A DNA stretch of 64,000 bases, from contig CAILUI010000408.1 in NCBI GenBank assembly GCA_903837355.1, positions 1 to 64,000 of the forward strand. Reading direction: 5' to 3'. Both the position numbers and the translations under genes were made by a program. This DNA comes from an uncultured Victivallales bacterium. Lineage in GTDB: Bacteria; Verrucomicrobiota; Lentisphaeria; Oligosphaerales; JAFGRS01. A model generated the notes under the pieces. It did no database searches, had not been told where the DNA came from, and saw only the letters and a program-made list of their open reading frames with translations. Below are positions 1 through 64,000 of this stretch, piece by piece. Position 1 is the first letter of the stretch. Every line of letters begins with the position of its first letter.

Positions 1-95
1 GCCTAGAAATGCGCTTTTTGAGGCTATTTCATGCGTCAATCCCATAATGTTTATTTAGGGCATAGCATCGCAGCGTCACAAATCCTTGATACAGA

Positions 96-593
96 ATGCC
101 TGAGGGAATACGGTCCTTCATAACCCGGAAAGTCGCGCTAGAAGATACCTTCTACCTCTGGCTCAGGAACTACGCCCCCGAGCACTTCCGCCGCAGTGCC
201 TTCAGCCGGTACCCTGACGAGTACTCGGAGTCGTCCAAGCGCGATAAAGCCGCGTGGCTTCGTCGTAATCGTCGCTTTGTCACCCGCGGTCTCAAGAATC
301 CCGATGCCGAGCCCTTGCACGAGAGCGGCCGGATGGAGCGCCGTGTCCTTTCTGGAACCGTCAGCTTCGGCGGCTCCAATACCCGGCTGACGGCTAAGTG
401 GCCAACTCTGCCAGCGTACGCCGCCCGTCCAAACCTCCATAGCGCGTTCAACCCGAGCCGTGCTCTGGTGACCGTATCTGACCATGAACGGGCGATCATG
501 GCCCGCGCCTTCCATGAGTGGGTAGCGGAGTACATCCGCGGCAACCTCGCTGCCCGTCCAAAGTCTCGCGGCCGGATCGTCATCACCGTCTGA
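96..593 (+). CDS. Hypothetical protein, first gene of a phage-tail-like trio
   Basis: This is a 165-residue basic, soluble protein with no recognisable catalytic motif, signal peptide or membrane segment. It reads in the same direction as the next two genes, with gaps of 11 and 4 bases, so the three are probably co-transcribed. In tailed phages, small genes in this position before the tape-measure gene encode head-tail or tail-completion proteins; that role is inferred from position only. There is no clear ribosome-binding site before the ATG. The 95 bases upstream are AT-rich and contain a weak promoter-like pair (TTGAGG at 18-23, CATAAT at 43-48, spacing 19). Confidence 0.6.
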   Translation: MPEGIRSFITRKVALEDTFYLWLRNYAPEHFRRSAFSRYPDEYSESSKRDKAAWLRRNRRFVTRGLKNPDAEPLHESGRMERRVLSGTVSFGGSNTRLTAKWPTLPAYAARPNLHSAFNPSRALVTVSDHERAIMARAFHEWVAEYIRGNLAARPKSRGRIVITV

Positions 594-604
594 GTGGAGT
601 GTAC

Positions 605-1372
605 ATGACCCACGCCGCTATCCTCTACTACTTCCCCGGCAAGGCTGCGGGCGGCTTCACTGCCGCCGCCCTCGCGGCCATTCCCGAGCGTCTGCGGGGG
701 CGGTTCGTTACCCATACCCGGCAGGACAGCTCCCCTGGTCCCGATGGCGGCCGGGGGCTCCTCATTACCTGGCAGGAGAACGTCCTGGTCAACTTCGACG
801 CCAAGGCCCAGAACTGGCAGCGCAGCGGCGACCACTGGCGTGGCGTGCGCAAAGACTACCAGGCTGCGGAATTCGCCAGAGACGCCCCGACCGTCACCGG
901 CTACCCCACGCGCCTGGGCGACGGCCGCACCTGGGTCATCCCCGTCGCCCTGGCCATCGCCCCCAACTACACCATCCCCTGGCGCGAGGGCCTCGATGAC
1001 GAGGGCCGCCTTGTACGCGCCGTCGATCCCGCCTACGCAGATGTGTGCCGCCTGGCGCAGTCCGTATGGTCATCCCTAGACACTTCCGGGCGCCTGCAGA
1101 TTGATGACAACGAACTGCAGAGCGCCTGCGCTCTTACCCTGCGAGTGAACTACCAAATCAACCTCGATGAGTGCTGCCTCCTGAATCTGTTCAGCAGCGC
1201 GGCATGCGTTGCCATCTTGCGGGCACTCATCGATGCGCCAGGGATTGAAGCGCAGTTGCGCGACTCTGTGCGCCAGGACGAACCGTCCAAAGCCGCCGTA
1301 GTGCCGCCGGAAGTACCCGGTTACCCCGCTACGCCGCGTTCCTGCACCCCACCCCCCCCGCCTGGGAGCTGA
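605..1372 (+). CDS. Hypothetical protein, second gene of the phage-tail-like trio
   Basis: The ATG at 605 was chosen over longer in-frame starts because it lies just after the stop of the preceding gene (591-593) and opens a conserved-looking N-terminus (MTHAAILYYFPGK). The product is about 255 residues, soluble, with no motif I can name. It has a proline-rich C-terminal tail (PPPPP). From memory, proteins with a similar start (a YFPG-type motif, a parallel-strand region, then a helical C-terminus) recur in planctomycete genomes next to tape-measure-like genes. That is recollection, not a database result. It may be a tail assembly chaperone-like protein. Confidence 0.6.
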   Translation: MTHAAILYYFPGKAAGGFTAAALAAIPERLRGRFVTHTRQDSSPGPDGGRGLLITWQENVLVNFDAKAQNWQRSGDHWRGVRKDYQAAEFARDAPTVTGYPTRLGDGRTWVIPVALAIAPNYTIPWREGLDDEGRLVRAVDPAYADVCRLAQSVWSSLDTSGRLQIDDNELQSACALTLRVNYQINLDECCLLNLFSSAACVAILRALIDAPGIEAQLRDSVRQDEPSKAAVVPPEVPGYPATPRSCTPPPPPGS

Positions 1373-1376
1373 TAAC

Positions 1377-3065
1377 ATGCCTGCATCCACCGTGCCCGTG
1401 ATGGAACTGATTGGCGATGACAAGGATCTGTCCGCCGCCTTCGTCCGTCTGCAGAAACACGCCGCTGCCGCTGACGACAGGATACTGAAGCTTGAGGCGA
1501 CGTCCACGAGGGGCGGGAAGAGAGGAGCCGAAAGCTTTGCGCATATGGCCGCAGAGGCCGGCAAGTTCGCCCTGGCCCTGGCCGGCGTCGGCTCCGTCGA
1601 GAGCATCTTCCACAAGGTCGTTGAGATGGCCCGGAAGTCGATCGAGGAAATGCGCAAGCTCCAGCGCGACGCCCTCAGCACCCAGCAGACCTTCTCCGAC
1701 AACCTCGGGAGGTTCGTCAGCAACAATCCGACCCTGCCCCAGAATGAGGTGGACAAGTGGAAACGTTTCGCTCTTTTGCAGGGCGAGACCGGCGTCTCCG
1801 GAGGCGCCGCCGGTGTCATGTACGCCCTCTCTGATTTGCGCGGCTCCACCGCCGGCAGCAGCGACGTAGACCAGATGGCAGCCATGGGCGAAGCCGTTAA
1901 GCGCCGTCAGCTCGACCCCAGCACCGACCTGGCCAAGTACTCTCAGGCCGTGCTCAAAATCAAGGACGACCTGGGCGTCGGCATCACCGAGGCCTCTAAC
2001 GTCCTCAGCATCTATGGCGAGCGTGCCGGCGGCGACATCGCCGGTCTGGCCGGCCAGGTCGGCAGGCTCAAAGGCCTCTCCGGCGTCAGCGGCGGCAACA
2101 TCAAAGACGCCCTGGCTCTGCATGCGTTCTTGACCACCGAGACCGGCGACAGCACCGGCGAGGACAGCACCACCACCGTCAGTAACCTCATTGCCCGTGC
2201 GGCCACCCGCGATGTTGAACTCGGCGGCAAAAAAGTCCGGCTCAAGGGGGAGACCGGATTAGACCGCGTCCTGGAGACCATCGATCGCATCAACTCCGGG
2301 GAGTTCGGCGACCCCAAGGACGCGCTTGCCGCGTACACCCGCGAGCTCGGTCGCGAGAGCGCCTCGGCTGTCATCGCCCTTGGTTCCCTGCGCGTGGCCG
2401 GCGGGAAGTTCGCCGAGACCCGCAAGCTCATCGAAGCCGGTGCGGCTCCCGGGGCCGACCTCACTGCCCAGGGCCTCGCCACCAAGGCGGCGCTAACCCC
2501 TGCCTTTGACGCCATGAAGGGCGCCAAAGAGGGCGAGGGTTCCGCCGACGCTGCGGCCCAAGGCAACGTCGGTGGGGCGTCCATGGCCGCCGCCGATCTG
2601 ACCCTGGAGGCATTCGACAAGGAGTTCGGGACCGGGGCCGCGGGCACGCTGGACATCAGCCGCTTCCCCCGCCGGCTCTATGCTGACTTCTTCACCGGCT
2701 CCAAGCAATTCACTGCCCAGGAGAAGATGCGCCGAGCCCGTGACAAAGTGAGAGGCCTGCTTCCGGGCCAGGGCGGGCCAGTACCCACGCCGGAAACGGT
2801 TGAAGCCCTTAACGCCATCGGCCGTTCCAAGACCCCCGAGGAAGTCTACGCCGTCGGGGCCCGCTACGGCGCCGTCGATTCCGAGACCCGCCTATCGCCC
2901 GCCGAGCAGAAGATGCTGCTGTCCGCCGGGGCCGCCCCCAAGAAGGTAGCCGAGCTGGAGAAGAGTTTCGAGGACGGCATGAAAGACGCCTTCAAGCAGG
3001 GCGTTTCCGAGCTGATCATGGAACTGCGGCAGAACAAGACCACCCCCCGCCAGGAAACCGACTGA
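1377..3065 (+). CDS. Tail tape-measure-like protein
   Basis: This 562-residue protein is dominated by Ala/Gly-rich helices. Near residues 50-75 there is a hydrophobic patch (FALALAGVGSVESIF), followed by long amphipathic helices (KSIEEMRKLQRDALSTQQTF) and repeated short Gly-rich turns. This composition and the position after two small genes fit a short phage tape-measure or tail-length protein. It is shorter than most tape measures (700-1500 residues) and has no visible lysozyme or peptidase domain. It starts 4 bases after the previous stop. No terminase, portal, capsid or baseplate gene is visible, so this may be a remnant or a domesticated tail module. A generic coiled-coil protein is the alternative. 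Confidence 0.5.
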   Translation: MPASTVPVMELIGDDKDLSAAFVRLQKHAAAADDRILKLEATSTRGGKRGAESFAHMAAEAGKFALALAGVGSVESIFHKVVEMARKSIEEMRKLQRDALSTQQTFSDNLGRFVSNNPTLPQNEVDKWKRFALLQGETGVSGGAAGVMYALSDLRGSTAGSSDVDQMAAMGEAVKRRQLDPSTDLAKYSQAVLKIKDDLGVGITEASNVLSIYGERAGGDIAGLAGQVGRLKGLSGVSGGNIKDALALHAFLTTETGDSTGEDSTTTVSNLIARAATRDVELGGKKVRLKGETGLDRVLETIDRINSGEFGDPKDALAAYTRELGRESASAVIALGSLRVAGGKFAETRKLIEAGAAPGADLTAQGLATKAALTPAFDAMKGAKEGEGSADAAAQGNVGGASMAAADLTLEAFDKEFGTGAAGTLDISRFPRRLYADFFTGSKQFTAQEKMRRARDKVRGLLPGQGGPVPTPETVEALNAIGRSKTPEEVYAVGARYGAVDSETRLSPAEQKMLLSAGAAPKKVAELEKSFEDGMKDAFKQGVSELIMELRQNKTTPRQETD

Positions 3066-3251
3066 CGCCAGCGCTTTGCCCGTCGGCGCGGCCCTGGGCT
3101 GTTGTTGTGTCAGCCTCGCACCTGTTGGCCGCCCATATGCGGCCGCAAGGACCGCGCCGCCGGGCTTCTCCACAGTTACCCTCACTCCCTCCCCGGCCGC
3201 TCCCCGGTCCACGGATCTGCCCCGTGCCATCCGCTCCCCGTGAGGACCGTC

Positions 3252-3284
3252 AGCCGTGGGCGTGACGGCTGGCCCTATGGGGCC
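3252..3284. terminator. Paired hairpins between convergent genes
   Basis: Two adjacent perfect stems lie in the 224-base gap between the convergent tape-measure-like and antitoxin genes: AGCCGT/ACGGCT (3252-3270, 7-base loop) and GGCCC/GGGCC (3271-3284, 4-base loop). There is no T-run, so intrinsic termination is only a possibility. The rest of the gap shows nothing recognisable. Confidence 0.3.
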
Positions 3285-3289
3285 CGCGG

Positions 3290-3874
3290 TCAGACCACGG
3301 CGGCCACCGGCTCTCTGGCTTCCGCGTTGGCAGGACCCTGCACCGGCGTCTCGCTGGCGTTGGCCGCCTCGTGCTGCCCGTCCAGCCGGAGAACCGTCTG
3401 CAGGCGCTCGTGGCTGTCGCGGAACTTGAGCAGGAAGTTGAAGAGGACCTCGCCGTAGAACTGGCTGATCTTGTCGGTGATCGCCTTGTCCTCGCCCACC
3501 GATTTGGCGAGCGCCGCAAGATCGTTCAGCCGCCTGTGAATCTCGAACACCGCGTCCTTGATGCGTTCCGCCGCCGGTAATGCCGGGTCCTCGAAAGACA
3601 GACTGGCGCCCATGCCGAGCGCCCGCGCGTAGCGGACCACCTCGGCGATCCGCAGCCAATCGTCCGCAGAGGCCTCGAGCTTTGAGACCGTGCTCGGATG
3701 CACCCCCATCTTGCGGGCCACGTCGGTCTGCGTCATCCCCTTGGCGACGCGCATGCCGATCAGCATCGTCACCAGAGCGCACTCACGGGCGTGCGCCGTG
3801 ACGGCCTCCGCGACCCCGGCGTCACCGCACAGCGCCGCCGCTGCCTCCGCCGCCGATTCGTATCTTGCCTTCAT
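3290..3874 (-). CDS. XRE-family helix-turn-helix antitoxin (HigA-like)
   Basis: The protein has 194 residues. Residues ~33-75 form a Cro/CI-type helix-turn-helix (MRVAKGMTQTDVARKMGVHP then STVSKLEA), the DNA-binding fold of HigA antitoxins. The C-terminal half (residues ~100-165) is helical, with an amphipathic stretch that may bind the toxin. The gene begins 3 bases after the stop of the toxin gene upstream on the same strand, giving the toxin-first order typical of higBA. By analogy the protein would neutralise the toxin and repress the shared promoter at 4304-4331. It is longer than a usual HigA (~100 residues) because of the C-terminal extension, whose role is unknown. Confidence 0.75.
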   Translation of the reverse strand: MKARYESAAEAAAALCGDAGVAEAVTAHARECALVTMLIGMRVAKGMTQTDVARKMGVHPSTVSKLEASADDWLRIAEVVRYARALGMGASLSFEDPALPAAERIKDAVFEIHRRLNDLAALAKSVGEDKAITDKISQFYGEVLFNFLLKFRDSHERLQTVLRLDGQHEAANASETPVQGPANAEAREPVAAVV

Positions 3875-3877
3875 GTC

Positions 3878-4231
3878 TCAGCCCCCCTGAGTTCGCAGCA
3901 TATCGGCTTTTGCCCGTGCTGCCTTGATATCGCGTGGCTGCGAGTCCTTGTCACCGACCTCCAGGACGTAGGCCACAGACTCGCGCTCACTGAAGTGTAC
4001 GTACAGCCGCGTCTCGTGGGCGCTCTTGACTCCGGTCTGCCCGATCCGGTACACGTCCCCGCCCTCGGAGCGAAGGAAGCTAACCTGGAAGCCGCCAATC
4101 CTCTGACCGCCGGCCAGGAACCCGAGCACGCGACCGAGGTTGCCAAACACCGCCGCGTACTCCGCCGGGTGTTTCTTCCGGTACCGGCCAAACGCCGCCG
4201 TCGACGCGTGTGTCGTATCGATAGACCACAT
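3878..4231 (-). CDS. RelE/HigB-type toxin
   Basis: The ATG at 4231 gives 117 residues (MWSIDTTHASTAAFGRYRKK). A longer in-frame reading upstream would run through the promoter and inverted repeat and is unlikely. The order of features fits the RelE/HigB mRNA-interferase fold: a basic N-terminal helix region, a strand with FQVSFLRSEG, then YRIGQTGVKSAHETRLYVHF and a final strand (SVAYVLEVGDKDSQ). By family, such toxins cleave ribosome-bound mRNA. The next gene encodes an XRE protein 3 bases away, which supports the assignment. The active-site residues vary in this family and I cannot assign them with confidence. Confidence 0.65.
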   Translation of the reverse strand: MWSIDTTHASTAAFGRYRKKHPAEYAAVFGNLGRVLGFLAGGQRIGGFQVSFLRSEGGDVYRIGQTGVKSAHETRLYVHFSERESVAYVLEVGDKDSQPRDIKAARAKADMLRTQGG

Positions 4232-4303
4232 CGGCGCCTCCAGGTTCGCACGCACACTGCCGAAACGGCACACCGCGCCAAGTATTGTGAGGGATCGGCA
4301 CAG

Positions 4304-4331
4304 AAGATAGCCCATGGCAGCCGGAAAGCAA
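4304..4331 (-). promoter_or_regulatory. Promoter of the toxin-antitoxin operon
   Basis: Read on the minus strand: TTGCTT (4331-4326), 16 bases, then TATCTT (4309-4304), about 70 bases before the toxin ATG. The long inverted repeat at 4340-4387 sits directly upstream of the -35 box and could be an operator. Confidence 0.45.
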
Positions 4332-4339
4332 CAGCGGCA

Positions 4340-4387
4340 GGCCCCGTGTAGCACGTGCACGCAACGCGCAACGTGCTACACCGGGCC
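4340..4387. repeat. Long inverted repeat, copy A
   Basis: A 17-base arm (GGCCCCGTGTAGCACGT, 4340-4356) and its near-complement (4371-4387, one mismatch) are separated by a 14-base loop. A second copy with the same arm and loop length lies at 5255-5302. The element sits immediately upstream of the toxin-antitoxin promoter. Confidence 0.85.
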
Positions 4388-4401
4388 TGTCCGGCAGCCG
4401 G

Positions 4402-4590
4402 CAGGCAGAAAAAGTGCACGGAGCCGGGGCGGATTTGACGGACATTGTCCGTAAGAACCGGCGCCAGGCAGAGAAAGTGCACGGAGCCGGGGCGGAATCG
4501 GCGGACATTGACCGCCAGAACCGGCGCCAGGCAGAAAAAGTGCACGGAGCCGGGGCGGATTTGGCCGAGAATCTCGGCCAAACCCACCCC
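4402..4590. repeat. 63-bp tandem repeat, three units, each with its own hairpin
   Basis: Units begin at 4402, 4465 and 4528. The constant part is CAGGCAGAAAAAGTGCACGG followed by AGCCGGGGCGGA. After it each unit has a different palindrome: ACGGAC-ATT-GTCCGT in unit 1, GGCGG/CCGCC with one internal mismatch around ATT in unit 2, and TTGGCCGAG-AAT-CTCGGCCAA in unit 3. Stem sequences change while pairing and loop stay, so the structure seems to be what is kept. A fourth, diverged copy is at 5316-5371. The 63-base period is a multiple of three, which leaves open frames here that I do not regard as genes. Confidence 0.85.
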
Positions 4591-4600
4591 CCCCTGGAAG

Positions 4601-4831
4601 GTACTGTTCTGGGGGGGCCGGTAGCGCCTCTGCGTAAGCTGGCCCCCCTCCAATCGGCGGGGGTAGGCGCGGAATCCGCACTGCCTACCTGGCTGACCCG
4701 TCGTGGCGGGCCGTCGGCGCCCGTGGTATCGTAGGGCGGGGTTGCCCGAACGGAGGGGCTGCCCGCCAATCCCCCGACGACCCCAGCGCCGCAGCGCCCG
4801 TCGGTCCGCACACGAGAGGAGAGCACCCGCC
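4601..4831 (+). promoter_or_regulatory. Structured leader upstream of the zinc-ribbon gene
   Basis: The stretch starts with GTACTGTTCTGGG (4601-4613), identical to the -10 region of the promoter at 5418-5446, but no good -35 box precedes it here. It then holds a strong hairpin GGGGGGCC/GGCCCCCC (4612-4648, with an inner AGC/GCT pair) and a second hairpin GGTAGGC/GCCTACC (4662-4689) enclosing GCGGA/TCCGC. A purine-rich ribosome-binding site (GAGAGGAGAG) lies before the ATG at 4832. Confidence 0.4.
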
Positions 4832-5266
4832 ATGCAACGTGTCGAATGCCCCGACTGCTCTCACTGCTTCAATGCCGATCTGCCCGCCGTCGGGCAGACG
4901 TGCCAGTGCCCCAGGTGCGGGGCGACGCTCTCCCTGGATGCGGCCGAGGATGGCGGGCCGAGCCCAGAACCAGAAGCAGAATCCATGCCCGCGGTGGCGG
5001 TGGGGAGTCCGGCGCCGCCGGTTGTCGTGCCGCCGTACGCGGCCCCGCTTCAGGAGCCTGAATCGCCCTTCGACTGGACGCCACTACTGCGGATCATGGC
5101 CGTCCTCTTCCTGTTGGCGGCGCTGTGCGCCATCCCCCGGGGGAACTCCGCCGCCTGGTTCGCCTGCTTCCTGATCACCTTTCTCATACTCTCCGTGCAG
5201 CAACTCACGCGGGCCGTCGAGAGCAGCAACCGACGGGCGGGGCGCCAGCCATCCGGCCCCGTGTAG
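4832..5266 (+). CDS. Small zinc-ribbon, single-pass membrane protein
   Basis: The product has 144 residues. Residues 6-31 carry two CxxC pairs (CPDCSHC and CQCPRCG), the pattern of an MJ0042-type zinc ribbon. A Pro/Glu-rich linker follows (residues ~40-85). Residues ~93-125 form one or two hydrophobic membrane segments (LLRIMAVLFLLAALCAIP, then FACFLITFLILSV), and the tail is basic. The zinc ribbon is probably cytoplasmic. The start is fixed by a GAGAGGAG ribosome-binding site. The stop codon lies inside the left arm of inverted repeat copy B, and the gene is bracketed by the two copies of the repeated module. Function is unknown. A role in sensing or in the mobility of the element is only a guess. 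Confidence 0.6.
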   Translation: MQRVECPDCSHCFNADLPAVGQTCQCPRCGATLSLDAAEDGGPSPEPEAESMPAVAVGSPAPPVVVPPYAAPLQEPESPFDWTPLLRIMAVLFLLAALCAIPRGNSAAWFACFLITFLILSVQQLTRAVESSNRRAGRQPSGPV

Positions 5267-5302
5267 CACGTGCACGAAACGCCCAACGTGCTACACCGGC
5301 CC
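5255..5302. repeat. Long inverted repeat, copy B
   Basis: The left arm (5255-5271) is identical to that of copy A. The right arm (5286-5302) differs by one base from copy A. The 14-base loop differs at two positions. It contains the TAG stop (5264-5266) of the zinc-ribbon gene and could help terminate it, although no T-run follows. Confidence 0.85.
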
Positions 5303-5315
5303 TGGCTGGCAGCCC

Positions 5316-5371
5316 CAGGCAGAAAAATTGCACGGCGGCAGGTCATAAATGGGTAAGAATCACACCCATTT
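5316..5371. repeat. Diverged fourth unit of the hairpin repeat
   Basis: CAGGCAGAAAAATTGCACGG (5316-5335) differs by one base from the units at 4402-4590. It is again followed by a palindrome with its own sequence: AAATGGGT (5347-5354) and ACCCATTT (5364-5371), a perfect 8-bp stem. Confidence 0.8.
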
Positions 5372-5417
5372 CCAGTGCTCAGCCTCACCCCGCCTCCGCC
5401 AACCGTCGCGGCAGACC

Positions 5418-5446
5418 TTGACACCGGTGCCGACCGAGTGTACTGT
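5418..5446 (+). promoter_or_regulatory. Sigma-70-type promoter of the 5623 gene
   Basis: A perfect -35 box TTGACA (5418-5423) is followed by a 17-base spacer and TACTGT (5441-5446). Transcription would begin near 5453, giving a leader of about 170 nucleotides. The -10 region GTACTGTTCTGGG is shared with 4601-4613. Confidence 0.6.
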
Positions 5447-5452
5447 TCTGGG

Positions 5453-5622
5453 TAACCGAGCCCCGGCTAAGGGCTCCAAACCAAAGGCAACTCCCGATTC
5501 TGTTTGTGGATCATCGGCGGTGAGACCCTCGGGTCTGGCGGTTCCTTTGTACCGTTTTTAGCCGCATCGCCGATGGTCCTCTTCCTGCCCCGGCTAAGGG
5601 CAGGTCACAAAGGAGGTCCACC
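5453..5622 (+). ncRNA. Candidate structured leader RNA (two-state switch)
   Basis: Four structures follow one another. Hairpin 1 (5458-5476) is GAGCCC-CGGCTAA-GGGCTC. A three-way junction closed by CATCGGCG/CGCCGATG (5512-5519 with 5568-5575) encloses AGACCC/GGGTCT (5523-5536) and CGGT/ACCG (5539-5554). A free segment TTAGCCG (5558-5564) lies inside that junction. Hairpin 2 (5585-5603) is CTGCCC-CGGCTAA-GGGCAG. The two hairpins share the loop while their outer stem pairs differ and compensate. Both loops are exact complements of TTAGCCG, so loop 1 and loop 2 can compete for it. The ribosome-binding site AGGAGG (5611-5616) starts 8 bases after hairpin 2. Pairing is seen directly; regulation is inferred. 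Confidence 0.55.
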
Positions 5623-7254
5623 ATGGACCGGAAGACGCCCCGCACCCCCGCCCCGACCCTGCCCCAGATCCCCGCGGAGTCCGCCGACTCCAGAGCCACC
5701 GAGCCCGGCCAGACCCCGCCGGCCGTCGCCGCCCCCGACCAGGAGTACCGCAAGGCGGTCCTCTACGCCGCCGCCCACGCAACCGCCGCGATCCAGCGGA
5801 GCCCTGGCCGGGAGCTTCTCCCCGGTGCCGCTGTCCACCAGGTCCTGGAGAGCGAAGACTGGACGCGCTTCGGCGGCGCTCCCGCCGGCGTGGACGTGCT
5901 GGCCCTCATGGGCCACGATCCCCGCCCCTCCGCCGTGTTCTGCGGCGCGGCCGACCCCGGCATACCGATGAAGCGCGGTGGCCCGTTCGCCGCCGACACC
6001 CTGCCGGAGTTCGTCGAGGGCTTCCGCGGCGTGGACTGGACGAAGTCCAACGCGTACCCGGTCAGTACGGAGTGGCCGTTGCCGGGACCGCAGGCGGCTG
6101 GGGCGTTCTGCACCTTCACCCCGGCCATGGCGGCGCTGGCGGAGCGCACGGCCGCCGTGCAGGGGCTGTTGTGGCATGACAGGCAGACGGACACGGACCG
6201 GCCGTTAGCCGAACTCACGTCGGTGGTGCGGCCGACCAGCGGCAGGATGACGCTGCTGCGTATCGGTTCCGCCGACGGTGGAACCTGGGCCTCCCTGGTC
6301 TGCCCGGATCTCTACTTCGCCCTGTACATCGGCTGCCACGGGTCAACCGGCACGGCCTGCCTCTACGTCCGCTTCTCCCGGAAGCCTGCGGATCCCGAAC
6401 TCGCCGCCGAGCCAGTCCCGGTTCACCAGCGGTCCTACAGCAGAGCCTGTCGCTACGCCGCCGCCCACGCAACTGCCGCGATCCAGCGGAGCCGCGGCCA
6501 GGCCCTTGACCAGGCGACCGCGGTCATGGACTTCCTCGATAGCGAGGACTTCACTCGCTTCGGTGGCCCGCCGTCCGTCAAGGACGTGCTTGCCCTCATG
6601 GTACCGTCCAACGATACCGCCGCCGCCGTCCTCCTGCCGTGCAAAGCCCAGGAAGGCCCCGCCGAGCCCTCCAGAACGCTGGGAGGCGTGCTGAACGCCC
6701 TGATGGCCGTCCCGGCCATCGGAACGCCGCAGACGGCCCCGCAGGCGGCTCCTGGCGCGGAATTGCCCGCCGCCGGCCCATCCGCCTTCCGTGCCGCCTG
6801 TCGACGGGCCGCTGACCGGGCCCGCGAGCTCCTGGGGCTCGGGGGAGGCCCCGCCGGAGGTGCCGACCCGACCGGCGCCGCCAACCCCAGCGGCGACCAG
6901 TGCGGCGAGGAGGGCAGCGAGTGGGAGGCCATGGCCAAGCTCGAAGACGCCGACCCCGACAGCCAGTTCCGTTCCGGCATCCTGCTCGAGCGCCGCAAGG
7001 CCGCGATCGGCGCCATGGTCGTCCAGGTCTACGGTGCCCAGGCCGTCCTGCCGGATTGGATGCAGCCCGAGGCCGGCCCCGTCTACATCCCCGACGTGGA
7101 GCGCACCGGCGAGGCCGTTCCCGTCGAGGTCGCCGAGAAAGACACCGGCCGCCTGGTCGTGGTCGTCCACCTCACGCGCCGTGGCGGCACCCTGCAGGTC
7201 CACATGCCCTACCGCCGCAACGACGGCTCCCCCGCCTTCATGTCGTGCGCCTGA
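5623..7254 (+). CDS. Unknown protein with an internally duplicated domain
   Basis: A 543-residue protein with a strong AGGAGG ribosome-binding site 6 bases before the ATG. Residues 42-96 and 272-326 are clear copies of one another, sharing YAAAHATAAIQRS, then SED(W/F)TRFGG and DVLALM. Copy 1 is followed by a further segment (residues ~100-265) that copy 2 largely lacks. Residues ~340-445 are a low-complexity Ala/Pro/Gly linker. Residues ~450-543 form a separate domain (EWEAMAKLEDADPDSQFRSG, ending in strands with RLVVVVHLTRRGG). There is no signal peptide or membrane segment and no catalytic motif I recognise. The gene has its own promoter and the structured leader at 5453-5622, so its expression is probably tightly controlled. 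Confidence 0.65.
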   Translation: MDRKTPRTPAPTLPQIPAESADSRATEPGQTPPAVAAPDQEYRKAVLYAAAHATAAIQRSPGRELLPGAAVHQVLESEDWTRFGGAPAGVDVLALMGHDPRPSAVFCGAADPGIPMKRGGPFAADTLPEFVEGFRGVDWTKSNAYPVSTEWPLPGPQAAGAFCTFTPAMAALAERTAAVQGLLWHDRQTDTDRPLAELTSVVRPTSGRMTLLRIGSADGGTWASLVCPDLYFALYIGCHGSTGTACLYVRFSRKPADPELAAEPVPVHQRSYSRACRYAAAHATAAIQRSRGQALDQATAVMDFLDSEDFTRFGGPPSVKDVLALMVPSNDTAAAVLLPCKAQEGPAEPSRTLGGVLNALMAVPAIGTPQTAPQAAPGAELPAAGPSAFRAACRRAADRARELLGLGGGPAGGADPTGAANPSGDQCGEEGSEWEAMAKLEDADPDSQFRSGILLERRKAAIGAMVVQVYGAQAVLPDWMQPEAGPVYIPDVERTGEAVPVEVAEKDTGRLVVVVHLTRRGGTLQVHMPYRRNDGSPAFMSCA

Positions 7255-7268
7255 ACTTGCATTCCGGC

Positions 7269-7311
7269 CGGGAGCTGCTGCCGGTTCCACGCGAGCCTGC
7301 AGCAGCTCCCG
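7269..7311. other. Perfect 12-bp stem-loop after the 5623 gene
   Basis: CGGGAGCTGCTG (7269-7280) pairs exactly with CAGCAGCTCCCG (7300-7311) around a 19-base loop, 15 bases after the stop codon. There is no T-run. It could end the upstream transcript or protect its 3' end. Confidence 0.5.
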
Positions 7312-7321
7312 CCGACCCGTC

Positions 7322-7350
7322 TTGAACAGGGTCTGGCAGAGCGGTAGTTT
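7322..7350 (+). promoter_or_regulatory. Promoter of the 7380 gene
   Basis: TTGAAC (7322-7327), a 17-base spacer and TAGTTT (7345-7350). Transcription would start near 7357, just before the ribosome-binding site AAAGGAG at 7363-7369. Confidence 0.4.
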
Positions 7351-7379
7351 ATGAGCATGCTTAAAGGAGTGTAGACGAT

Positions 7380-8312
7380 ATGGACCGCGATTCACGACGC
7401 CCCGAGACAGTGGCAGAGCAGGCGGCGCGGCTGGACGCCGCCTGGCAAGAGAACGGCGCCGCCGACAACTCGCCCGTGTTCACAGAGGTTGCCAACAACC
7501 TGGATGGGCCGGAAGAGATCGCAGAGTTTGCCCGCGACAACCCCGTGGCGGCACAGTGCGTGGAGAAGTTCTTTGGGATGGTAATTGTCGATCCCGTAGG
7601 AACGCTGATCCTTGCCCTGAAGTACAAGCGCCCGGACATGACGCAAGACCAGATCGCCATGACCGTGAAGGAGCGTGGCTTCGCGGGATTCAACAACAGG
7701 GGCCGGGCGTCTGAGGCAGTCAAGCGGTTCGAGGAACGCTTCCCGGAACTGGCTGGTGTGATGACTAAGGACCCCCGTGGCGGCGACCGGCACAAGAGGA
7801 TCCGCAACAACGCCGAGCTCCTGGCAGAGTCTGAGCGCATGAGGGCGGAAGAGCAGAAGAAGCCGATTGCCGAGCGCCGCCCGGTAAAGGGCGAGGGCAG
7901 CATTTACCAGGAGATCGCCGAGACCTACAAGATCATGGGTCGGTACGGGAAGCCGAGTTGGATGGTCGTTGAGAATCGGATTCGCAGCGAAAAAAAACGT
8001 CATGAACTTGCGCAGTGCATTGGCGTAAGTTACGCCACGCACGCGCAAGGGGCGTTAAGTGATAAGACGAAACGGTACCTAGGGGGCCTGACGGCGGCAG
8101 AGCGGAGCGAACTGGAGGGCTTTGGCCTGTCGACTGACCGTCTGCTGACGGTACACGAATTCGCGGCGGCACTCCAAGTCCCGGTGGCGACCGTTCTTCG
8201 CCTGGTGGCCATGGGCAAGCTCCCCGCGGTCCGAGTGTCGCCCCGCGTCCTGCGCTTCGAGCATCGGGCCGCGCTGACATTCTTCCGGCAGCGCTCCACG
8301 CTGGCGACGTAA
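7380..8312 (+). CDS. Helix-turn-helix (excisionase-type) DNA-binding protein
   Basis: The product has 310 residues. The C-terminal ~55 residues (LLTVHEFAAALQVPVATVLR, then LVAMGKLPAVRVSPRVLRFE) match the MerR/excisionase HTH_17 pattern, in which a winged helix is followed by a recognition strand ending in R-F. The N-terminal ~250 residues are charged and helical and contain a basic segment (RHKRIRNNAELLAESERMRAEEQ), perhaps a coiled coil. A segment around residues 80-120 (DMTQDQIAMTVKERGFAGFN) may be another DNA-binding helix pair. It has its own promoter, a good AAAGGAG site and a strong terminator, so it is a single-gene unit. It could be a phage-type or plasmid-type regulator; the target is unknown. 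Confidence 0.6.
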   Translation: MDRDSRRPETVAEQAARLDAAWQENGAADNSPVFTEVANNLDGPEEIAEFARDNPVAAQCVEKFFGMVIVDPVGTLILALKYKRPDMTQDQIAMTVKERGFAGFNNRGRASEAVKRFEERFPELAGVMTKDPRGGDRHKRIRNNAELLAESERMRAEEQKKPIAERRPVKGEGSIYQEIAETYKIMGRYGKPSWMVVENRIRSEKKRHELAQCIGVSYATHAQGALSDKTKRYLGGLTAAERSELEGFGLSTDRLLTVHEFAAALQVPVATVLRLVAMGKLPAVRVSPRVLRFEHRAALTFFRQRSTLAT

Positions 8313-8341
8313 CCCCCGCGGCCCACCGCACGTAACCCCAG

Positions 8342-8376
8342 GCCCCCGGCTCGGACTCCCCCGACCGGGGGCTTTT
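8342..8376 (+). terminator. Rho-independent terminator
   Basis: GCCCCCGG (8342-8349) pairs with CCGGGGGC (8365-8372), and TCGG (8351-8354) with CCGA (8361-8364), which makes a 12-bp stem with one bulged C and a 6-base loop. TTTT follows at 8373-8376. It ends the 7380-8312 transcript. Confidence 0.85.
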
Positions 8377-8485
8377 CATTGCCCCTTGCAGAGTCTTCCG
8401 TCTCGCCTTCCGGAAGGGATCTGCGTACCCGCAGCGCTTGTTCTCTAAGGCATTGCAGAAAAACGCGTTCCAACTCTCAAAACGC

Positions 8486-8514
8486 TTGCTTGCACTGCTC
8501 TTTAGTAGTATGTT
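8486..8514 (+). promoter_or_regulatory. Possible promoter of the amidoligase gene
   Basis: TTGCTT (8486-8491), a 17-base spacer and TATGTT (8509-8514), inside an AT-rich stretch after the terminator. The match to consensus is moderate. Confidence 0.3.
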
Positions 8515-8570
8515 TAAGACAGTTGCAGAAGGTACGGCCGGAGAGTCAGCAAACCCAGGAGGCCAGAACG

Positions 8571-9428
8571 ATGCGCACCATGCACCGAATGACCGCAGAC
8601 ACAGTGACCTTTGGCGTGGAGCTGGAGACCGTTGTACCGGCGGGCGCCCTGCAGATCGGGGGCTACCACAACGGCCTGCCCGTGACCGCGGCGCCGGCCT
8701 TCAACGGCACCCACTGGCGCGCCGAGCGCGACGGCAGCATAGTGGCCCCGGCCGGCTATGTGGCCTGCGAGTTTGTGAGCCCGGTGCTGAGCGGCCCCGA
8801 GGGCGTCCGCAACCTGGTGGACATGGTGGCGTGGATCCGGGAGGTCGGTGGACGGGTCAACCCGAGCTGCGGTTGCCACGTGCACGTGGGCGTGGCGAGC
8901 GTGCTGCCCGGCGCCGACCCGGCGGCGACCGCCGACTACATCCGGCGGCTGGCGGGCGTGGTCAACATCAACGCCGAGGCCCTGTATGCGCAGACCGGCA
9001 CCCGCCGCGACCTGAGCCGCTACACCCGCCGCCTGAGCGACGACATACGGGCGACCCTGGATCTGGCCCGCCGGGAGGGCGACCCCGGCCGGTACCGTTG
9101 CGCCGACCGGTACCGCGTGCTGAACGTCACCAACGTGACCACCCGCGGGACGGTGGAGTTCAGGGCCTTTGCCGGCACCCTGAGCACCGAAAAGGTGTTG
9201 CACCACCTGTGGACCTGCCTTTTCATGTGCGTGTTTGCCCGCGAGCTGCAGCACGTGCCCTGGACGGGGCACGGCTGGGCCAGCATGGCCGGCGGCAACG
9301 GCGAGAAGGCCCTCCGCGGACTGCACCGCAAGATGGGCCTGCACTGCCTGGTGGGCGACATGGGCGAGCGCCGCCCCGCCATGAAGGCGGAGGCCCTGCG
9401 GTTGGCCCGGAAGTTTGACAGCCGCTGA
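8571..9428 (+). CDS. Putative amidoligase (Amidoligase_2 / COOH-NH2 ligase family)
   Basis: The ATG at 8571 was chosen for the CAGGAGG site 8 bases upstream; it gives 285 residues. Two hallmarks are visible: an acidic FGVELET motif near the N-terminus (residues ~14-20) and GCHVHVGV near residue 103. These match the glutamine-synthetase-fold amidoligases, which are predicted to join a carboxyl group to an amine at the expense of ATP, forming peptide or isopeptide bonds. A later segment has an R-rich strand (TTRGTVEFRAFAGTL), also typical of the fold. The next gene, a HAD-like protein, lies about 60 bases downstream and is probably co-expressed. In other genomes the family sits in phage and peptide-modification contexts. 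The substrate cannot be told from sequence. Confidence 0.75.
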   Translation: MRTMHRMTADTVTFGVELETVVPAGALQIGGYHNGLPVTAAPAFNGTHWRAERDGSIVAPAGYVACEFVSPVLSGPEGVRNLVDMVAWIREVGGRVNPSCGCHVHVGVASVLPGADPAATADYIRRLAGVVNINAEALYAQTGTRRDLSRYTRRLSDDIRATLDLARREGDPGRYRCADRYRVLNVTNVTTRGTVEFRAFAGTLSTEKVLHHLWTCLFMCVFARELQHVPWTGHGWASMAGGNGEKALRGLHRKMGLHCLVGDMGERRPAMKAEALRLARKFDSR

Positions 9429-9490
9429 AGATCATGGCCCCGGACGGCCCGGCCCCGCGCCGGGCTGTCTGGCGGCCCGGGAGGAGCCCC

Positions 9491-9991
9491 GTGGACCTGT
9501 TCACCCATGCCGGCCTGACGCGAGAGCCCCGGATCATCCTGCTGGACTACCAGTGCACCCTGGTAGCGAACGGCGACGGCCGCCGCGAGTGGTTTGCCCG
9601 ACACGGCGGGAGGCGGCCGTACACCGACTGGATCGGTCAGGAGGTCTACCGGGAGTGGCTGCTGCCCCTTTTCCAGGGGCGCCGTGTGGTGCTGATCACC
9701 GCCAGAGACGCCCGGTACGAAGTGCCGACCCTGGCCCGGATCGGGGAGGTCCTCGACTGGCAGCCCGACGAGTGGAACTTCAACCCGTGGGGCCTCCGCC
9801 CCGACCTGTGCAAGCGCCGAGTGCTCGAGGAGTCCGTGTTTGCCCGCCACGGCCGGCCGGAAGCGACCGCCTACCTTGCCCTGGAGTCCAACCCGACCAC
9901 CCGCGCCATGTACGCCAGAGAGGGCGTCCACGCCGTCCGCGTTCCCGAGGACGGGCACTGGACGGCACTCCCGCAGATCCCGCCGGGCTGA
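9491..9991 (+). CDS. HAD-like phosphatase-type protein
   Basis: A GTG start at 9491 is preferred because GGGAGGAG lies 4 bases upstream. An in-frame ATG at 9434 has no ribosome-binding site but would add 19 residues. The product has 166 residues. Motif I is LLDYQCTLVAN, where the first Asp (nucleophile) is present but the usual second Asp is Gln. Motif II is VVLITARD, and motif IV would lie in the region ESNPTTRAMYAREG. This is the HAD fold as in small PNKP/5'-nucleotidase-type phosphatases. Loss of the general acid Asp suggests altered or reduced phosphatase activity. It is paired with the amidoligase upstream, so a shared pathway on a phosphorylated peptide or nucleotide intermediate is possible, but this is inference. 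Confidence 0.65.
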   Translation: MDLFTHAGLTREPRIILLDYQCTLVANGDGRREWFARHGGRRPYTDWIGQEVYREWLLPLFQGRRVVLITARDARYEVPTLARIGEVLDWQPDEWNFNPWGLRPDLCKRRVLEESVFARHGRPEATAYLALESNPTTRAMYAREGVHAVRVPEDGHWTALPQIPPG

Positions 9992-10324
9992 CCCGCCACG
10001 GGCCCCATACCGGAAAGCGCCGCAGGGCCTCGCCAGTGCAGCCCGCGCGTTTCCAGGTGATTCGGCCCCTCGGGCACTGACGCATCCCGGCGTGGCCGGT
10101 TCCCTTGCCCCGGCCGTTGGCACGTCGTGTTGTTGTTACCGCGGGCCGTGTTGTTGTTTGCCGGCGAGCTGTGGTCGCGCCACCCGGACCGGTCTCGGGG
10201 TGGTTCCGAAGATCAACCCGCCTTGGGTGGCGTGTTGTTGTATTGTTGTTGTTATTTGCGCTAAGCAGGGCATAGCACAGGGGGTCAGATGTTAGCAGCG
10301 GGGGGGCGTTTGAGGCTGAGGAGT
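9992..10324. other. Non-coding stretch between the HAD-like gene and tRNA-Tyr
   Basis: I see no gene here. Three GTGTTGTTGT-type tracts occur near 10127, 10148 and 10230. Read on the minus strand they are CAACAACA tracts downstream of the tRNA, poor in G and unstructured, so they could serve as a Rho entry region. No integrase gene is visible. Confidence 0.4.
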
Positions 10325-10409
10325 TGGTGGTAGGGCTTGGATTTGAACCAAGGAAGGCGATGCCAGCAGATTTACAGTCTGCCCCGTTTGACCACTTCGG
10401 TACCCTACC
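10325..10409 (-). tRNA. tRNA-Tyr (anticodon GTA)
   Basis: This is a class II tRNA of 85 nucleotides including an encoded CCA. The acceptor stem is GGTAGGG/CCCTACC, and the anticodon stem-loop GCAGA-CTGTAAA-TCTGC places GTA in the loop. A long variable arm precedes the T-arm CTTGG-TTCAAAT-CCAAG. On the minus strand a -10-like GATAAT (10422-10417) lies just upstream. The 3' end faces the accessory region, the usual orientation for an element integrated at a tRNA gene. Confidence 0.97.
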
Positions 10410-10738
10410 ACACTCGATTATCAAGGCGCCTAGGCTCAGCCAGACCGCTGCCCTTGGCGCACGGCATCGGCATCGGCGGGCGCCGATCCAGATACCCAGC
10501 CGCAATGCGGTCATAGGTTAGGCCGCCGTCGGGACTTTTCAAGGCGTGATGGGAGCAAAATATGCGGATCGATGGCGCCAGCCCGTATTCACGGCCCGCG
10601 GCGGAGGTCGGCCTGGTGGAGAAGAGATCCTGGCGCAGCGGCCGCCCATGCCCGCCGTGGCAGTGTGCTGCAGCGCGGTCTGGGAAAGAGGCCCGGCGAG
10701 CGCACGACCCTGGGCTCGCCCAAAATCGGCGACCAGGC
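10410..10738. other. Intergenic region between tRNA-Tyr and the nuo promoter
   Basis: No convincing gene. Short open frames exist on both strands, but they lack ribosome-binding sites and recognisable composition. The region serves as upstream DNA for the divergent tRNA-Tyr and nuo transcripts. Confidence 0.5.
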
Positions 10739-10766
10739 TTGACTGCCACAATGTAGTAGGTATCTT
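10739..10766 (+). promoter_or_regulatory. Promoter of the nuo operon
   Basis: TTGACT (10739-10744), a 16-base spacer and TATCTT (10761-10766), followed by a leader of about 118 bases before nuoA. The leader holds GTTTTTTG but no clear terminator stem. Confidence 0.5.
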
Positions 10767-10890
10767 ACGGGCGTTTTTTGTGGGCGTCAGCCACGGACAG
10801 AGTCAGACTGCGGCGGCACGCTTTGGGGCAGACAGGTGCAGTGGTTTCCCAGCGTAGCAGGGGCCTTGGGGCAAGCATGAGAGTGCGCGC

Positions 10891-11316
10891 ATGACGGAGT
10901 TCACATTTGGTTTTGCGACGGTCGGTGCGTTTCTCTTCGTCGCCGTTGCGTTTGTCTTTGGCGCCCTGCTCTTCGGGCGCTTCGTGCGGCCGTCGCGGCC
11001 GTCGCTGGAAAAGCGTTCGGTGTATGAATGCGGCGAACGTCCCATCGGGCAGGCCTGGTTCAACTTCAATCCGCGCTTCTACATCATTGCGGTGATCTTC
11101 GTCGTTTTCGATGTCGAGATTGCGCTGACCTATCCAGTAGCGGCGGTGTTCAAGGACTGGGTTCAGGCCGGCCGAGCGGGCCTGGCCTACGGCGAACTCG
11201 CCCTGTTCCTCTTGATCCTGTTCCTCGGCCTGGCCTACGTTTGGCGCAAAGGGGATCTGGACTGGATCAAGCGCCTGGACCACGACGTCGAGGACTTGGA
11301 GCGTAAGCGGGAATAG
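10891..11316 (+). CDS. nuoA: NADH-quinone oxidoreductase subunit A
   Basis: This 141-residue membrane subunit of complex I helps form the quinone-site entrance together with NuoH and NuoJ. It has three membrane helices (residues ~8-30, ~66-88 and ~96-118). The family signature lies after the first helix ([20 protein letters not shown]), including the conserved Cys of the loop that moves during turnover, and [10 protein letters not shown] follows in helix 2. It is the first gene of the nuo run and lies 10 bases before nuoB. The C-terminus is a little longer and more charged than in most NuoA. Confidence 0.97.
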
Positions 11317-11326
11317 CTCTCTACCT

Positions 11327-11797
11327 ATGGAATGCATACTGACATCCGCCGAGTGGTTCATCAACTGGGGCCGCGAGTCCTCGATCTGGTACCTGCTCTT
11401 CGGCTCCGCCTGCTGCGGCATCGAGTTGATGCAGACCGGCGGGCCGCGGACCGACCTGGACCGCTTTGGCGCCGTACCGCGGGCCACGCCGCGCCAGGCA
11501 GATCTGATGATTGTAGCCGGGACCATCACCTACAAGATGGCAGAGCGCGTGCGCCTGCTCTACGAACAGATGGCGGAGCCCCGGTACGTGATCGCCATGG
11601 GGAGTTGCGCCAACTGCGGCGGTCTCTTCCAGCGCAGCTACTCCGTACTCAAAGGTGTGGACAAGGTCATCCCGGTGGACCTGTACGTCCCCGGCTGCGC
11701 CCCTCGCCCCGAGGCTCTGGCCGACGCCATTCTCAAGCTCCAGAAGCTGATGAGGCAGGAGAAGTGGCTGCGCACGGTGAGGGCCCCCCAGCCATGA
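11327..11797 (+). CDS. nuoB: NADH-quinone oxidoreductase subunit B (N2 iron-sulfur subunit)
   Basis: This 156-residue peripheral-arm subunit carries the terminal [4Fe-4S] cluster N2, which passes electrons to quinone. All ligands are present: the paired Cys in SACCGIE, one in GSCANCGG and one in VPGCAPRPE. The PRxT loop ([15 protein letters not shown]) is also conserved. The stop overlaps the nuoC start (ATGA), showing translational coupling. Confidence 0.98.
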
Positions 11798-12333
11798 GCG
11801 GTCCGCTCAGCGACATCCTCAAGGCGAAGTTCGCGGACGCGCTCACCGTGCCTGAGGCGGTTGCCGTTCCAGAGGGTGTCCTCGTCGCCCCCGGCGCCCT
11901 GCGCGACGTCTGTCGTTTCTGTCGGGATGACGCGGCGCTGGACCTGCAGGTTCTCTCATGCCTCAGCGGGGTCGACTACACGGACCGCATCGAGCTGGTC
12001 TACCACCTGATCTCCTACCGCCGCAAGCACGAGCTGGTCCTGAAGGTGAGCCTTGACCGGTCCAATCCGCGCGTGTCCACCGTCGAGGGCGTGTGGAAGA
12101 CCGCCGACTGGCATGAGCGGGAGTGCTACGACCTGCTCGGCGTCACCTTTGAGGATCATCCCGATCTCCGCCACCTCCTCCTGCCAGATGACTGGGTGGG
12201 CTATCCCCTGCGCAAGGACTACGAACCGCCCACGGAGTACCACGGCATCCCGCACAGTCGCATCGACCCGTTGCGGCCGGAGCCCCCTGCGGCCGGTTCG
12301 ACCCCGGGAAGCGAGGTGCCGCGTGCACACTGA
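11794..12333 (+). CDS. nuoC: NADH-quinone oxidoreductase subunit C
   Basis: This 179-residue protein is a structural subunit of the connecting module, packed against NuoD. The 30-kDa family signature is clear ([20 protein letters not shown]), followed by [16 protein letters not shown]. The start ATG overlaps the nuoB stop by four bases. NuoC and NuoD are separate genes here, unlike the fused form in E. coli. The C-terminus is Pro-rich and overlaps the start of nuoD. Confidence 0.97.
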
Positions 12334-13480
12334 ACTCAAGGACCTCTCGCAGTTGCGCGAGATCGCGCAGCCGGTGGCCGGCGAGATGGTCGTCAACATG
12401 GGTCCGCAGCACCCCTCGACCCATGGCGTCCTCAACTTCCTGCTGGTGACCGATGGCGAGGTGATGCATCGGGCGATCCCGCACGTGGGCTACCTGCACC
12501 GTGGAATGGAGAAGCTCGCCGAGGAGATCCCGTACCACGGCTACATGCCCTTCACCGATCGCCTGGACTACCTGGCCGCGATGTTCGCCAACCAGGGCTA
12601 CGCCATGGCGGTCGAGAAACTGCTGGGCTGTGCGCTGCCGCCGCGCGCCGAGTGGCTGCGTCTGATCGCCTGCGAGCTGAACCGTATCGCCAGCCACCTG
12701 GTCGCCACCGGCACCCTGGCCATGGACCTCGGCGCCTTTACCCCCTTCATCCACTGGCTGCGCGAACGCGAGTGCATCAACGATCTCGTCGAGTCGCTCT
12801 GCGGCTCCCGCCTGACCTATAACTACATGCGCATTGGCGGCGTCTCCAGCGACCTCCCCGAGGGCTTCGCCGACGGCGTCCTACGCTGGCTCGATCACTT
12901 TGAACCCATGATTGACGAGTTCGACCGGCTCATCTCGAACAACGAGATCTTCGTCGCGCGCCTGGCGAACGTGGCTCCCATCAGCGCCGCCGACGCGCTC
13001 AGCTACGGCTTGGTTGGACCGAACCTGCGCGCCAGCGCCGTCGACTGGGATCTGCGCCGCGACCTGCCCTACTCGGTATATCCCGAGGTCCGCTTCGCGG
13101 TACCGCTGGGCCAGGGCGTCCGCGGCCGGGTCGGCGACTGCTATGACCGCTTCGTGTTGCGCGTCCTCGAGATCCGCGAGTCCTGCCAGATCCTTCGTCA
13201 GGCCTTCGCGAAGCTGCCGGCGGGCGAGATCCAGGCCAAGGTCGCGCGCAAGCTGAAGCTGCCGGCGGGCGAGACCTACGTCCGCGTCGAGGCGCCCCGC
13301 GGCGAAATGGGCTTCTACCTGGTCAGCGCTGGCGGCGAGTCGCCCTACCGGCTGAAAGTACGTACGGGATCGTTCACCGCGATGTCGATCATCGAGAAGC
13401 TCTCGCCCGGCCTGATGATTGCGGATCTGGTGGCCCTGATCGGGAGCCTCGACGTCATCGCTCCGGAGGTCGATCGCTAG
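12323..13480 (+). CDS. nuoD: NADH-quinone oxidoreductase subunit D (49-kDa)
   Basis: A GTG start at 12323 is preferred: it has a GAAGCGAGG site upstream, overlaps nuoC by 11 bases and gives 385 residues, the usual size. Longer in-frame starts lie inside nuoC. The quinone-site loop GPQHPSTHG is present, as are [12 protein letters not shown], the Tyr-bearing [13 protein letters not shown] region, and the C-terminal SPGLMIADL. NuoD is the quinone-binding subunit, descended from the NiFe-hydrogenase large subunit and lacking the metal site. It pairs with NuoB in the same operon. Confidence 0.97.
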
Positions 13481-13482
13481 CC

Positions 13483-14706
13483 ATGTGGGACCTCGTCACC
13501 TACTTCTCAGGCACCGATACGGCCCCCTGGCTCCTGGCCGCGGTGGGCGCCGTGCTGGCCGCGGCGATCCTGCTCGGCTTTGCCTCGGCCTTCGCCGGTC
13601 TGGCCAGCTACGTGGAGCGCCGCATCGCCGCGCGCATGATGTGCCGTGTCGGGCCCAATCGCGTCGGCCCGCAGGGGCTGTTTCAGTTCATGGCCGACGG
13701 CCTCAAGCTGATCACCAAGGAAGATCTCCTGCCCGTCGGGTGTGACCCGCTGCTCTTCCGGCTGGCGCCGTACCTGGTCTTTGCGGGCATGCTCGGCTCC
13801 TATGCCGCGCTGCCATTCAGCGCCCACCTCATTGCCGCCGACCTGAACATCGGCATCCTCTATATCATCGCCATCACCAGCCTCGTGGTCGTCGGCATTA
13901 TCCTCGGCGGCTGGTCCTCCAACTCCAAGTGGGCGCTTTTCGGCGGCCTGCGCTCCGCGGCGCAGATTGTCTCCTACGAGATCCCTGTCGGCATGGCCAT
14001 CCTGTGCGTGGTGCTCCTTTCCGGCCACCTCTCTACGCAGGCCATCATCGCGGCCCAGGGGGGCATGCCCTGGAACTGGTTCATCTTCCATAGTCCCTTC
14101 GCCTTCATCGCCTTCTTCATCTACCTCATCGGCGCCCTGGCTGAAGGCAACCGGACTCCCTTTGACCTGCCCGAGGCCGAGAGCGAGTTGGTCGCGGGCT
14201 ACTGCACCGAGTACTCCGGCTTCCGCTTCGTCGTCTTCTTCTTCGCGGAATGGGCGAACCTCTGGGTCATGAGTGCCGTGGCCGTGGTCTGCTTCCTGGG
14301 CGGCTGGCGCATCCCCCTGGTCAGCGTCGCCGAAACCTACGCTCACTGGTACTGGGTACTGGCCGGAGTCGCGATCTTCGCGGCCAAGACCCTGGCGCTC
14401 GTCTTCATTGTCATCCAGATCCGTTGGACGCTGCCGCGACTGCGCATGGACCAGATGATGAGCATGTGCTGGAAATACCTGATCCCCTTTGCGTTCCTGG
14501 CGATCTTCGGCACCATGACCTGGATGGTGCTCGCACAGTGGGATTCCCTGCTCGGGAGGGGCGTTCGCGTGGGCATGTTCCTGCTTGGACTGGCCCTGAT
14601 CGCACAGGTGGTACGGCGCACCGTAGCGACGTATCGCGTTGACATCGTCAACTATCGTCGGATGACCGGACAGTCGCTCTGGTATCCGCCGTACCGGCTG
14701 CCGTAG
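13483..14706 (+). CDS. nuoH: NADH-quinone oxidoreductase subunit H
   Basis: This 407-residue protein with about nine membrane helices forms the quinone channel at the junction of the two arms. Conserved motifs seen are ERRIAARMMCRVGPNRVGP, GLFQFMADGLKL, EIPVGMAI and AEGNRTPFDLPEAESELVAG, followed by EYSG. The acidic residues of the last loop, which couple quinone chemistry to proton movement, are intact. The start is 2 bases after the nuoD stop. Confidence 0.98.
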   Translation: MWDLVTYFSGTDTAPWLLAAVGAVLAAAILLGFASAFAGLASYVERRIAARMMCRVGPNRVGPQGLFQFMADGLKLITKEDLLPVGCDPLLFRLAPYLVFAGMLGSYAALPFSAHLIAADLNIGILYIIAITSLVVVGIILGGWSSNSKWALFGGLRSAAQIVSYEIPVGMAILCVVLLSGHLSTQAIIAAQGGMPWNWFIFHSPFAFIAFFIYLIGALAEGNRTPFDLPEAESELVAGYCTEYSGFRFVVFFFAEWANLWVMSAVAVVCFLGGWRIPLVSVAETYAHWYWVLAGVAIFAAKTLALVFIVIQIRWTLPRLRMDQMMSMCWKYLIPFAFLAIFGTMTWMVLAQWDSLLGRGVRVGMFLLGLALIAQVVRRTVATYRVDIVNYRRMTGQSLWYPPYRLP

Positions 14707-14710
14707 GACA

Positions 14711-15259
14711 GTGCACCCAATGGGTTCGTACATCTCCAGAATAGTCACGAGCGCGGCGTCCATCCTCGAAGGTATGGCGATCACGCTGAGTTGGCTCTTC
14801 CGTCGGCCGTGCACGGTACAGTGGCCCGACAAGATCGAGAAGCCGATCGAGGCGACCCTCTCGGACCGCTACCGTGGCATCCTCGAGGTTGAGACCAAGA
14901 CCTGCACCGCCTGCCAGATGTGCGAGAAGACCTGTCCGATCGGCTGCATCCTGATTACCGTTGAGCGCAATGCCGAGACCAAGGAACGCCTGATCACCGG
15001 CTTCGACATCGACGCCGCCAAGTGCATGTACTGCGGGCTCTGTGCCGAGGCCTGCCCGACCGGGGCCATCCGGCATACCACCCAGTTTGCCGGGGCGACG
15101 CCGCAGATCGGACGCCTGGTCCTGCGCTACATCGGCGCCGGCGAGAAGCTGACCCCGTACAAACCCAAGACCGAGGTCGCCGACCTGGCCCCGCGGGGCA
15201 GTCTCGCGGCCGCCCAGTTGCAGCGCTGCTTCCCCGAAGGCGATAGGGGCGCCAAGTAG
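14711..15259 (+). CDS. nuoI: NADH-quinone oxidoreductase subunit I (2x[4Fe-4S])
   Basis: The product is a 182-residue ferredoxin-like subunit holding clusters N6a and N6b. Two canonical motifs are present: CTACQMCEKTCPIGC (residues ~60-74) and CMYCGLCAEACPTGA (~105-119). An amphipathic N-terminal helix (ILEGMAITLSWLF) anchors it to the membrane arm. A GTG at 14711 and an ATG at 14720 are both possible starts; neither has a strong ribosome-binding site. The C-terminus (YKPKTEVADLAPRG) is longer than usual. Confidence 0.97.
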   Translation: MHPMGSYISRIVTSAASILEGMAITLSWLFRRPCTVQWPDKIEKPIEATLSDRYRGILEVETKTCTACQMCEKTCPIGCILITVERNAETKERLITGFDIDAAKCMYCGLCAEACPTGAIRHTTQFAGATPQIGRLVLRYIGAGEKLTPYKPKTEVADLAPRGSLAAAQLQRCFPEGDRGAK

Positions 15260-15260
15260 T

Positions 15261-15773
15261 ATGGCTTACGCACTCACCTTCTATGTCATCGCGGCGTTCA
15301 CCTTGGCCAGCGCCGCCGTCGTCACCTTCTCCCGCAATATCCTGCACTCCGCCTTCGCCCTGCTCTTCACCTTGCTGGGGGTCGCGGCCATCTACGTGCT
15401 ACTCTCCAACGACTTCATGGCGGTGGTGCAACTGCTGCTTTACGTCGGCGGCATCCTGGTGCTGATCCTCTTCGCCGTCATGCTCACCAACCGCATCGAG
15501 GACGCTGGGCACTCCAACCTACCCTATCGCCGGGCCGGGCCCATCCTCCTGTTCGTGGGCGCCTTCGCCGCCCTGGCGACCGCCGTGGTGGGCACCGCCT
15601 GGAAGGGTTCGCTGGCGGCAACAGACGTCTTCGAGCCGGCTACGGCCCGCATCGGCAACAGCCTCTTAGGGCCCTACCTTCTCCCCTTTGAAGTCGTCTC
15701 AGTGCTGCTGCTCCTGGGCCTCATCGGTGCGGTCGCCGTGGCCCGCAAGGAAAGCCGAACGGAAAACGAGTGA
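15261..15773 (+). CDS. nuoJ: NADH-quinone oxidoreductase subunit J
   Basis: A 170-residue protein with five membrane helices and the family core VVTFSRNILHSAFALLFTLL, then FMAVVQLLLYVGGILVLILF, in which the third helix carries the conserved Gly-Gly pi-bulge. It begins one base after the nuoI stop, and its own stop overlaps a possible GTG start of nuoK. It forms part of the channel between NuoH/NuoA and NuoK. Confidence 0.96.
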   Translation: MAYALTFYVIAAFTLASAAVVTFSRNILHSAFALLFTLLGVAAIYVLLSNDFMAVVQLLLYVGGILVLILFAVMLTNRIEDAGHSNLPYRRAGPILLFVGAFAALATAVVGTAWKGSLAATDVFEPATARIGNSLLGPYLLPFEVVSVLLLLGLIGAVAVARKESRTENE

Positions 15774-15775
15774 CG

Positions 15776-16096
15776 ATGAGTATGCCGGCCATCGGTCTAG
15801 AGCATTACCTGGTCTTCGCGGCGGCCCTGTTCTGCCTCGGCGTCGTCTGCCTGTTGACGCGCCGAACCGCGATTGGCATCCTGATGGGCATCGAGTTGAT
15901 GATCAACGCTGCCAACGTCAACCTGATTGCCTTCGCGCACTATCTGGGCAACGACCCGGCCGGACAGGTTTTCGCGCTGTTGTCCATCGTCCTGGCGGCG
16001 ATTGAGGCGTCGGTGGCGCTGGCAATCCTGTTCGCGCTCTTCCGTATCACGGGCCGCCGGATCGGCATTGACGAGGCATCGAGTCTGCGAGGATAG
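15776..16096 (+). CDS. nuoK: NADH-quinone oxidoreductase subunit K
   Basis: This protein has about 106 residues and three membrane helices. The two buried glutamates needed for proton transfer are in GIELMINAANVNLIAF and IEASVALAI. The ATG at 15776 is taken as the start; a GTG at 15770 overlapping the nuoJ stop would add two residues. It lies just before nuoL and is homologous to MrpC. Confidence 0.96.
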   Translation: MSMPAIGLEHYLVFAAALFCLGVVCLLTRRTAIGILMGIELMINAANVNLIAFAHYLGNDPAGQVFALLSIVLAAIEASVALAILFALFRITGRRIGIDEASSLRG

Positions 16097-16099
16097 GCT

Positions 16100-18535
16100 G
16101 TGACTGACTTCTACTGGCTCGCACTCATTCCGCTCGCGCCCCTCGTGGGTGCGGCGTACAACGGCCTGCTCGGTTGCCGTATGCAGGCCCGCTTCGGCAA
16201 GCCTGCCGTGCACCTGCCCGCCATCGCGCTGCCGGCCATCTCCTTCATCGTCACCGTGGTTGCCTTCGCGAAACTGCTGGCGCTTCCGGCTGAGGAGCGG
16301 ACCCTCTACTGCCACCTTTGGGAGTGGATGCCGATCGGCCAGCTTGACGCCAGTTTTGCCTTCATCATGGACCCGCTGACGCTGGTCATGTGCTTCGTGA
16401 TCACCTTCGTGGGCACTCTCATCCACGTCTACTCCGTCGGCTATATGCGCGACGAGCCCAGTTACTGGCGCTTCTTCTGCTACCTGAATCTGTTCATGTT
16501 CGCCATGTTGGTGCTCGTGCTCGGCGACAACTTCATGGTCATGTTCGTGGGCTGGGAGGGGGTTGGGCTGTGCTCGTATCTACTGATCAGTTTCTGGTAC
16601 AAGGAGCCCAAGAACGCCACCGCCGGCATGAAGGCGTTCGTGGTCAACCGCATTGGCGATTTCGGCTTCGTGCTCGGGGTCCTGTTGCTCTTCTGGGGCA
16701 TGCAGGGCGACTGGCAGACCGGCGCATTCAAAGCCGGCGTCGTCGCGGCGCCGGCCGGGGGCAAGCCCGAGTTGCGCGCCACCCGGCACGGTGAGCCCGC
16801 CGCCCCCGAGAACGCGATCCAGACGCGCACGACACACGAGACCGAGACTCAGGCCGCCGTCGGCAGTGTGACCTTCTGGCGCATTAAGGAGCACCTGGCG
16901 CAGCCCGGCGGGCGGGAAGCTCTGCTGCGGAAGGAAGTGCTCGGCATCAGCCTGGTCACCCTCATCGGCGTGCTCTTCTTCCTCGGCGCCATGGGCAAGT
17001 CGGCGCAGATCCCGCTCTACGTCTGGCTGCCAGACGCCATGGCCGGCCCGACGCCGGTCAGTGCGCTCATCCACGCCGCGACCATGGTCACCGCCGGCGT
17101 CTACATGGTGGCCCGCTTGAGTTTCCTCTTTGCGCTCAGCCCGGCCCTCATGACGTGGGTGACCGTCATCGGCGTCCTGACGGCGGTGTTTGCGGCCACG
17201 ATCGGCTTCTTCCAGTACGACATCAAGAAGGTCCTGGCCTACTCCACCGTCAGCCAACTGGGCTTCATGTTCATCGGCGTTGGCGTCGGCGCCTACTGGG
17301 TCGGGGTCTTCCACCTGATGACCCACGCCCTGTTCAAGGCATGCCTTTTCCTCGGTTCCGGAAGTGTCATCCTCGGCTGTCACCACGAGCAGGACATGCG
17401 CAAGATGGGGGGCCTCAAGAAGCTGATGCCCACCACGGCCTGGACCTACTTCGCGGCCTGTTGCGCCATCTCCGGCTTCCCGCTGACCTCCGGGTTCTTC
17501 TCCAAAGATGAGATTCTGTGGAAGGCGTTCGATGCCGGCAATCTGCTGCTGCCCGGCGGCGGCGTGCTGATCTGGATGCTGGCCGCGCTAGCGGCGCTGG
17601 GGACGTCCTTCTACATGTTCCGCTCTTACTACATGACCTTCTCAGGCACCTACCGCGGTGGCCACGGCGACGCGCACGGGGATGCCGCCCATCCCAAGCA
17701 CGACAGTGCGGCCCATGCCAAGCACGACACCGCGGCCCATCCCAAGCACGACACTGCCGCCCATGCCAAGCACGACACCGCGGCCCATCCCAAGCACGAC
17801 AGCGCGGCTCGGGCGCCGGCGGCCAAGCGGGTGCACGCGAAGGACGGCCATGGCCACGGCGCCGGCCATAGCGCCCTGCCCCACGAGTCGCCGGCCTCGA
17901 TGACGGTCGTCCTGGCGATCCTCGGCGTCCTCTCCCTGGTCGGTGGCGCCGTCGGCCTCCCGCTGCTTTGGCACCTGCCGAACTTCCTCGAACACTGGCT
18001 CGAACCGGTGTTCGAAGAGACGCTCGAATTCGTCACCACGGCCGGCCACAGCCACGGCGCCGAGTGGGTACTGATGGCCGTCTCGGTGGGCCTGGCCTTC
18101 GGTGGCTGGTTACTGGCGCGGTGGCTCTACCGCGACAACCGGAATCCGCTACCCGCCAAGCTTCTGGCCAGCCGGAACCCGGTCGTGCGTGGAGTGCATA
18201 CCCTGATCTTCAACAAGTACTATGTGGACGAGCTCTACGCCGCCGTCTTCATCAAAGGCGTCATGACCTTCCGCCACTGGTGTTACGATTTCGACCGCAC
18301 CGTAGTCGACGGCTTGGTGCTGCTCACGGCGCCGGTGGTGCGCGGCCTGGCCTGGCTGCATGGCAGAACCGACGCGCGGGTGGTGGACGGCGCCGTCAAC
18401 GGCACGGCCTGGACCATCGCCGACGCGGGCCGGGCCCTGCGGCAACTCCAGACAGGGCGGTTGCGGACCTACCTGTATGCCGTCATGGTCGGTGGCATTG
18501 TGTTGATCGTGTTGAACTATCTGTTCCTGCCGTAA
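16100..18535 (+). CDS. nuoL: NADH-quinone oxidoreductase subunit L, with His-rich insertion
   Basis: The largest antiporter-like subunit, 811 residues (the usual size is 600-700). Proton-channel motifs are intact: FVGWEGVGLCSYLLI, YVWLPDAMAGPTPVSALIHA and TSGFFSKDEIL. Two insertions make it long. The first is a polar stretch between helices (residues ~210-265, GGKPELRATRHGE and on). The second is a His-rich loop at residues ~515-595 built from five copies of an 8-residue repeat, AAH(P/A)KHD(S/T). The C-terminal lateral helix and last membrane helix are present. The start is GTG at 16100 with GCGAGGA upstream, 3 bases after nuoK. Confidence 0.97.
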   Translation: MTDFYWLALIPLAPLVGAAYNGLLGCRMQARFGKPAVHLPAIALPAISFIVTVVAFAKLLALPAEERTLYCHLWEWMPIGQLDASFAFIMDPLTLVMCFVITFVGTLIHVYSVGYMRDEPSYWRFFCYLNLFMFAMLVLVLGDNFMVMFVGWEGVGLCSYLLISFWYKEPKNATAGMKAFVVNRIGDFGFVLGVLLLFWGMQGDWQTGAFKAGVVAAPAGGKPELRATRHGEPAAPENAIQTRTTHETETQAAVGSVTFWRIKEHLAQPGGREALLRKEVLGISLVTLIGVLFFLGAMGKSAQIPLYVWLPDAMAGPTPVSALIHAATMVTAGVYMVARLSFLFALSPALMTWVTVIGVLTAVFAATIGFFQYDIKKVLAYSTVSQLGFMFIGVGVGAYWVGVFHLMTHALFKACLFLGSGSVILGCHHEQDMRKMGGLKKLMPTTAWTYFAACCAISGFPLTSGFFSKDEILWKAFDAGNLLLPGGGVLIWMLAALAALGTSFYMFRSYYMTFSGTYRGGHGDAHGDAAHPKHDSAAHAKHDTAAHPKHDTAAHAKHDTAAHPKHDSAARAPAAKRVHAKDGHGHGAGHSALPHESPASMTVVLAILGVLSLVGGAVGLPLLWHLPNFLEHWLEPVFEETLEFVTTAGHSHGAEWVLMAVSVGLAFGGWLLARWLYRDNRNPLPAKLLASRNPVVRGVHTLIFNKYYVDELYAAVFIKGVMTFRHWCYDFDRTVVDGLVLLTAPVVRGLAWLHGRTDARVVDGAVNGTAWTIADAGRALRQLQTGRLRTYLYAVMVGGIVLIVLNYLFLP
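17684..17803 (+). repeat. 24-bp tandem repeat inside nuoL (5 units)
   Basis: Five in-frame 24-base units encode AAHPKHDS, AAHAKHDT, AAHPKHDT, AAHAKHDT and AAHPKHDS. The near-identity of units 2-4 at DNA level indicates recent expansion. The repeat lies in a polar loop between membrane helices and could bind metal or protons through its histidines. Confidence 0.9.
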
Positions 18536-18556
18536 CCGAAGGATTTGGCCGCGCCC

Positions 18557-20176
18557 ATGGAGCACCAGACGACTTCTACGCTGCTGTCCTGGATGACCTT
18601 CCTGCCTCTGCTCGGGGCAGCCGTCATCCTCGGTCTTGTCGCGTTGGCACCGCTGCTCAAGCTCTCGAGGAGCGCGCTGGACAACGCCAGCCGGGCCGTC
18701 GGGCTGCTCTCCACGCTCGCCGTGCTCTACATGGGCTACGGCCTCTGGCGTGGCTTCGACGGGGCTTCGACGCATCTGCAATTCGTTCACCATTTCGTCT
18801 GGATTCGGCAGTTCAACATCGAGTACTTCATGGCTGTGGACGGCATCTCCATCACCATGGTGCTGCTGACCGCGCTGATCTCCTTCGTGGCGATGATGGC
18901 GTCCGTGCCCTGGTTAGGCAAGGTGGACACGCACCACCACTTCAGCGCCAAGAAGGTCCCCGGCTACATGGTCATGTTCCTGCTCCTGGAGACGGGCATG
19001 ATGGGCACCTTCTGTGCTCTCGACTTCTTCCTCTTCTACGTCTTCTGGGAGTTGATGCTGCTGCCCATGTACTTCCTGATCGGCATCTGGGGTGGCCCGC
19101 GCAAGGAGTATGCCGCCATTAAGTTCTTCCTCTACACCCTCAGCGGTTCGGTGCTGATGCTGCTGTGCATGGTGGGCATCTACTACGCCTCTGGGCCGGC
19201 CACCCTCGTCGATGGCACGACCACGGACCACACCTTCAATGTCATGGCCCTCTCAGCCATGGGGCAGGCCGGACACTTCGTCCAGGCTGCTCCCGTTTTC
19301 GGTCTGGCCTTCGCCAAGGTCGTCTTCGTGGGCCTGTTCATCGGCTTTGCCATCAAGGTGCCGATGTTCCCCTTCCACACCTGGCTGCCCGATGCGCACG
19401 TCGAAGCCCCGACGCCCATCTCGGTCATTCTGGCCGGCGTCCTGCTGAAGATGGGTGCATACGGCATCATCCGCTTCAATTTCCAGATGCTTCCGGAGAC
19501 CGCACGCTGGGCCGCCTCGACGATCGCCGTCTTCGGCGTGATCAACATCGTCTATGCGGCCTTCGTCTGCCTGGCCCAGACCGACCTGAAGAAGATGATT
19601 GCCTACTCCTCGGTCAGTCACATGGGCTTCGTCCTGCTGGGGCTGGCGGCACTGACGCCACAGGGCGTGAGCGGCGCGGTCTTCCAGATGGTGAGCCATG
19701 GACTGGTTTCGCCGATGCTCTTCCTGGTCGCCGGGGTGATCTACGACCGCGCGCATAGCCGTGACATCAACGGCTTCGGCGGCCTGGCGCAGGTTCTGCC
19801 CGAGTACACCGGCATTATGGGCCTGGCGTTCATGGCCAGTCTGGGCCTGCCTGGCCTGGCCGGCTTCATCGGCGAGTTCCTCGTCTTCATCGGTGCCTTC
19901 CCCGTCTACCGCCTGCTCACCGTGATCTCCGCCACCGCCGTCATCATCACCGCGGCCTACTACCTGTGGACCATCCAGCGCATGTTCCTGGGGCCACTGA
20001 ATGAGAAGTGGAAGGGGCTCTGGGATCTGAACTGGCGCGAACGGCTCACGCTCTATCCGCTGGGCGCGATGGTGATCCTGTTTGGCGTCTACCCCCTCCC
20101 GATCTTCCAGCTCATGAACACGTCGCTGTACGCGCTCGTGGCGGTGGTCAGCGTCGCGTCTCCGATCGGCCTGTGA
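18557..20176 (+). CDS. nuoM: NADH-quinone oxidoreductase subunit M
   Basis: An antiporter-like proton channel of about 539 residues and 14 membrane helices. The ATG at 18557 is preferred because AAGGA lies 13 bases upstream; an in-frame TTG at 18545 is too close to that site. Conserved features are the FYVFWELMLLPMYFLIGIWG segment with its key Glu, KVPMFPFHTWLPDAHVEAPT, and LLKMGAYGIIRF with its Lys. It follows nuoL by about 20 bases. Confidence 0.97.
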   Translation: MEHQTTSTLLSWMTFLPLLGAAVILGLVALAPLLKLSRSALDNASRAVGLLSTLAVLYMGYGLWRGFDGASTHLQFVHHFVWIRQFNIEYFMAVDGISITMVLLTALISFVAMMASVPWLGKVDTHHHFSAKKVPGYMVMFLLLETGMMGTFCALDFFLFYVFWELMLLPMYFLIGIWGGPRKEYAAIKFFLYTLSGSVLMLLCMVGIYYASGPATLVDGTTTDHTFNVMALSAMGQAGHFVQAAPVFGLAFAKVVFVGLFIGFAIKVPMFPFHTWLPDAHVEAPTPISVILAGVLLKMGAYGIIRFNFQMLPETARWAASTIAVFGVINIVYAAFVCLAQTDLKKMIAYSSVSHMGFVLLGLAALTPQGVSGAVFQMVSHGLVSPMLFLVAGVIYDRAHSRDINGFGGLAQVLPEYTGIMGLAFMASLGLPGLAGFIGEFLVFIGAFPVYRLLTVISATAVIITAAYYLWTIQRMFLGPLNEKWKGLWDLNWRERLTLYPLGAMVILFGVYPLPIFQLMNTSLYALVAVVSVASPIGL

Positions 20177-20184
20177 GGTAAGCG

Positions 20185-21678
20185 ATGGCTGAACTCATCC
20201 AGAGTCTACGTTTTTTCGTTCCCGAAGCGCTGTTGATCGTGGGGCTGCTGCTCGTCCTGGCGGTGGACATAGCCCTGCCCACGGGGACACGGCAGCGACG
20301 CTTGATCGCAGCCGGCATCACGCTACTCACGATCGCCGCGGCGGCTTTCGTCGCCGTCGGCGGCTATGTACCGATCGGCAGCCCAGTCCCGATCTTCCAG
20401 GGGATGACGGTCGCCGATGGCTACGGCGGGTACTTCAAGATGCTCTTCCTGCTTGCCGCCGCGGTGATGACCGTAGCGGCCTACGCTTCGCAGGAGATCG
20501 AGCCGCCGCGGGCGACGGAATTCTTCGCCATCCTGCTCGGCATGACGCTGGGCATGTGCCTGCTGGCCAGCGCCAACAGCCTGCTGATGATCTATCTCGC
20601 CCTGGAGTTCGTTTCCATCACCTCCTACATCCTCACCGGCTTCAAACGTGGCGACCAGCGCGCCGCCGAGGCGGCCCTGAAGTACGTCATCTACGGCGCC
20701 ACCGCCTCCGGCGTGATGCTGTTCGGCTTCTCCTATCTGTACGGCCTGACGGGCTCGCTGGAGATCCATGAGATCGGTCGCGGTATGGCCGAGCGCCTGG
20801 CGGGGACAGCGCCGGCAGCCGAGAAGCTGTCTCTCTCCCTGGCCGCCATCATGGCCTTCGCTGGGTTCGCCTATAAGATCGCGGCAGTGCCCTTCCACAT
20901 GTGGTGTCCCGACGTCTATGAGGGCGCTCCGACCCCGGTTACGGCACTCCTCTCCGTCGGCCCGAAGGCGGCCGGCTTTGCGGCGCTGATGCGCTTCTGC
21001 ATCGCCGTGTTCGGGACCTCTGGTGAACCCTGGCCGGCGCTGCTCGGGATCGTTGCGGCGGGCACCATGACCCTCGGCAACCTCGCCGCGATTGGCCAGG
21101 ACAACGTCAAGCGTCTGCTCGCCTATTCCAGCATCGCCCACGCCGGGTACATGCTGATGGCCGTCGCCGCCTTCTCCGCCGACGGCGTCGCGGCCGTGAT
21201 GTTCTATCTAGGCATCTACGTGCTGATGAACCTGGGCGCCTTCCTGGTCGTCATGGCGGTACGTGACAGCAGCGCCGGCCGCGAGGATATCGGCGCCTAC
21301 CACGGCCTCTCGCAGCGCCACCCCCTGCTGGCGATCCTGATGACGGTCTTCCTGCTGTCCCTGGTCGGACTGCCGCCGCTGGGTGGCTTCATCGGCAAGT
21401 TCTACGTCTTCGCCGCATTGCTGAGGAAGGCCGGCGTCTGGTACTACCTGCTAGCTCTGGTCGGCGTCCTGAACTCGGCCATCTCGCTCTACTACTACGC
21501 GCGCATCATCAAAGCCATGTTCCTCACGCCTCCCGACGCAGCGGCAGCCACCCCCCTGCGGCCAGCACGCGCGCATCTGCTGTTGGCCATGGTGCTCGCG
21601 GTGCCGGTGCTGGGCCTGGGCATCTACTGGGCCCCGCTGCGGGCGCTGGTGGAGCGCTCGACGCTGCTCATGCAGTGA
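20185..21678 (+). CDS. nuoN: NADH-quinone oxidoreductase subunit N
   Basis: The third antiporter-like channel, with 497 residues and about 14 membrane helices. Motifs are YLALEFVSITSYILTGFKRG, AAEAALKYVIYGATASG, VPFHMWCPDVYEGAPTPVTA and NVKRLLAYSSIAHAGYML. It starts 8 bases after the nuoM stop and is the last gene of the operon. No nuoE, nuoF or nuoG is found on either side. Confidence 0.97.
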   Translation: MAELIQSLRFFVPEALLIVGLLLVLAVDIALPTGTRQRRLIAAGITLLTIAAAAFVAVGGYVPIGSPVPIFQGMTVADGYGGYFKMLFLLAAAVMTVAAYASQEIEPPRATEFFAILLGMTLGMCLLASANSLLMIYLALEFVSITSYILTGFKRGDQRAAEAALKYVIYGATASGVMLFGFSYLYGLTGSLEIHEIGRGMAERLAGTAPAAEKLSLSLAAIMAFAGFAYKIAAVPFHMWCPDVYEGAPTPVTALLSVGPKAAGFAALMRFCIAVFGTSGEPWPALLGIVAAGTMTLGNLAAIGQDNVKRLLAYSSIAHAGYMLMAVAAFSADGVAAVMFYLGIYVLMNLGAFLVVMAVRDSSAGREDIGAYHGLSQRHPLLAILMTVFLLSLVGLPPLGGFIGKFYVFAALLRKAGVWYYLLALVGVLNSAISLYYYARIIKAMFLTPPDAAAATPLRPARAHLLLAMVLAVPVLGLGIYWAPLRALVERSTLLMQ

Positions 21679-21687
21679 GTGGATGCT

Positions 21688-21732
21688 CGGCCCCGCGAAG
21701 CGAGTGATGCGTGAAGTCCTCGCTCTGGGCCG
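21688..21732 (+). terminator. Hairpin after nuoN
   Basis: The outer stem is CGGCCC/GGGCCG (21688-21693 with 21727-21732) and the inner stem AGCGAG/CTCGCT (21699-21704 with 21719-21724), starting 10 bases after the nuoN stop. There is no T-run, so it may be a Rho-assisted terminator or a 3'-end protecting structure. The rest of the gap up to 21918 shows nothing clear. Confidence 0.35.
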
Positions 21733-21918
21733 TGCCACACGGGGTGCTGACCACCCTCTCCACCTAGACCCGTTGTCGGCGCCACGGGCACCATCGCCGC
21801 CGATGGCTGCGCAACCTGGCGCGCACTGAGTATGTTCAGAGCGGGCAGCAGACCCAGGCGGTGGGTTGAGACGCCGGAACGCCTGCCCTGACTGAGATGC
21901 CTGCGGCTAAGAGGTCGG

Positions 21919-22596
21919 ATGGGGAGTCCCGCCATGTACGTCGTCTTGGCACCCGAGGCGCTGGATCGACCGGAAGCGTACCCGGAATGGTGCAGCCTGG
22001 GTTGGTTCAGGAACTACCGCCACCTGACCGGAGACGTGGAAACGCACTACCACGACCTCCCGGAAGTCTATCTCTGGCATGAAGGGACGGCGGCGGCGGT
22101 GATCGCCGGGCAAGCGGTCGCGATGCGACCGGGGCTGGTGGCCTATACGGCGGCGGGAGACCACCATTCCTATGCCGTAGCGGGACGACACTCCAACACC
22201 GGCCTGGCACCCAAGGCGTTCCCGGGATGCCGCAGTGGCCACCTGCATACGCAAACGACCGGTGAGTCCCCGCGGCCGAGCGTGCCGAGTTTCTGGGTGG
22301 CACCCGAGGAGAACCCGTTCGCCGCGCCACGGGAGTTGCCGCGGTACTGCTTCGCCCGCCATATCGCCTGCGCGCGCTTCACCACCGCGCAGGCCGTCCT
22401 GCAGCGGGCCGCCACGAGTTGGCTGGCGTTGCTGGTGCGGGAAGGCGGGATCCGCGTTCAGGCTGATGGCCAGACGCTCGAGGTGCCCGAGAACCACCTC
22501 TTCATCGCCGCGCCGGGCACAAGGCTGTGCGTCGCCGCGCTCAGCGCTGCAGAGGTCGCGCTGGCCGAAGGCTGGCCGACAGAGATCCCTGGGTAA
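21919..22596 (+). CDS. Cupin-domain protein
   Basis: The product has 225 residues and no signal peptide. The start at 21919 follows an AAGAGG site. Residues ~40-55 hold a cupin metal-binding motif (THYHDLPEVYLWHEG, pattern HxHxxxE), followed by the strands of a small beta-barrel (VAMRPGLVAYTAAGDHHSYA). A second, weaker barrel lies at the C-terminus (VQADGQTLEVPENHLFIAAP), so it may be a bicupin. It starts the carbohydrate locus and precedes a Gfo/Idh oxidoreductase by 12 bases. It could be a sugar-binding sensor or a sugar epimerase/isomerase-like enzyme. No AraC-type DNA-binding domain is attached. Confidence 0.7.
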   Translation: MGSPAMYVVLAPEALDRPEAYPEWCSLGWFRNYRHLTGDVETHYHDLPEVYLWHEGTAAAVIAGQAVAMRPGLVAYTAAGDHHSYAVAGRHSNTGLAPKAFPGCRSGHLHTQTTGESPRPSVPSFWVAPEENPFAAPRELPRYCFARHIACARFTTAQAVLQRAATSWLALLVREGGIRVQADGQTLEVPENHLFIAAPGTRLCVAALSAAEVALAEGWPTEIPG

Positions 22597-22608
22597 CCGG
22601 AGACGGCG

Positions 22609-23742
22609 ATGCGGCAGAAACTTCGCGTGGGCTTGGTGGGGTTAGGATTCGGGGTCAATTACCTACGGGTCTATCGGCGCCACCCGGATGTCGAGTACGT
22701 GGGTCTGTGCGACCTCGATGAGCGCAAGCTCGAGGAGGTGGGACAGCGCTTTGAGGTTAGCCGACGGTATCGGACCCTGGACGACATGATCGCCAGCCGC
22801 GAGTTCGACGCCATCCACCTGATGACGCAGATTCCGGACCACGCCGCCCAGGCGATACAGGTGCTGGATGCCGGACTGCACTGCGCCTGCGCGCTCCCCA
22901 TGGGCGTCAGCCTCGACGAACTGACCCGCGTCGTCGCCGCCGTCCAGCGCAGCGGTCGGCGCTACATGCTGATGGAGCCGAATGCCTACTCGCCCGAGAC
23001 CCTCTTCGTGCAGGGCCTGTTTCGGCGCGGTGAGATGGGGCGCATCCAGTTCATGCGCGGCCTGCAGTCCTACTTCCTGAACAACCACATCCACCCCTAC
23101 TGGCGCGGCCTGCCGCCCATGCACTACATCTCCCACGCCCTGGCGCCACTGCTGGTCATCGCCGACACACGCGTCACCAGCGTGCGCTGCCTGGGGTCGG
23201 GCTGGATGCGTGAAGAACTGCGCCAGGTTCACGACAACCCGTTCCCCATCGAGGCTGCCCTGATGGAACTGGCCTTACCTGGCGTGGTGGCCGAGATCAC
23301 CATCCACTTCTTCGAGACTGCCGTGCTGCCGCGGGAAGGGTTCGATGTGTTTGGCGAGAAGCTGACCTTCAAGTGGCCCGAGTATCCGGGCGAAAAGCCC
23401 GGCCTCTTCCGGCTGGTCAACCCGCAGGGCTACTTCAGCAACGAGGTGGTGTCGGAGAGGATCGATATCCCCAGCCTGCCGGATTCGTTGCCCGAACCGC
23501 TGGCGGGCCTCTGCCAGACCGAGCCCCTGAAGTTCTGCGGGCTGGTCCACGAGTTCGTGCGCAGCATTCTGGAGGACCGCGAGCCGGCGCTGGGGGTGGA
23601 ACGGTCTTTCGACATCATCGCCCCGGGCATCTACGCGCACCTGTCCGCCCTGGAGGCGGGCCGGCGCCTGGACGTGCCCAGCTACCCGTCCTTTGCCGGC
23701 AGCCTGCGGTCGGCCGGCTGTCCGGCGGCGAGCCGTCCATGA
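22609..23742 (+). CDS. Gfo/Idh/MocA-family oxidoreductase (EKP motif altered)
   Basis: The product has 377 residues. The N-terminal Rossmann fold is clear (LRVGLVGLGFGVNYLRVY, residues ~5-22; VGLCDLDERKLEEV, ~32-45). A C-terminal alpha/beta domain follows (HIHPYWRGLPPMHYISHALA). Family members oxidise or reduce sugars and cyclitols with NAD(P). The usual EKP motif with its catalytic lysine is replaced by ALPMG (HCACALPMGVSLDEL), so catalysis may differ or be lost. It is probably cytoplasmic, acting on monosaccharides released by the nearby glycosidases. It is followed directly by the cytochrome gene. Confidence 0.85.
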   Translation: MRQKLRVGLVGLGFGVNYLRVYRRHPDVEYVGLCDLDERKLEEVGQRFEVSRRYRTLDDMIASREFDAIHLMTQIPDHAAQAIQVLDAGLHCACALPMGVSLDELTRVVAAVQRSGRRYMLMEPNAYSPETLFVQGLFRRGEMGRIQFMRGLQSYFLNNHIHPYWRGLPPMHYISHALAPLLVIADTRVTSVRCLGSGWMREELRQVHDNPFPIEAALMELALPGVVAEITIHFFETAVLPREGFDVFGEKLTFKWPEYPGEKPGLFRLVNPQGYFSNEVVSERIDIPSLPDSLPEPLAGLCQTEPLKFCGLVHEFVRSILEDREPALGVERSFDIIAPGIYAHLSALEAGRRLDVPSYPSFAGSLRSAGCPAASRP

Positions 23743-23822
23743 CCCGAAAACACGGGCCCGGCACGGGCTCCATCCGCAGCGGCGCAGCAGGCGGACTAAC
23801 CCGCCCGCAGAGAGGTCAGCGC

Positions 23823-26800
23823 ATGGGCGCACAAGGGCGTCTGAGAGTGCTGGGGCTGGTGCTCGGCGTGCTCGGCGTGCTCAGCGTGTTCAGCGGTGCC
23901 ACGCTGGGCCACGCTGCAGAGGCTATGCGCTTCGACTTCGAGGGCGAGGCCGCCGACGGCTGGCTGGTGGTCGCCGGGGATCTGGGCAGGTTCCAGTGCA
24001 CCCGGCCGGTCTGGTACAACGGTGACGCCTTCGGCAAGAGCGGGCAGGGCTTCCTTTCGACCATCGAGACGCCCGCGGGCCCCTGGGACGACGGACTGAC
24101 CGGGATCGCCGAGTCGCCCGTGTTCATCCCCTCTGCTCCCGACCTGTCGTTCCTGATCGGGGGTGGCGACAAGACCTCGGTCGGGGTGGCCCTTTGCCGC
24201 GAAGACGGTACCGAACTGGCACGCGCCACGGGCCACAATTCGCACCTCATGCGCCGGGTGGACTGGCATGTCCCTGACGCCGTCGGCCAGCCGGTCTTCC
24301 TGCGTTTGGTGGACCAGGACAAGACCGGCTATGGCTGGCTCATCGTCGACGACTTCCGGGCCGAGGGGCGTCTTGACCCTGACGCCACCCGTGCCCGCTT
24401 CGCCGGGGTACTGCGGAAGGCGCGTTGGCAGACGATGGTGCACCTGCGCGCCCAGGTCAACCTGGAGGCCCTGCGGCGCCAGATCACCGACCTCGCCGCG
24501 ACGTTCGGCCCGCGCTACGTGCCTGGGGCCGCCTTCCTGGAGCGCCTGGAGCAGCACGCGAGGGAGCTTGCCGCGATCGAGCGGAACTGGGGACAGGACG
24601 CCAGTGATACCGAGATCGCGGCCGCCGCGGCCGGGCTGGAAGCCTTGGTCGCCTTCCAGCGTGAGGTCGCAGTCGCGAATCCCCTGCTCGGCGGGCAGCC
24701 GCTGCTCTACGTCGTGCGGCAGCAGTACACCCGCGACCACCACAACACCGAGACCCTCTTCCACACCGGCGAACCCAACTGCGGTAGCTACACGCCCGGC
24801 GGCGCGCTGAAGGTCCTCGACCTGCGCTCCGGCACCAGCACGGTCCTCGTCGACCCCGGTCCCGAGGGCGTGGTACGCGATCCCGAGGTCTCCTTCGACG
24901 GCACGACGATCCTCTTCAGCATGCGCCGCGCCCGCAACGAGAACTACCACCTCTACGAAGTGAACGCCGACGGCTCGGGCTTGCGGCAACTCACCTCCGA
25001 GCCCGAGGCCACCGACATCGACCCCCTGTACCTGCCCGACGACAGCATCGCGTTCTCGTCGACACGCGAGCCCAAGTACTGCCACTGCAACATGCACATC
25101 ATGGCCAACCTCCACCGTATGGACGCGGACGGCGCCAACGTCCAGCAGATTGGCAAGAGCACCCTCTTCGAAGGACACAGCTCCCTGCTGCCCGACGGCC
25201 GCATCCTGTATTACCGCTGGGAGTATGTCGACCGCAACTTCGGCGACGCTCAGGGACTCTGGACCATGAACCCCGACGGCACCAATCCCGCCGTCTTCTG
25301 GGGCAACAACACGGCCAGCCCCGGGGCGGTGTTCGACCCCCGCCCCATCCCAGGGACAGCGAGCGTCGCCTGTATCTTCGGGGCCTGCCACGACCGCCCC
25401 TGGGGCGCCCTGGCCATCGTGGATCGTCGCCTCGGCGTCGATGCCGACCGCCAGGACACGGCGCCGGTCACCCAGATCTGGCCCGCGTCGGCGCGGGGGC
25501 TGATCGGTGTCGGCGACTGGGATACGTTCTGGCAGGCAACGCCCCGCTATGAGGATCCCTGGCCACTGGCCGAGACCGGAACCGGGATCGGGGCCGGCAA
25601 GTACTTCCTGGTCTCACGTGCCACCGGCAGAGGCAGCCTCGACGCTCAACAGAACGGCACGCTCGAGATGGGGATCTATCTGATCGACGTCTTCGGGAAC
25701 GAGATCTGCCTGCATGCGGAGGCGCCCGCCTGCTTTGACCCGCAACCGCTGGGGCCACGGCCGCGCCCACCGGTCATCCCCACGCGCCGCAGCGTCGCCG
25801 AGCCCAGCGGCCGCTTCTACGTGCAGAATGTCTACGCGGGCACGCACCTGCAGGGAGTCAAGCCTGGTGACGTAGCCAGCCTGCGGGTCGTGGAGTCGCG
25901 AGAGAAGCGCTTCTGGACCGGGCCACTGTGGCAATGCGCCCAGTTCAAGAACGGCGACGCGCAGAGTCAGACGCTGAATCGTCCGGCCATCTCCTGGGCC
26001 GGCTTCGAGGTGAAGCAGATCCTGGGGACGGTTCCCATCGAGCCGGACGGCTCGGTGTATGTCGAGGTCCCCGCCGAACGCTTCGTCTACTTCCAGTTGC
26101 TGGATCGCGACGGAATGCTGATCAGCACCATGCGCTCGGGCACGCTGGTGCAACCGGGCGAAACCACCGGCTGCGTAGGCTGCCACGAGAGCCGTCTCAC
26201 GGCCCCGCCGCGCGGCGCCGCGCCGACGTCGCTGGCGCTGCAACAACCCGCACGCGAGCTGCAGGGATGGTACGGCCCAAGTCGGCCCTTCAGCTACACC
26301 AAAGAGGTCCAGCCGGTCTGGGATAAGCATTGCGTCCGTTGTCACGATTTCGGCAAGGACGCCGGCAAGCAGGGGGTCCTGGCGGGGGACAAGGAGCTGG
26401 TGTTCAATGCGTCCTACGTCGAGTTGCTGCAGCACTGGGGCGACGCCGCCGCCTTGATCAACACGGTGGGGCTCGGACAGGCACCCCTCAATCCCGCCTA
26501 TGCCATCGGTTCGCACCGGAGTCGGCTGGTCGAGCTGCTGCGGCGCGGCCACCAGGAGGTCACGCTTTCGCCCGAGGAGATGGACCGCGTCATCACCTGG
26601 ATCGACCTCGGCGCCCCGTACTACCCGGATTACGCCTGCGCGCACCCGGACAATGTCGCCGGCCGCTCGGCGCTGACGCTGGCGCAGGCCACCCGGCTGG
26701 GCGAGCTGACCGGACTGCAGTTCTTCTGCGATCCCCAGGGCAGCCCCGTCTACTACTCACACCGCCTGTGGACCTCCTTCGCGCGGCCTGAGCTGAGTCC

Positions 26801-27059
26801 CTGCCTGCAGAAACTGGACAGCGGCAGCGACGCCTACCGCGAGGCACTGGCGATTCTCCGGCAAGGGCAGGCAGAACTCCAGAGCAACCCGGAGGCCGAT
26901 ATGCCGGGCTTCCGATACTGTGCCGAACACCAGACGCGCGAACTGAAGTACGAGCGCTTGCGCGAACGCGAACGAGGGCGCCGCGAAGCCCTGGCGGACG
27001 GGCGGCGCCTCTATGATCCGGGGATCAGCGCCAACGGGGTCCCACGCCAGAGCAACTGA
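23823..27059 (+). CDS. Secreted diheme cytochrome with HzsA-like beta-propeller
   Basis: The ATG at 23823 is preferred over 23739 (which overlaps the previous stop) because AGAGG lies 7 bases upstream and a clean signal peptide results (RLRVLGLVLGVLGVLSVFSG, cut near GHAAEA). The product has 1078 residues. Residues ~35-190 look like a lectin-type or carbohydrate-binding fold. Residues ~290-560 contain TolB/WD40-like blades (ILFSMRRARNENYHLYEVNA, DGSGLRQLT, SIAFSSTREP). This matches the middle domain of hydrazine-synthase alpha-like proteins. Two c-type heme motifs follow: CVGCH at residue 784 and CVRCH at residue 837. The C-terminus ends with the WIDLGAPYY motif. No hzsB or hzsC is nearby, so a redox role with sugars or other organics is likelier than hydrazine synthesis. 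Confidence 0.8.
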   Translation: MGAQGRLRVLGLVLGVLGVLSVFSGATLGHAAEAMRFDFEGEAADGWLVVAGDLGRFQCTRPVWYNGDAFGKSGQGFLSTIETPAGPWDDGLTGIAESPVFIPSAPDLSFLIGGGDKTSVGVALCREDGTELARATGHNSHLMRRVDWHVPDAVGQPVFLRLVDQDKTGYGWLIVDDFRAEGRLDPDATRARFAGVLRKARWQTMVHLRAQVNLEALRRQITDLAATFGPRYVPGAAFLERLEQHARELAAIERNWGQDASDTEIAAAAAGLEALVAFQREVAVANPLLGGQPLLYVVRQQYTRDHHNTETLFHTGEPNCGSYTPGGALKVLDLRSGTSTVLVDPGPEGVVRDPEVSFDGTTILFSMRRARNENYHLYEVNADGSGLRQLTSEPEATDIDPLYLPDDSIAFSSTREPKYCHCNMHIMANLHRMDADGANVQQIGKSTLFEGHSSLLPDGRILYYRWEYVDRNFGDAQGLWTMNPDGTNPAVFWGNNTASPGAVFDPRPIPGTASVACIFGACHDRPWGALAIVDRRLGVDADRQDTAPVTQIWPASARGLIGVGDWDTFWQATPRYEDPWPLAETGTGIGAGKYFLVSRATGRGSLDAQQNGTLEMGIYLIDVFGNEICLHAEAPACFDPQPLGPRPRPPVIPTRRSVAEPSGRFYVQNVYAGTHLQGVKPGDVASLRVVESREKRFWTGPLWQCAQFKNGDAQSQTLNRPAISWAGFEVKQILGTVPIEPDGSVYVEVPAERFVYFQLLDRDGMLISTMRSGTLVQPGETTGCVGCHESRLTAPPRGAAPTSLALQQPARELQGWYGPSRPFSYTKEVQPVWDKHCVRCHDFGKDAGKQGVLAGDKELVFNASYVELLQHWGDAAALINTVGLGQAPLNPAYAIGSHRSRLVELLRRGHQEVTLSPEEMDRVITWIDLGAPYYPDYACAHPDNVAGRSALTLAQATRLGELTGLQFFCDPQGSPVYYSHRLWTSFARPELSPCLQKLDSGSDAYREALAILRQGQAELQSNPEADMPGFRYCAEHQTRELKYERLRERERGRREALADGRRLYDPGISANGVPRQSN

Positions 27060-27112
27060 GGACCCGGAAGGGTATCGGAACCGGAACCGTCCCCCCACAG
27101 CAGAGGTGCAGC

Positions 27113-29683
27113 ATGCGCTTGTCGTCAGCTTGCGGTTCCCCCCTCTGGACGCTGGCATGGGCCTTGGCGCTAGGCGCCGGCGCGCTCCGGGCGGCGGCCG
27201 GGGAAGGCGTGCCTCCGGCCGTGAACGGTACAGAGGCTCGACCTGACGAGGGTCAGATACTGAACGAGTGGCCCGTCGCCGGCCCCACGCCGCCAGACAC
27301 GGTCATGCTCTACTACCGTGCCGAACTTGGGGCTCAGGCTACGCTGACCAGCGTGGTCGACACGGTCTTCCCGGAAGGCACCGGCGCCTACCGGGTCGAG
27401 ATCACGGCAGGGCCCGGGACGCAGGCTGCCGACGCCCAGGTGTCCTTCACGGCCAAGGCGCTCCTTGGCCGCAGTGGCCGCTATCGGGGTGCGTTCTGGG
27501 TAAGAGCCTCCCGCCCGGTCTCGTTTGCGGCCGCCGCGAGGCTGCATGAAGCCCCGTGGACCCTCCTGGCAGAGGGCAGCCAAGTGACGGTGGAAGCTGA
27601 CACCACCTGGAAGGCGATTGCGATCCCGTTCGCCCCCACGCAGGACCTCACCACCGATACCGAGATCCGCTGCCCCGGGCTCCTCCTCGGCGAACTGCCC
27701 GCCGGCACAACACTGTGGATCGCCGGAGTGTCGCTGGAAGAACTCCAGGCGCCCGCGGCGCTGCTGCCGCTGGTCGCGTCGGGCGAATTGCTGCAGAACC
27801 CTGGATTCGAGGAGGGCATGGCGGGCTGGGAGGCACAAGCGGCAGACGTAACCAGCGCGGACGGTTTGGGCCGCAACGGCTCCAAGGCCTGCCTGGTTCG
27901 CCAGCGCCAGGCCCGCTGGGGGTCCCCAGCGCAGGATATCCGTCCCGGCTTGGCCGCCAACGGCGCGGGTGCCTATGACCTGAGTGCTGCCGTCCGCAAG
28001 GTGCGGGGCCGGGGCGAGGCCTTTGTGGTGATCCACCTCAAGGATGCCAACGGTGAGCGTTGGGTCGTCACCCCGAAGCGGAGCGCAGGAGAGCGCGGCT
28101 TCACCCGCCTCGGCGCCACCTGTCTCCTGGCCTGGACCGGTGCCCTGCAGGCGGCAGAGATCAGCGTGCAGACCGTCGGCGACGACACCGCGGATATGCT
28201 GGTGGACGACGTCTCACTGCGCGCGCTGGTGAACCTGGCCAAGGGCCGCCCGCACGACGCCTCCAGCGCCGCCCCGGAACACCCCGCCGACCTGGCCTTC
28301 GACGGCGATCCGGCAACGGGCTGGCAGAGCGCGGGCGACGGCGAGGCCTGGCTCGCGGTGGACTTCGGCGAGACGTGGTCCTTCAACGCCTGCCTCGTCG
28401 GCGTCGGTTCCCGGCACCGCGGCGAATACGCCATTGAGGTCTGGGAGGGTGAGTGGCGCACCGCCTTCGCCGGCAATGACATTCACGCTCCCCTTGACGA
28501 GCTCCGTTTCGCCCCGGTGGCCGCTCGGCGAGCGCGGCTCCGTTTCAGCGCCAGCCCGTCAGCGCCGACGCTGACCGAACTCGGCTTCTACACCTACGAC
28601 GGTGGGGTCGTCGAGACCACCGAACGCAGGACCATCCCCCCACCGCCTGCGGACCCCGCACGGCGCGGCGCGAGAACGCTGGTGGGGGCCATCCGCTGGG
28701 ACGGCTGGTGCGGCGACCGGGACTCGGTCGGCCTGGGCCTGGAGCGGGCCATGACCCCCGAAAAGTACCACCACCGACTGCCGTTCTACGCCGCGGTCCG
28801 CGCGCCGGGGCAGATCGAGGCCCGCTGCGTGACCCAGGAGGTCATGGACCGTGAGATCGCCTTCGCGAAGGAGGCCGGGGTCGACTACTGGGCCTTTGAC
28901 TGGTACTCCGCCGGCACCGGCCTGGCCCTCGCCCGCGAGCTCTACCTCGCCAGTGCCCGCCGGGACGAGGTGAAGTGGTGCGCAGTCCTGGGCACCCACT
29001 CCTTCTCGGCGGACGAGCAGACCTGGCTGGTGGAGCAGTTCAAGGCCCCCCACTACCAGTGCGTGCTTGGCGGACGACCGCTGCTGTATGTGTTTGAGGC
29101 CAGCCCGAAGCACGTCGGCCTGGTACGCGGGTTGCGCGAAGCGGCGGAACGGGCGGGCATACCGGCGCCGTTCATCGTCTTCATGGGCTGGTCGGCAGCG
29201 GTTGCCGAGGTCGCCGATGCCTGTGGCGCAGATGCCGTAGGGGCCTACGTGAACCCGCTCGGCGACCGCAACACCTTCGCGGCGAACATGACCCATGAAC
29301 GCAACCAGTGGCAAGTGCTGCGCGGCACCGGCCAGCAGATGGTCCCCACGGTCACCACCGGCTGGGACCCGCGGCCCTTCCTGGACTTCCCGGTCCCCTG
29401 GTACCGCGGCGCCACAGAGAGCCACTGGGTCGAACCGGCAACGCCCGACCAGGTAGCAGCGCAACTGCAGGAGGCACTCGCCTACGTCAAGGCGCATCCG
29501 GAGGCCACGCTGGCGAACACGGTGCTGATCTACGCCTGGAATGAGAACGCCGAGGGCGGCTGGATCGTCCCCACGCTCGGCGAACTGCGTGACGCTCACT
29601 ACCCACTGCGCCTGGATGCCGTGCGCGCCGTCCTCAAGCCCGACACCCGGCGCGGCTCTGGCTGGGAGGCACTCTGCCGCTGA
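27113..29683 (+). CDS. Secreted GH99-like (WbsX-type) glycosidase with F5/8 domain
   Basis: The product has 856 residues and a signal peptide (SPLWTLAWALALGAGALRAA). Residues ~35-365 are beta-rich, with two carbohydrate-binding-like modules. Residues ~370-500 form a discoidin/F5-8C domain (NLAKGRPHDASSAAPEHPAD, LAVDFGETWSFN). Residues ~515-850 resemble the GH99/WbsX TIM barrel (FAKEAGVDYWAFDWYSAG, VPTVTTGWDPRPF, LIYAWNENAEGGW). Members of that clan act on alpha-mannosides, but the WbsX branch is poorly characterised. An AGAGG site precedes the ATG. It is probably exported and acts on polysaccharide outside the cytoplasm. Confidence 0.75.
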   Translation: MRLSSACGSPLWTLAWALALGAGALRAAAGEGVPPAVNGTEARPDEGQILNEWPVAGPTPPDTVMLYYRAELGAQATLTSVVDTVFPEGTGAYRVEITAGPGTQAADAQVSFTAKALLGRSGRYRGAFWVRASRPVSFAAAARLHEAPWTLLAEGSQVTVEADTTWKAIAIPFAPTQDLTTDTEIRCPGLLLGELPAGTTLWIAGVSLEELQAPAALLPLVASGELLQNPGFEEGMAGWEAQAADVTSADGLGRNGSKACLVRQRQARWGSPAQDIRPGLAANGAGAYDLSAAVRKVRGRGEAFVVIHLKDANGERWVVTPKRSAGERGFTRLGATCLLAWTGALQAAEISVQTVGDDTADMLVDDVSLRALVNLAKGRPHDASSAAPEHPADLAFDGDPATGWQSAGDGEAWLAVDFGETWSFNACLVGVGSRHRGEYAIEVWEGEWRTAFAGNDIHAPLDELRFAPVAARRARLRFSASPSAPTLTELGFYTYDGGVVETTERRTIPPPPADPARRGARTLVGAIRWDGWCGDRDSVGLGLERAMTPEKYHHRLPFYAAVRAPGQIEARCVTQEVMDREIAFAKEAGVDYWAFDWYSAGTGLALARELYLASARRDEVKWCAVLGTHSFSADEQTWLVEQFKAPHYQCVLGGRPLLYVFEASPKHVGLVRGLREAAERAGIPAPFIVFMGWSAAVAEVADACGADAVGAYVNPLGDRNTFAANMTHERNQWQVLRGTGQQMVPTVTTGWDPRPFLDFPVPWYRGATESHWVEPATPDQVAAQLQEALAYVKAHPEATLANTVLIYAWNENAEGGWIVPTLGELRDAHYPLRLDAVRAVLKPDTRRGSGWEALCR

Positions 29684-29897
29684 GCCGCCGCGCGCCGGTC
29701 CGCCAGGCGAACGCACCCTCAGCCCCGGACGCCACCGCGCCATCCGCACCCTTGCACCGGCCCCGGCCGCAGGGTATTCTTACAGCCGTTCGTCGGGATC
29801 AACCCGTGCCGCCAAACGACCATCCTTGGCACCCCAGGCCGTGCTTGGTTGGTACAAAGGCGGCAAGATCAGGACGACGCAGCGAGGGAGTCGAGCG

Positions 29898-32800
29898 ATG
29901 TCACAGGAGCTACCCCAGATCCGGCGTGGCATGTTCCCGACCTGGTTTCTGGGCGATGCCTCGACGACGGCGGAGAAGATCGCCTATCTGCGCGCCTGCC
30001 GCGCCGGCGGCATCGCCGGCCTGGTCATGGCCTGCTCGCCAGGCAACCGGATCCCCTACCTCTCCGCAGACTGGTTCAGGATGATCCAGGAACTGGTCGA
30101 GGAGGGCGAACGGCTCGACCTGCAGCTCTGGCTGTACGACGAAGACCCCGTGCCCAGCGGCGGCGCCAGCGGCCTGGTGATGCTGGAGAACCCGGCGCTC
30201 TATGCCACCGCGATGTGCTGCCACGAGAAACCCGCAACCGTGCACGCGGGCGAACTCTGGTTCATCGGCGAGAAACGCATCCTCTGGGCCGGCCTGGTCC
30301 CGACTACGCCCGGCGGTGCGGTGCAGGACCTGACCGAACAGGTGGGCACCGTCTCGCAGGATTGGTTCATGCTCAAGTGGGACAGCCGGCACTACTATGC
30401 CGACATGCCGATCTTCACCCACACGCGTGGCGATGCCGTCTGGCAGCGCTTCGCCTTGCGGACCCCGCCGATTCCCGCCGGTTACCGGCTGCTCGCGATC
30501 ACGGCCGAGGGCAACCGTCACTACCGCTGGCCAGGCGTCCCCGACCTGCTCAACCCCGAGTCCTTCGGACACTTCCGCCGCCTGGTGCTCGAGCGCTACG
30601 CCGCCGTGGTGGGCCGCCACTTTGGCAAGACTGTTCCCGGCGTGTTCACTGACGAAGCCAAACCCGGTGAAGCCTGGACGCCCTTCACCCCCGACCTCTT
30701 CGGATCCTTCCAAGCCACCTTTGGCTATGACCTGCGCCCGCGCCTGTACCAGCTCTTCGGGGAGCCGGCCGACGTCGCGGCCATGCAGACCCGGATCGAC
30801 TACCAGCGCTGGGTCGCCGAGCGCTTCGTCGAACGCTTCCTCACACCTTACCGGGAATGGTGCGAAGCGCGCAACCTGCTGCTGATCGGCCACCTGTCAC
30901 CCGAAGACGATCCCTTCTGGGAGGCGGCCTGCGGTCTGGACATGCTCGCCACGATGAAGTCGATCAGCCTGCCCGGCACCGACCTGATCATCCCGCATAC
31001 CGGCCTGCATCTGGGCAGTCTGCGCGCCGGCTCGGTGCGGAGCCAGACGGGGCGGCCTTACGCGATCAGCGAGTCCCTGGCGCTCTCCGGCTGGGATGTG
31101 ACCACCGACCGGTGCCGCCAGATCCTGGCCGCACAGATGACCCTCGGCATCGACCGCTTCTCGGTCCACGCCTTCTTCTCCAGCAGCGAAGGTATCCAGA
31201 ACTACCAGGTGCCCCCGGAGTTCGGACCGGGGTCGTCCATCTTCCCGGGCGTATGCGTGCTGAATGACTGGCTGGCAAGCATGGAGACGCGCACCGACGG
31301 CGCCCAGGACGTCGTCGACGTCGCCATCGTCGACAGCATCGACGCGTACCGGACCGCCGCGGCCAGCGAGAGCGCTCGCAACACGCTGCTGAAGGCTAGA
31401 CGGCAGGCCCTATGGGCCACTCTTCGGTCCTGCCTGCGCGCCCACGTCGGCATCCACATGGTCGGCGCTGACGACCTCGCCGGCGCCCGTATCGAGGCCG
31501 GCCGGATCACGGTCGGCAGGTGCTCCTACCGTGCGGTTCTCGTGCCCCCGCTGGACATCCTGCCCGCGGCCACGCTGGCCACTCTGGCCGCCGCCGTCGC
31601 CGTTGGGGTTCCGGTACACTGGTTCGGCGCGCTGCCCACCTGGGTCCTCGACGCCGACACCCGCCTGCAGCCGGCCCCACGGCCGGCCGCTGTCTGCAAC
31701 CGCGCCGCGGCGCCATCGACGGCCTGGTGCCGGACCCGCCTGCCACGCCTGGTGCGCCTCGCCGGCACGGGTCGGGAGGACTGCCAGGTGCGCCGTTTCG
31801 TAGCTCGAGATGGCGCGGAGTACCTGTTCGCGGTCAACCTGGGGGACTGCGAGCGCAGACTGCGGCTACCGGCCGAGGGGGGATCGGTCTGGACGCCCGA
31901 ACGCATCGACGGCACGGCGGCGGCAGACGCCGTCGGCGGCACGACCTGGCAGGTGCCAGGTCGCGGCTGCGGCCTGTTCCTGCGGGCGCCGGGCGTGGAC
32001 CCGAACCAGGCGCACCGACCGGCGAGAGCGCGCGAGGCGGGACACCGCCGGCGGCTGCGGCGCCTGCAGCCCAACCTGCTGCGCCTCAACCAGCCCACCG
32101 TGTCCCGCCCTGGCGCCACGCCGCGCCGCTTGGACTTCCCGGAGCCCTACTGGAAGCTGTTCAAGGACTACACGCTGAGGGCAGAGCGCAACGCCTACTC
32201 CTACGCCGGCGAGACCCTGCCCGTGGAAAGCACCGTGCCGCAGAGCGAGCTGTCTTACACCTACACCTTCGCCGTCGTCGGCCGCATCGGGACGCCGCGG
32301 CTGGTGCTGGACCCGCGCTGCGCCCGCGGTCGTTTCCGCCTCAGCCTGAACGGCAGCACCCTCGGCCCCTGGCGGCGCTGGCCGCTGGGCGGGATCACAC
32401 CGGCACGCATTCGGCTGCCGGGGTTGGCCCAGGGCACACACGTCCTTGAGGTCCGTTTCGAGGTCGTCAACGCCATGGAGGGGCTGCTCAGCCAGCTCTA
32501 CATCGAGGGGGCTTTCGACGTCGACCTCGGCGCGACGATACCGACGCTGCGTCCGGTTTCCGGACGGGCCTCGGAGGCGGGTTGGCAAGCCGACGGACTG
32601 CCGCACTACATGGGCGCCTGCACCTACACGTGGGTCGAGAGCTTCGCCGCCACCGACCTCGCCGCGGCCTGGTACCTGCGCTTTGCCCAGCTCGTGGACA
32701 GCGCGGAACTGGTCGTCAACGGCCACGCCTTGGGCGCCCGCGCCTGGGCCCCGTGGGAATGGGCCCTGACGGGTCTGCGGCCAGGCCGCAACCGCTTCGA

Positions 32801-32915
32801 ACTCCGGGTGCATGGCACCGCCGGCAACAAGCACGAACTGGACTGGCCCAACCAACCGCAAGGCTGGATCGGCGCAGCAACCCTTTACACCTTAACAAGG
32901 GAGGACCTAACATGA
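29898..32915 (+). CDS. GH106-like glycosidase (alpha-L-rhamnosidase type)
   Basis: The ATG at 29898 has GAGGGAG upstream and gives 1005 residues; longer in-frame readings cross the end of the previous gene and a 214-base gap without features. The N-terminal half matches the barrel of the GH106-type family: IPYLSADWF, a signature LWLYDEDPVPSGGASG (residues ~75-90), and VPGVFTDEAKPGEAW. The C-terminal part (~750-1000) has two beta-sandwich domains ending in GTAGNKHELDWPNQP, as in GH2-like accessory domains. No signal peptide is visible, so it may be cytoplasmic. A paralog with the same signature lies at 60381-63674. Its stop overlaps the fucosidase start (ATGA). Confidence 0.7.
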   Translation: MSQELPQIRRGMFPTWFLGDASTTAEKIAYLRACRAGGIAGLVMACSPGNRIPYLSADWFRMIQELVEEGERLDLQLWLYDEDPVPSGGASGLVMLENPALYATAMCCHEKPATVHAGELWFIGEKRILWAGLVPTTPGGAVQDLTEQVGTVSQDWFMLKWDSRHYYADMPIFTHTRGDAVWQRFALRTPPIPAGYRLLAITAEGNRHYRWPGVPDLLNPESFGHFRRLVLERYAAVVGRHFGKTVPGVFTDEAKPGEAWTPFTPDLFGSFQATFGYDLRPRLYQLFGEPADVAAMQTRIDYQRWVAERFVERFLTPYREWCEARNLLLIGHLSPEDDPFWEAACGLDMLATMKSISLPGTDLIIPHTGLHLGSLRAGSVRSQTGRPYAISESLALSGWDVTTDRCRQILAAQMTLGIDRFSVHAFFSSSEGIQNYQVPPEFGPGSSIFPGVCVLNDWLASMETRTDGAQDVVDVAIVDSIDAYRTAAASESARNTLLKARRQALWATLRSCLRAHVGIHMVGADDLAGARIEAGRITVGRCSYRAVLVPPLDILPAATLATLAAAVAVGVPVHWFGALPTWVLDADTRLQPAPRPAAVCNRAAAPSTAWCRTRLPRLVRLAGTGREDCQVRRFVARDGAEYLFAVNLGDCERRLRLPAEGGSVWTPERIDGTAAADAVGGTTWQVPGRGCGLFLRAPGVDPNQAHRPARAREAGHRRRLRRLQPNLLRLNQPTVSRPGATPRRLDFPEPYWKLFKDYTLRAERNAYSYAGETLPVESTVPQSELSYTYTFAVVGRIGTPRLVLDPRCARGRFRLSLNGSTLGPWRRWPLGGITPARIRLPGLAQGTHVLEVRFEVVNAMEGLLSQLYIEGAFDVDLGATIPTLRPVSGRASEAGWQADGLPHYMGACTYTWVESFAATDLAAAWYLRFAQLVDSAELVVNGHALGARAWAPWEWALTGLRPGRNRFELRVHGTAGNKHELDWPNQPQGWIGAATLYTLTREDLT

Positions 32916-34339
32916 GTCAGCAGCGCCGCCGAAACGCACCATGGGCAGCGGCCGGGATCGGCATTGCCCTGGCCACGCTGACCGCGTTGTCGGCCCGCGG
33001 CGCCGAGGCCGCGGCTCCCTCCGCCGGCCCGCCTCCGGAGCGAGTCAAAGCGCTCCAGGATCTGCGCTGGGGCCTGTTTGTGTGCTGGTCGTTCAGTTCC
33101 TTCAGCGGTTACGAGTGGACCTGGGGCGTCACGGATGTCCGCTTCTTCAATCCCACCGGCTTCGACCCCGATCAGTGGTGCGCCGCAGCCAAGGACGCCG
33201 GCATGGGTTACGTCCTGCTGCTCACCAAACACCACGATGGGTTCTGCCTCTGGGACACCGCCACCACCGATCGCAAGGTGACCGCTTCACCGCTGGGCAT
33301 CGACGTGGTGGCGGCAGTGAAGCAGGCCTGCGACCGCCATGGCCTGAAGCTGGCGCTGTACTTCTCCGAGGGTGAGTTCGCCTGGCAGGAAGGTGGCCAA
33401 CTGCAGAGCGCCGGGGGCAGCGGCTACCACACCGGCGGACGCAACCCGGAGCTCAAGCAGGCGCAGTTGCGCGAACTGCTGACCCGCTACGGTCCCATTG
33501 AGTTCCTCTGGCTGGACGTGGCGGTCGGCGACGGCGGCCTGAGCCACGCCGACACGGTGCGTTTCGTCAAGGGCATCCAGCCGGGCTGCTTCGTAGGTTT
33601 CAACGGCGGCGACCAGACCGACGCGGACATCCAGTTGCGCGAGCGCGGCACCCCGGGGCCAGTAAGCCCGCCCGCCAGCCTGGCCGAACTCACCTACCCG
33701 ATTCTTGAAGGCCAGGGCAGCCGTGGCCAGCGCGGCGCACAATGGTTCTACTCGCTGCCCGAAAACGATGGACTCTGCGTGCCGGCCGAGAAGCTCTACG
33801 CGGACTGGCAAGCCGCGGGCCAATTCGGGAATATCTTCTCCTTGGACGCCGGGCCCGACCGCAATGGCCGCCTGCGGGACATCGATGTGGACACCCTGCG
33901 CACCGTCGGCCGCTACATCCGCGGCGAGCTCAAGCCGCCCGCGCCGCCACCACCGGCGCTCTCGCAGGGCCGCCCGGCACAGGCGTCGAGTGCCTGGCAG
34001 GGCAACCCAGGCTTCGGTCCGGAACAGGCCGTGGACGGTTCCGAGTATACGCGCTGGGGCGCCGCCGAGGAAGCGCGCTCGGGCTGGCTGGAGGTCGACC
34101 TTGGCGAAACCACCCGTATCGGCCGGGTGGTCATCGATGAGGGGACCTGGAAGCGCATTGAGCAGTTCGCCATCGAGATCGGCCAGGACGACAATTGGAA
34201 GACGATCCACAGCGGCACGACGGTGGGCGGGCGCCAGAGCCTGACCCTGGAGCCCGTCGAAGCCCGCCGTGTGCGCCTCAACATCATCAAGGCCATCGAG
34301 GTCCCGACCCTCCTCGAGTTCCAGGTGTTTGGGCCGTAA
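32912..34339 (+). CDS. Secreted alpha-L-fucosidase (GH29) with F5/8 domain
   Basis: A product of 475 residues with a GGGAGG site and an ATGA overlap with the gene before it. The signal peptide is RRRNAPWAAAGIGIALATLT, cut near GAEAAA. Residues ~45-345 form the GH29 barrel: RWGLFVCWSFSSFSGYEWTW, VLLLTKHHDGFCLWDTATTD, and FLWLDVAVGDGG, in which Asp202 fits the catalytic nucleophile. PENDGLCVP and the C-terminal barrel segment follow. Residues ~350-475 form a discoidin/CBM32 domain (GRPAQASSAWQG, ARSGWLEVDLGE). It releases terminal L-fucose from glycans and is likely periplasmic or secreted. This is the best-defined glycosidase of the locus. Confidence 0.9.
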   Translation: MSQQRRRNAPWAAAGIGIALATLTALSARGAEAAAPSAGPPPERVKALQDLRWGLFVCWSFSSFSGYEWTWGVTDVRFFNPTGFDPDQWCAAAKDAGMGYVLLLTKHHDGFCLWDTATTDRKVTASPLGIDVVAAVKQACDRHGLKLALYFSEGEFAWQEGGQLQSAGGSGYHTGGRNPELKQAQLRELLTRYGPIEFLWLDVAVGDGGLSHADTVRFVKGIQPGCFVGFNGGDQTDADIQLRERGTPGPVSPPASLAELTYPILEGQGSRGQRGAQWFYSLPENDGLCVPAEKLYADWQAAGQFGNIFSLDAGPDRNGRLRDIDVDTLRTVGRYIRGELKPPAPPPPALSQGRPAQASSAWQGNPGFGPEQAVDGSEYTRWGAAEEARSGWLEVDLGETTRIGRVVIDEGTWKRIEQFAIEIGQDDNWKTIHSGTTVGGRQSLTLEPVEARRVRLNIIKAIEVPTLLEFQVFGP

Positions 34340-34360
34340 GTGCTAGGGAGACGAGCGGCA

Positions 34361-36190
34361 ATGGCGAGATTCAGGCCGTATGGCTACATCGTGGCCGGAG
34401 TGGCGCTCGCGACCCTTGGCGCCGGCTGCCAAAGCGCGACATCGGGACAGGGAGGACCAGGGATGGCTGCAAGCACGACCGTAACCCCGACGCCACTGGG
34501 CAGCTTCGTGCGTTCCTGGCTCCTCTGCGGCCCTTTCCCCTGCCCTGCCGGCGAGCCCGACAGCGCGCGCCGGACGGCGCATGACAGCGATCTCCTCGCG
34601 ACCAGCGGCGGGGAACTCGCGGCCTGCCCGCGCGACGGCCAGCCGCTCCCCGGTGCGCCGGGGGCGGGGCGCTGGCGGCGCCACGAGTCGCCGGACGACG
34701 CCCTCGACGTCGTGAAGGCGCTGGCCGCCTTCCCGCCACACGAGAACGCGGTCGCCTACGCCTATGGAGAGGTCGACAGCGACCGTGCACAGAGCGCCTG
34801 GCTGGCCGCCGGCAGCGACGACACCATCAAGGTCTTCCTCAACGGTGCCTGCGTCCTCGACCGCTACGTCTTCCGCGGCCTGGCCAAGGACCAGGACCTG
34901 GTACCCGTCCAGCTCGTGCGCGGCTCGAACCGCCTCCTGGTCAAGGTGGTGAACGGCAGCGGCGGCTGGGGAGCAGTCTGCCGTGTCCTGACCACGGACC
35001 ACATCCTGGCCCACATGGCACAGGCTGCGAGCAGCGCGCGCCTGGCCTACGTGCCCGTCTTTGCCGGAGAGCCGCTTCCGACGTTCAAACTGGAGGTCCC
35101 GGAGTGGGCCAGTTCGCTAGTTGGAAACTGCTCCATTAAGGCTACTTACTACGACGCAGATGGCAAGGAGGTCAGCACCGCTGCACGTCCGGGTCGCTAC
35201 GGGGCAATCGTCACTGTCACCCCCGCCCAAGGCGCCCCACGGACTGAGTGCGTCACCCTCTTCCGGCGCCCGGGCGACGTGGACTGGCAGACGAGCCAGT
35301 GGGAGACTTTCCCTGGGGAACTGCCGCCGGGACTGGGGATCGCTCCCGCCGTGGTCCGGCAGCAGCAGCGCCTTCTGGCCGACTACTGCAAGGGGCTGTT
35401 CGCTGAGGATCAGGGGCAACGTAGCGACGCCGCGGTGTTGCTGGCCTGGCTGTCCGAGACCGCCGCTGACGCAGCGCCGGCGGTGGTGCGCACCGGGCCC
35501 TGGGCGCGCGATCAGAAGTGGTGGTACGGGCTGCGGAAGCAACTGGGGATGGTCAACACGCGCTTCCTGGTTGACCTGCCGGCCGGCTACGCGGACGATC
35601 CGGCCAAGCGCTGGCCGCTGGTGTTGTTTCTGCACGGTGCCGGCGAGCGTGGGGACGACCTCAGTAAGGTGCGCATCCACGGCCCGCCCAAGCGCGCTGC
35701 CGCAGGGCAGGCCTTCCCCTTCATCCTGCTCAGCCCCCAGTGCCCCAACGGCACCTGGTGGTCGGTCCCTGAACTGGCCGACCTGCTGGACCGCGTTCAG
35801 GCCGAGTACCGGGTCGACCCGGACCGGGTCACCTGCACCGGCCTCAGCATGGGGGGCTTCGGAACCTGGGCCCTGGCCTGCGAGTTCCCCGGCCGTTTCG
35901 CCGCCATCGCGCCGGTCTGCGGCGGGGGTGACCCCCGCGACGTGCAGCGCCTGCTCGGCATCCCCGCGTGGGTCTTCCACGGTGGCAAGGACGGCGTCGT
36001 GCCGCTGGCCCTCAGCGAGGACATGGTGGCCGCCCTGCGCGCCCTGGGCGCCAAACCGGGACTGACCGTCTACCCCGAGGCCGGACATGACTCCTGGACG
36101 GCGACTTACGACAACCCGGCGTTCTACGACTGGCTGCTCGCCAACCGCCGCGGTCAGCCCGTCTGGCCAACCCCCACCGCGCCGCCGTGA
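34361..36190 (+). CDS. Lipoprotein alpha/beta-hydrolase (carbohydrate esterase-like)
   Basis: The ATG at 34361 gives 609 residues with a lipoprotein signal (GVALATLGAGC, lipobox LGAGC). The N-terminal ~370 residues are beta-rich and include a segment like a sugar-binding sandwich (IKVFLNGACVLDRYVFRGLA). Residues ~395-600 form an alpha/beta hydrolase of the dienelactone-hydrolase/LpqC/feruloyl-esterase type: LVLFLHGAGERGDD, nucleophile Ser496 in GLSMGGFG, Asp in FHGGKDGVVP and His in PEAGHDSW. It would remove ester groups from polysaccharide at the cell surface. It follows the fucosidase by 21 bases and ends the plus-strand half of the locus. Confidence 0.85.
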   Translation: MARFRPYGYIVAGVALATLGAGCQSATSGQGGPGMAASTTVTPTPLGSFVRSWLLCGPFPCPAGEPDSARRTAHDSDLLATSGGELAACPRDGQPLPGAPGAGRWRRHESPDDALDVVKALAAFPPHENAVAYAYGEVDSDRAQSAWLAAGSDDTIKVFLNGACVLDRYVFRGLAKDQDLVPVQLVRGSNRLLVKVVNGSGGWGAVCRVLTTDHILAHMAQAASSARLAYVPVFAGEPLPTFKLEVPEWASSLVGNCSIKATYYDADGKEVSTAARPGRYGAIVTVTPAQGAPRTECVTLFRRPGDVDWQTSQWETFPGELPPGLGIAPAVVRQQQRLLADYCKGLFAEDQGQRSDAAVLLAWLSETAADAAPAVVRTGPWARDQKWWYGLRKQLGMVNTRFLVDLPAGYADDPAKRWPLVLFLHGAGERGDDLSKVRIHGPPKRAAAGQAFPFILLSPQCPNGTWWSVPELADLLDRVQAEYRVDPDRVTCTGLSMGGFGTWALACEFPGRFAAIAPVCGGGDPRDVQRLLGIPAWVFHGGKDGVVPLALSEDMVAALRALGAKPGLTVYPEAGHDSWTATYDNPAFYDWLLANRRGQPVWPTPTAPP

Positions 36191-36247
36191 GCAGCGGCCG
36201 GCCAACCACCTGCACGCCCGTGCCCCAACCGACGCCAGCGCGACGGC

Positions 36248-36266
36248 GGCCCGGTGCGGGCGGGCC
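36248..36266. terminator. Hairpin between convergent genes
   Basis: GGCCCG (36248-36253) pairs with CGGGCC (36261-36266) around a 7-base loop, in the 95-base gap between the converging esterase and oxidoreductase genes. No T-run. Confidence 0.3.
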
Positions 36267-36285
36267 TCGGGGTGCCGGCGGTCAC

Positions 36286-37482
36286 TTACCTCCCCTGCCC
36301 CGGCGGCTCTCCCAGGTCCGGGACCGCGAGTTGCAGCCCGCCGCGCAGAGCCGACTCGTGGGCGATCAGGCCAGGCACCAGGTAGCGCGCCGCGGCCCAG
36401 ACGTTGTTCGGGGGTGTCCGGCCGCTGACGCAGGCCATGACGAAGTCGTCGACCAGGAACTGGTGCGAGCCGCAATGGCCGTTCCCGAGCCCCACGAACT
36501 GCCGCGGCAGGCGCTCGACGGGGTGCACCTTCGAGACGCCGTGGTGGACCGCATCAGCCGCCGGTAGCCCGCTCAGGCCGCCGGCGGCGGTGGCCGGCAC
36601 TCCGGCGCAGGACAGCAGTTCGGTCAGGTCGGCGCAGCCGCCCGCATGCTTGTCCACCCAGGTCTTGTGCAGGTACTGCTCCTCGAAGCTGGCCTTGGTG
36701 CCGTACAGGTTCAGACGCTCGCCACCGACGTGCCCGATGCGCCGGAACTCATTGATGCGGACCATGCTACCATCGGACATGCGGAACAACGCCGTCTCGT
36801 TGCTGAACTCGTTATGCCAGATGTTGGTATCCGTGCGAAAGAGCCCATCCTCATGCCGGTCAACCCAGCCCAGGCAGGAGACCTGTGTCATCCGGGCTCC
36901 GGTGACGCCGATGATCATGCTGGTCGAATGGGTCGGGTAGTACATCGGGGGACCGCCGGCGAACCGCTTCCAGTCGGCACCACCGCGCCACTTCATCACC
37001 TCGTAGAGGCCGTGATCGAAGTCGTGGTAGTACTCGCCCTCGGCGTAGACGATGGGCCCGAAATCGCCCTTTCGGAAGCGTTCGCGGCAGTAGATGGCGG
37101 TGGGGTAGTAGTAGCTGGTCTCGCCGACCATGTAGGTCCGTCCCGTGGCCTCGACGGTGTGGACCAAGTCGCGGATCTCGTCCATGGAGATGGCGGAGGG
37201 TACGGCCGAGTAGACGTGCTTACCCGCGCGCAGCGCCTGCACCGCCTGCGGCCCATGCTTCCAGTTCTGCGAAAAGATGGCGATGGCGTCAACCTCCGTC
37301 TGGCAGAGTTCGTCCAGCGATGGACAGGTCGTGCTCAGGCCGTGCTGCGTCGCCTTCGCCTGCAGCTTGCCGGCGTCGAGGTCGCAGAGCACGACCTGAC
37401 CCACCTCAGGGTGCGCCTTGAACAGCGGGATGAAGCAGTCCGCGAACGCCCCGGTCCCGCAGATGCCGATACGAAGGCCCAT
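36286..37482 (-). CDS. Gfo/Idh/MocA-family oxidoreductase (SAVP variant)
   Basis: The ATG at 37482 is preferred over 37491 because AAAGGAG lies 8 bases upstream; the product has 398 residues. The Rossmann start is LRIGICGTGAFADCFIPLF, with VVLCDLDAGKLQ as the second strand. The C-terminal domain holds YPTHSTSMIIGVTGARMTQV and the strand-rich substrate region. The canonical EKP motif is replaced by SAVPSAIS (KHVYSAVPSAISMDEI), which lacks the usual lysine. It shares fold but little sequence with the 22609 enzyme. No signal peptide. It is the last gene of the minus-strand half of the locus, presumably handling released sugars. Confidence 0.85.
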   Translation of the reverse strand: MGLRIGICGTGAFADCFIPLFKAHPEVGQVVLCDLDAGKLQAKATQHGLSTTCPSLDELCQTEVDAIAIFSQNWKHGPQAVQALRAGKHVYSAVPSAISMDEIRDLVHTVEATGRTYMVGETSYYYPTAIYCRERFRKGDFGPIVYAEGEYYHDFDHGLYEVMKWRGGADWKRFAGGPPMYYPTHSTSMIIGVTGARMTQVSCLGWVDRHEDGLFRTDTNIWHNEFSNETALFRMSDGSMVRINEFRRIGHVGGERLNLYGTKASFEEQYLHKTWVDKHAGGCADLTELLSCAGVPATAAGGLSGLPAADAVHHGVSKVHPVERLPRQFVGLGNGHCGSHQFLVDDFVMACVSGRTPPNNVWAAARYLVPGLIAHESALRGGLQLAVPDLGEPPGQGR

Positions 37483-37536
37483 GCTGTGCACTCCTTTCCT
37501 GTAGCCGTATGGTGTCGTGCGGCAGAGCCGACAACT

Positions 37537-38742
37537 TCAGTTCGGCGTGGGCTCAGCCAGCGCCGCCTGCGCCTCGGCCAGGATCGCGAAGAAGATCGCC
37601 GAGTTCAGCACGCCAGACGGCGGCAGGATACGGACATCATAGCCCGTGACCTCCACGGCGGCGTCGCCAATGACCCACTGCGAGTCCAGCAGAACCTCGG
37701 CAGCGCCGGGTTCGCGCTCGTCGGCGGGATTCCCCGCCAGGATACAGGCCGAGGTCACGCCCGCGGTGCGAGCCGCCTTGAGTAGGGCTGTCGGCAGCTC
37801 GGTGTACCAGACTGCCAGCAGCGCATCGCCGGCCGCAGCCCGCAGGGCCAGATCAGCCTCGGGTTTGGTTACCGGCAAGACGACCAGGGGAACGGCGAAG
37901 TCCGCCGGCAGTAGGAGCGCCGGCTCAAAGTGCCCCATGTTGGCATGGAAGACCGTCCGCTTTTGAGCCACGGCGTCCCTCACCGCCGCACCGGCCTTCT
38001 GGATGCCGGCCTGTTGGCTCTGCAACCCGGTCAAGGCCGCGGCGATGGCGTCGAGGTAGCGCTCGCCGAGCGCCCCGGCGGGCTGGGGAGGCACGGTCAT
38101 GTCGGCATGCACGCGCAGCGGCTGGTAACGCGCGTTCCGCTCGCGGCCGCCCGGGATCATGATGCTCTGCCACATGGTCGGCATGGCGCCCCTCCGGGTG
38201 CAGGCGCCGACCAGGTCGCCGGTGAACGCCCAGAGAGCCGCAAGGGAGGCTGACGCCGCCGCCTGCGGGCGCAGGGGAGTGCCTTCAGGCAACGTCACCG
38301 TCAGGTAGTACTGAGCACCCTCGCGCAGAGCCTCGGCCTGCTCCGCCGGCCCGATGGCGACCACCAGCCCCTGACGCTCGCGAACCTGGCGTAGCAGCGC
38401 GCTGTCCGCGGCTGCCGCCCCCGCCAGGCAACCGTAGATGAGCACATCGTTAGCGCCGATGTCTGCGGGCGCCGCCAGCGCCCGCGCCGGCATCACCCCG
38501 CCTGCGCGCCCAAGCCACTCACCGTCGAAGCGCGGAATGGACCCCGCCACCCAGAGCGTCCCACCCGACACAAAGCGCGCTGCCGCGGCGTCGGCCGCCG
38601 CCTCGCGCTGGGGGCGCTGCGAGCGCAGCTCCGTACAGGCGCTGAGGACAGCCGCGGTCAGGCGCTCACCCGGCGTGGCCGCCAGGGCCCCCGCTGCCAC
38701 GAACCACAGGGCGCCCAACGCAATCCATCGGGTGCTGACCAT
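37537..38742 (-). CDS. Secreted protein of unknown function (SIS-like region)
   Basis: The ATG at 38742 gives 401 residues and a signal peptide (TRWIALGALWFVAAGALAAT). In-frame readings further upstream run into the repeats at 38783-38884 and are rejected. Residues ~45-150 have the alternating strands and Gly-rich turns of a sugar-isomerase (SIS)-like fold (GGTLWVAGSIPRFDGEW, NDVLIYGCLAGAAAADS). A second half (LLPADFAVPLVVLPVTKPEA) may repeat it. An SIS-like protein outside the cytoplasm would be unusual, so this assignment is weak. It lies between an oxidoreductase and a putative glycosidase, all on the minus strand. Confidence 0.55.
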   Translation of the reverse strand: MVSTRWIALGALWFVAAGALAATPGERLTAAVLSACTELRSQRPQREAAADAAAARFVSGGTLWVAGSIPRFDGEWLGRAGGVMPARALAAPADIGANDVLIYGCLAGAAAADSALLRQVRERQGLVVAIGPAEQAEALREGAQYYLTVTLPEGTPLRPQAAASASLAALWAFTGDLVGACTRRGAMPTMWQSIMIPGGRERNARYQPLRVHADMTVPPQPAGALGERYLDAIAAALTGLQSQQAGIQKAGAAVRDAVAQKRTVFHANMGHFEPALLLPADFAVPLVVLPVTKPEADLALRAAAGDALLAVWYTELPTALLKAARTAGVTSACILAGNPADEREPGAAEVLLDSQWVIGDAAVEVTGYDVRILPPSGVLNSAIFFAILAEAQAALAEPTPN

Positions 38743-38782
38743 AGCCGTATCCTCGTGGTTTCCTGTCACCAGTTGCCAGTTG

Positions 38783-38884
38783 CCGGCCATACCCGCCGTG
38801 CGCAGCACCCAGTTTCCGGCCATACCCGCCGTGCGCAGCACCCAGTCGGCGGTTGCCGGCCATACCCGCCGTGGGCAGCACCCG
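38783..38884. repeat. Short tandem repeat, three units
   Basis: The unit is CCGGCCATACCCGCCGTGCG followed by CAGCACCCAGT. Copies 1 and 2 (38783-38813, 38816-38846) are identical, and copy 3 (38857-38884) has one change. Spacings are 2 and 10 bases. The repeat sits in the gap between two minus-strand genes. Related CAGTTGCCAGTTGCCGG text precedes it. Confidence 0.85.
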
Positions 38885-38893
38885 TTCCCAGGT

Positions 38894-40681
38894 TCACTCC
38901 GCCTCGGTCTGTTTCACGAGCATGGGCTTGGCGATGCTGTCGGTGTACGCTGCCAGGTTCGGCACGGTGGGCAAGGTCGCGTTACCCACCGAGCGCTGGG
39001 CGGTGGCCTGGTACTTCATGAGTTCGGCCTCCGTCCATTGCCAGAAGACGCAACCGTGGCCGTAGATCCAGTTGTAGCGTGGGCAGAAGGTATTGAGTGC
39101 GGCCATCTGCTCCTTGAAGACCGCCGGCGTGTACCACTCGCTCTTGTCGGCGTAGGAGCCGATGACCGTGTCCCCGAAGGTCTCCTGCTTCCCGGCCCAG
39201 CCGACGAACTTGCCCGCCGCGTCGGTGATCGGCCGGTAGTACCCCAGGGGCCAGGCGCCCATGGCCACGGTACAGCGCCGCCGCCAGTACTCGGCCAGCG
39301 GGCCGGGGAACTCCTCCTCGACGAGGGTGCTCACGCGGGCGGGGTACTTCGCCAGCGCGGCCGGCGAGGTCATCTGGTAGGTGCCCTCGGTCATGACGTG
39401 CAAGCCGTTGGGGGCATCGGCATCGGCACAGGCCTGCAGCATGCCCGCGAAGACTTCGCTATAGAGCGGGCCGTAGTGGATCATACCCTCAGGCAGCGTG
39501 AGCAGCACCATGGCGGGATACTCCTGCAGCATGCCGGCAATCACCGTGCGCCAGCGCTCTCTGGCCTTGGCCTTCAACTCCGGCAACGGGCGCGGCGCCT
39601 TCTGGTAACCCGCCCAGCCGGGATCGTACTGCTGGGCGATGTACTCGGTGTCGATGGCCACCCCGGCGCAGCCGCTCAGGCGGGCGAAGCGGGCGCCCTG
39701 CCGCAGATTCCCGGCAAGCTGCGTCCAGGCCCCATCGTCAAACCAGTCGGGCAACTCCTCGTAGAAGGCCACTTTGACGAAGTTCGCGTCGATGCCATAG
39801 CGCCGGCATTCGTCGTTGCAGGCTTTAATCTCACGACAGAGCGCATCGTCCTCATCCCGCGTCTTGGGATCGCCATCCGTCGCCCACACATCCGAGATGC
39901 AACTGGCCATGACACCATCGAAGAGGAAGCCACGGAAACCGCGGTCCGCCCAAGACTTTGCCGTGTCGCGCAGGTAGGTGGCGTTCATGGGGCTGAACAA
40001 CAGCGTCCGCGGCCGCTCCGAGCGACTGTCGGGAACCATCTCGTAGTGGCGCGCCGAGACGCCCTGCAGTTCGACGTCGTCTACCCAGATCACGCTGGCT
40101 TCACCGGAGGCATTCTGGACGTTGATCTCAGCCCTCTCGACCGGCTTGTCGAGGGCATTCTCGAAGACCAGGCGCGTCCAGGTCTCCGTGACCCGCAGCG
40201 GCGGCGAGTAGGCCGAAGCCAGGTACATGGCCAATCGCGCCGTCTTGCCCGCTTCGGTACGGGCCCACACCGAGAGCTGGTAGGTACCCGCCTCCAGGCG
40301 CGGATGGGCATAGACCCCGCCCTTGGCCGCGCTGTCGAGATTCTGCAGGCGCAGAGCGGCAGCACCGCTGTGCGCGACGCCCTTCTCCGCGGCGACCCGG
40401 AAGCGGCTGCCCTGGGGGCCCCACTGGTAGGCGGACCAGCCGTCCGGCAGAGCGCCGAGCGACTCCCCTGCCGCAGCGAAATCGGTCTGCGAAAAGCCGT
40501 CAACGCGCCCCGCACCCGCCTGCTCGAAACCGGGATTGGGCAGCGACACCGGCGACAAGGGAGCAGACTCGGCGACCCGGCTCGCCAGCCCCAGAAGCAC
40601 GGCCAGCAGCAACCCATGGGAGCGTCGGGGACCAGGCCCACACCCGGTACGGCGCGGGAAGTAGCTCGCGACAAGACGCAT
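38894..40681 (-). CDS. Secreted protein with carbohydrate-binding and barrel-like domains
   Basis: The ATG at 40681 is chosen for the GGAGG site 8 bases upstream and for the signal peptide it opens (RRSHGLLLAVLLGLASRVAE); the product has 595 residues. Residues ~40-200 form a CBM4/9-like beta-sandwich (NPGFEQAGAG, GTYQLSVWARTE, ASVIWVDDVELQG). Residues ~215-590 look like a TIM barrel with FLFDGVMASC, GVAIDTEYIAQQYD, VLLTLPEGMIHYG and WIYGHGCVFWQWTE. Acidic residues at strand ends fit a glycosidase, but I cannot name a family. It is probably exported and works with the neighbouring DUF4091 protein upstream on the same strand. Confidence 0.6.
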   Translation of the reverse strand: MRLVASYFPRRTGCGPGPRRSHGLLLAVLLGLASRVAESAPLSPVSLPNPGFEQAGAGRVDGFSQTDFAAAGESLGALPDGWSAYQWGPQGSRFRVAAEKGVAHSGAAALRLQNLDSAAKGGVYAHPRLEAGTYQLSVWARTEAGKTARLAMYLASAYSPPLRVTETWTRLVFENALDKPVERAEINVQNASGEASVIWVDDVELQGVSARHYEMVPDSRSERPRTLLFSPMNATYLRDTAKSWADRGFRGFLFDGVMASCISDVWATDGDPKTRDEDDALCREIKACNDECRRYGIDANFVKVAFYEELPDWFDDGAWTQLAGNLRQGARFARLSGCAGVAIDTEYIAQQYDPGWAGYQKAPRPLPELKAKARERWRTVIAGMLQEYPAMVLLTLPEGMIHYGPLYSEVFAGMLQACADADAPNGLHVMTEGTYQMTSPAALAKYPARVSTLVEEEFPGPLAEYWRRRCTVAMGAWPLGYYRPITDAAGKFVGWAGKQETFGDTVIGSYADKSEWYTPAVFKEQMAALNTFCPRYNWIYGHGCVFWQWTEAELMKYQATAQRSVGNATLPTVPNLAAYTDSIAKPMLVKQTEAE

Positions 40682-40776
40682 CGTCCAATCCTCCGTCATG
40701 GCTGGGTGGCGCGGATCGTCGTCTGTGCAACCGCCCAACATGCCGCCGCCGGAACGGATGGCAAGGCGGACGGCCC

Positions 40777-43170
40777 TCACCGCGGCCCGGCAGCCGCCTT
40801 CTCGAGGCGGCGAGCAATGGCGTCGCGCTGGGCGCTCAGCACTGCCGGCTCGCGGCTGAACTGGGTCAGGCTGCTGGTGACCGGCAGACAGGCCGTGCGG
40901 GCGACGTCCACGCCGCCGGCAGCCTGGGCCAGGAGCCAGAGGTACTCGTAGTCCTCCAGGCCATCCCGGATGTTCGCCAGCCGGATCGAGCCGATGGGGC
41001 CCGCGACGCCCGCGTAGAGCAGCTCACCGTCGCCATGCAAGCTCTCCCACTCACTGCCGGGGGCACCGGTGGTGATGCTCCACTGTAGGAGCGGCCCGGC
41101 CGCAGGATCGACTGGCCGGTCATTGTTGCGGCGGTCCCAGATGTTCAATCCCCAGTAAAGGAAACCGTCCATCTTCTGGTGGAAGGCCTGCCACCAGATC
41201 AGACGGGCCTCGATAAGCGGGTCATCCGCCAGCCAGTTGGCGTAGGGGTAGCGCGGTCCGAGGCAGATGTACGACCACACCTGCAGCCCGGCGGCACGGC
41301 AGGCCTCGGCCTGTTCGAAGCGGTAGACCGAGCTCACCGGGCAGTTCCAGTCCACGCGCAGGTCGCGCATCGCCACCGGATCCTGCGGTACGTAGGCAGT
41401 GGTGAGGGTAGGGATTTCCGGGTAGCGCTCTTTGACCATCCCGAAGTACTCCCGCAGGATTGGGAAGAACTCCTTGCCCCGCTCATCGAAGGTGTAGATG
41501 TAGGCCTGGCTCGCCAGCCCCTCACGGCGCAGGGCCGCAACGTAGGGGTCCAGACGCTCGATCAGGCGCTGTTTGAACGCCGGCGTGTATACCGCCTCCG
41601 GACTCCAGCAGACCCAGGTGCGCTCGCCGCGCTCTTCGACCATGTTCAGGACGTTGAACGCATTCAGGCCCCGGTCGCGGTAGCGGCGCAAGTCCTCGAC
41701 CGCCGGCGGGCTTGTCCGCGAGATGTCGTCAGGGTTCAGCCGATGCCGCAGGACGAAGTCGCCGTAGGCCTGCCGCATCTCCGGCTGCAGCGGCTTGCCG
41801 TAGAGCCGCTCCAGGTAGCCATCCATGAGCGCGAAAGCGGTCTTCAGGTGGCCTTGTACCGGCAGCGTCACGCCATAGACCGTGACCTGCAACGCCACCA
41901 CCGTTGGCACTTGCCCGGGCGGCAGGATGGTCACCGTCCCGGCGTACTCACCGGGCGGCGTCCCCACCGGCGCGTGGACCGTGACCCACAAGGGCTGCGC
42001 AAACCCGGCGGGCACCGAGACGCTCTCGACCGGTAACAGCGGGTCCGGCCACCACCCGGCCACGGCCTCCGGGTAGGCGGGATGCGGCCAGACCTTCGCG
42101 AGCCTGACGTAGCCCACCTGCTGCCACTCGATGTCCGCCGCCGCGATCTGGCCGCCGCCCGCCGCCGCGACCAGGTCGCTGATCTCCACCCGCACGTTGC
42201 GGAGTTCGCCTCCAGCTAACGGCAGTACCACCACCTGGAAGCTCTCATACTCGTTGGCCGCCAGGGCGATGCGGGCCGCCGGACGAACGGGCGGCGCGGC
42301 CGGCAGCGAGCTGGGCAGAACCCGCTGCATGCTGCTCTCGGTCCAGACCGCGTAGGCGCGCTGCGGCGCGCCGGCGTCCACGGTCAGCGGATAGACCTTC
42401 TCGACGGTCTCCCCGCGCAGGGCGTCCTTGGCGACCACACGCAGCGTGTCGACCCCTGGAGCCGCCGCGGCCGCCTGCCAGTCCACCCGCACCGGCATGT
42501 GCTCCGCCGCGGTCTCAAAGACGACCCCCTGGGGGCCACTGACGGTCGCCTTCCAGGCGGCCGGCATGCTGGTGTTTCCAGCGTACAGCAGACTCGTCCC
42601 GCCGTAGGCCCCGGCCCACAGTCGTTCGTGCCGGAACTCGAAGGGTGCCAACTCGACGCGGATGTCGTCGAACCAGGCCGTCCCCTTCGCCTGCCGGAGG
42701 AGCACATGCACCTCGATGGTCCGGACCGGCTTGCTGACCTCGAAGGTCCACTCGCTGTACTGCCAGTCGTGAGTCCCGGGCAGGAAATGCGCGATCTGAC
42801 CCCAGAGCGGGCTGCCGTCCGCGTAATGCAGGTCCAGGTAGACATCGAAGTCCTGCGCCACCTCGACGTTCTCCGCCTTGGCCCAGCCAGACACCCGGAA
42901 GGGATGCTGCAGCGGCGGGTCGAAGGTGAGCACCTGGCGGGCGCCGCTCGTGCTGCTGAGATCCGCACCCACACAGCGCAGCGAGGCGCCGCCGGAGTGC
43001 GCCACCTGCTGGTCGACGGTGAACCCCTTCCCCATCTCCTGCCAGGCGCTGGCGCCCGCCTCGAACCCCCCGTTGACCACGAGGTTCTCCCCACGCTGCA
43101 CCGGCGCCGACCAGACGACGCCGACCAGCAGAGCCCACACCAGCGCTGTTAGGCACGACCAGGACCGCAT
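40777..43170 (-). CDS. Secreted DUF4091 (GH123-like) protein
   Basis: The product has 797 residues; GAGGAG lies before the ATG and a signal peptide follows (CLTALVWALLVGVVWSAPVQ). Residues ~25-180 form a CBM4/9-like module (NLVVNGGFEAGASAWQEMGK, GTAWFDDIRVEL). Residues ~180-400 are beta-sandwich. Residues ~410-760 match the DUF4091/GH123-like barrel (TIWWQAFHQKMDGFLYWGLN-like text, actually LIWWQAFHQKMDGFLYWGLN, then DGLEDYEYLWLLA). GH123 enzymes cleave beta-N-acetylgalactosamine, while DUF4091 itself is poorly characterised. The substrate here is unknown. Confidence 0.8.
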   Translation of the reverse strand: MRSWSCLTALVWALLVGVVWSAPVQRGENLVVNGGFEAGASAWQEMGKGFTVDQQVAHSGGASLRCVGADLSSTSGARQVLTFDPPLQHPFRVSGWAKAENVEVAQDFDVYLDLHYADGSPLWGQIAHFLPGTHDWQYSEWTFEVSKPVRTIEVHVLLRQAKGTAWFDDIRVELAPFEFRHERLWAGAYGGTSLLYAGNTSMPAAWKATVSGPQGVVFETAAEHMPVRVDWQAAAAAPGVDTLRVVAKDALRGETVEKVYPLTVDAGAPQRAYAVWTESSMQRVLPSSLPAAPPVRPAARIALAANEYESFQVVVLPLAGGELRNVRVEISDLVAAAGGGQIAAADIEWQQVGYVRLAKVWPHPAYPEAVAGWWPDPLLPVESVSVPAGFAQPLWVTVHAPVGTPPGEYAGTVTILPPGQVPTVVALQVTVYGVTLPVQGHLKTAFALMDGYLERLYGKPLQPEMRQAYGDFVLRHRLNPDDISRTSPPAVEDLRRYRDRGLNAFNVLNMVEERGERTWVCWSPEAVYTPAFKQRLIERLDPYVAALRREGLASQAYIYTFDERGKEFFPILREYFGMVKERYPEIPTLTTAYVPQDPVAMRDLRVDWNCPVSSVYRFEQAEACRAAGLQVWSYICLGPRYPYANWLADDPLIEARLIWWQAFHQKMDGFLYWGLNIWDRRNNDRPVDPAAGPLLQWSITTGAPGSEWESLHGDGELLYAGVAGPIGSIRLANIRDGLEDYEYLWLLAQAAGGVDVARTACLPVTSSLTQFSREPAVLSAQRDAIARRLEKAAAGPR

Positions 43171-43218
43171 CGTCGTTCTCCTCGTTGAACAGCCTTCCCT
43201 AGGCTCGGAAGCCGCGGT

Positions 43219-45558
43219 TCACAGCGCGGGGAAGCTCCAAAACTCGCCGGGGGCGACGGCGGACTCGTGCGCCGGCCGCACGCGCAGACGCTGGCGCACC
43301 TCCAGCCGGCCGCAGCGGGTGACCGCGAAGTTGGTCGCCCAGTAGGTGTGGTGCAGCACCGCGAACCAGGCCGGCCGCGCCAGTGCGCCCACGCTACGAC
43401 CGCTGCGCACCCAGGGACCGCCGAAGACGCCGACGGGCGTATCGTCGGCGTCGATGTCCAGCACCCGTTGCCGGTCCTGGAAGCTCACCCGACCATCGCT
43501 CACCACCACCTCACCGCAACTGCCCGGCATCTGGTCCTGCCCGACGCGCGTCTCGACGCCCACTGCTTCATAGCTGGCCGTGGCCCCCGGCAGATCGAGC
43601 GGAAAGGCCAGATACCACACCTGCGGGACTTCGGTCAGCAGCGGGTGCAGGATCGTGGTCAGCTCCAGTTCACCATCGTCGAAGAGGTCCCAGACCTGGA
43701 CGATGCGCCGGAAAGCCGGGTGGCGGTAAGCGCAGCGGAAGCGTGCTCCCCAGGGGCTGGGCAGGGCGACGACCGACTCCGCGGCGGGCTGCTCGCGCAC
43801 CAGCGCCGCCAGGGTCGCGGGGTCACGCGTTGCCAGCCCCGCCCGAGCGCCGACGCCCGTGGCCTGCTCGACCAGCAACCCCCCGAAACGCCAGGGAACG
43901 ACGCGGTCGATGAGGTTGGCGCCGCCACCTGGAACCAAGTGCAGGAGCCTCCCGGCGCGCGCATCCCACTCCCACTCCCAGGCCGCCGACTGCCCGGCCA
44001 GCGGCGCGGGCCGAGCCGGCGCAAAGGCACACTCGGCCTGGAACTCGAACCGGCGCACCTCACCGGGGCCGAGGCGGCAGCGGAAGCGCCGGCGCCACGG
44101 CACGGTCGGCCAGACATCGTCCGGCAGATCGTCGAGCCCCAGCCCCGGCGCGCCGGCCGGCAGCCACTCCGCGCCCGAGAGCGTCTCGAGCGGCAACGTC
44201 TGGCCGACCCCAGCGCAGACGGCCGCCGCCGGCCAGCGCAGGGCCTGGGCCGGAATATCGACCCAGCCCCAGCGCCCCGTGGACGTCGGGTTGATGACGG
44301 CCAACGCCCGCGTGCGCGCCGCCGGGCAGTAGGCCGGACTGGAGCGCACCACGGCCGCACGCAGGCAGGCCGCAGCCTCATCGGCCTCGGTAGCCAGGGC
44401 GGTCTTACCGATCTGGTTGGCAAGGCTGCGCGCACACCACGGCCGGGCCACACTCTCGTAGGCGCCCCAGGTGTGCTCGTCAAAGCGCGAGGCCACCGCC
44501 CAGGCACGTTCGAGTTCCAGCGCGTCGTAGCCGCTGCTCAACAGAGGCGCCGCCAGCGGCAGCGCCTCGAGCACGCGCTTGGCACGCCGCTGCAGCACCA
44601 GTTCGACCGGCGTCGAGGCGACACCGTCGGCCCAGGCATCGCACCAGTCGCCACGCAGTACCGGCAGATCGGCGCCCAGATGCGGCTCTAGCGCCGTCAG
44701 AAACCGCGATGGCGTGGACAGCGTCAGGCGCGGCAGGCGCCCAGAGGCATTCCACGCTCGCACGAAGCTGGACAGCGGCGCGAAGGGCGGATCGTTGTCG
44801 ATGCGCCAGCGGTTGGTGAACTGCAGGGCCAACAGCGGGTACGGGTAGTCAGACAGGCCAGCGAGGCGCTCCTGCAGTTGTTGCGCGGCACCCTCGAGGG
44901 CCGCCGGACCCGCCGCCCAGAGGTCACCCTCTTCCGGACGGTGGTACCACACATCATGCGCCGCCGGTAGCGGTCCACGGCGCCACTCGTCGCGGTGGAA
45001 GAAGCCGTAGGCCTCGCTGTACGGCAAGCCATTCCAGACCGGGGTCCGCTGGCCATCAGGACCCTCCCAGCGGAACACCCCTGGCCGCGGCAGTGGCGTG
45101 CAGCCGCTGTAGGTATTCATCCCCATCCAGACCCAGTTGACCCCGGCACCGCGCAGTCCTGGCAGAACGCCCCAGGGCATGCCATTGACGTCGTTGTTCA
45201 TAGCGACCCGGGGCTGGAAGCGCGCCAGCCGACCGAGTCGGACCTGCATCTGACGCCAGCCCGCGGCACCGATCAGCGGGGTGAGATTGAACGGCAGCGC
45301 ACAGACCTCGATGCGACCGCTACGCACCAGCGCCTCGAGGGGGGTGGCCAGTTCCGGCCGGGCGGCGAGCAGCGCCTCTACCGGCTCGAACACCTCACAG
45401 GCCCAGCGGAAGGCCCCCTCGTCATCACGGTCATCCGCCAGCGCCAGCCCGATGGCCTCGGCCAGGGCCTCCTGGTGCAGGCGCGCAGCGGTCGCCGGCG
45501 CGTCGGTGTAGCCCAGATCGGTGTGCGTGTGGTGGATGATGTGGATATCGTGGATCAT
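43219..45558 (-). CDS. GH38-like alpha-mannosidase family protein
   Basis: The product has 779 residues and no signal peptide, so it is probably cytoplasmic. The N-terminus is the GH38 signature (HDIHIIHHTHTDLGYTD), in which His and Asp are zinc ligands. NNDVNGMPWG (residues ~127-136) holds the Asp that fits the catalytic nucleophile. The three-helix middle region (LALQFTNRWRIDND onwards) and a large C-terminal beta domain (~480-779) complete the architecture. GH38 enzymes remove alpha-mannose, and related branches act on other sugars. It follows the GH42-like gene by 39 bases on the same strand. The absence of a signal peptide contrasts with its secreted neighbours. Confidence 0.8.
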   Translation of the reverse strand: MIHDIHIIHHTHTDLGYTDAPATAARLHQEALAEAIGLALADDRDDEGAFRWACEVFEPVEALLAARPELATPLEALVRSGRIEVCALPFNLTPLIGAAGWRQMQVRLGRLARFQPRVAMNNDVNGMPWGVLPGLRGAGVNWVWMGMNTYSGCTPLPRPGVFRWEGPDGQRTPVWNGLPYSEAYGFFHRDEWRRGPLPAAHDVWYHRPEEGDLWAAGPAALEGAAQQLQERLAGLSDYPYPLLALQFTNRWRIDNDPPFAPLSSFVRAWNASGRLPRLTLSTPSRFLTALEPHLGADLPVLRGDWCDAWADGVASTPVELVLQRRAKRVLEALPLAAPLLSSGYDALELERAWAVASRFDEHTWGAYESVARPWCARSLANQIGKTALATEADEAAACLRAAVVRSSPAYCPAARTRALAVINPTSTGRWGWVDIPAQALRWPAAAVCAGVGQTLPLETLSGAEWLPAGAPGLGLDDLPDDVWPTVPWRRRFRCRLGPGEVRRFEFQAECAFAPARPAPLAGQSAAWEWEWDARAGRLLHLVPGGGANLIDRVVPWRFGGLLVEQATGVGARAGLATRDPATLAALVREQPAAESVVALPSPWGARFRCAYRHPAFRRIVQVWDLFDDGELELTTILHPLLTEVPQVWYLAFPLDLPGATASYEAVGVETRVGQDQMPGSCGEVVVSDGRVSFQDRQRVLDIDADDTPVGVFGGPWVRSGRSVGALARPAWFAVLHHTYWATNFAVTRCGRLEVRQRLRVRPAHESAVAPGEFWSFPAL

Positions 45559-45597
45559 GGGCTCGGCGGTCCGTGGTGGTGATCGGTGCGGCGTTCC

Positions 45598-48500
45598 TCA
45601 ACGGTCAATGGTTCTCAGAATGGCCGTGTCGCCGGCCCCCAGGTCCAGCGTCAACGCCTGCGTGCCTTTGGGCCAGGTGCGGCCGCTCAGCAGATCGACC
45701 ACCCGGCCCGCCCGGGGCAGGTTGACGGTCTTACTCCCACTCTGGCTGGCATGGATGCCGATGAACCCGTGGCCGGCGTACACGGCGTCGTTGCTGCGGC
45801 ACACAACCGGGATGCCGACGCGGTCCGCAAGCCCGCGGATCACCTCGGGAGGCAGACCAGGAGCGGCACTCCAGAACAGCCGCCAGCCGGCCGGCTCGGC
45901 GTAGAACGCGGCCGGCTCGCCGCCGGTCTCGAAGCTGGCCAGAACGGTGGCCTGCTCAAGCGCTGCGGGCACCGCGTAGGGCGGATAGGCCTGCGCCACG
46001 CCAATGGGCAGCCCGGCGGCCTCCTTCCAGACGCCCTCGAGACCCGCCGCGAACACGGCCCGGAGGGGTTGCTGGTCCTCACGCAGCAACATCGGGCGGC
46101 CCAGCAGGCGCGCAGTCCGGGTCACATCGAGCCCACGCTCGCCGAGCACCCCGATCGGGCCGACGATCGCCAGCAGACGGTTGTCGCACATGATCTTGTC
46201 CTGCAGGAAGGCGAGGTCGGCGTCCTCCAACCGGAACAGGTTCAACAGCAGCATGGCCCGGTGCCGTAGCAGCTCCGGATAGCGCTTCAGGTCACTCCAA
46301 AGCACGACGCGATGCGGCACTCCGGAGCGCGCCAGTTGCTCGCGCTGCGCGTAGATCAACTGCAGACCATAGGGCGGACGGAAGGGGTCGAAACTGCCCA
46401 TCTGGCGCTCGTCCACGACCACCAGCAGGTAGTCCTCGGCCGGCCAGTCCGGGGTCTTGACGCGGGCCTGCCCAGCCTCGTAGAGGCGCTTCACCTCATC
46501 GCTCAACCGCCGGTCTCCGAAGGTCCAGCCCAGCGAGAAATCATACCACTGGATGGCACTGCCCTCGGCCAGGTTACGGGCCAGTTCGCGGCGCATGCAG
46601 GCGATCGAGCCGCGCGTGCTGTCGGGCTTGCCGTTGCCCTCCTGTTCGGCCCAGTGCGTCCGCAGATCGGCCTGATTCCAGAAGAGCTTGTTGTGCAGGG
46701 CGAATGATCCCGCTGCCGTCATGGTGGCGGCGGTCCCCCCGACCTCGCGCCAGCCGTAGGCCACGGGCGCCATCAGGAAGTCGATCTCGGGGGCGTCCAG
46801 CAAACGCTGCAGACGGAAGTGGCCCGAGCCTTGGCAGAATCCCGGACTTTCGGGCAGGTGCGTCACGTAGCCGTAGTAGGTGCCAGCCAGCGAGCGCCCG
46901 CCGGTCTCCTCCTTGATCAGCCGGGCAAAATGCAGAATGGTATCGGCCACGATGTCGTGCTGGTAGGCGTTGTAGTCAAGGACATCGCGCTGACTGAGTG
47001 GGTCGAAGAACAGCCCCAGGGCGGGTGCGCGCCGGCGCGCCGGCTCTGGGACCGCAGCGGTTGCGAAGCTGGCCTCGGGGCGGCCCCAGGCCTGGCGCAG
47101 CGCCGCCTCCGTGCCGTAGGTCTCCCGCAGCCAGCGCCGGAAGTCATCCTGCCCGGCCGGACTGTAGTCAACCAGTTCGCCGGACTGCGAGCCCCAGTGG
47201 AACCACTCCCAACTGATACCGCTACAGGGATGGAAGCCGATGATGCGCTCGGCGTACGGCGTCTGCCGCAGGTGCCGGATCAGGTTGCGGACGATCTCCG
47301 AGTAGGCCTCGCGCCACACCGGCGAGCCGTAGGACGGCAACTGGCGACGTCCGCCGGCGTAGTCACCGATCACGGTCTCGCCGCCGTCCATGGCGCAGAG
47401 CGCTTCGGGATGCTGCTGCAGCCACCAGCGATGGTAGGTAGTGTCCAGGGTGAAGGTCAGTATGACCCAGGCATCCGGCTTCGCCGCCAGATACTGCGCC
47501 AGGGTCCGGTCGACCTTGCTGTAGTCATAGCCGGTCTCGTAGAAACCCAGTTCCTCGAGCCCCAGGGTCCAGATCGCGACTTCACTCTCGACGCCATGGC
47601 GCTGCTGGGTGGCATCGGGGTTGATAAACAGGTTCTGGGTCGGATCGATCTCGTCGCCCGCCACCACGATGCGGGGCACGCCGTCGGTCACACGCACGCT
47701 GGCCTGGGGAAACTCATGCGTGCTGACGTCACAGCGCAGGTCCACGGTCCGGGCGGCAACCGCAGCGTGCAGCGTGGCCCCCAGCACCTCGGCACGGACC
47801 TCGGCGCGACCGGCGGCCACGCTCACCGGGATGTCGAGGCCGATGTCGACAAGCTCCGCACGGCTTCCCGTCACCTCACCACCGGCAAAGAGCAGCCGTG
47901 ACCCCCAGGCCTCCTGCAACACCTTGCCGGCGCGCTCCAGTCGAACCCTCACCGCCACCGGCTGCGGCAGTGCGCTGCGGGCCTCAGCCTTGACCTGTAC
48001 CAGCAACCGGCTGCCAACCCGCGCCGTCTTCGGCACGCCCCCCAGCGCGAGGCTGACACTGCCGAGGTTACCGGTGGGTTGGTAGGCCAGGTCGCCCCAC
48101 GGCTGGCACGGTGGCCGGCCCACCGCACGGGCCGCGAGCCACGGTCCCGGTGCGGCGGTGGCGGTCTGCCATTCCGGACCACTCAGGACGCGCTCTTCGC
48201 GGCCATCGGCGAACGCCACCGTCAACTCCGCGATCAAGCCTTGAGCGCTGCCGACGTCCACGGCCTCGACGGCCAGGCAGTTGCGGCCCGGCTGCACGGC
48301 CGCGCGCACGTCGATGATCTCCGGGGTCCGCCAGCCATCCATCTCGCCGAGTGTCGTGCCCAACTCCTTGCCGTTCAGGGTCGCCACATAGCCATCGTCG
48401 GCAGTGATCTGCAGCCACGCTTCACGGACCTCCCCCGCCGGCACCTCGAACTCATGGCGGAACCAGACCCGGACCTGATCCAGCGCCAGCAGGTCCGGGT

Positions 48501-49512
48501 GCCAGATCCAGGCGGCCTGCCAGGTTGGCTTGGGCGGTGGCGGGTCCACACTGTGAGCCCGCCGCAGAGACTCGACCCGAATCGCGTCCAGGTCCGTCTG
48601 CCCGCGCCCAGCCGGCTCAAAGCACAGGGTCATGCCGAAGGCCCGGTCCAGGACCTCGAACTCGACGGCGAACGGCGTCCAAGCGGCACCCCCGGACAGG
48701 GCGTAGGTGCGGGATGCTGCTGCCAGCGGACCGTCGATGCCAGCAAAGAGGACGCGCAGCGCCCCGGCCTCGCCACGCACCTGGCCCGAGGCCCGGAACG
48801 CCCCCAGGTAAGGCAGGTCGATCGCCGCGGTCTGCCAAGTGCCTTTGGGCTCCAACCGCAGGGCGTGGGTACCAGACGCCGCCCCAGCGCTGAGCACGGT
48901 GGCCCGGCCCGGCTTGCCACCCGGAATCCACTGGAAAGGCAGACCATCACGCAGGATCTCGACGTCGCCGTTAAGCAGCATGGCGTCGGCATCGGGGAGC
49001 AGGGCAATGAGGCCGATGGTGACCTCCGCCCCGGCCAGATTGAGCGGATCGAAACGCAGACGCCCGATCGGGCCGGTCCACGGCCCTTTGGCCTGGCGCA
49101 GGTCGAAACGGTAGAGCCGCATCTCGGGCGCCGCCGTGAGCACATGGACCTCTTGCCGGTCATCCGCCATGGTCTGCCCCGGCGCCGCAAAGAAAGTCTC
49201 TCCGGCGCCGCTGCGGTCGCAGCGCAACAGCACCATCAGCACCGGGTAGTCCTCAGCCCGTATGGCCAATTCAGGACTCAGCAGTTGCGCATCGTAACGC
49301 GTCACTCCCCGCAGGCCCTCGGGCGCCACCGCAACCTGCTCCCAGTTGGCCGGCTCCCAGCCCTGCAGACCATCCGCGAAGCTCCACGACAGGATCTCCG
49401 CAGACCAGACAGTCCCCGCCAGAGCCAACAGCAGGGCTCCCAAACGAAAGAGACGGGTGTGTCGTCCGCCTATTCCATGGGTGTATGGCGGGCATCTCTG
49501 AACATCCAACAT
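45598..49512 (-). CDS. Large secreted GH42-like glycosidase
   Basis: The start is uncertain. An ATG at 49512 gives 1304 residues but lies inside the GAAC-type repeat and has no ribosome-binding site; a TTG at 49443 lies just inside the signal peptide (RLFRLGALLLALAGTVWSAE). Residues ~40-380 hold beta-sandwich modules, ~400-490 a PA14/CBM67-like domain (ATLNGKELGTTLGEMDGW). Residues ~680-1060 form a GH42/GH5-type barrel (EELGFYETGYDYSKVDRT, ISWEWFHWGSQ, LAGTYYGYV). A class-I-amidotransferase-like domain typical of GH42 follows (MLLLNLFRLEDADLAFLQDK). GH42 enzymes are beta-galactosidases. The repeat element may have replaced the native promoter. Confidence 0.75.
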   Translation of the reverse strand: MLDVQRCPPYTHGIGGRHTRLFRLGALLLALAGTVWSAEILSWSFADGLQGWEPANWEQVAVAPEGLRGVTRYDAQLLSPELAIRAEDYPVLMVLLRCDRSGAGETFFAAPGQTMADDRQEVHVLTAAPEMRLYRFDLRQAKGPWTGPIGRLRFDPLNLAGAEVTIGLIALLPDADAMLLNGDVEILRDGLPFQWIPGGKPGRATVLSAGAASGTHALRLEPKGTWQTAAIDLPYLGAFRASGQVRGEAGALRVLFAGIDGPLAAASRTYALSGGAAWTPFAVEFEVLDRAFGMTLCFEPAGRGQTDLDAIRVESLRRAHSVDPPPPKPTWQAAWIWHPDLLALDQVRVWFRHEFEVPAGEVREAWLQITADDGYVATLNGKELGTTLGEMDGWRTPEIIDVRAAVQPGRNCLAVEAVDVGSAQGLIAELTVAFADGREERVLSGPEWQTATAAPGPWLAARAVGRPPCQPWGDLAYQPTGNLGSVSLALGGVPKTARVGSRLLVQVKAEARSALPQPVAVRVRLERAGKVLQEAWGSRLLFAGGEVTGSRAELVDIGLDIPVSVAAGRAEVRAEVLGATLHAAVAARTVDLRCDVSTHEFPQASVRVTDGVPRIVVAGDEIDPTQNLFINPDATQQRHGVESEVAIWTLGLEELGFYETGYDYSKVDRTLAQYLAAKPDAWVILTFTLDTTYHRWWLQQHPEALCAMDGGETVIGDYAGGRRQLPSYGSPVWREAYSEIVRNLIRHLRQTPYAERIIGFHPCSGISWEWFHWGSQSGELVDYSPAGQDDFRRWLRETYGTEAALRQAWGRPEASFATAAVPEPARRRAPALGLFFDPLSQRDVLDYNAYQHDIVADTILHFARLIKEETGGRSLAGTYYGYVTHLPESPGFCQGSGHFRLQRLLDAPEIDFLMAPVAYGWREVGGTAATMTAAGSFALHNKLFWNQADLRTHWAEQEGNGKPDSTRGSIACMRRELARNLAEGSAIQWYDFSLGWTFGDRRLSDEVKRLYEAGQARVKTPDWPAEDYLLVVVDERQMGSFDPFRPPYGLQLIYAQREQLARSGVPHRVVLWSDLKRYPELLRHRAMLLLNLFRLEDADLAFLQDKIMCDNRLLAIVGPIGVLGERGLDVTRTARLLGRPMLLREDQQPLRAVFAAGLEGVWKEAAGLPIGVAQAYPPYAVPAALEQATVLASFETGGEPAAFYAEPAGWRLFWSAAPGLPPEVIRGLADRVGIPVVCRSNDAVYAGHGFIGIHASQSGSKTVNLPRAGRVVDLLSGRTWPKGTQALTLDLGAGDTAILRTIDR

Positions 49513-49603
49513 CGAACACTGAACATCGAACACCGAACGATCACTGCACGGGCGAGTGTCTTTCCTTCGACGTTGGACGTTGGACGTTCGGTGTTCGACG
49601 TTC
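49501..49603. repeat. GAAC-type palindromic repeat element
   Basis: The left arm GAACATCGAACACCGAACG (49521-49539) matches the complement of CGTTCGGTGTTCGACGTTC (49585-49603) at 18 of 19 positions. Outside and inside these arms are degenerate repeats of the same words (AACATCGAACACTGAAC; CGACGTTGGACGTTGGACG). Translated, it gives the EHRTSN-like peptide text often seen in spurious proteins from PVC genomes (recollection). It overlaps the 5' end of the GH42-like gene and ends 20 bases from the MurC-MurB stop. Confidence 0.8.
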
Positions 49604-49622
49604 ATGGATACCTCATCGCCCC

Positions 49623-51866
49623 CTACCGCCCGCCCACGTCGGCGCACCAGCACACCTCATCCTGCAGAGTGATTCCGCAGTGCGCGCGGACCCGTTCCCG
49701 ACAGCGGGCCACCAGATCGCGCATATCGGTCTCCGCGGCGCCGGCGGAATCGTTGATGATGAAGTTTGCGTGCTTCTCACTGACGTGCAGCGGCCCGCAG
49801 CGCAGGCCCTTGCAGCCGGCCTCCTCAAGCAACCGTCCGGCCTGGCCACCGGGCGGATTACGGAAGACGCACCCCGCACTCCGGCCGGTCGGTTGCGCCT
49901 GGCGCCGCCAGGTCCCGGCGGCCGCGATGGCCGCCTGGGCTGCCGCGGGCGGGGTTGCCGCGCCCCGCAGGTGCACCGTGGTCACGATGACATCCGCCGG
50001 GATGTCGCTGTGACGGTACCCCCAGGCGATGTCGCTTCCGGCTGCCCGCCAGTCGCTGCCGTCCAGGCGGACACCACAGACCTCGGCCACCACGTCACCG
50101 ATGGCGACGCCCTGGGCTCCCGCGTTCATCCGCAGTGCCCCGCCCAGGGATGCAGGCACCCAGGCCAACGGCGCCATGGCAGCCGTGCAGACGCCACGTT
50201 CGGCCAGAGCGCGAATCAGCGGGGCCAGGCAGACGCCGGCACCCGCGCTCACCCTGCCATCCGCCCCGAACTCGACCTCGGTGAACCGCCCCGCCGTGAG
50301 GCTGACCACCAGGCGCAAGGGCTCTGTATCCGTCCCCACCAGCTTGCTGCCTGCCCCCAGAGGCCAAACCGGAATGCCCTCGGCGGCCGCCAGGCGCAAT
50401 GCCGTCGCCAGTTCTTCGTGAGTGCGCGGCAGCACCCGCAACGGCCGGTCCGTACCGACTGCCAGCGTGGTCAACTCGGCCCAGGTCCGGGACCGCTCCA
50501 CGGGAACAGCCGCCGCCGCCAGGGCCTGCTCGAGCCGCGTCCACTCCTGTTCGCGCCAGGCTTGGACCACCGCCGGCACGACCGTGCCGACATCGCCGGC
50601 GCCAACCACGGCCAACACGCACGGTTCCGCCGTCGGTGCGGCGGCCAGCGCCGTCGCCAGATCGTCCAGCGTACCCGCCCAGTACCGGCACGGCGGCCCG
50701 CTCACGGCGGCGGCGATCGTGCGCGGGTCGGCGCTGACGGCGTCGTCCACCCACGCCGCAAACGGCACCACGACCCAGACCTCATCGGCCCACTCCGAAA
50801 GCACGGCCGCGAACTGGCTGGCATAGCGCTTGACGCGCTCGAAGCGATGCGCCTGAAACACCACCTTCAGGGCATGTCCGGGCCAGCTCTCCCGCAGGGC
50901 CGACAGGCTGGCGCGCAACTCGGTCGGATGGTGCGCGTAATCCTCAACGATCACCCGCCGCTCGCGCGCGCTCCGAAAACGCACGCTGAGGCGCCGGTCC
51001 ACGCCGGCGAACGAGCGCAGGGCGGCAAGCGCCGTCTGCCGGGTTACCCCCACCGCCTCGGCCGCCAGTAAAGCCAGGCAGGCGTTGGAGCGGTTGTGCT
51101 GCCCGGCCACGGACAGCGACAGCCCCGCTGGAATGTCATCGACGCCGGCAAAGCGCACGGCGGGATGGGCCCCAAGCACCTCGCGCGTGGCCGGCGTGTC
51201 CCAGGCCAACACGCGGTCGGCACGGCCGGCGAAATCCGCGAAAATACGCCGCAACGCCGCCTCGCCGCCGACGCTCCAGCAGTGGTCGTCCTCGATGTTT
51301 AGGATGACCGCCAGATGGCTGCGCATCAGTACCTGTGTGCCGTCGCTCTCGTCGACCTCGGTGACCAGGAGACGGCCCGCGCCCGCCGTGGCCGAACGTT
51401 CCCAGCCCGAGACCGAACCGCCCACCAACAGGCCCGGATCCAGGCCGGCCACGCGCAGAATGTGCGCGATCATCGCCGTGGTCGTGGTCTTACCATGCGA
51501 ACCCCCGACGCAGATCACGGTCCCGAAACAACGCGCGATCCGAGCCAGAAACTCGCCGCGCAGGCAGCTCTCGATGCCCAGTGCCGCGGCCGCCACGCGC
51601 TCGGGGTTGTCGGCCGGCACGGCGCTGCTGTAGACCAGCAACTCGGCACCCGCCAGCGCGTCCGCGGCGTGCCCAAGGCGCACCGGCACACCACGGCTCA
51701 TCAGCGCCCGGGTCATGGCCGACGGGGCCAGGTCACTGCCGGAAACGTGGACCTTCCAGTCGACCAGAATGTGCGCCAGGCCAGCCATGCCGACCCCGCC
51801 AATCCCGGTGAAATGGACGTGCCGCCAGGGGGGCTGGAACGATAAGGAAGACGCTGAATTCGCCAC
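49623..51866 (-). CDS. murC-murB: MurC-MurB fusion: UDP-MurNAc-L-Ala ligase / UDP-GlcNAc-enolpyruvate reductase
   Basis: A GTG at 51866 places the usual short leader before HVHFTGIGGVGMAGLA; a GTG at 51989 would add 41 residues. The product has about 747 residues. Residues ~15-450 are MurC: GIGGVGMAG, the ATP loop GSHGKTTTTA, EVDESDGT, NIEDDHCW, GQHNRSNACLA and EDYAHHPTEL. Residues ~455-747 are MurB (FAD): WPLGAGSKLVGTD, PASLGGALRMNAGAQG, SAGCVFRNPPGG and SEKHANFIIN, with the conserved Glu. The two enzymes make consecutive cytoplasmic peptidoglycan precursors: MurB forms UDP-MurNAc, then MurC adds L-Ala. The fusion order (MurC first) is the reverse of the reaction order. It shows that the organism makes peptidoglycan precursors. 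Confidence 0.93.
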   Translation of the reverse strand: MANSASSLSFQPPWRHVHFTGIGGVGMAGLAHILVDWKVHVSGSDLAPSAMTRALMSRGVPVRLGHAADALAGAELLVYSSAVPADNPERVAAAALGIESCLRGEFLARIARCFGTVICVGGSHGKTTTTAMIAHILRVAGLDPGLLVGGSVSGWERSATAGAGRLLVTEVDESDGTQVLMRSHLAVILNIEDDHCWSVGGEAALRRIFADFAGRADRVLAWDTPATREVLGAHPAVRFAGVDDIPAGLSLSVAGQHNRSNACLALLAAEAVGVTRQTALAALRSFAGVDRRLSVRFRSARERRVIVEDYAHHPTELRASLSALRESWPGHALKVVFQAHRFERVKRYASQFAAVLSEWADEVWVVVPFAAWVDDAVSADPRTIAAAVSGPPCRYWAGTLDDLATALAAAPTAEPCVLAVVGAGDVGTVVPAVVQAWREQEWTRLEQALAAAAVPVERSRTWAELTTLAVGTDRPLRVLPRTHEELATALRLAAAEGIPVWPLGAGSKLVGTDTEPLRLVVSLTAGRFTEVEFGADGRVSAGAGVCLAPLIRALAERGVCTAAMAPLAWVPASLGGALRMNAGAQGVAIGDVVAEVCGVRLDGSDWRAAGSDIAWGYRHSDIPADVIVTTVHLRGAATPPAAAQAAIAAAGTWRRQAQPTGRSAGCVFRNPPGGQAGRLLEEAGCKGLRCGPLHVSEKHANFIINDSAGAAETDMRDLVARCRERVRAHCGITLQDEVCWCADVGGR

Positions 51867-52124
51867 CGGTGGTCTGCGCCCTTGAGAACCGTGAGGATAG
51901 GAAACAACGCCGCGCCAGGCGGCACCCGCTGCGCCAATATGACCGACCGGCTCCGAATGTCCAGAACCGCGCCGCGGGCCGTTCCCCACCGCACCAGGTC
52001 GGCAAAAAGGAGGAGGCGTCCGTGGACAAGGACGCTCTCGTGTCTATATTTGTCCATCGTAAGCGAATTTAGACCATAGCATGTCCAACCGCGGGCCACT
52101 GCGCCCAGCGTGGGGGTCTTGGCG

Positions 52125-52823
52125 GTGAATCTGCAGGTTCGCGACGTGGCCCGGATCCTGGACGTGTCGGAGAAGACCCTCTACCGCTGGGTCAAGGCCG
52201 GCACGATCCCTTACCATCGGGTTGGCGACCTCTACCGCTTCAACCGCGCCGAGGTTTTGGAGTGGGCGACCTGCAGGCGCATGCAGCTCTCGCCGGAGAT
52301 GCTACTGGAACCGGATGCGGGGCAGGTGCCCTTGCCGAGTCTGGTCGAGGCCCTGAAGGCAGGCGGGGTCGCCTACCGTATCGGGGGAGCCGACAAAGCC
52401 TCCGTGCTGGCGGCGGTGGTCGAGTTGCTGCGCTTGCCGGAGGAGGTCGACCGGCAGTTCCTGTACCAGGTCCTCCTGGCCCGCGAGACGCTGGGATCGA
52501 CGGGGGTGGGCGACGGCATCGCCATCCCGCACGTCCGCAACCCGATCGTGCTGCACATCACGCGGCCGACCATCACCCTCTGCTTCCTCGAGAACCCCAT
52601 CGCCTTTGGGGCTCTGGATGGCGGGCCGGTGAAGATCCTGTTCACGCTCATCAGTCCCACCGTGCAGGCTCATCTGCACCTGCTCTCGCGCCTGGGATTC
52701 GTGTTGCACCATCCCGAGTTCAAGGCCGCCCTGAAGCGCGAGGCGTTGCGCGACGAACTCCTGGAGAAACTGGCGCTGGCTGAGGCGTCGCTGCCCGTGG
52801 CGCCACCGGGCAAGCCAACGTGA
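52125..52823 (+). CDS. HTH-EIIA regulator (excisionase-type HTH plus PTS IIA domain)
   Basis: A GTG at 52125 gives the family-typical start (NLQVRDVARILDVSEKTLYR); a GTG at 52110 would add five residues. Residues ~3-50 form a MerR/excisionase HTH. Residues ~70-230 form a fructose/nitrogen-type PTS EIIA domain with the phospho-acceptor His in GIAIPHVRN (His141 counted from 52110, 136 from 52125). No sugar permease, HPr or EI gene is near, so it is a regulator, not a transporter part. It is 43 bases before the Ehr-type complex and probably controls it in response to PEP-derived phosphorylation. The divergent MurC-MurB gene lies upstream. Confidence 0.85.
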   Translation: MNLQVRDVARILDVSEKTLYRWVKAGTIPYHRVGDLYRFNRAEVLEWATCRRMQLSPEMLLEPDAGQVPLPSLVEALKAGGVAYRIGGADKASVLAAVVELLRLPEEVDRQFLYQVLLARETLGSTGVGDGIAIPHVRNPIVLHITRPTITLCFLENPIAFGALDGGPVKILFTLISPTVQAHLHLLSRLGFVLHHPEFKAALKREALRDELLEKLALAEASLPVAPPGKPT

Positions 52824-52866
52824 GCCCGCAGCCGGCTTCGGCGGCGCTGCGATTCTGGAGTCGTGT

Positions 52867-54891
52867 ATGACGTCCCCTCTCTCGCTGATTCTGGCAGCCC
52901 TGGCCCTGATTGGGCTCAGTGGCGTGCCGGGATTGTGCCTGGACCGGCAGCGGCCGGCGGGCCAGCGGCTGGCGGTGCTGACCGTCGTCGTCGGTGCGCT
53001 GCTGGGGCTGTGCGGCGCCCTCCGGGTACTGATTGCGGGGGGGGAGTACACTCGCGTGCTGGCCTGGGTGGGCCCCGGAACGACGGACCTCCGGCTCGGG
53101 GTGGACGGGCTCAGCGCCTTCTTCCTGGTCCCGGTCTTCCTGGTCGGAGCGCTGGGCGCTGTCTACGGCCTGGGCTACTGGCGCCAAGCGCGGCACCAGA
53201 GCAACGGCCGCAAGCTAAGTCTGTTCTGGGGAATCACCGTGGCCGGCATGGTGCTGCTGATCCTGGCCCGACATGCGTTCCTGTTCCTGCTGGGCTGGGA
53301 ACTGATGGCGCTGGGCGCCTTCTTCCTGCTCAGCACCGAGGAGCAGCGCGCGGACTGCCGCGCCTCGGCCTGGCTCTACCTGATCGCGACGCACGTCGGC
53401 TCGCTGGCGCTGTTTGCGCTGTTTGCGCTGCTGCATCGGGCGACGGGGAGCTTCGAGATCCGCATCCTGGCCAGCTCAGAGGCCAGTGCCGGCCTGGGCT
53501 GGGCGGTCTTCCTGTTGGCAGTCCTCGGGTTTGGCCTGAAGGCGGGCGTGATCCCGCTGCATTTCTGGCTGCCGTCGGCGCACGCCAACGCGCCGAGCCA
53601 CGTCTCGGCACTGATGTCCGGCGTGCTCATCAAGATGGGGATCTACGGGCTGGTGCGCTTCCTCGGACTCCTGCCCGAGCCGCCGCTGGAGTGGGGCGGA
53701 CTGCTGCTGCTGGCCGGGGCGACGAGCGCCGTGCTGGGAATCCTGTTCGCCATCGGCCAGCACGACCTCAAGCGCCTGCTGGCGTACTGCAGCGTCGAGA
53801 ACATCGGCATCATCGTGATGGGACTCGGCCTGGCCCTGCTGGGGCGCTCTCTGGGCCGGCCGACCTGGGTGGTGCTGGGACTGGCAGGGGCGCTGCTGCA
53901 CGTCTGGAACCACTGCCTGTTCAAGGCCCTCCTGTTCCTCGGAGCCGGCAGCATCGTGCACGCGACCCACACCCGGCAGATCGACCGCCTGGGCGGCCTG
54001 GCCCGGCACATGCCATGGACGGCCACCCTGTTCGGCGTCGGCGCCGTAGCGATCTGCGGACTGCCGCCGCTGAACGGCTTTGTCAGCGAGTTCCTCCTCT
54101 ATCTGGGTCTGCTGGGTGCGGCCCAGAGTGCACCTGGCGCGGTTCGGGCCGCCGCCTTTGCGGCCCCCACCCTGGCCCTGAGTGGGGCCCTGGCCCTGGC
54201 CTGTTTCGTCAAGGTCTACGGCGCCGTATTCCTCGGCACGGCTCGCAGCGCCGCCGCGGAGCACGCCCATGAAGCACCGCCGACCATGACCATCCCCATG
54301 GGTGTGCTGGCCACTGGCTGCGCCCTGGTCGGCCTGGCGCCTTTCCTGCTGGCGCCGATGCTCGACCGCGCGCTAGCCAACTGGCTGCCCAGCACCGCCG
54401 GCACGGCCCCGTCGGTAGCCCAGGTCGCCGCGCTGCAGTCCATCGGCCTACTCGCCGCGGCGCTGCTGGTGCTGGGGCTCGCCCTGGGGGTCATCCTGCG
54501 CGGTCGCTTGCGGCGCGGCGGCGCCACCGCCGCCAGCACCTGGGGCTGCGGTTACCTGGCCCCCAGTCCGCGCATCCAGTACACCGCCTCGTCCTTTGTG
54601 CAGATGCTGGTGGAGCTGTTCAGCGGCGTGCTGCGCTCGCAGACACGAGCCCCGGCCGTGCGTGACGTCTTCCCGGCCCCCGCGTCGTTCTCGACGCAAG
54701 TGGCCGACCCCGTGCTGGACGGTCAGATCCTGCCCTGGTCACGCTGGCTGGGGCGCGGCTTCGTACGGCTCCGGCTGATCCAAGGTGGCGTCACCCAGCA
54801 CTACCTGCTCTACATTCTGGTGACGGTCATCGTCTTGCTGGGCTGGACGATGCCCTGGGGACGCTTGCTGGCGCAACTGCACACGCCGTGA
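52867..54891 (+). CDS. hyfB: Ehr/hydrogenase-4-type antiporter-like subunit B
   Basis: The product has 674 residues and about 16 membrane helices, homologous to NuoL/MrpA-type proton or sodium channels and closest to HyfB/HycC. Motifs are FLLGWELMALGAFFLLST with the key Glu, IPLHFWLPSAHANAPSHVSA, GVLIKMGIYGLVRF, and NHCLFKALLFLGAGS. The HyfB-type C-terminus WGCGYLAPSPRIQYTASSF is present. It is the largest subunit of the membrane complex and likely drives ion translocation. The ATG at 52867 is weakly served by a GGAG. Confidence 0.9.
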   Translation: MTSPLSLILAALALIGLSGVPGLCLDRQRPAGQRLAVLTVVVGALLGLCGALRVLIAGGEYTRVLAWVGPGTTDLRLGVDGLSAFFLVPVFLVGALGAVYGLGYWRQARHQSNGRKLSLFWGITVAGMVLLILARHAFLFLLGWELMALGAFFLLSTEEQRADCRASAWLYLIATHVGSLALFALFALLHRATGSFEIRILASSEASAGLGWAVFLLAVLGFGLKAGVIPLHFWLPSAHANAPSHVSALMSGVLIKMGIYGLVRFLGLLPEPPLEWGGLLLLAGATSAVLGILFAIGQHDLKRLLAYCSVENIGIIVMGLGLALLGRSLGRPTWVVLGLAGALLHVWNHCLFKALLFLGAGSIVHATHTRQIDRLGGLARHMPWTATLFGVGAVAICGLPPLNGFVSEFLLYLGLLGAAQSAPGAVRAAAFAAPTLALSGALALACFVKVYGAVFLGTARSAAAEHAHEAPPTMTIPMGVLATGCALVGLAPFLLAPMLDRALANWLPSTAGTAPSVAQVAALQSIGLLAAALLVLGLALGVILRGRLRRGGATAASTWGCGYLAPSPRIQYTASSFVQMLVELFSGVLRSQTRAPAVRDVFPAPASFSTQVADPVLDGQILPWSRWLGRGFVRLRLIQGGVTQHYLLYILVTVIVLLGWTMPWGRLLAQLHTP

Positions 54892-54905
54892 TAGACGGAG
54901 ACCGC

Positions 54906-55823
54906 ATGCCTGCAATGACCGATACCTGGATCCATCTGGCACTGCTGCTGCTGATGCCGCCCCTGCTGCTGGGGGTGATCGGCAAGACCAAAGCCTGGTT
55001 CGCGGGACGCAACGGACCGCCGCTCCTGCAACCTTACCACGACATCCTCAAACTCATGCGCAAAGGGGTGGTGATCAGCCGCACCACGACCTGGATCTTC
55101 GTGGCCGCCCCGGCGGTGACCCTGGCCGCGGTGCTGCTCGCGGGGCTGATCGTGCCCATGGGCGCTTTCGCAGCCCCAATCTCGTTCGCGGGCGACCTGA
55201 TCCTCTTCGCCTACCTCTTCGCCCTGAGCCGCTTCTTCACCACCACCGCCGCCCTGGACACCGGCTCGCCCTTCGAGGGCATGGGCGCGGCGCGCGAGGT
55301 GACCTTCGCCTGCCTGTCGGAGCCGGCCCTGTTCTTCGCCCTGCTGGTCCTGGCCCGCCTTTCCGGGTCGCTGCTGCTCGGCGACATGCTGCAGGCGCCG
55401 CTGGCCGGCGGCTGGAGACTCCACGCCGCACCCTTGGTACTGGTCGGCCTCGGCCTCTTCATCCTGCTCCTGGCGGAGAACTGCCGCATCCCGGTTGACG
55501 ACCCCAACACGCACCTCGAACTGACCATGATCCACGAGGTCATGGTGCTGGATCACAGCGGCCCGCTGCTGGGCCTGATTCTGTACGCTGCCGCGATCAA
55601 ACTCTTCGTGCTGGGCTCGGTGTTGCTGCACGTGGTGACCCCCTTCACGCTCGGAAACCCCTGGCTTGATCGCTTCCTGTTCATGGGCGAGATGCTGGGG
55701 CTGGCCGTGGCCGTGGGCGTCGTCGAGTCCATCATGGCGCGCCTGCAACTGCGGCACGTGCCGCACCTGCTGATCGCCGCCCTCCTGTTCTGCGGCTTCG
55801 GGTTCGTCCTGCTGCTGAGGTAA
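54906..55823 (+). CDS. hyfC: Ehr/hydrogenase-4-type membrane subunit C (NuoH-like)
   Basis: The ATG at 54906 is preferred (GACGGAG, 5-base spacing) over a GTG at 54888 that overlaps the previous stop; the product has 305 residues. It has about eight membrane helices and the HyfC/HycD pattern: GKTKAWFAGRNGPPLLQPYH, DILKLMRKG, and AENCRIPVDDPNTHLELTMI, the equivalent of the NuoH acidic loop. It anchors the soluble arm to the membrane arm. Confidence 0.92.
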   Translation: MPAMTDTWIHLALLLLMPPLLLGVIGKTKAWFAGRNGPPLLQPYHDILKLMRKGVVISRTTTWIFVAAPAVTLAAVLLAGLIVPMGAFAAPISFAGDLILFAYLFALSRFFTTTAALDTGSPFEGMGAAREVTFACLSEPALFFALLVLARLSGSLLLGDMLQAPLAGGWRLHAAPLVLVGLGLFILLLAENCRIPVDDPNTHLELTMIHEVMVLDHSGPLLGLILYAAAIKLFVLGSVLLHVVTPFTLGNPWLDRFLFMGEMLGLAVAVGVVESIMARLQLRHVPHLLIAALLFCGFGFVLLLR

Positions 55824-55828
55824 CCGAC

Positions 55829-56470
55829 ATGGATGCGTTGCTGAACTCGCTGCTGGTCGTGGTCCTGGTGCTGAACCTCTACGCCCTGGGTACGAGCCGC
55901 ATCCTGGCCGTGATCGGCGCCGTCACCCTCCAGGGCGTGCTGCTCGGGATCATGCCACTGCTCGTCGAAGGGCACGTCAGCTACACCGGCGCCCTGGCGG
56001 CGGTGGCCGCGATCGCCCTCAAGGGAATGATCATCCCCCGCATGCTCTACCACGCCATGCGCGATGCTCAGATCAAGCATGAAGTGGAGCCCCTCATCGG
56101 CTTCCTGCCCTGTATGATTCTGGGCGCCGTGGCCACCGGATTCGCTCTCTTGTTTGCATCACAACTACCTTTAGAAGAAGCACATACATCTACACTTCTG
56201 GTACCTGCGTCGCTCGCCACCATGTTTGTCGGCTTCCTGCTGCTGATCACCCGCGTCAAGGCCATCACCCAGGTCATCGGCTACCTGGTGCTGGAGAACG
56301 GCATCTTCATCTTCGGCATGATGCTGGTCGAAGCCATGCCGCTGGTGGTCGAACTGGCGGTACTCCTCGACCTCTTCGTGGGCGTGTTCGTGATCTGTAT
56401 CATCGTCAACCATATCAACCAGGCGTTCTCGTCCCTGGACACACGCCGCCTGGTCTCGCTGAAGGAATAG
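55829..56470 (+). CDS. hyfE: Ehr/hydrogenase-4-type membrane subunit E (NuoK-like)
   Basis: A product of 213 residues with seven hydrophobic segments, matching HyfE. The NuoK-like half is at the C-terminus (VIGYLVLENGIFIFGMMLVE, then LAVLLDLFVGVFVICIIVN) and keeps its buried acidic residues. Codons 108-126 (56150-56206) are strikingly AT-rich: 17 of 19 end in A or T, and GC is about 39%, while the rest of the gene uses almost only G/C-ending codons. The segment encodes a polar loop (QLPLEEAHTS) between helices. The start is 6 bases after the hyfC stop. Confidence 0.88.
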   Translation: MDALLNSLLVVVLVLNLYALGTSRILAVIGAVTLQGVLLGIMPLLVEGHVSYTGALAAVAAIALKGMIIPRMLYHAMRDAQIKHEVEPLIGFLPCMILGAVATGFALLFASQLPLEEAHTSTLLVPASLATMFVGFLLLITRVKAITQVIGYLVLENGIFIFGMMLVEAMPLVVELAVLLDLFVGVFVICIIVNHINQAFSSLDTRRLVSLKE

Positions 56471-56473
56471 GGC

Positions 56474-57907
56474 ATGGCCTTCGCGCTGATCTTCATCCCG
56501 CTGCTCATGGCGCTAGCCGCCTTCCTCATCGGCTCGGCGCGCTGGCGGCCCCTGCTGCTGCCGCTGACCGGCGTGGTGCATCTGGGGTTGACGCTGCTGG
56601 TACTGGTACGGCCGGATCTGCGGGTCAGCGCGGCCTGGCTGGTGCTGGACCCCGCGGGCTGCCTGGTTCTGCTGCTGCTCAGTCTGCTGTTCTGCGTGGT
56701 ATCGTTCTACATCGTGGGCTACCTGCGCTATCGGCAGGAGCGCTCGAACCGCATCTTCTGCATGTGCATCCTGGCGTTCCTCGGCACGCTCAGCCTGGTG
56801 ATCTGGTCCAACCACCTCGGCCTGATGTGGGTGGGCATTGAGGCAACCGCCCTGTGTACGGCACCGCTGATCTACTTCAACCGCACCCCGCGCTCCATCG
56901 AGGCAACCTGGAAGTACATGCTGATCGGTTCGGTCGGCATCGCCCTGGCACTGCTGGGCTCGTTCTTCCTGGCCTACGCCTCGCTGCACTCAGGCATGGC
57001 CCCGTCGCTGGTCTACAGCGAACTGCTCACCGCGGCGCCGCAACTCTCCAAGCCCTGGCTGCACGCGGCGTTTGTGCTGATGCTCGTCGGCTATGGCACG
57101 AAGATGGGCCTGGCACCGATGCACACCTGGAAGCCCGATGCCTACGGCGAGGCGCCGGCCGCCGTGGGGGCGCTGCTGGCCGGCGGCGTCACCAGTTGCG
57201 CCTTCCTCTGCATCCTGCGTATCTACCATCTCTGCGTCGCGGCTGGCGAAGGGGCCTACGCGTCCCGACTGCTGGTCTTCATGGGGCTCCTCTCGATGCT
57301 GGTTGCCGGCATTCTCATGGTCGGCCAACTCGACTTCAAGCGCCTCCTGGCCTACTCCAGCGTCGAGCACATGGGAATCCTCGTCCTCGGGCTCGGCATC
57401 GGTGGCGGCGCCGTCTACGGCAGCCTCCTGCACCTGTTCTGCAACGGACTGACCAAGGGCGTCCTGTTCATGGCCGCCGGGAACATCCACCGCGCCTATA
57501 ACAGCACCACCACCGACACCGTCCGCGGCGCCCTGCGACGGGTGCCGATCTCCGGCGGCCTGATGCTGGCCGGACTCCTGGCAATCACCGGCTCGCCACC
57601 CTTCGGACCCTTCATCAGCGAGTTCACCATCCTCTGTGCCGCCTTCGACCAAGCGCACTTCTGGGCGGGCGGGCTGTTCCTGCTCTTCCTTTTCATCGTC
57701 TTCATTGGCATGGGGGCCACGATCCTGCTGATGGTGCAGGGCAAGGCCCCCGTCGATGCTCCGCGCACAGCCTATCGCGACGGGATGCTGACCGTCCTGC
57801 CATCACTGTTGCTCCTGGCTGCGGTTCTGCTGCTGGGGCTCACGATCCCGGAGTTCCTCAACTCCCGGTTGCTCGCCGCGGCCCACTTCCTCGAGGCCAC
57901 GCCATGA
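56474..57907 (+). CDS. hyfF: Ehr/hydrogenase-4-type antiporter-like subunit F
   Basis: The product has 477 residues and 14 membrane helices, a second antiporter-like channel (NuoN/NuoM-type, as HyfF). Motifs include LMWVGIEATALCTAPLIYF, YGTKMGLAPMHTWKPDAYGE with the channel Lys and PDA, LDFKRLLAYSSVEHMGIL and GSPPFGPFISEF. Two such channels in one operon suggest more than one ion is moved per cycle. The stop overlaps the large-subunit start (ATGA). Confidence 0.9.
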   Translation: MAFALIFIPLLMALAAFLIGSARWRPLLLPLTGVVHLGLTLLVLVRPDLRVSAAWLVLDPAGCLVLLLLSLLFCVVSFYIVGYLRYRQERSNRIFCMCILAFLGTLSLVIWSNHLGLMWVGIEATALCTAPLIYFNRTPRSIEATWKYMLIGSVGIALALLGSFFLAYASLHSGMAPSLVYSELLTAAPQLSKPWLHAAFVLMLVGYGTKMGLAPMHTWKPDAYGEAPAAVGALLAGGVTSCAFLCILRIYHLCVAAGEGAYASRLLVFMGLLSMLVAGILMVGQLDFKRLLAYSSVEHMGILVLGLGIGGGAVYGSLLHLFCNGLTKGVLFMAAGNIHRAYNSTTTDTVRGALRRVPISGGLMLAGLLAITGSPPFGPFISEFTILCAAFDQAHFWAGGLFLLFLFIVFIGMGATILLMVQGKAPVDAPRTAYRDGMLTVLPSLLLLAAVLLLGLTIPEFLNSRLLAAAHFLEATP

Positions 57908-59439
57908 CCACCCAAGACGCCAACCCGGCTCCTCTGCGTAACGGCCAGGCCCTGGCGCTGACGCGTCTCCCGCAGCTCAGCCTGGCCGATTTCCGACGGG
58001 TCCTGCTCACCGCCGTGGCCGAAGGTCGACGTGTCGTCGCCTACTTTGGCGCTGCCAGCGGCGTGGCGGGGACGGTGGACCTGTATCTCATCATGGCTGA
58101 CGACTCCCGCAACCGGCTCAATGCCGTGCGCACTGCGGTGACTGGCGCCGAGTTCCCTTCCCTGACCTCGGAATGCCCGCAGGTACACCTCTTCGAGCGC
58201 GAGATCGCGGAGCAGTTCGGGCTGCGGCCGCAGGGCCACCCTTGGCTCAAACCCGTGCGCTACCGTCCCTCGTGGCAGCCGCCGCGTGACGCCTGGGGCC
58301 GCGCCCCGGGAGAACCCATCCTGCCCGGGGTCGGCGACTTCTACCGCGTCGACGGGCAAGACGTCCACGAGGTCGCCGTCGGTCCGGTGCATGCGGGCAT
58401 CATCGAGCCCGGCCATTTCCGTTTCCAGTGCCACGGCGAGCATGTCTTCCATCTCGAGATCGCGCTCGGCTACCAACACCGGGGCGTCGAAGAAGCCCTG
58501 CCCGGCAGCCCGACCGGCCGGGCGCTGCACCTCGCCGAGACCCTCGCTGGCGATACCAGTGTCGGCCACGCCTCGGCCTACTGCCAGGTCATCGAGGCGC
58601 TGGGCGATATCCAGGCGCCGGTTCGGGGGCAGACCCTGCGCGGTATCGCCCTCGAACTCGAACGCCTGGCCAACCACATCGGCGACCTTGGGGCCCTGGC
58701 GAACGACGTCGGCTTCCTGCCCACGTCCGCCTACTGCGGTCGCATCCGTGGTGACGCCCTGAACCTGACGGCCCTGCTCTGCGGCAACCGCTTCGGCCGC
58801 GGCTTGCTGCGCCCCGGCGGGGTCCGTTTCGACGTCGATGCCGAGCGCCTCGCTACCCTGCGCCAACGCCTGGACGCCCTGGAAAGCGATGCCGCCAGTG
58901 CCATCAACCTGCTCTGGGAAACCCCTTCGGTGCTGGCGCGCTTCGAGGGTAAGGGCATCCTGACCAAGGAGGTCTGCCACACCCTGGGCATCGTCGGCCT
59001 GCCGGCGCGAGCCGCGGGCATCGGCCAGGACGCCCGGCGCGACCAGCCGGCGGGGATCTTCCGCTTCGTCCATATCCCGGTCTCAACGTGGAGCACGGGA
59101 GACGTCTTCGCGCGGGCCTACGTGCGCTGGCTGGAGGTGCAACAGTCCATCGTCTTCATCCGGGACCAACTCGGGGCTCTTCCCGGTGGCCCCGTCCAGG
59201 GAGGCGTGGGCGCGCTCAAACCCCAGCACCTCGCCGTGGCTCTGGTCGAGGGCTGGCGCGGCGAACTCTGCCATGTCGCCATCACCGACGGTAACGGCGC
59301 CCTGAGCCGCTACAAAGTCGTGGACCCGTCCTTCCACAACTGGACCGGACTCGCCTACGCCTTGCGCGACCAGCAGATCTCCGATTTCCCGCTCTGCAAC
59401 AAGAGCTTCAACCTCTCCTACTGCGGACACGACCTGTAA
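57904..59439 (+). CDS. hyfG: Ehr-type large subunit (NuoC-NuoD-like, no NiFe ligands)
   Basis: The product has 511 residues. Residues ~25-125 are NuoC/HycE-N-like (HLFEREIAEQFGLRPQGHPW, LKPVRY). Residues ~150-511 are the NuoD/NiFe-hydrogenase large-subunit fold (PVHAGIIEPGHFRFQCHGEH, HRGVEEAL, LELERLANHIGDLGALANDV). At the first metal site, where hydrogenases have RxCGxCxxxH, the sequence is LAGDTSVGH (residues 214-222), with no cysteine. At the second, instead of DPCxxC, the end is SFNLSYCGHDL (501-511). NiFe therefore cannot be bound in the usual way, and the protein ends at the site, so no C-terminal peptide is left to cleave. This matches energy-converting-hydrogenase-related (Ehr) complexes. 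The electron acceptor is unknown. Confidence 0.9.
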   Translation: MTTQDANPAPLRNGQALALTRLPQLSLADFRRVLLTAVAEGRRVVAYFGAASGVAGTVDLYLIMADDSRNRLNAVRTAVTGAEFPSLTSECPQVHLFEREIAEQFGLRPQGHPWLKPVRYRPSWQPPRDAWGRAPGEPILPGVGDFYRVDGQDVHEVAVGPVHAGIIEPGHFRFQCHGEHVFHLEIALGYQHRGVEEALPGSPTGRALHLAETLAGDTSVGHASAYCQVIEALGDIQAPVRGQTLRGIALELERLANHIGDLGALANDVGFLPTSAYCGRIRGDALNLTALLCGNRFGRGLLRPGGVRFDVDAERLATLRQRLDALESDAASAINLLWETPSVLARFEGKGILTKEVCHTLGIVGLPARAAGIGQDARRDQPAGIFRFVHIPVSTWSTGDVFARAYVRWLEVQQSIVFIRDQLGALPGGPVQGGVGALKPQHLAVALVEGWRGELCHVAITDGNGALSRYKVVDPSFHNWTGLAYALRDQQISDFPLCNKSFNLSYCGHDL

Positions 59440-59467
59440 CCCCCAACGGGGCGCGGAAGAAGACGCC

Positions 59468-60235
59468 ATGCTCAAGATTGCCCTGGCTCGCCTGCACCAA
59501 GGTCACCGGACCCGGCCCTTCCCCAACGGCCCGCCTCCAGAGTTGCCGGATCGCTACCGCGGCCGCCTGCGCTTCGACCGCAGCCGCTGCCCGACCGACT
59601 GCCGGACCTGCGTCAGCGCCTGCCCGGTGGACGCCATCCGCCTGCCCGGTCCGGCAGCCGCCACCGTCGACCTCGGCCGCTGCCTGTTCTGCACGGACTG
59701 CGCCGATGCCTGTCCGCAACAGGCCATCTCGCACTCACGGGACTACCAGCAGGCCGTGCGGCGGCGCCAGGATCTGGTCGTTGGCCGCGACCAGGAACTG
59801 GCCCTGGCCGAACCGCTGGCGCTCGAGCTCAAACGCCTCCTGGGCCGCTCCCTCAAACTGCGCCAGGTCAGCGCCGGCGGCTGTAACGCCTGCGAGGCCG
59901 ACACCAACGTGCTGAACACCCTGGTCTTCGACCTGGCGCGCTTCGGCATCCAATTCGTGGCCTCCCCGCGCCACGCCGATGGCGTCCTGGTGACCGGCCC
60001 GGTCTCCACCAACATGCGCGCCGCGCTGCTGGATACGTACACGGCGGTCCCGGCCCCGAAGATCGTCATCGTCGTCGGCGCCTGCGCCATCTCCGGAGGC
60101 CCCTACCTGGACCGCCCCGAGACCTGCAACGGGGTCGGCGATCTCCTCCCTGTCGACCTCTACGTCCCCGGCTGCCCGCCCCATCCTTACACCATCCTCG
60201 ATGGTCTGCTGCGGCTCTTGGGACGCGCCGGCTGA
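59468..60235 (+). CDS. hyfI: Ferredoxin-NuoB-like fusion, small subunit of the Ehr-type complex
   Basis: The product has 255 residues. Residues ~38-90 are a two-cluster ferredoxin: CPTDCRTCVSACP (spacing C-x3-C-x2-C-x3-C) and CLFCTDCADACP. Residues ~130-255 are the NuoB/HyfI small subunit with Cys139 and Cys142 (GGCNACE), GACAISGG and VPGCPPHP, all four ligands of an N2-type [4Fe-4S] cluster. In hydrogenase 4 these are two proteins (HyfH and HyfI); here they are one. The fusion gives a short electron chain from an outside ferredoxin to the large subunit. It is the last gene of the operon. Confidence 0.9.
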   Translation: MLKIALARLHQGHRTRPFPNGPPPELPDRYRGRLRFDRSRCPTDCRTCVSACPVDAIRLPGPAAATVDLGRCLFCTDCADACPQQAISHSRDYQQAVRRRQDLVVGRDQELALAEPLALELKRLLGRSLKLRQVSAGGCNACEADTNVLNTLVFDLARFGIQFVASPRHADGVLVTGPVSTNMRAALLDTYTAVPAPKIVIVVGACAISGGPYLDRPETCNGVGDLLPVDLYVPGCPPHPYTILDGLLRLLGRAG

Positions 60236-60288
60236 CGCGGCGCGGGGCTCGCGGTTCACCTGCCAGCATGTCCGTCCCGCCCCCGCAA

Positions 60289-60354
60289 GCCGGGTTCTCC
60301 GCAACCCGGCCGCGGGATACGGAGATCCCGCGTTCCACCGGGCCGATGGCCCGG
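60289..60354. other. Three adjacent perfect hairpins in a convergent gap
   Basis: Hairpin 1 is GCCGGGTT-CTCCGC-AACCCGGC (60289-60310). Hairpin 2 is CGCGGGAT-ACGGAG-ATCCCGCG (60311-60332). Hairpin 3 is CCGGGCC-GAT-GGCCCGG (60338-60354). Hairpins 1 and 2 are directly adjacent, have equal size, and their loops contain CTCCG and CGGAG, which are complementary. They lie between the 3' ends of the Ehr operon and the GH106-like gene and may terminate both. There is no T-run. Confidence 0.6.
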
Positions 60355-60380
60355 CTGGAGGGTCCGTCCGGTCCGCCCGT

Positions 60381-63300
60381 TCACCGCCCCAGGCGGCCCA
60401 GACGCGGGGTCGCGACGGTGAACTCGAGGCGTTCGCCGGCGCGACCGTGGTACCCCCCCCAGCCTACCCGCAACTCCACAAGCTGGGCGCGGTCCAGCAC
60501 GCCATCGCCAGCCTTGTTCCAGGCCACTGGCGCCAGCCGGTCCCAAGGCACCCAGGCGCACTGGTGGCCCGACTCGTTCAGAGCAAACCCCAACGGTGCC
60601 AGAAACTCGCCCCCATCCGCCTCGACGGCGAATAGGTAAGCCGGCGCGCCAATGTCCTGCCCGGCGGGGACATCCATGTCGATCACGATGAAGTCCGCCT
60701 GCGACCCGTCCACCGCCGGACTGAAGCGCAAGCGCAGGAACAGGAAGGTGTCGACGTCACTCTTGCGGACCTCTCCCATCACGCGCCAGCCCGGCTGACC
60801 ATCGGCGAGATGGGCCGTGACCACCGGCTCAGCGGCCACAAATTCGCCCGGGGTTGGTTCGACATCGCGGGTAGGAAGGATGGCCGCCGCCTCGGCTTGG
60901 ACCGTCCCCCCAACCGCCGCCAGGAGCTGCCGCTCCCGCGCCTGCGGCCAGCGCAACACGACGGCGTCATAGGCATCCAGGTCGACGTCGACCTCGGGGC
61001 CGGGCAACGTGGTCCGGGCCCCCGTGCCGGGATCCCAGGCCTCGCCGGCACCGCTGGCAGCAATCGTAACCTGGCCACGGAACGGCAGCGGGCTGTCGTT
61101 GATCAGCAAGTAGACGTCGGCCCCATCAATCCGCCGGTGCGTAGCCCGCAGCGGCGCCTTGGCGGGCACGCGCACATCAGGTTCCAGGAGCCGGTCCAGC
61201 AGACCCGGCAACAGCGACTCCATGCCGGCCGGCAGGAAGGCACCCGTGCCTCCCGCCACCGTCTGGACCGTGGGCGCTGCGGCTGTGCCGAACCACTGCT
61301 GCCCAGCCGCTACCACCGCGGGCGCCGGGAACTCGCGCTCGCTGTTGGCCGGTCGCAGGGCCAGGCCGATGACCACGCCGCCGGCGCGATGGAAGGCCGT
61401 GATCTTGTCCCAGGCTGCCGTCGGCAGCGTTTCGACGCCCGGCAAAACCAGCACCTTCCAGCGCAGCTTGCCATGTACCAGTGTGCCGCCTTCCAGCGTG
61501 GCCTCCGCCAACGCCTGCGCATCAACAATCGTGACCTCACGACCGGCGCCGTACAAGGCTTCGAGCGCACCCAGGTAGGCCTGCTCGATGCGCATGGCGG
61601 TCGGATTGCGGGTGGCCTGGTGCGGGGCGGGGTCGTAGTATGGCCAGAGGCTCTCGACCGGGTAGACGACGGCCACATCGGCCACCTGGTAACCGCCGCG
61701 CAGCGCGGTGCAGCAGCGTCCGACGTACTCGTTCAGCCGCATCAGTTCCGCGCCCGTCAGGCCGGCAAAGGAGTAGTAGCTGGTGATGGTGTTGATGCCG
61801 CTGACCACCTGCCGGTTGATGGTGCCGCGGATTTCGGCCAGAGTCACCTCCTGCGGCGGCCGCGTGTCGCCGGCCGGGCGATAGCGCTGCACATGGTCGG
61901 AGGTCTCGGACATGGTCAGGGTGCGACCCTCGAGTTCGGCCGCGCTCGCCGCGAGCCGGGCGCTGATCCAGGGCACCTGCGGCGGCAGGCTGGTCAGGCA
62001 GTCGATGCTGGGCGCATCCAGGTCGCGCAGGCAGGCGAAGAGGCTGCCATAGAACGGGACATGCATCCGCAACCCCTCTTCCCACAGGAAGTGGCCGCCA
62101 GAGGGCACGTTGTGCGCCCGACACCAGGCGCGGACGGGCTGCGTAAAACTCGCCCGCACCACCTCCGTCACCGTTTGCCAGAAGTCATAGCGGACCTGCC
62201 GTGCCCGCGGGCTGTCGGCGAACGCCAGCGCCGCCAACTCGGGCTCCAGCGGGTAGCCGCGCCGCCGCGCAAACTCCGGCGCCAGGTTCGCCGACCACGG
62301 CAGTACGGCATAGGGCATCGGCGCCAAAAAGGCGCTCATCAGCGAAGGCTCGTCGGTGAACGTCGCCTGGAAGATGGACCCCAGGTCGGCCCCGAGTTCG
62401 CGGGCATAGGCGTCGTGAGTCAGCGCCAAGTAGCGTGCGGTAGGTTCCGGCAACAGCAGATTGGTGTAGGGCTGGTGCCGAAATACGTTCATGGCGGCGT
62501 GGGTACCGTCGTAGATGCGGTCGCGCGTCATCAGCACCACCTGCCAGCGGCCAGGCGGCGGCGTCCAGCGCAACTCGCCGGCATGGATCATCCAGGTCAG
62601 CGGCACCGCCGCCGCGGACGCCGGACCGGTCGGGTAGGCCGTCGCCAGCAGCAGGGCGCCGGGAGGGACTTTCAGCGTCACGGGCCCCTCGGTGCGAACG
62701 CTGGCCACCAGCAGTCCTTCGGGCTCCCACTCGGGGTGCCCCTCAAGAACCTGCCCGCCGGCGGTGCCGGACGGATAGCCTTTCTCGTCATAGAGCCAGA
62801 GCGCCATCCGCAGTTCGCGTGCTCTGGCGACCACGCGGCGCAACTGCTCCCAGGCCTCAGGGTTGCGCAGGTAGTCGTCACCCCAGGCCACGTTGGTGGC
62901 GACGCCGCCGAAGCCCTGGGCGCGCAGGGTCTCCAGCAGGCCGATATCGGCCCCCGGCCCCGCTGGCCAGGCGTGCGTGATCTTCAGGATCCGCGCCGAG
63001 CCGGGCGGATCCAGGAAGCGCTCGGCGAATGGACGGTCCTCGGCAGGCAGTGCTTTCACACTCATCTCCTTCTCGGGCAGGAGCGACAACTGCGGCCCGA
63101 CGATACCCCCCGGGCCGCCTTGGTCCCGGACCTGGATGGCAAGCGTATTCACCTCACCGTAGCGCACCACGGCAGGCGGTACCAGGTAACGCCGTAGCGC
63201 CGCCGAAGGCACGGGCAGCCCCGGTCCCGTTTCCCCTACGAGCTGGCCGTTGACGAAGGCGCGATCCACATCGTCCACTGCACCCAGTTGCAGCACCAGC

Positions 63301-63674
63301 ACCTCCCCTTGCCACGCCGCCGGAATGACCACACTGCGCCGGTACCAGGCGACGCCATCGTAGTCCGACCAAGGCATGGTACCCTTGGGCGCAGGCGGCT
63401 GCCCGGGCCGAGGCTCAGTCACGCCCTGTGCCTCCCAAACCCCGGGCGCACGCAGTTCCCGCCAGTCCGAGTCATTGAAGGCCGGATGCTGCCAGCCCGC
63501 GGCCGCGCCAACCTCCTGGGGGTCGGTGGCAAAACGCCAGGGGCCCTCGAGATTCCCCAGGAATGCCTCCAGCGTGGTGACCTCGCCAGCCTGTGCCGAG
63601 GCCCAGGCAAGGGTCACGGCCAGCACGGCCAGGCGGAGGATGGAGTGACGGCAGCGGCCATGGGCAGAAGCCAT
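60381..63674 (-). CDS. Secreted GH106-like glycosidase with GH2-type N-terminal domain
   Basis: The product has 1097 residues and a signal peptide (SILRLAVLAVTLAWASAQAG). Residues ~35-200 form a GH2-like jelly-roll (NDSDWRELRAPGVWEAQGVT, VDDVDRAFVNGQLVGETGPG). Residues ~225-700 resemble the GH106-type barrel: MALWLYDEKGYPSGTAGGQV, FQATFTDEPSLMSAFL, and GGHFLWEEGLRMHVPFYGSL. A Rossmann-like glutamine-amidotransferase-type segment (~720-830) and beta-sandwich domains follow. The LWLYDE...PSG signature is shared with 29898-32915, so the two are distant paralogs. Family members are alpha-L-rhamnosidases, but the substrate here is inferred. The protein is exported, unlike its paralog. Confidence 0.75.
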   Translation of the reverse strand: MASAHGRCRHSILRLAVLAVTLAWASAQAGEVTTLEAFLGNLEGPWRFATDPQEVGAAAGWQHPAFNDSDWRELRAPGVWEAQGVTEPRPGQPPAPKGTMPWSDYDGVAWYRRSVVIPAAWQGEVLVLQLGAVDDVDRAFVNGQLVGETGPGLPVPSAALRRYLVPPAVVRYGEVNTLAIQVRDQGGPGGIVGPQLSLLPEKEMSVKALPAEDRPFAERFLDPPGSARILKITHAWPAGPGADIGLLETLRAQGFGGVATNVAWGDDYLRNPEAWEQLRRVVARARELRMALWLYDEKGYPSGTAGGQVLEGHPEWEPEGLLVASVRTEGPVTLKVPPGALLLATAYPTGPASAAAVPLTWMIHAGELRWTPPPGRWQVVLMTRDRIYDGTHAAMNVFRHQPYTNLLLPEPTARYLALTHDAYARELGADLGSIFQATFTDEPSLMSAFLAPMPYAVLPWSANLAPEFARRRGYPLEPELAALAFADSPRARQVRYDFWQTVTEVVRASFTQPVRAWCRAHNVPSGGHFLWEEGLRMHVPFYGSLFACLRDLDAPSIDCLTSLPPQVPWISARLAASAAELEGRTLTMSETSDHVQRYRPAGDTRPPQEVTLAEIRGTINRQVVSGINTITSYYSFAGLTGAELMRLNEYVGRCCTALRGGYQVADVAVVYPVESLWPYYDPAPHQATRNPTAMRIEQAYLGALEALYGAGREVTIVDAQALAEATLEGGTLVHGKLRWKVLVLPGVETLPTAAWDKITAFHRAGGVVIGLALRPANSEREFPAPAVVAAGQQWFGTAAAPTVQTVAGGTGAFLPAGMESLLPGLLDRLLEPDVRVPAKAPLRATHRRIDGADVYLLINDSPLPFRGQVTIAASGAGEAWDPGTGARTTLPGPEVDVDLDAYDAVVLRWPQARERQLLAAVGGTVQAEAAAILPTRDVEPTPGEFVAAEPVVTAHLADGQPGWRVMGEVRKSDVDTFLFLRLRFSPAVDGSQADFIVIDMDVPAGQDIGAPAYLFAVEADGGEFLAPLGFALNESGHQCAWVPWDRLAPVAWNKAGDGVLDRAQLVELRVGWGGYHGRAGERLEFTVATPRLGRLGR

Positions 63675-63696
63675 TGCGGCTCACTTTCGTTGGCGG

Positions 63697-64000
63697 TTAC
63701 GGGCGGGGCGGCGGGTCCGTCGGGGTGGTCACGATGTCGTCGTAGCTGCCGTAGTAGGGCGCATTACAGTCAATCCAGGCCGCCAGCGCCTGCCAGTCAG
63801 CCAGGGGCAGCTTGACCTTGCCGTGGCCGTCCTTGAGCAGCTTCATCAGCGGGCTGACCGCCGAGCCGACAGCGTAGGGCGCCAGCGGCAGCTTGGCGCC
63901 GGCGTATCCCCCCACGGTGACCTGCTTGACGTGGGGCTGCAGCGCCAGGAAGGAGTCGCTGACACAATGCTGCGGTCCCTCGTCGCCATCGGCCGGCGCC
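63697..64000 (-). CDS. C-terminal part of a cytochrome/HzsA-like protein (runs off the window)
   Basis: The reading frame is open from the window edge to the stop at 63697, giving about 101 residues. An internal GTG at 63915 is not the true start, because coding sequence continues upstream (HCVSDSFLALQPHVKQ). The end LMKLLKDGHGKVKLPLADWQ, then AAWIDCNAPYYG, parallels the end of the 23823-27059 protein (LVELLRRGHQEVTLSPEEMD, then WIDLGAPYY). It is therefore probably the tail of a second secreted diheme or propeller-type protein; no heme motif is inside the visible part. It lies 22 bases upstream of the GH106-like gene on the same strand. Confidence 0.75.
   Translation of the reverse strand, partial: APADGDEGPQHCVSDSFLALQPHVKQVTVGGYAGAKLPLAPYAVGSAVSPLMKLLKDGHGKVKLPLADWQALAAWIDCNAPYYGSYDDIVTTPTDPPPRP

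Follow-up and report, generated by a model that had tools for sequence, protein, structure and literature searches.

A diverged phage C4-type antisense RNA probably controls an orphan gene in a prophage-like region of an uncultured Victivallales bacterium

Our analysis indicates that the structured leader at 5418-5622 of the window (the whole 64,000-nucleotide stretch analysed here) is a diverged phage C4-type antisense RNA system, which would release a C4 RNA and repress in trans the translation of the downstream 543-aa gene; we give this reading a probability of about 0.85. Phages P1 and P7 use C4 as their immunity RNA, and it keeps P1 dormant. The elements of the leader run in the order promoter, a1, b1, C4 domain (containing b' and a'), a2, b2 on the ribosome-binding site, and the start codon of the downstream gene at 5623 (Table 1).

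Re-reading the sequence returned the promoter, both hairpins, their shared loops and TTAGCCG with the bases and coordinates given in the initial annotation. Its description of a structured regulatory leader in which one segment is complementary to two hairpin loops is supported, and control of the next gene is supported as probable. TTAGCCG lies, as described, in a junction closed by CATCGGCG/CGCCGATG, but the closing stem is longer than noted (15 pairs), and the spacer between the second hairpin and AGGAGG is 7 bases rather than 8. We identified a further pairing, between b' (TCCTTTGT) and b2 (ACAAAGGA), that was absent from that annotation, which had a1, a' and a2. Transcription is expected from the promoter sequence to start near 5453, immediately 5' of the a1 hairpin.

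Table 1. Features of the leader and its surroundings (window coordinates).
Feature	Position	Strand	Evidence
Promoter: TTGACA 5418-5423, 17-base spacer, TACTGT 5441-5446	5418..5446	+	sequence
a1 hairpin GAGCCC-CGGCTAA-GGGCTC; a1 = loop 5464-5470, complement of a'	5458..5476	+	sequence, fold, shuffles
b1 CAAAGG, 6/6 complement of the CCTTTG core within the b' loop	5482..5487	+	sequence, duplex energy
C4-type antisense RNA domain, three-way junction	5508..5584	+	RF01695, model R1, covariation
C4 outer stem, 15 pairs	5508-5522/5565-5579	+	
C4 arm P2	5523-5527/5532-5536	+	
C4 arm P3	5537-5542/5551-5556	+	
b' loop TCCTTTGT, terminal loop of second arm (P3); 8/8 complement of b2	5543..5550	+	sequence, fold, duplex energy
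a' TTAGCCG, 3' junction strand; 7/7 complement of both a1 and a2 loops	5558..5564	+	sequence
a2 hairpin CTGCCC-CGGCTAA-GGGCAG; a2 = loop 5591-5597	5585..5603	+	sequence, fold
b2 ACAAAGGA 5607-5614, overlapping Shine-Dalgarno AGGAGG 5611-5616	5607..5616	+	sequence
Probable target gene, 543-aa orphan protein	5623..7254	+	ORF
XRE-type phage-like regulator, upstream of leader	3290..3874	-	Pfam HTH_3 1.7e-10; phrog_1373 4.9e-13
310-aa protein with C-terminal excisionase-like HTH, next gene after target	7380..8312	+	HTH_17 7.8e-5 (below Pfam cut-off); phrog_66 6.9e-4
Amidoligase gene	8571..9428	+	phrog_2443 1.5e-20; amidoligase matches in 81 phage records
Phage-type gene without assigned function	9434..9991	+	phrog_32036 3.2e-18
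tRNA-Tyr, 3' end towards prophage-like region	10325..10409	-	

The hairpins, their loops and the TTAGCCG complement are real and not a product of chance. Among 20,000 dinucleotide shuffles of the leader, two same-loop hairpins (6-bp stem, 7-nt loop) appeared twice, and none gave such a pair with a complement elsewhere. On the plus strand of the whole window, this is the only non-overlapping same-loop pair of that size within 250 bases. The leader folds at -74 kcal/mol, compared with a shuffle mean of -61.8 (z = -2.7). Elsewhere in the bacterium's own 9.6-Mb genome, neither the leader nor its loop motif was found again.

The initial annotation did not recognise the leader as a known riboswitch class; the view that it belongs to an unrecognised class is not supported, given an Rfam match, covariance models and the existence of relatives. 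On sequence grounds, we assign the three-way junction at 5508-5579 as a diverged phage C4 antisense RNA, a C4 homologue with a predicted C4-like action that lies outside curated membership. In 321 bases searched, RF01695 matched 5502-5585 on the plus strand over its full model length (1-87; 31.0 bits, E 3.2e-4), and over the whole 9.6-Mb genome it matched this locus alone (E 0.0023; P1, the positive control, scored 68.8 bits). At gathering cut-offs the leader is without any Rfam match: its score falls short of the curated 45 bits of RF01695, and RF03163 (c4-a1b1), which scores 51 bits on P1, found nothing at the leader up to E 5. Both results count against the C4 reading, and because of them we call the RNA a diverged variant. 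The other Rfam match on the 321 bases was one sub-threshold snoRNA (E 1.9), and no riboswitch family matched either at gathering level or up to E 5.

The architecture of the domain is that of a C4 RNA, with an outer stem, a short capped arm, an arm carrying the b' loop, and a single-stranded a' in the 3' junction strand. As in C4, a' is complementary to both an upstream a1 and a downstream a2 (7/7 each), and b' is an 8/8 complement of b2, which overlaps the ribosome-binding site in front of the 543-aa gene. The GGA at 5508 fits the GGW processing motif (PMC5320573) and is the predicted 5' end of the C4 RNA after cleavage by RNase P; its 3' end at 5584 is a guess made by analogy with the 77-nt C4 of P1.

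A covariance model of eight known C4s from which the window was excluded (R1) gave a single match in the 64-kb window, namely the leader (E 0.003). A second model, built from the window and two relatives with proteobacterial sequences excluded (R3), recovered ten C4-type loci including proteobacterial C4s (E 2e-6 to 2e-3), and matched none of nine loci that have a b'-gap-b2 motif but are not C4s; that R3 misses P1 counts against the C4 reading. Judged from these profiles, the homology holds independently of the window through R1 and R3. In an alignment of the window with the eight C4s, we counted 22 cells with two-sided pair changes against 7.8 in shuffles, and the paired fraction of 82% dropped to 35-52% once the structure was slid. 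Among three sequences, 8 of 26 pairs are compensating, compared with 0-1 when slid.

Homologous leaders with conserved pairing, whose absence the initial annotation had named as a refutation, do exist. Covariance-model searches of the class and phylum, checked by eye, identified four further leaders of the same type in three genomes of the same family or class: L154 from the same family as the host, L147 and L165 both from genome G359, and L145 from G435. All four have an a1 hairpin, and the position of the promoter relative to it is repeated in L154 (TTGACA) and L147 (a TATAAT-like -10). Each leader's own a' matches its own a2 at 7/7 positions with wobble allowed, and its own b' pairs with its own b2, while the sequences themselves vary between loci. 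L154, for example, has a1 GGACCC-CTATCAC-GGGTCC, a2 CTGCCC-CTACCAC-GGGCAG and a' GTGGTAG, with b' GCCTACT and b2 AGTAGGC; its a2 stem is identical to that of the window and the loop is different. The stems, a'/a2 and b'/b2 co-vary across the relatives, and in every one of the five leaders, the window's included, b' can pair with the ribosome site. Non-cognate a'/a2 combinations among the five match at a mean of 2.9/7, a figure that illustrates the effect and is no measure of it, because the segments were picked by structural place and partly by complementarity; the stem covariation is free of this weakness. With RF01695, L145 reaches 32.3 bits and L152, which is the leader of L147, reaches 30.3 bits, on a par with the window. 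L154 and L165 have no match to RF01695 or R1, a further point against the C4 reading, and their placement rests on architecture and R3.

The two leaders of G359 lie on separate prophage contigs (L147/L152 on G359:C108, L165/L168 on G359:C319) before 110-aa proteins that are 93% identical, and carry different a' segments (TGTTGAA and ACTCGAA) and different b' codes. They stand in the same relation as P1 and P7; between those phages a deviation of only 4 nt limits cross-reaction (PMC5320573). On the contigs of the relatives lie phage packaging, baseplate or late-activator genes, variously for a terminase large or small subunit, a P2-type capsid scaffold GPO, Ogr/Delta-type zinc fingers or baseplate proteins. 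Small gene pairs that by eye look like HigB/HigA or other toxin-antitoxin systems adjoin the C4 leaders of the prophages at L145/L169 and L147/L167.

Other candidates from these searches were rejected. A match in genome G012 (L010) is a chance hit in coding sequence that looks cysteine synthase-like by eye, and viral contig L150 likewise gave a chance match in coding sequence. Matches to model R2 (L146, L148, L149) and to R3 (L155, L156) fall in coding or terminator-like sequence; one-by-one inspection in the R3 class and phylum search covered matches with E of 0.02 or below. A b'-gap-b2 pattern search of 388 phylum genomes gave 5 matches, about as many as its reversed control, and only that of the window is real. 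RF01695 with strict prefilters found no match in the 388 genomes, a void negative since it also missed the window itself.

In P1 and P7, C4 RNA is processed out of a longer RNA and acts in trans (PMC5320573); RNase P releases it at GGW, b' represses translation at the ribosome site, and a' sets specificity (PMC5320573, PMC8198154). The window shares with these systems (immI operon; RF01695, with a1/b1 targets in RF03163) the order promoter-a1-b1-C4-a2-b2-gene, a three-way junction whose 3' strand holds a 7-nt a' and whose second-arm loop holds b', identical a1 and a2, a b2 beside the start codon, and GG(W) at the predicted 5' end. The P1 record is annotated in the order a1, b1, c4, a2, b2, icd, and in the P1 sequence a1 and a2 both read TTGACAG, while a' (CTGTCAA) occupies the 3' junction strand and b' the second-arm loop. 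The window leader differs from P1 in being more compact (about 44 nt from a1 to C4, compared with 81), from P1 and P7 in holding a1 and a2 within perfect 6-bp hairpins, and from P1 and the other known C4s examined in an a' that lacks their AA end. Its target is an unrelated orphan and not icd/ant, and its host is apparently not a proteobacterium.

The group 1 C4-derived sRNAs of Acinetobacter baumannii, which are released from longer RNAs at GGW (PMC5320573), have a C4 fold and a variable a' as in the window; they occur in many copies per genome with proposed host-transcript targets, whereas the window has a single copy with targets in cis on the same transcript. The CI RNA of phage P4 with seqA and seqC, compared by description, has a similar layout, as a processed leader RNA with one complementary site upstream and one downstream, but unlike the repression proposed here it is described as causing transcription termination. 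IsrK of Gifsy-1 is a structural homologue of seqA (PMC4825925).

Under the C4 reading, a single promoter would drive a transcript spanning a1-b1-C4-a2-b2-gene, and the three-way-junction domain (about 5508-5584) would be excised, probably through RNase P cleavage at GGA 5508 of the kind seen in P1 and P7. The excised domain would then serve as a small antisense RNA whose a' docks onto the a2 hairpin loop and whose b' loop masks the Shine-Dalgarno region, so that the 543-aa gene would no longer be translated from its own or other copies of the transcript. In this scheme the ribosome would be blocked by b'/b2 rather than by an a pairing alone. Early transcription termination follows C4 action in P1 and P7, and might come next here. 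The upstream a1/b1 copy would be a second target that could titrate or delay the C4 RNA. The expected outcome is a prophage-encoded function kept silent in the lysogen, with immunity to related phages that share the same a/b code.

The initial annotation read the same geometry as a two-state pseudoknot switch. Acting in cis, such a switch would pair a' first with the loop of a1 and then with that of a2, ligand-dependent or not, and so set access to the Shine-Dalgarno sequence. Both loops are indeed perfect complements of one segment and could form in order during transcription, and duplex and fold energy calculations predict that a', a1 and a2 are all unpaired, hence free to compete. Yet the same a1/a2 duplication is found in C4 systems known to be processed and trans-acting (P1 and P7; PMC5320573), no riboswitch family matches the leader, and the switch leaves out the b' loop that pairs with the ribosome site throughout these leaders. 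We consider such a switch unlikely and see nothing that specifically supports it; the middle domain is better read as a separable antisense RNA, and the flanking hairpins as its target sites.

No relative of the 543-aa protein turned up in the collections searched, including Pfam, PHROG and phage records, and the protein shows no recognisable likeness to icd/ant (antirepressor) of the P1-type immI operon; this orphan status counts against the C4 reading. A single-sequence structure prediction had a mean pLDDT of 37, too low for use. The gene contains an internal duplication (repeat D2, 5746-5911 and 6436-6601; 166 nt, 74% identical), and neither its product nor the 562-aa, 310-aa and 185-aa proteins have relatives in viral contigs. 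The genes behind other C4s are varied too, many of them short ORFs. By analogy with P1, the target could be an antirepressor or have another function harmful to lysogeny.

Its gene content marks the region up to tRNA-Tyr as prophage-like, and the tRNA is a possible integration site and boundary. In L154, about 440 bases separate a tRNA at 1058-1131 from the C4 domain downstream of it, and the window's region is likewise bounded by tRNA-Tyr. The genome is estimated to be 8% contaminated; the contig reads as carrying ordinary nuo genes downstream, and the same-family relative L154 supports its placement.

The contig ends inside the prophage-like region, where we recognised no phage structural gene (Pfam, PHROG) and saw no integrase or second att site. 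The missing structural genes and integrase count against the C4 reading and would suit a degraded prophage end whose C4 leader is an inactive relic. Against decay, every pairing (a1/a', a2/a' and b2/b') and all three stems are preserved, as are the promoter and the ribosome site, and the target retains an open frame of 543 codons, leaving a relic with only a small chance of being the answer. A chance fold, or attenuator or terminator hairpins unrelated to C4, could draw on the sub-cut-off RF01695 score and on the tendency of GC-rich leaders to fold well by default, as their shuffles do, but is barely credible given an arrangement never seen in shuffles, the lack of a U-run after either hairpin, reciprocal model matches, and co-varying relatives that refute it for practical purposes.

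C4 RNAs are listed for Proteobacteria and phages (PMC2864571). Judging by this leader and its relatives, phages of a different bacterial phylum appear to use the same immunity device, in a form that the current Rfam cut-off does not pick up. These leaders also present a natural recoding of the seven-base specificity segment with matching changes in its targets, so that RNA-coded immunity specificity becomes testable by swapping a few bases. This includes the two G359 prophages, which have nearly the same target protein and different codes and form a natural pair for a heteroimmunity test. C4-type leaders also give a starting point for working out what several orphan prophage genes do. A more speculative picture, which we think rather doubtful, is of a separate, fast-diversifying C4 lineage in phages of an apparently non-proteobacterial phylum, whose own a/b codes would give mutually blind immunity and whose a1/a2 hairpins would act as a built-in timer, through cis sequestration of new antisense RNA by a1/b1, besides its trans targets.

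We also noted C4 matches of equal score with the same downstream 39-aa ORF on a contig labelled Desulfosarcina cetonica (L140, 6784-6921) and on an IMG/VR contig (L018, 11549-11686); either C4 may occur outside beta- and gammaproteobacteria, or the contig label may reflect contamination.

Within the window, GGTCCA-CCA-TGGACC (5616-5630) could fold into a small hairpin that takes in the end of the Shine-Dalgarno sequence and the start codon, possibly an extra layer of translational control. About 45 bases 5' of the -35 box lies an inverted repeat, AAATGGGT...ACCCATTT (5345-5373), which from its sequence could be an operator or a terminator remnant. A repeat unit is present twice, at 4340-4587 and 5255-5368, with the second copy directly upstream of the C4 promoter; in it, CAGGCAGAAAAAGTGCACGG-type units come after an inverted repeat, GTGTAGCACGT...ACGTGCTACAC, and the first copy has three of these units in tandem.
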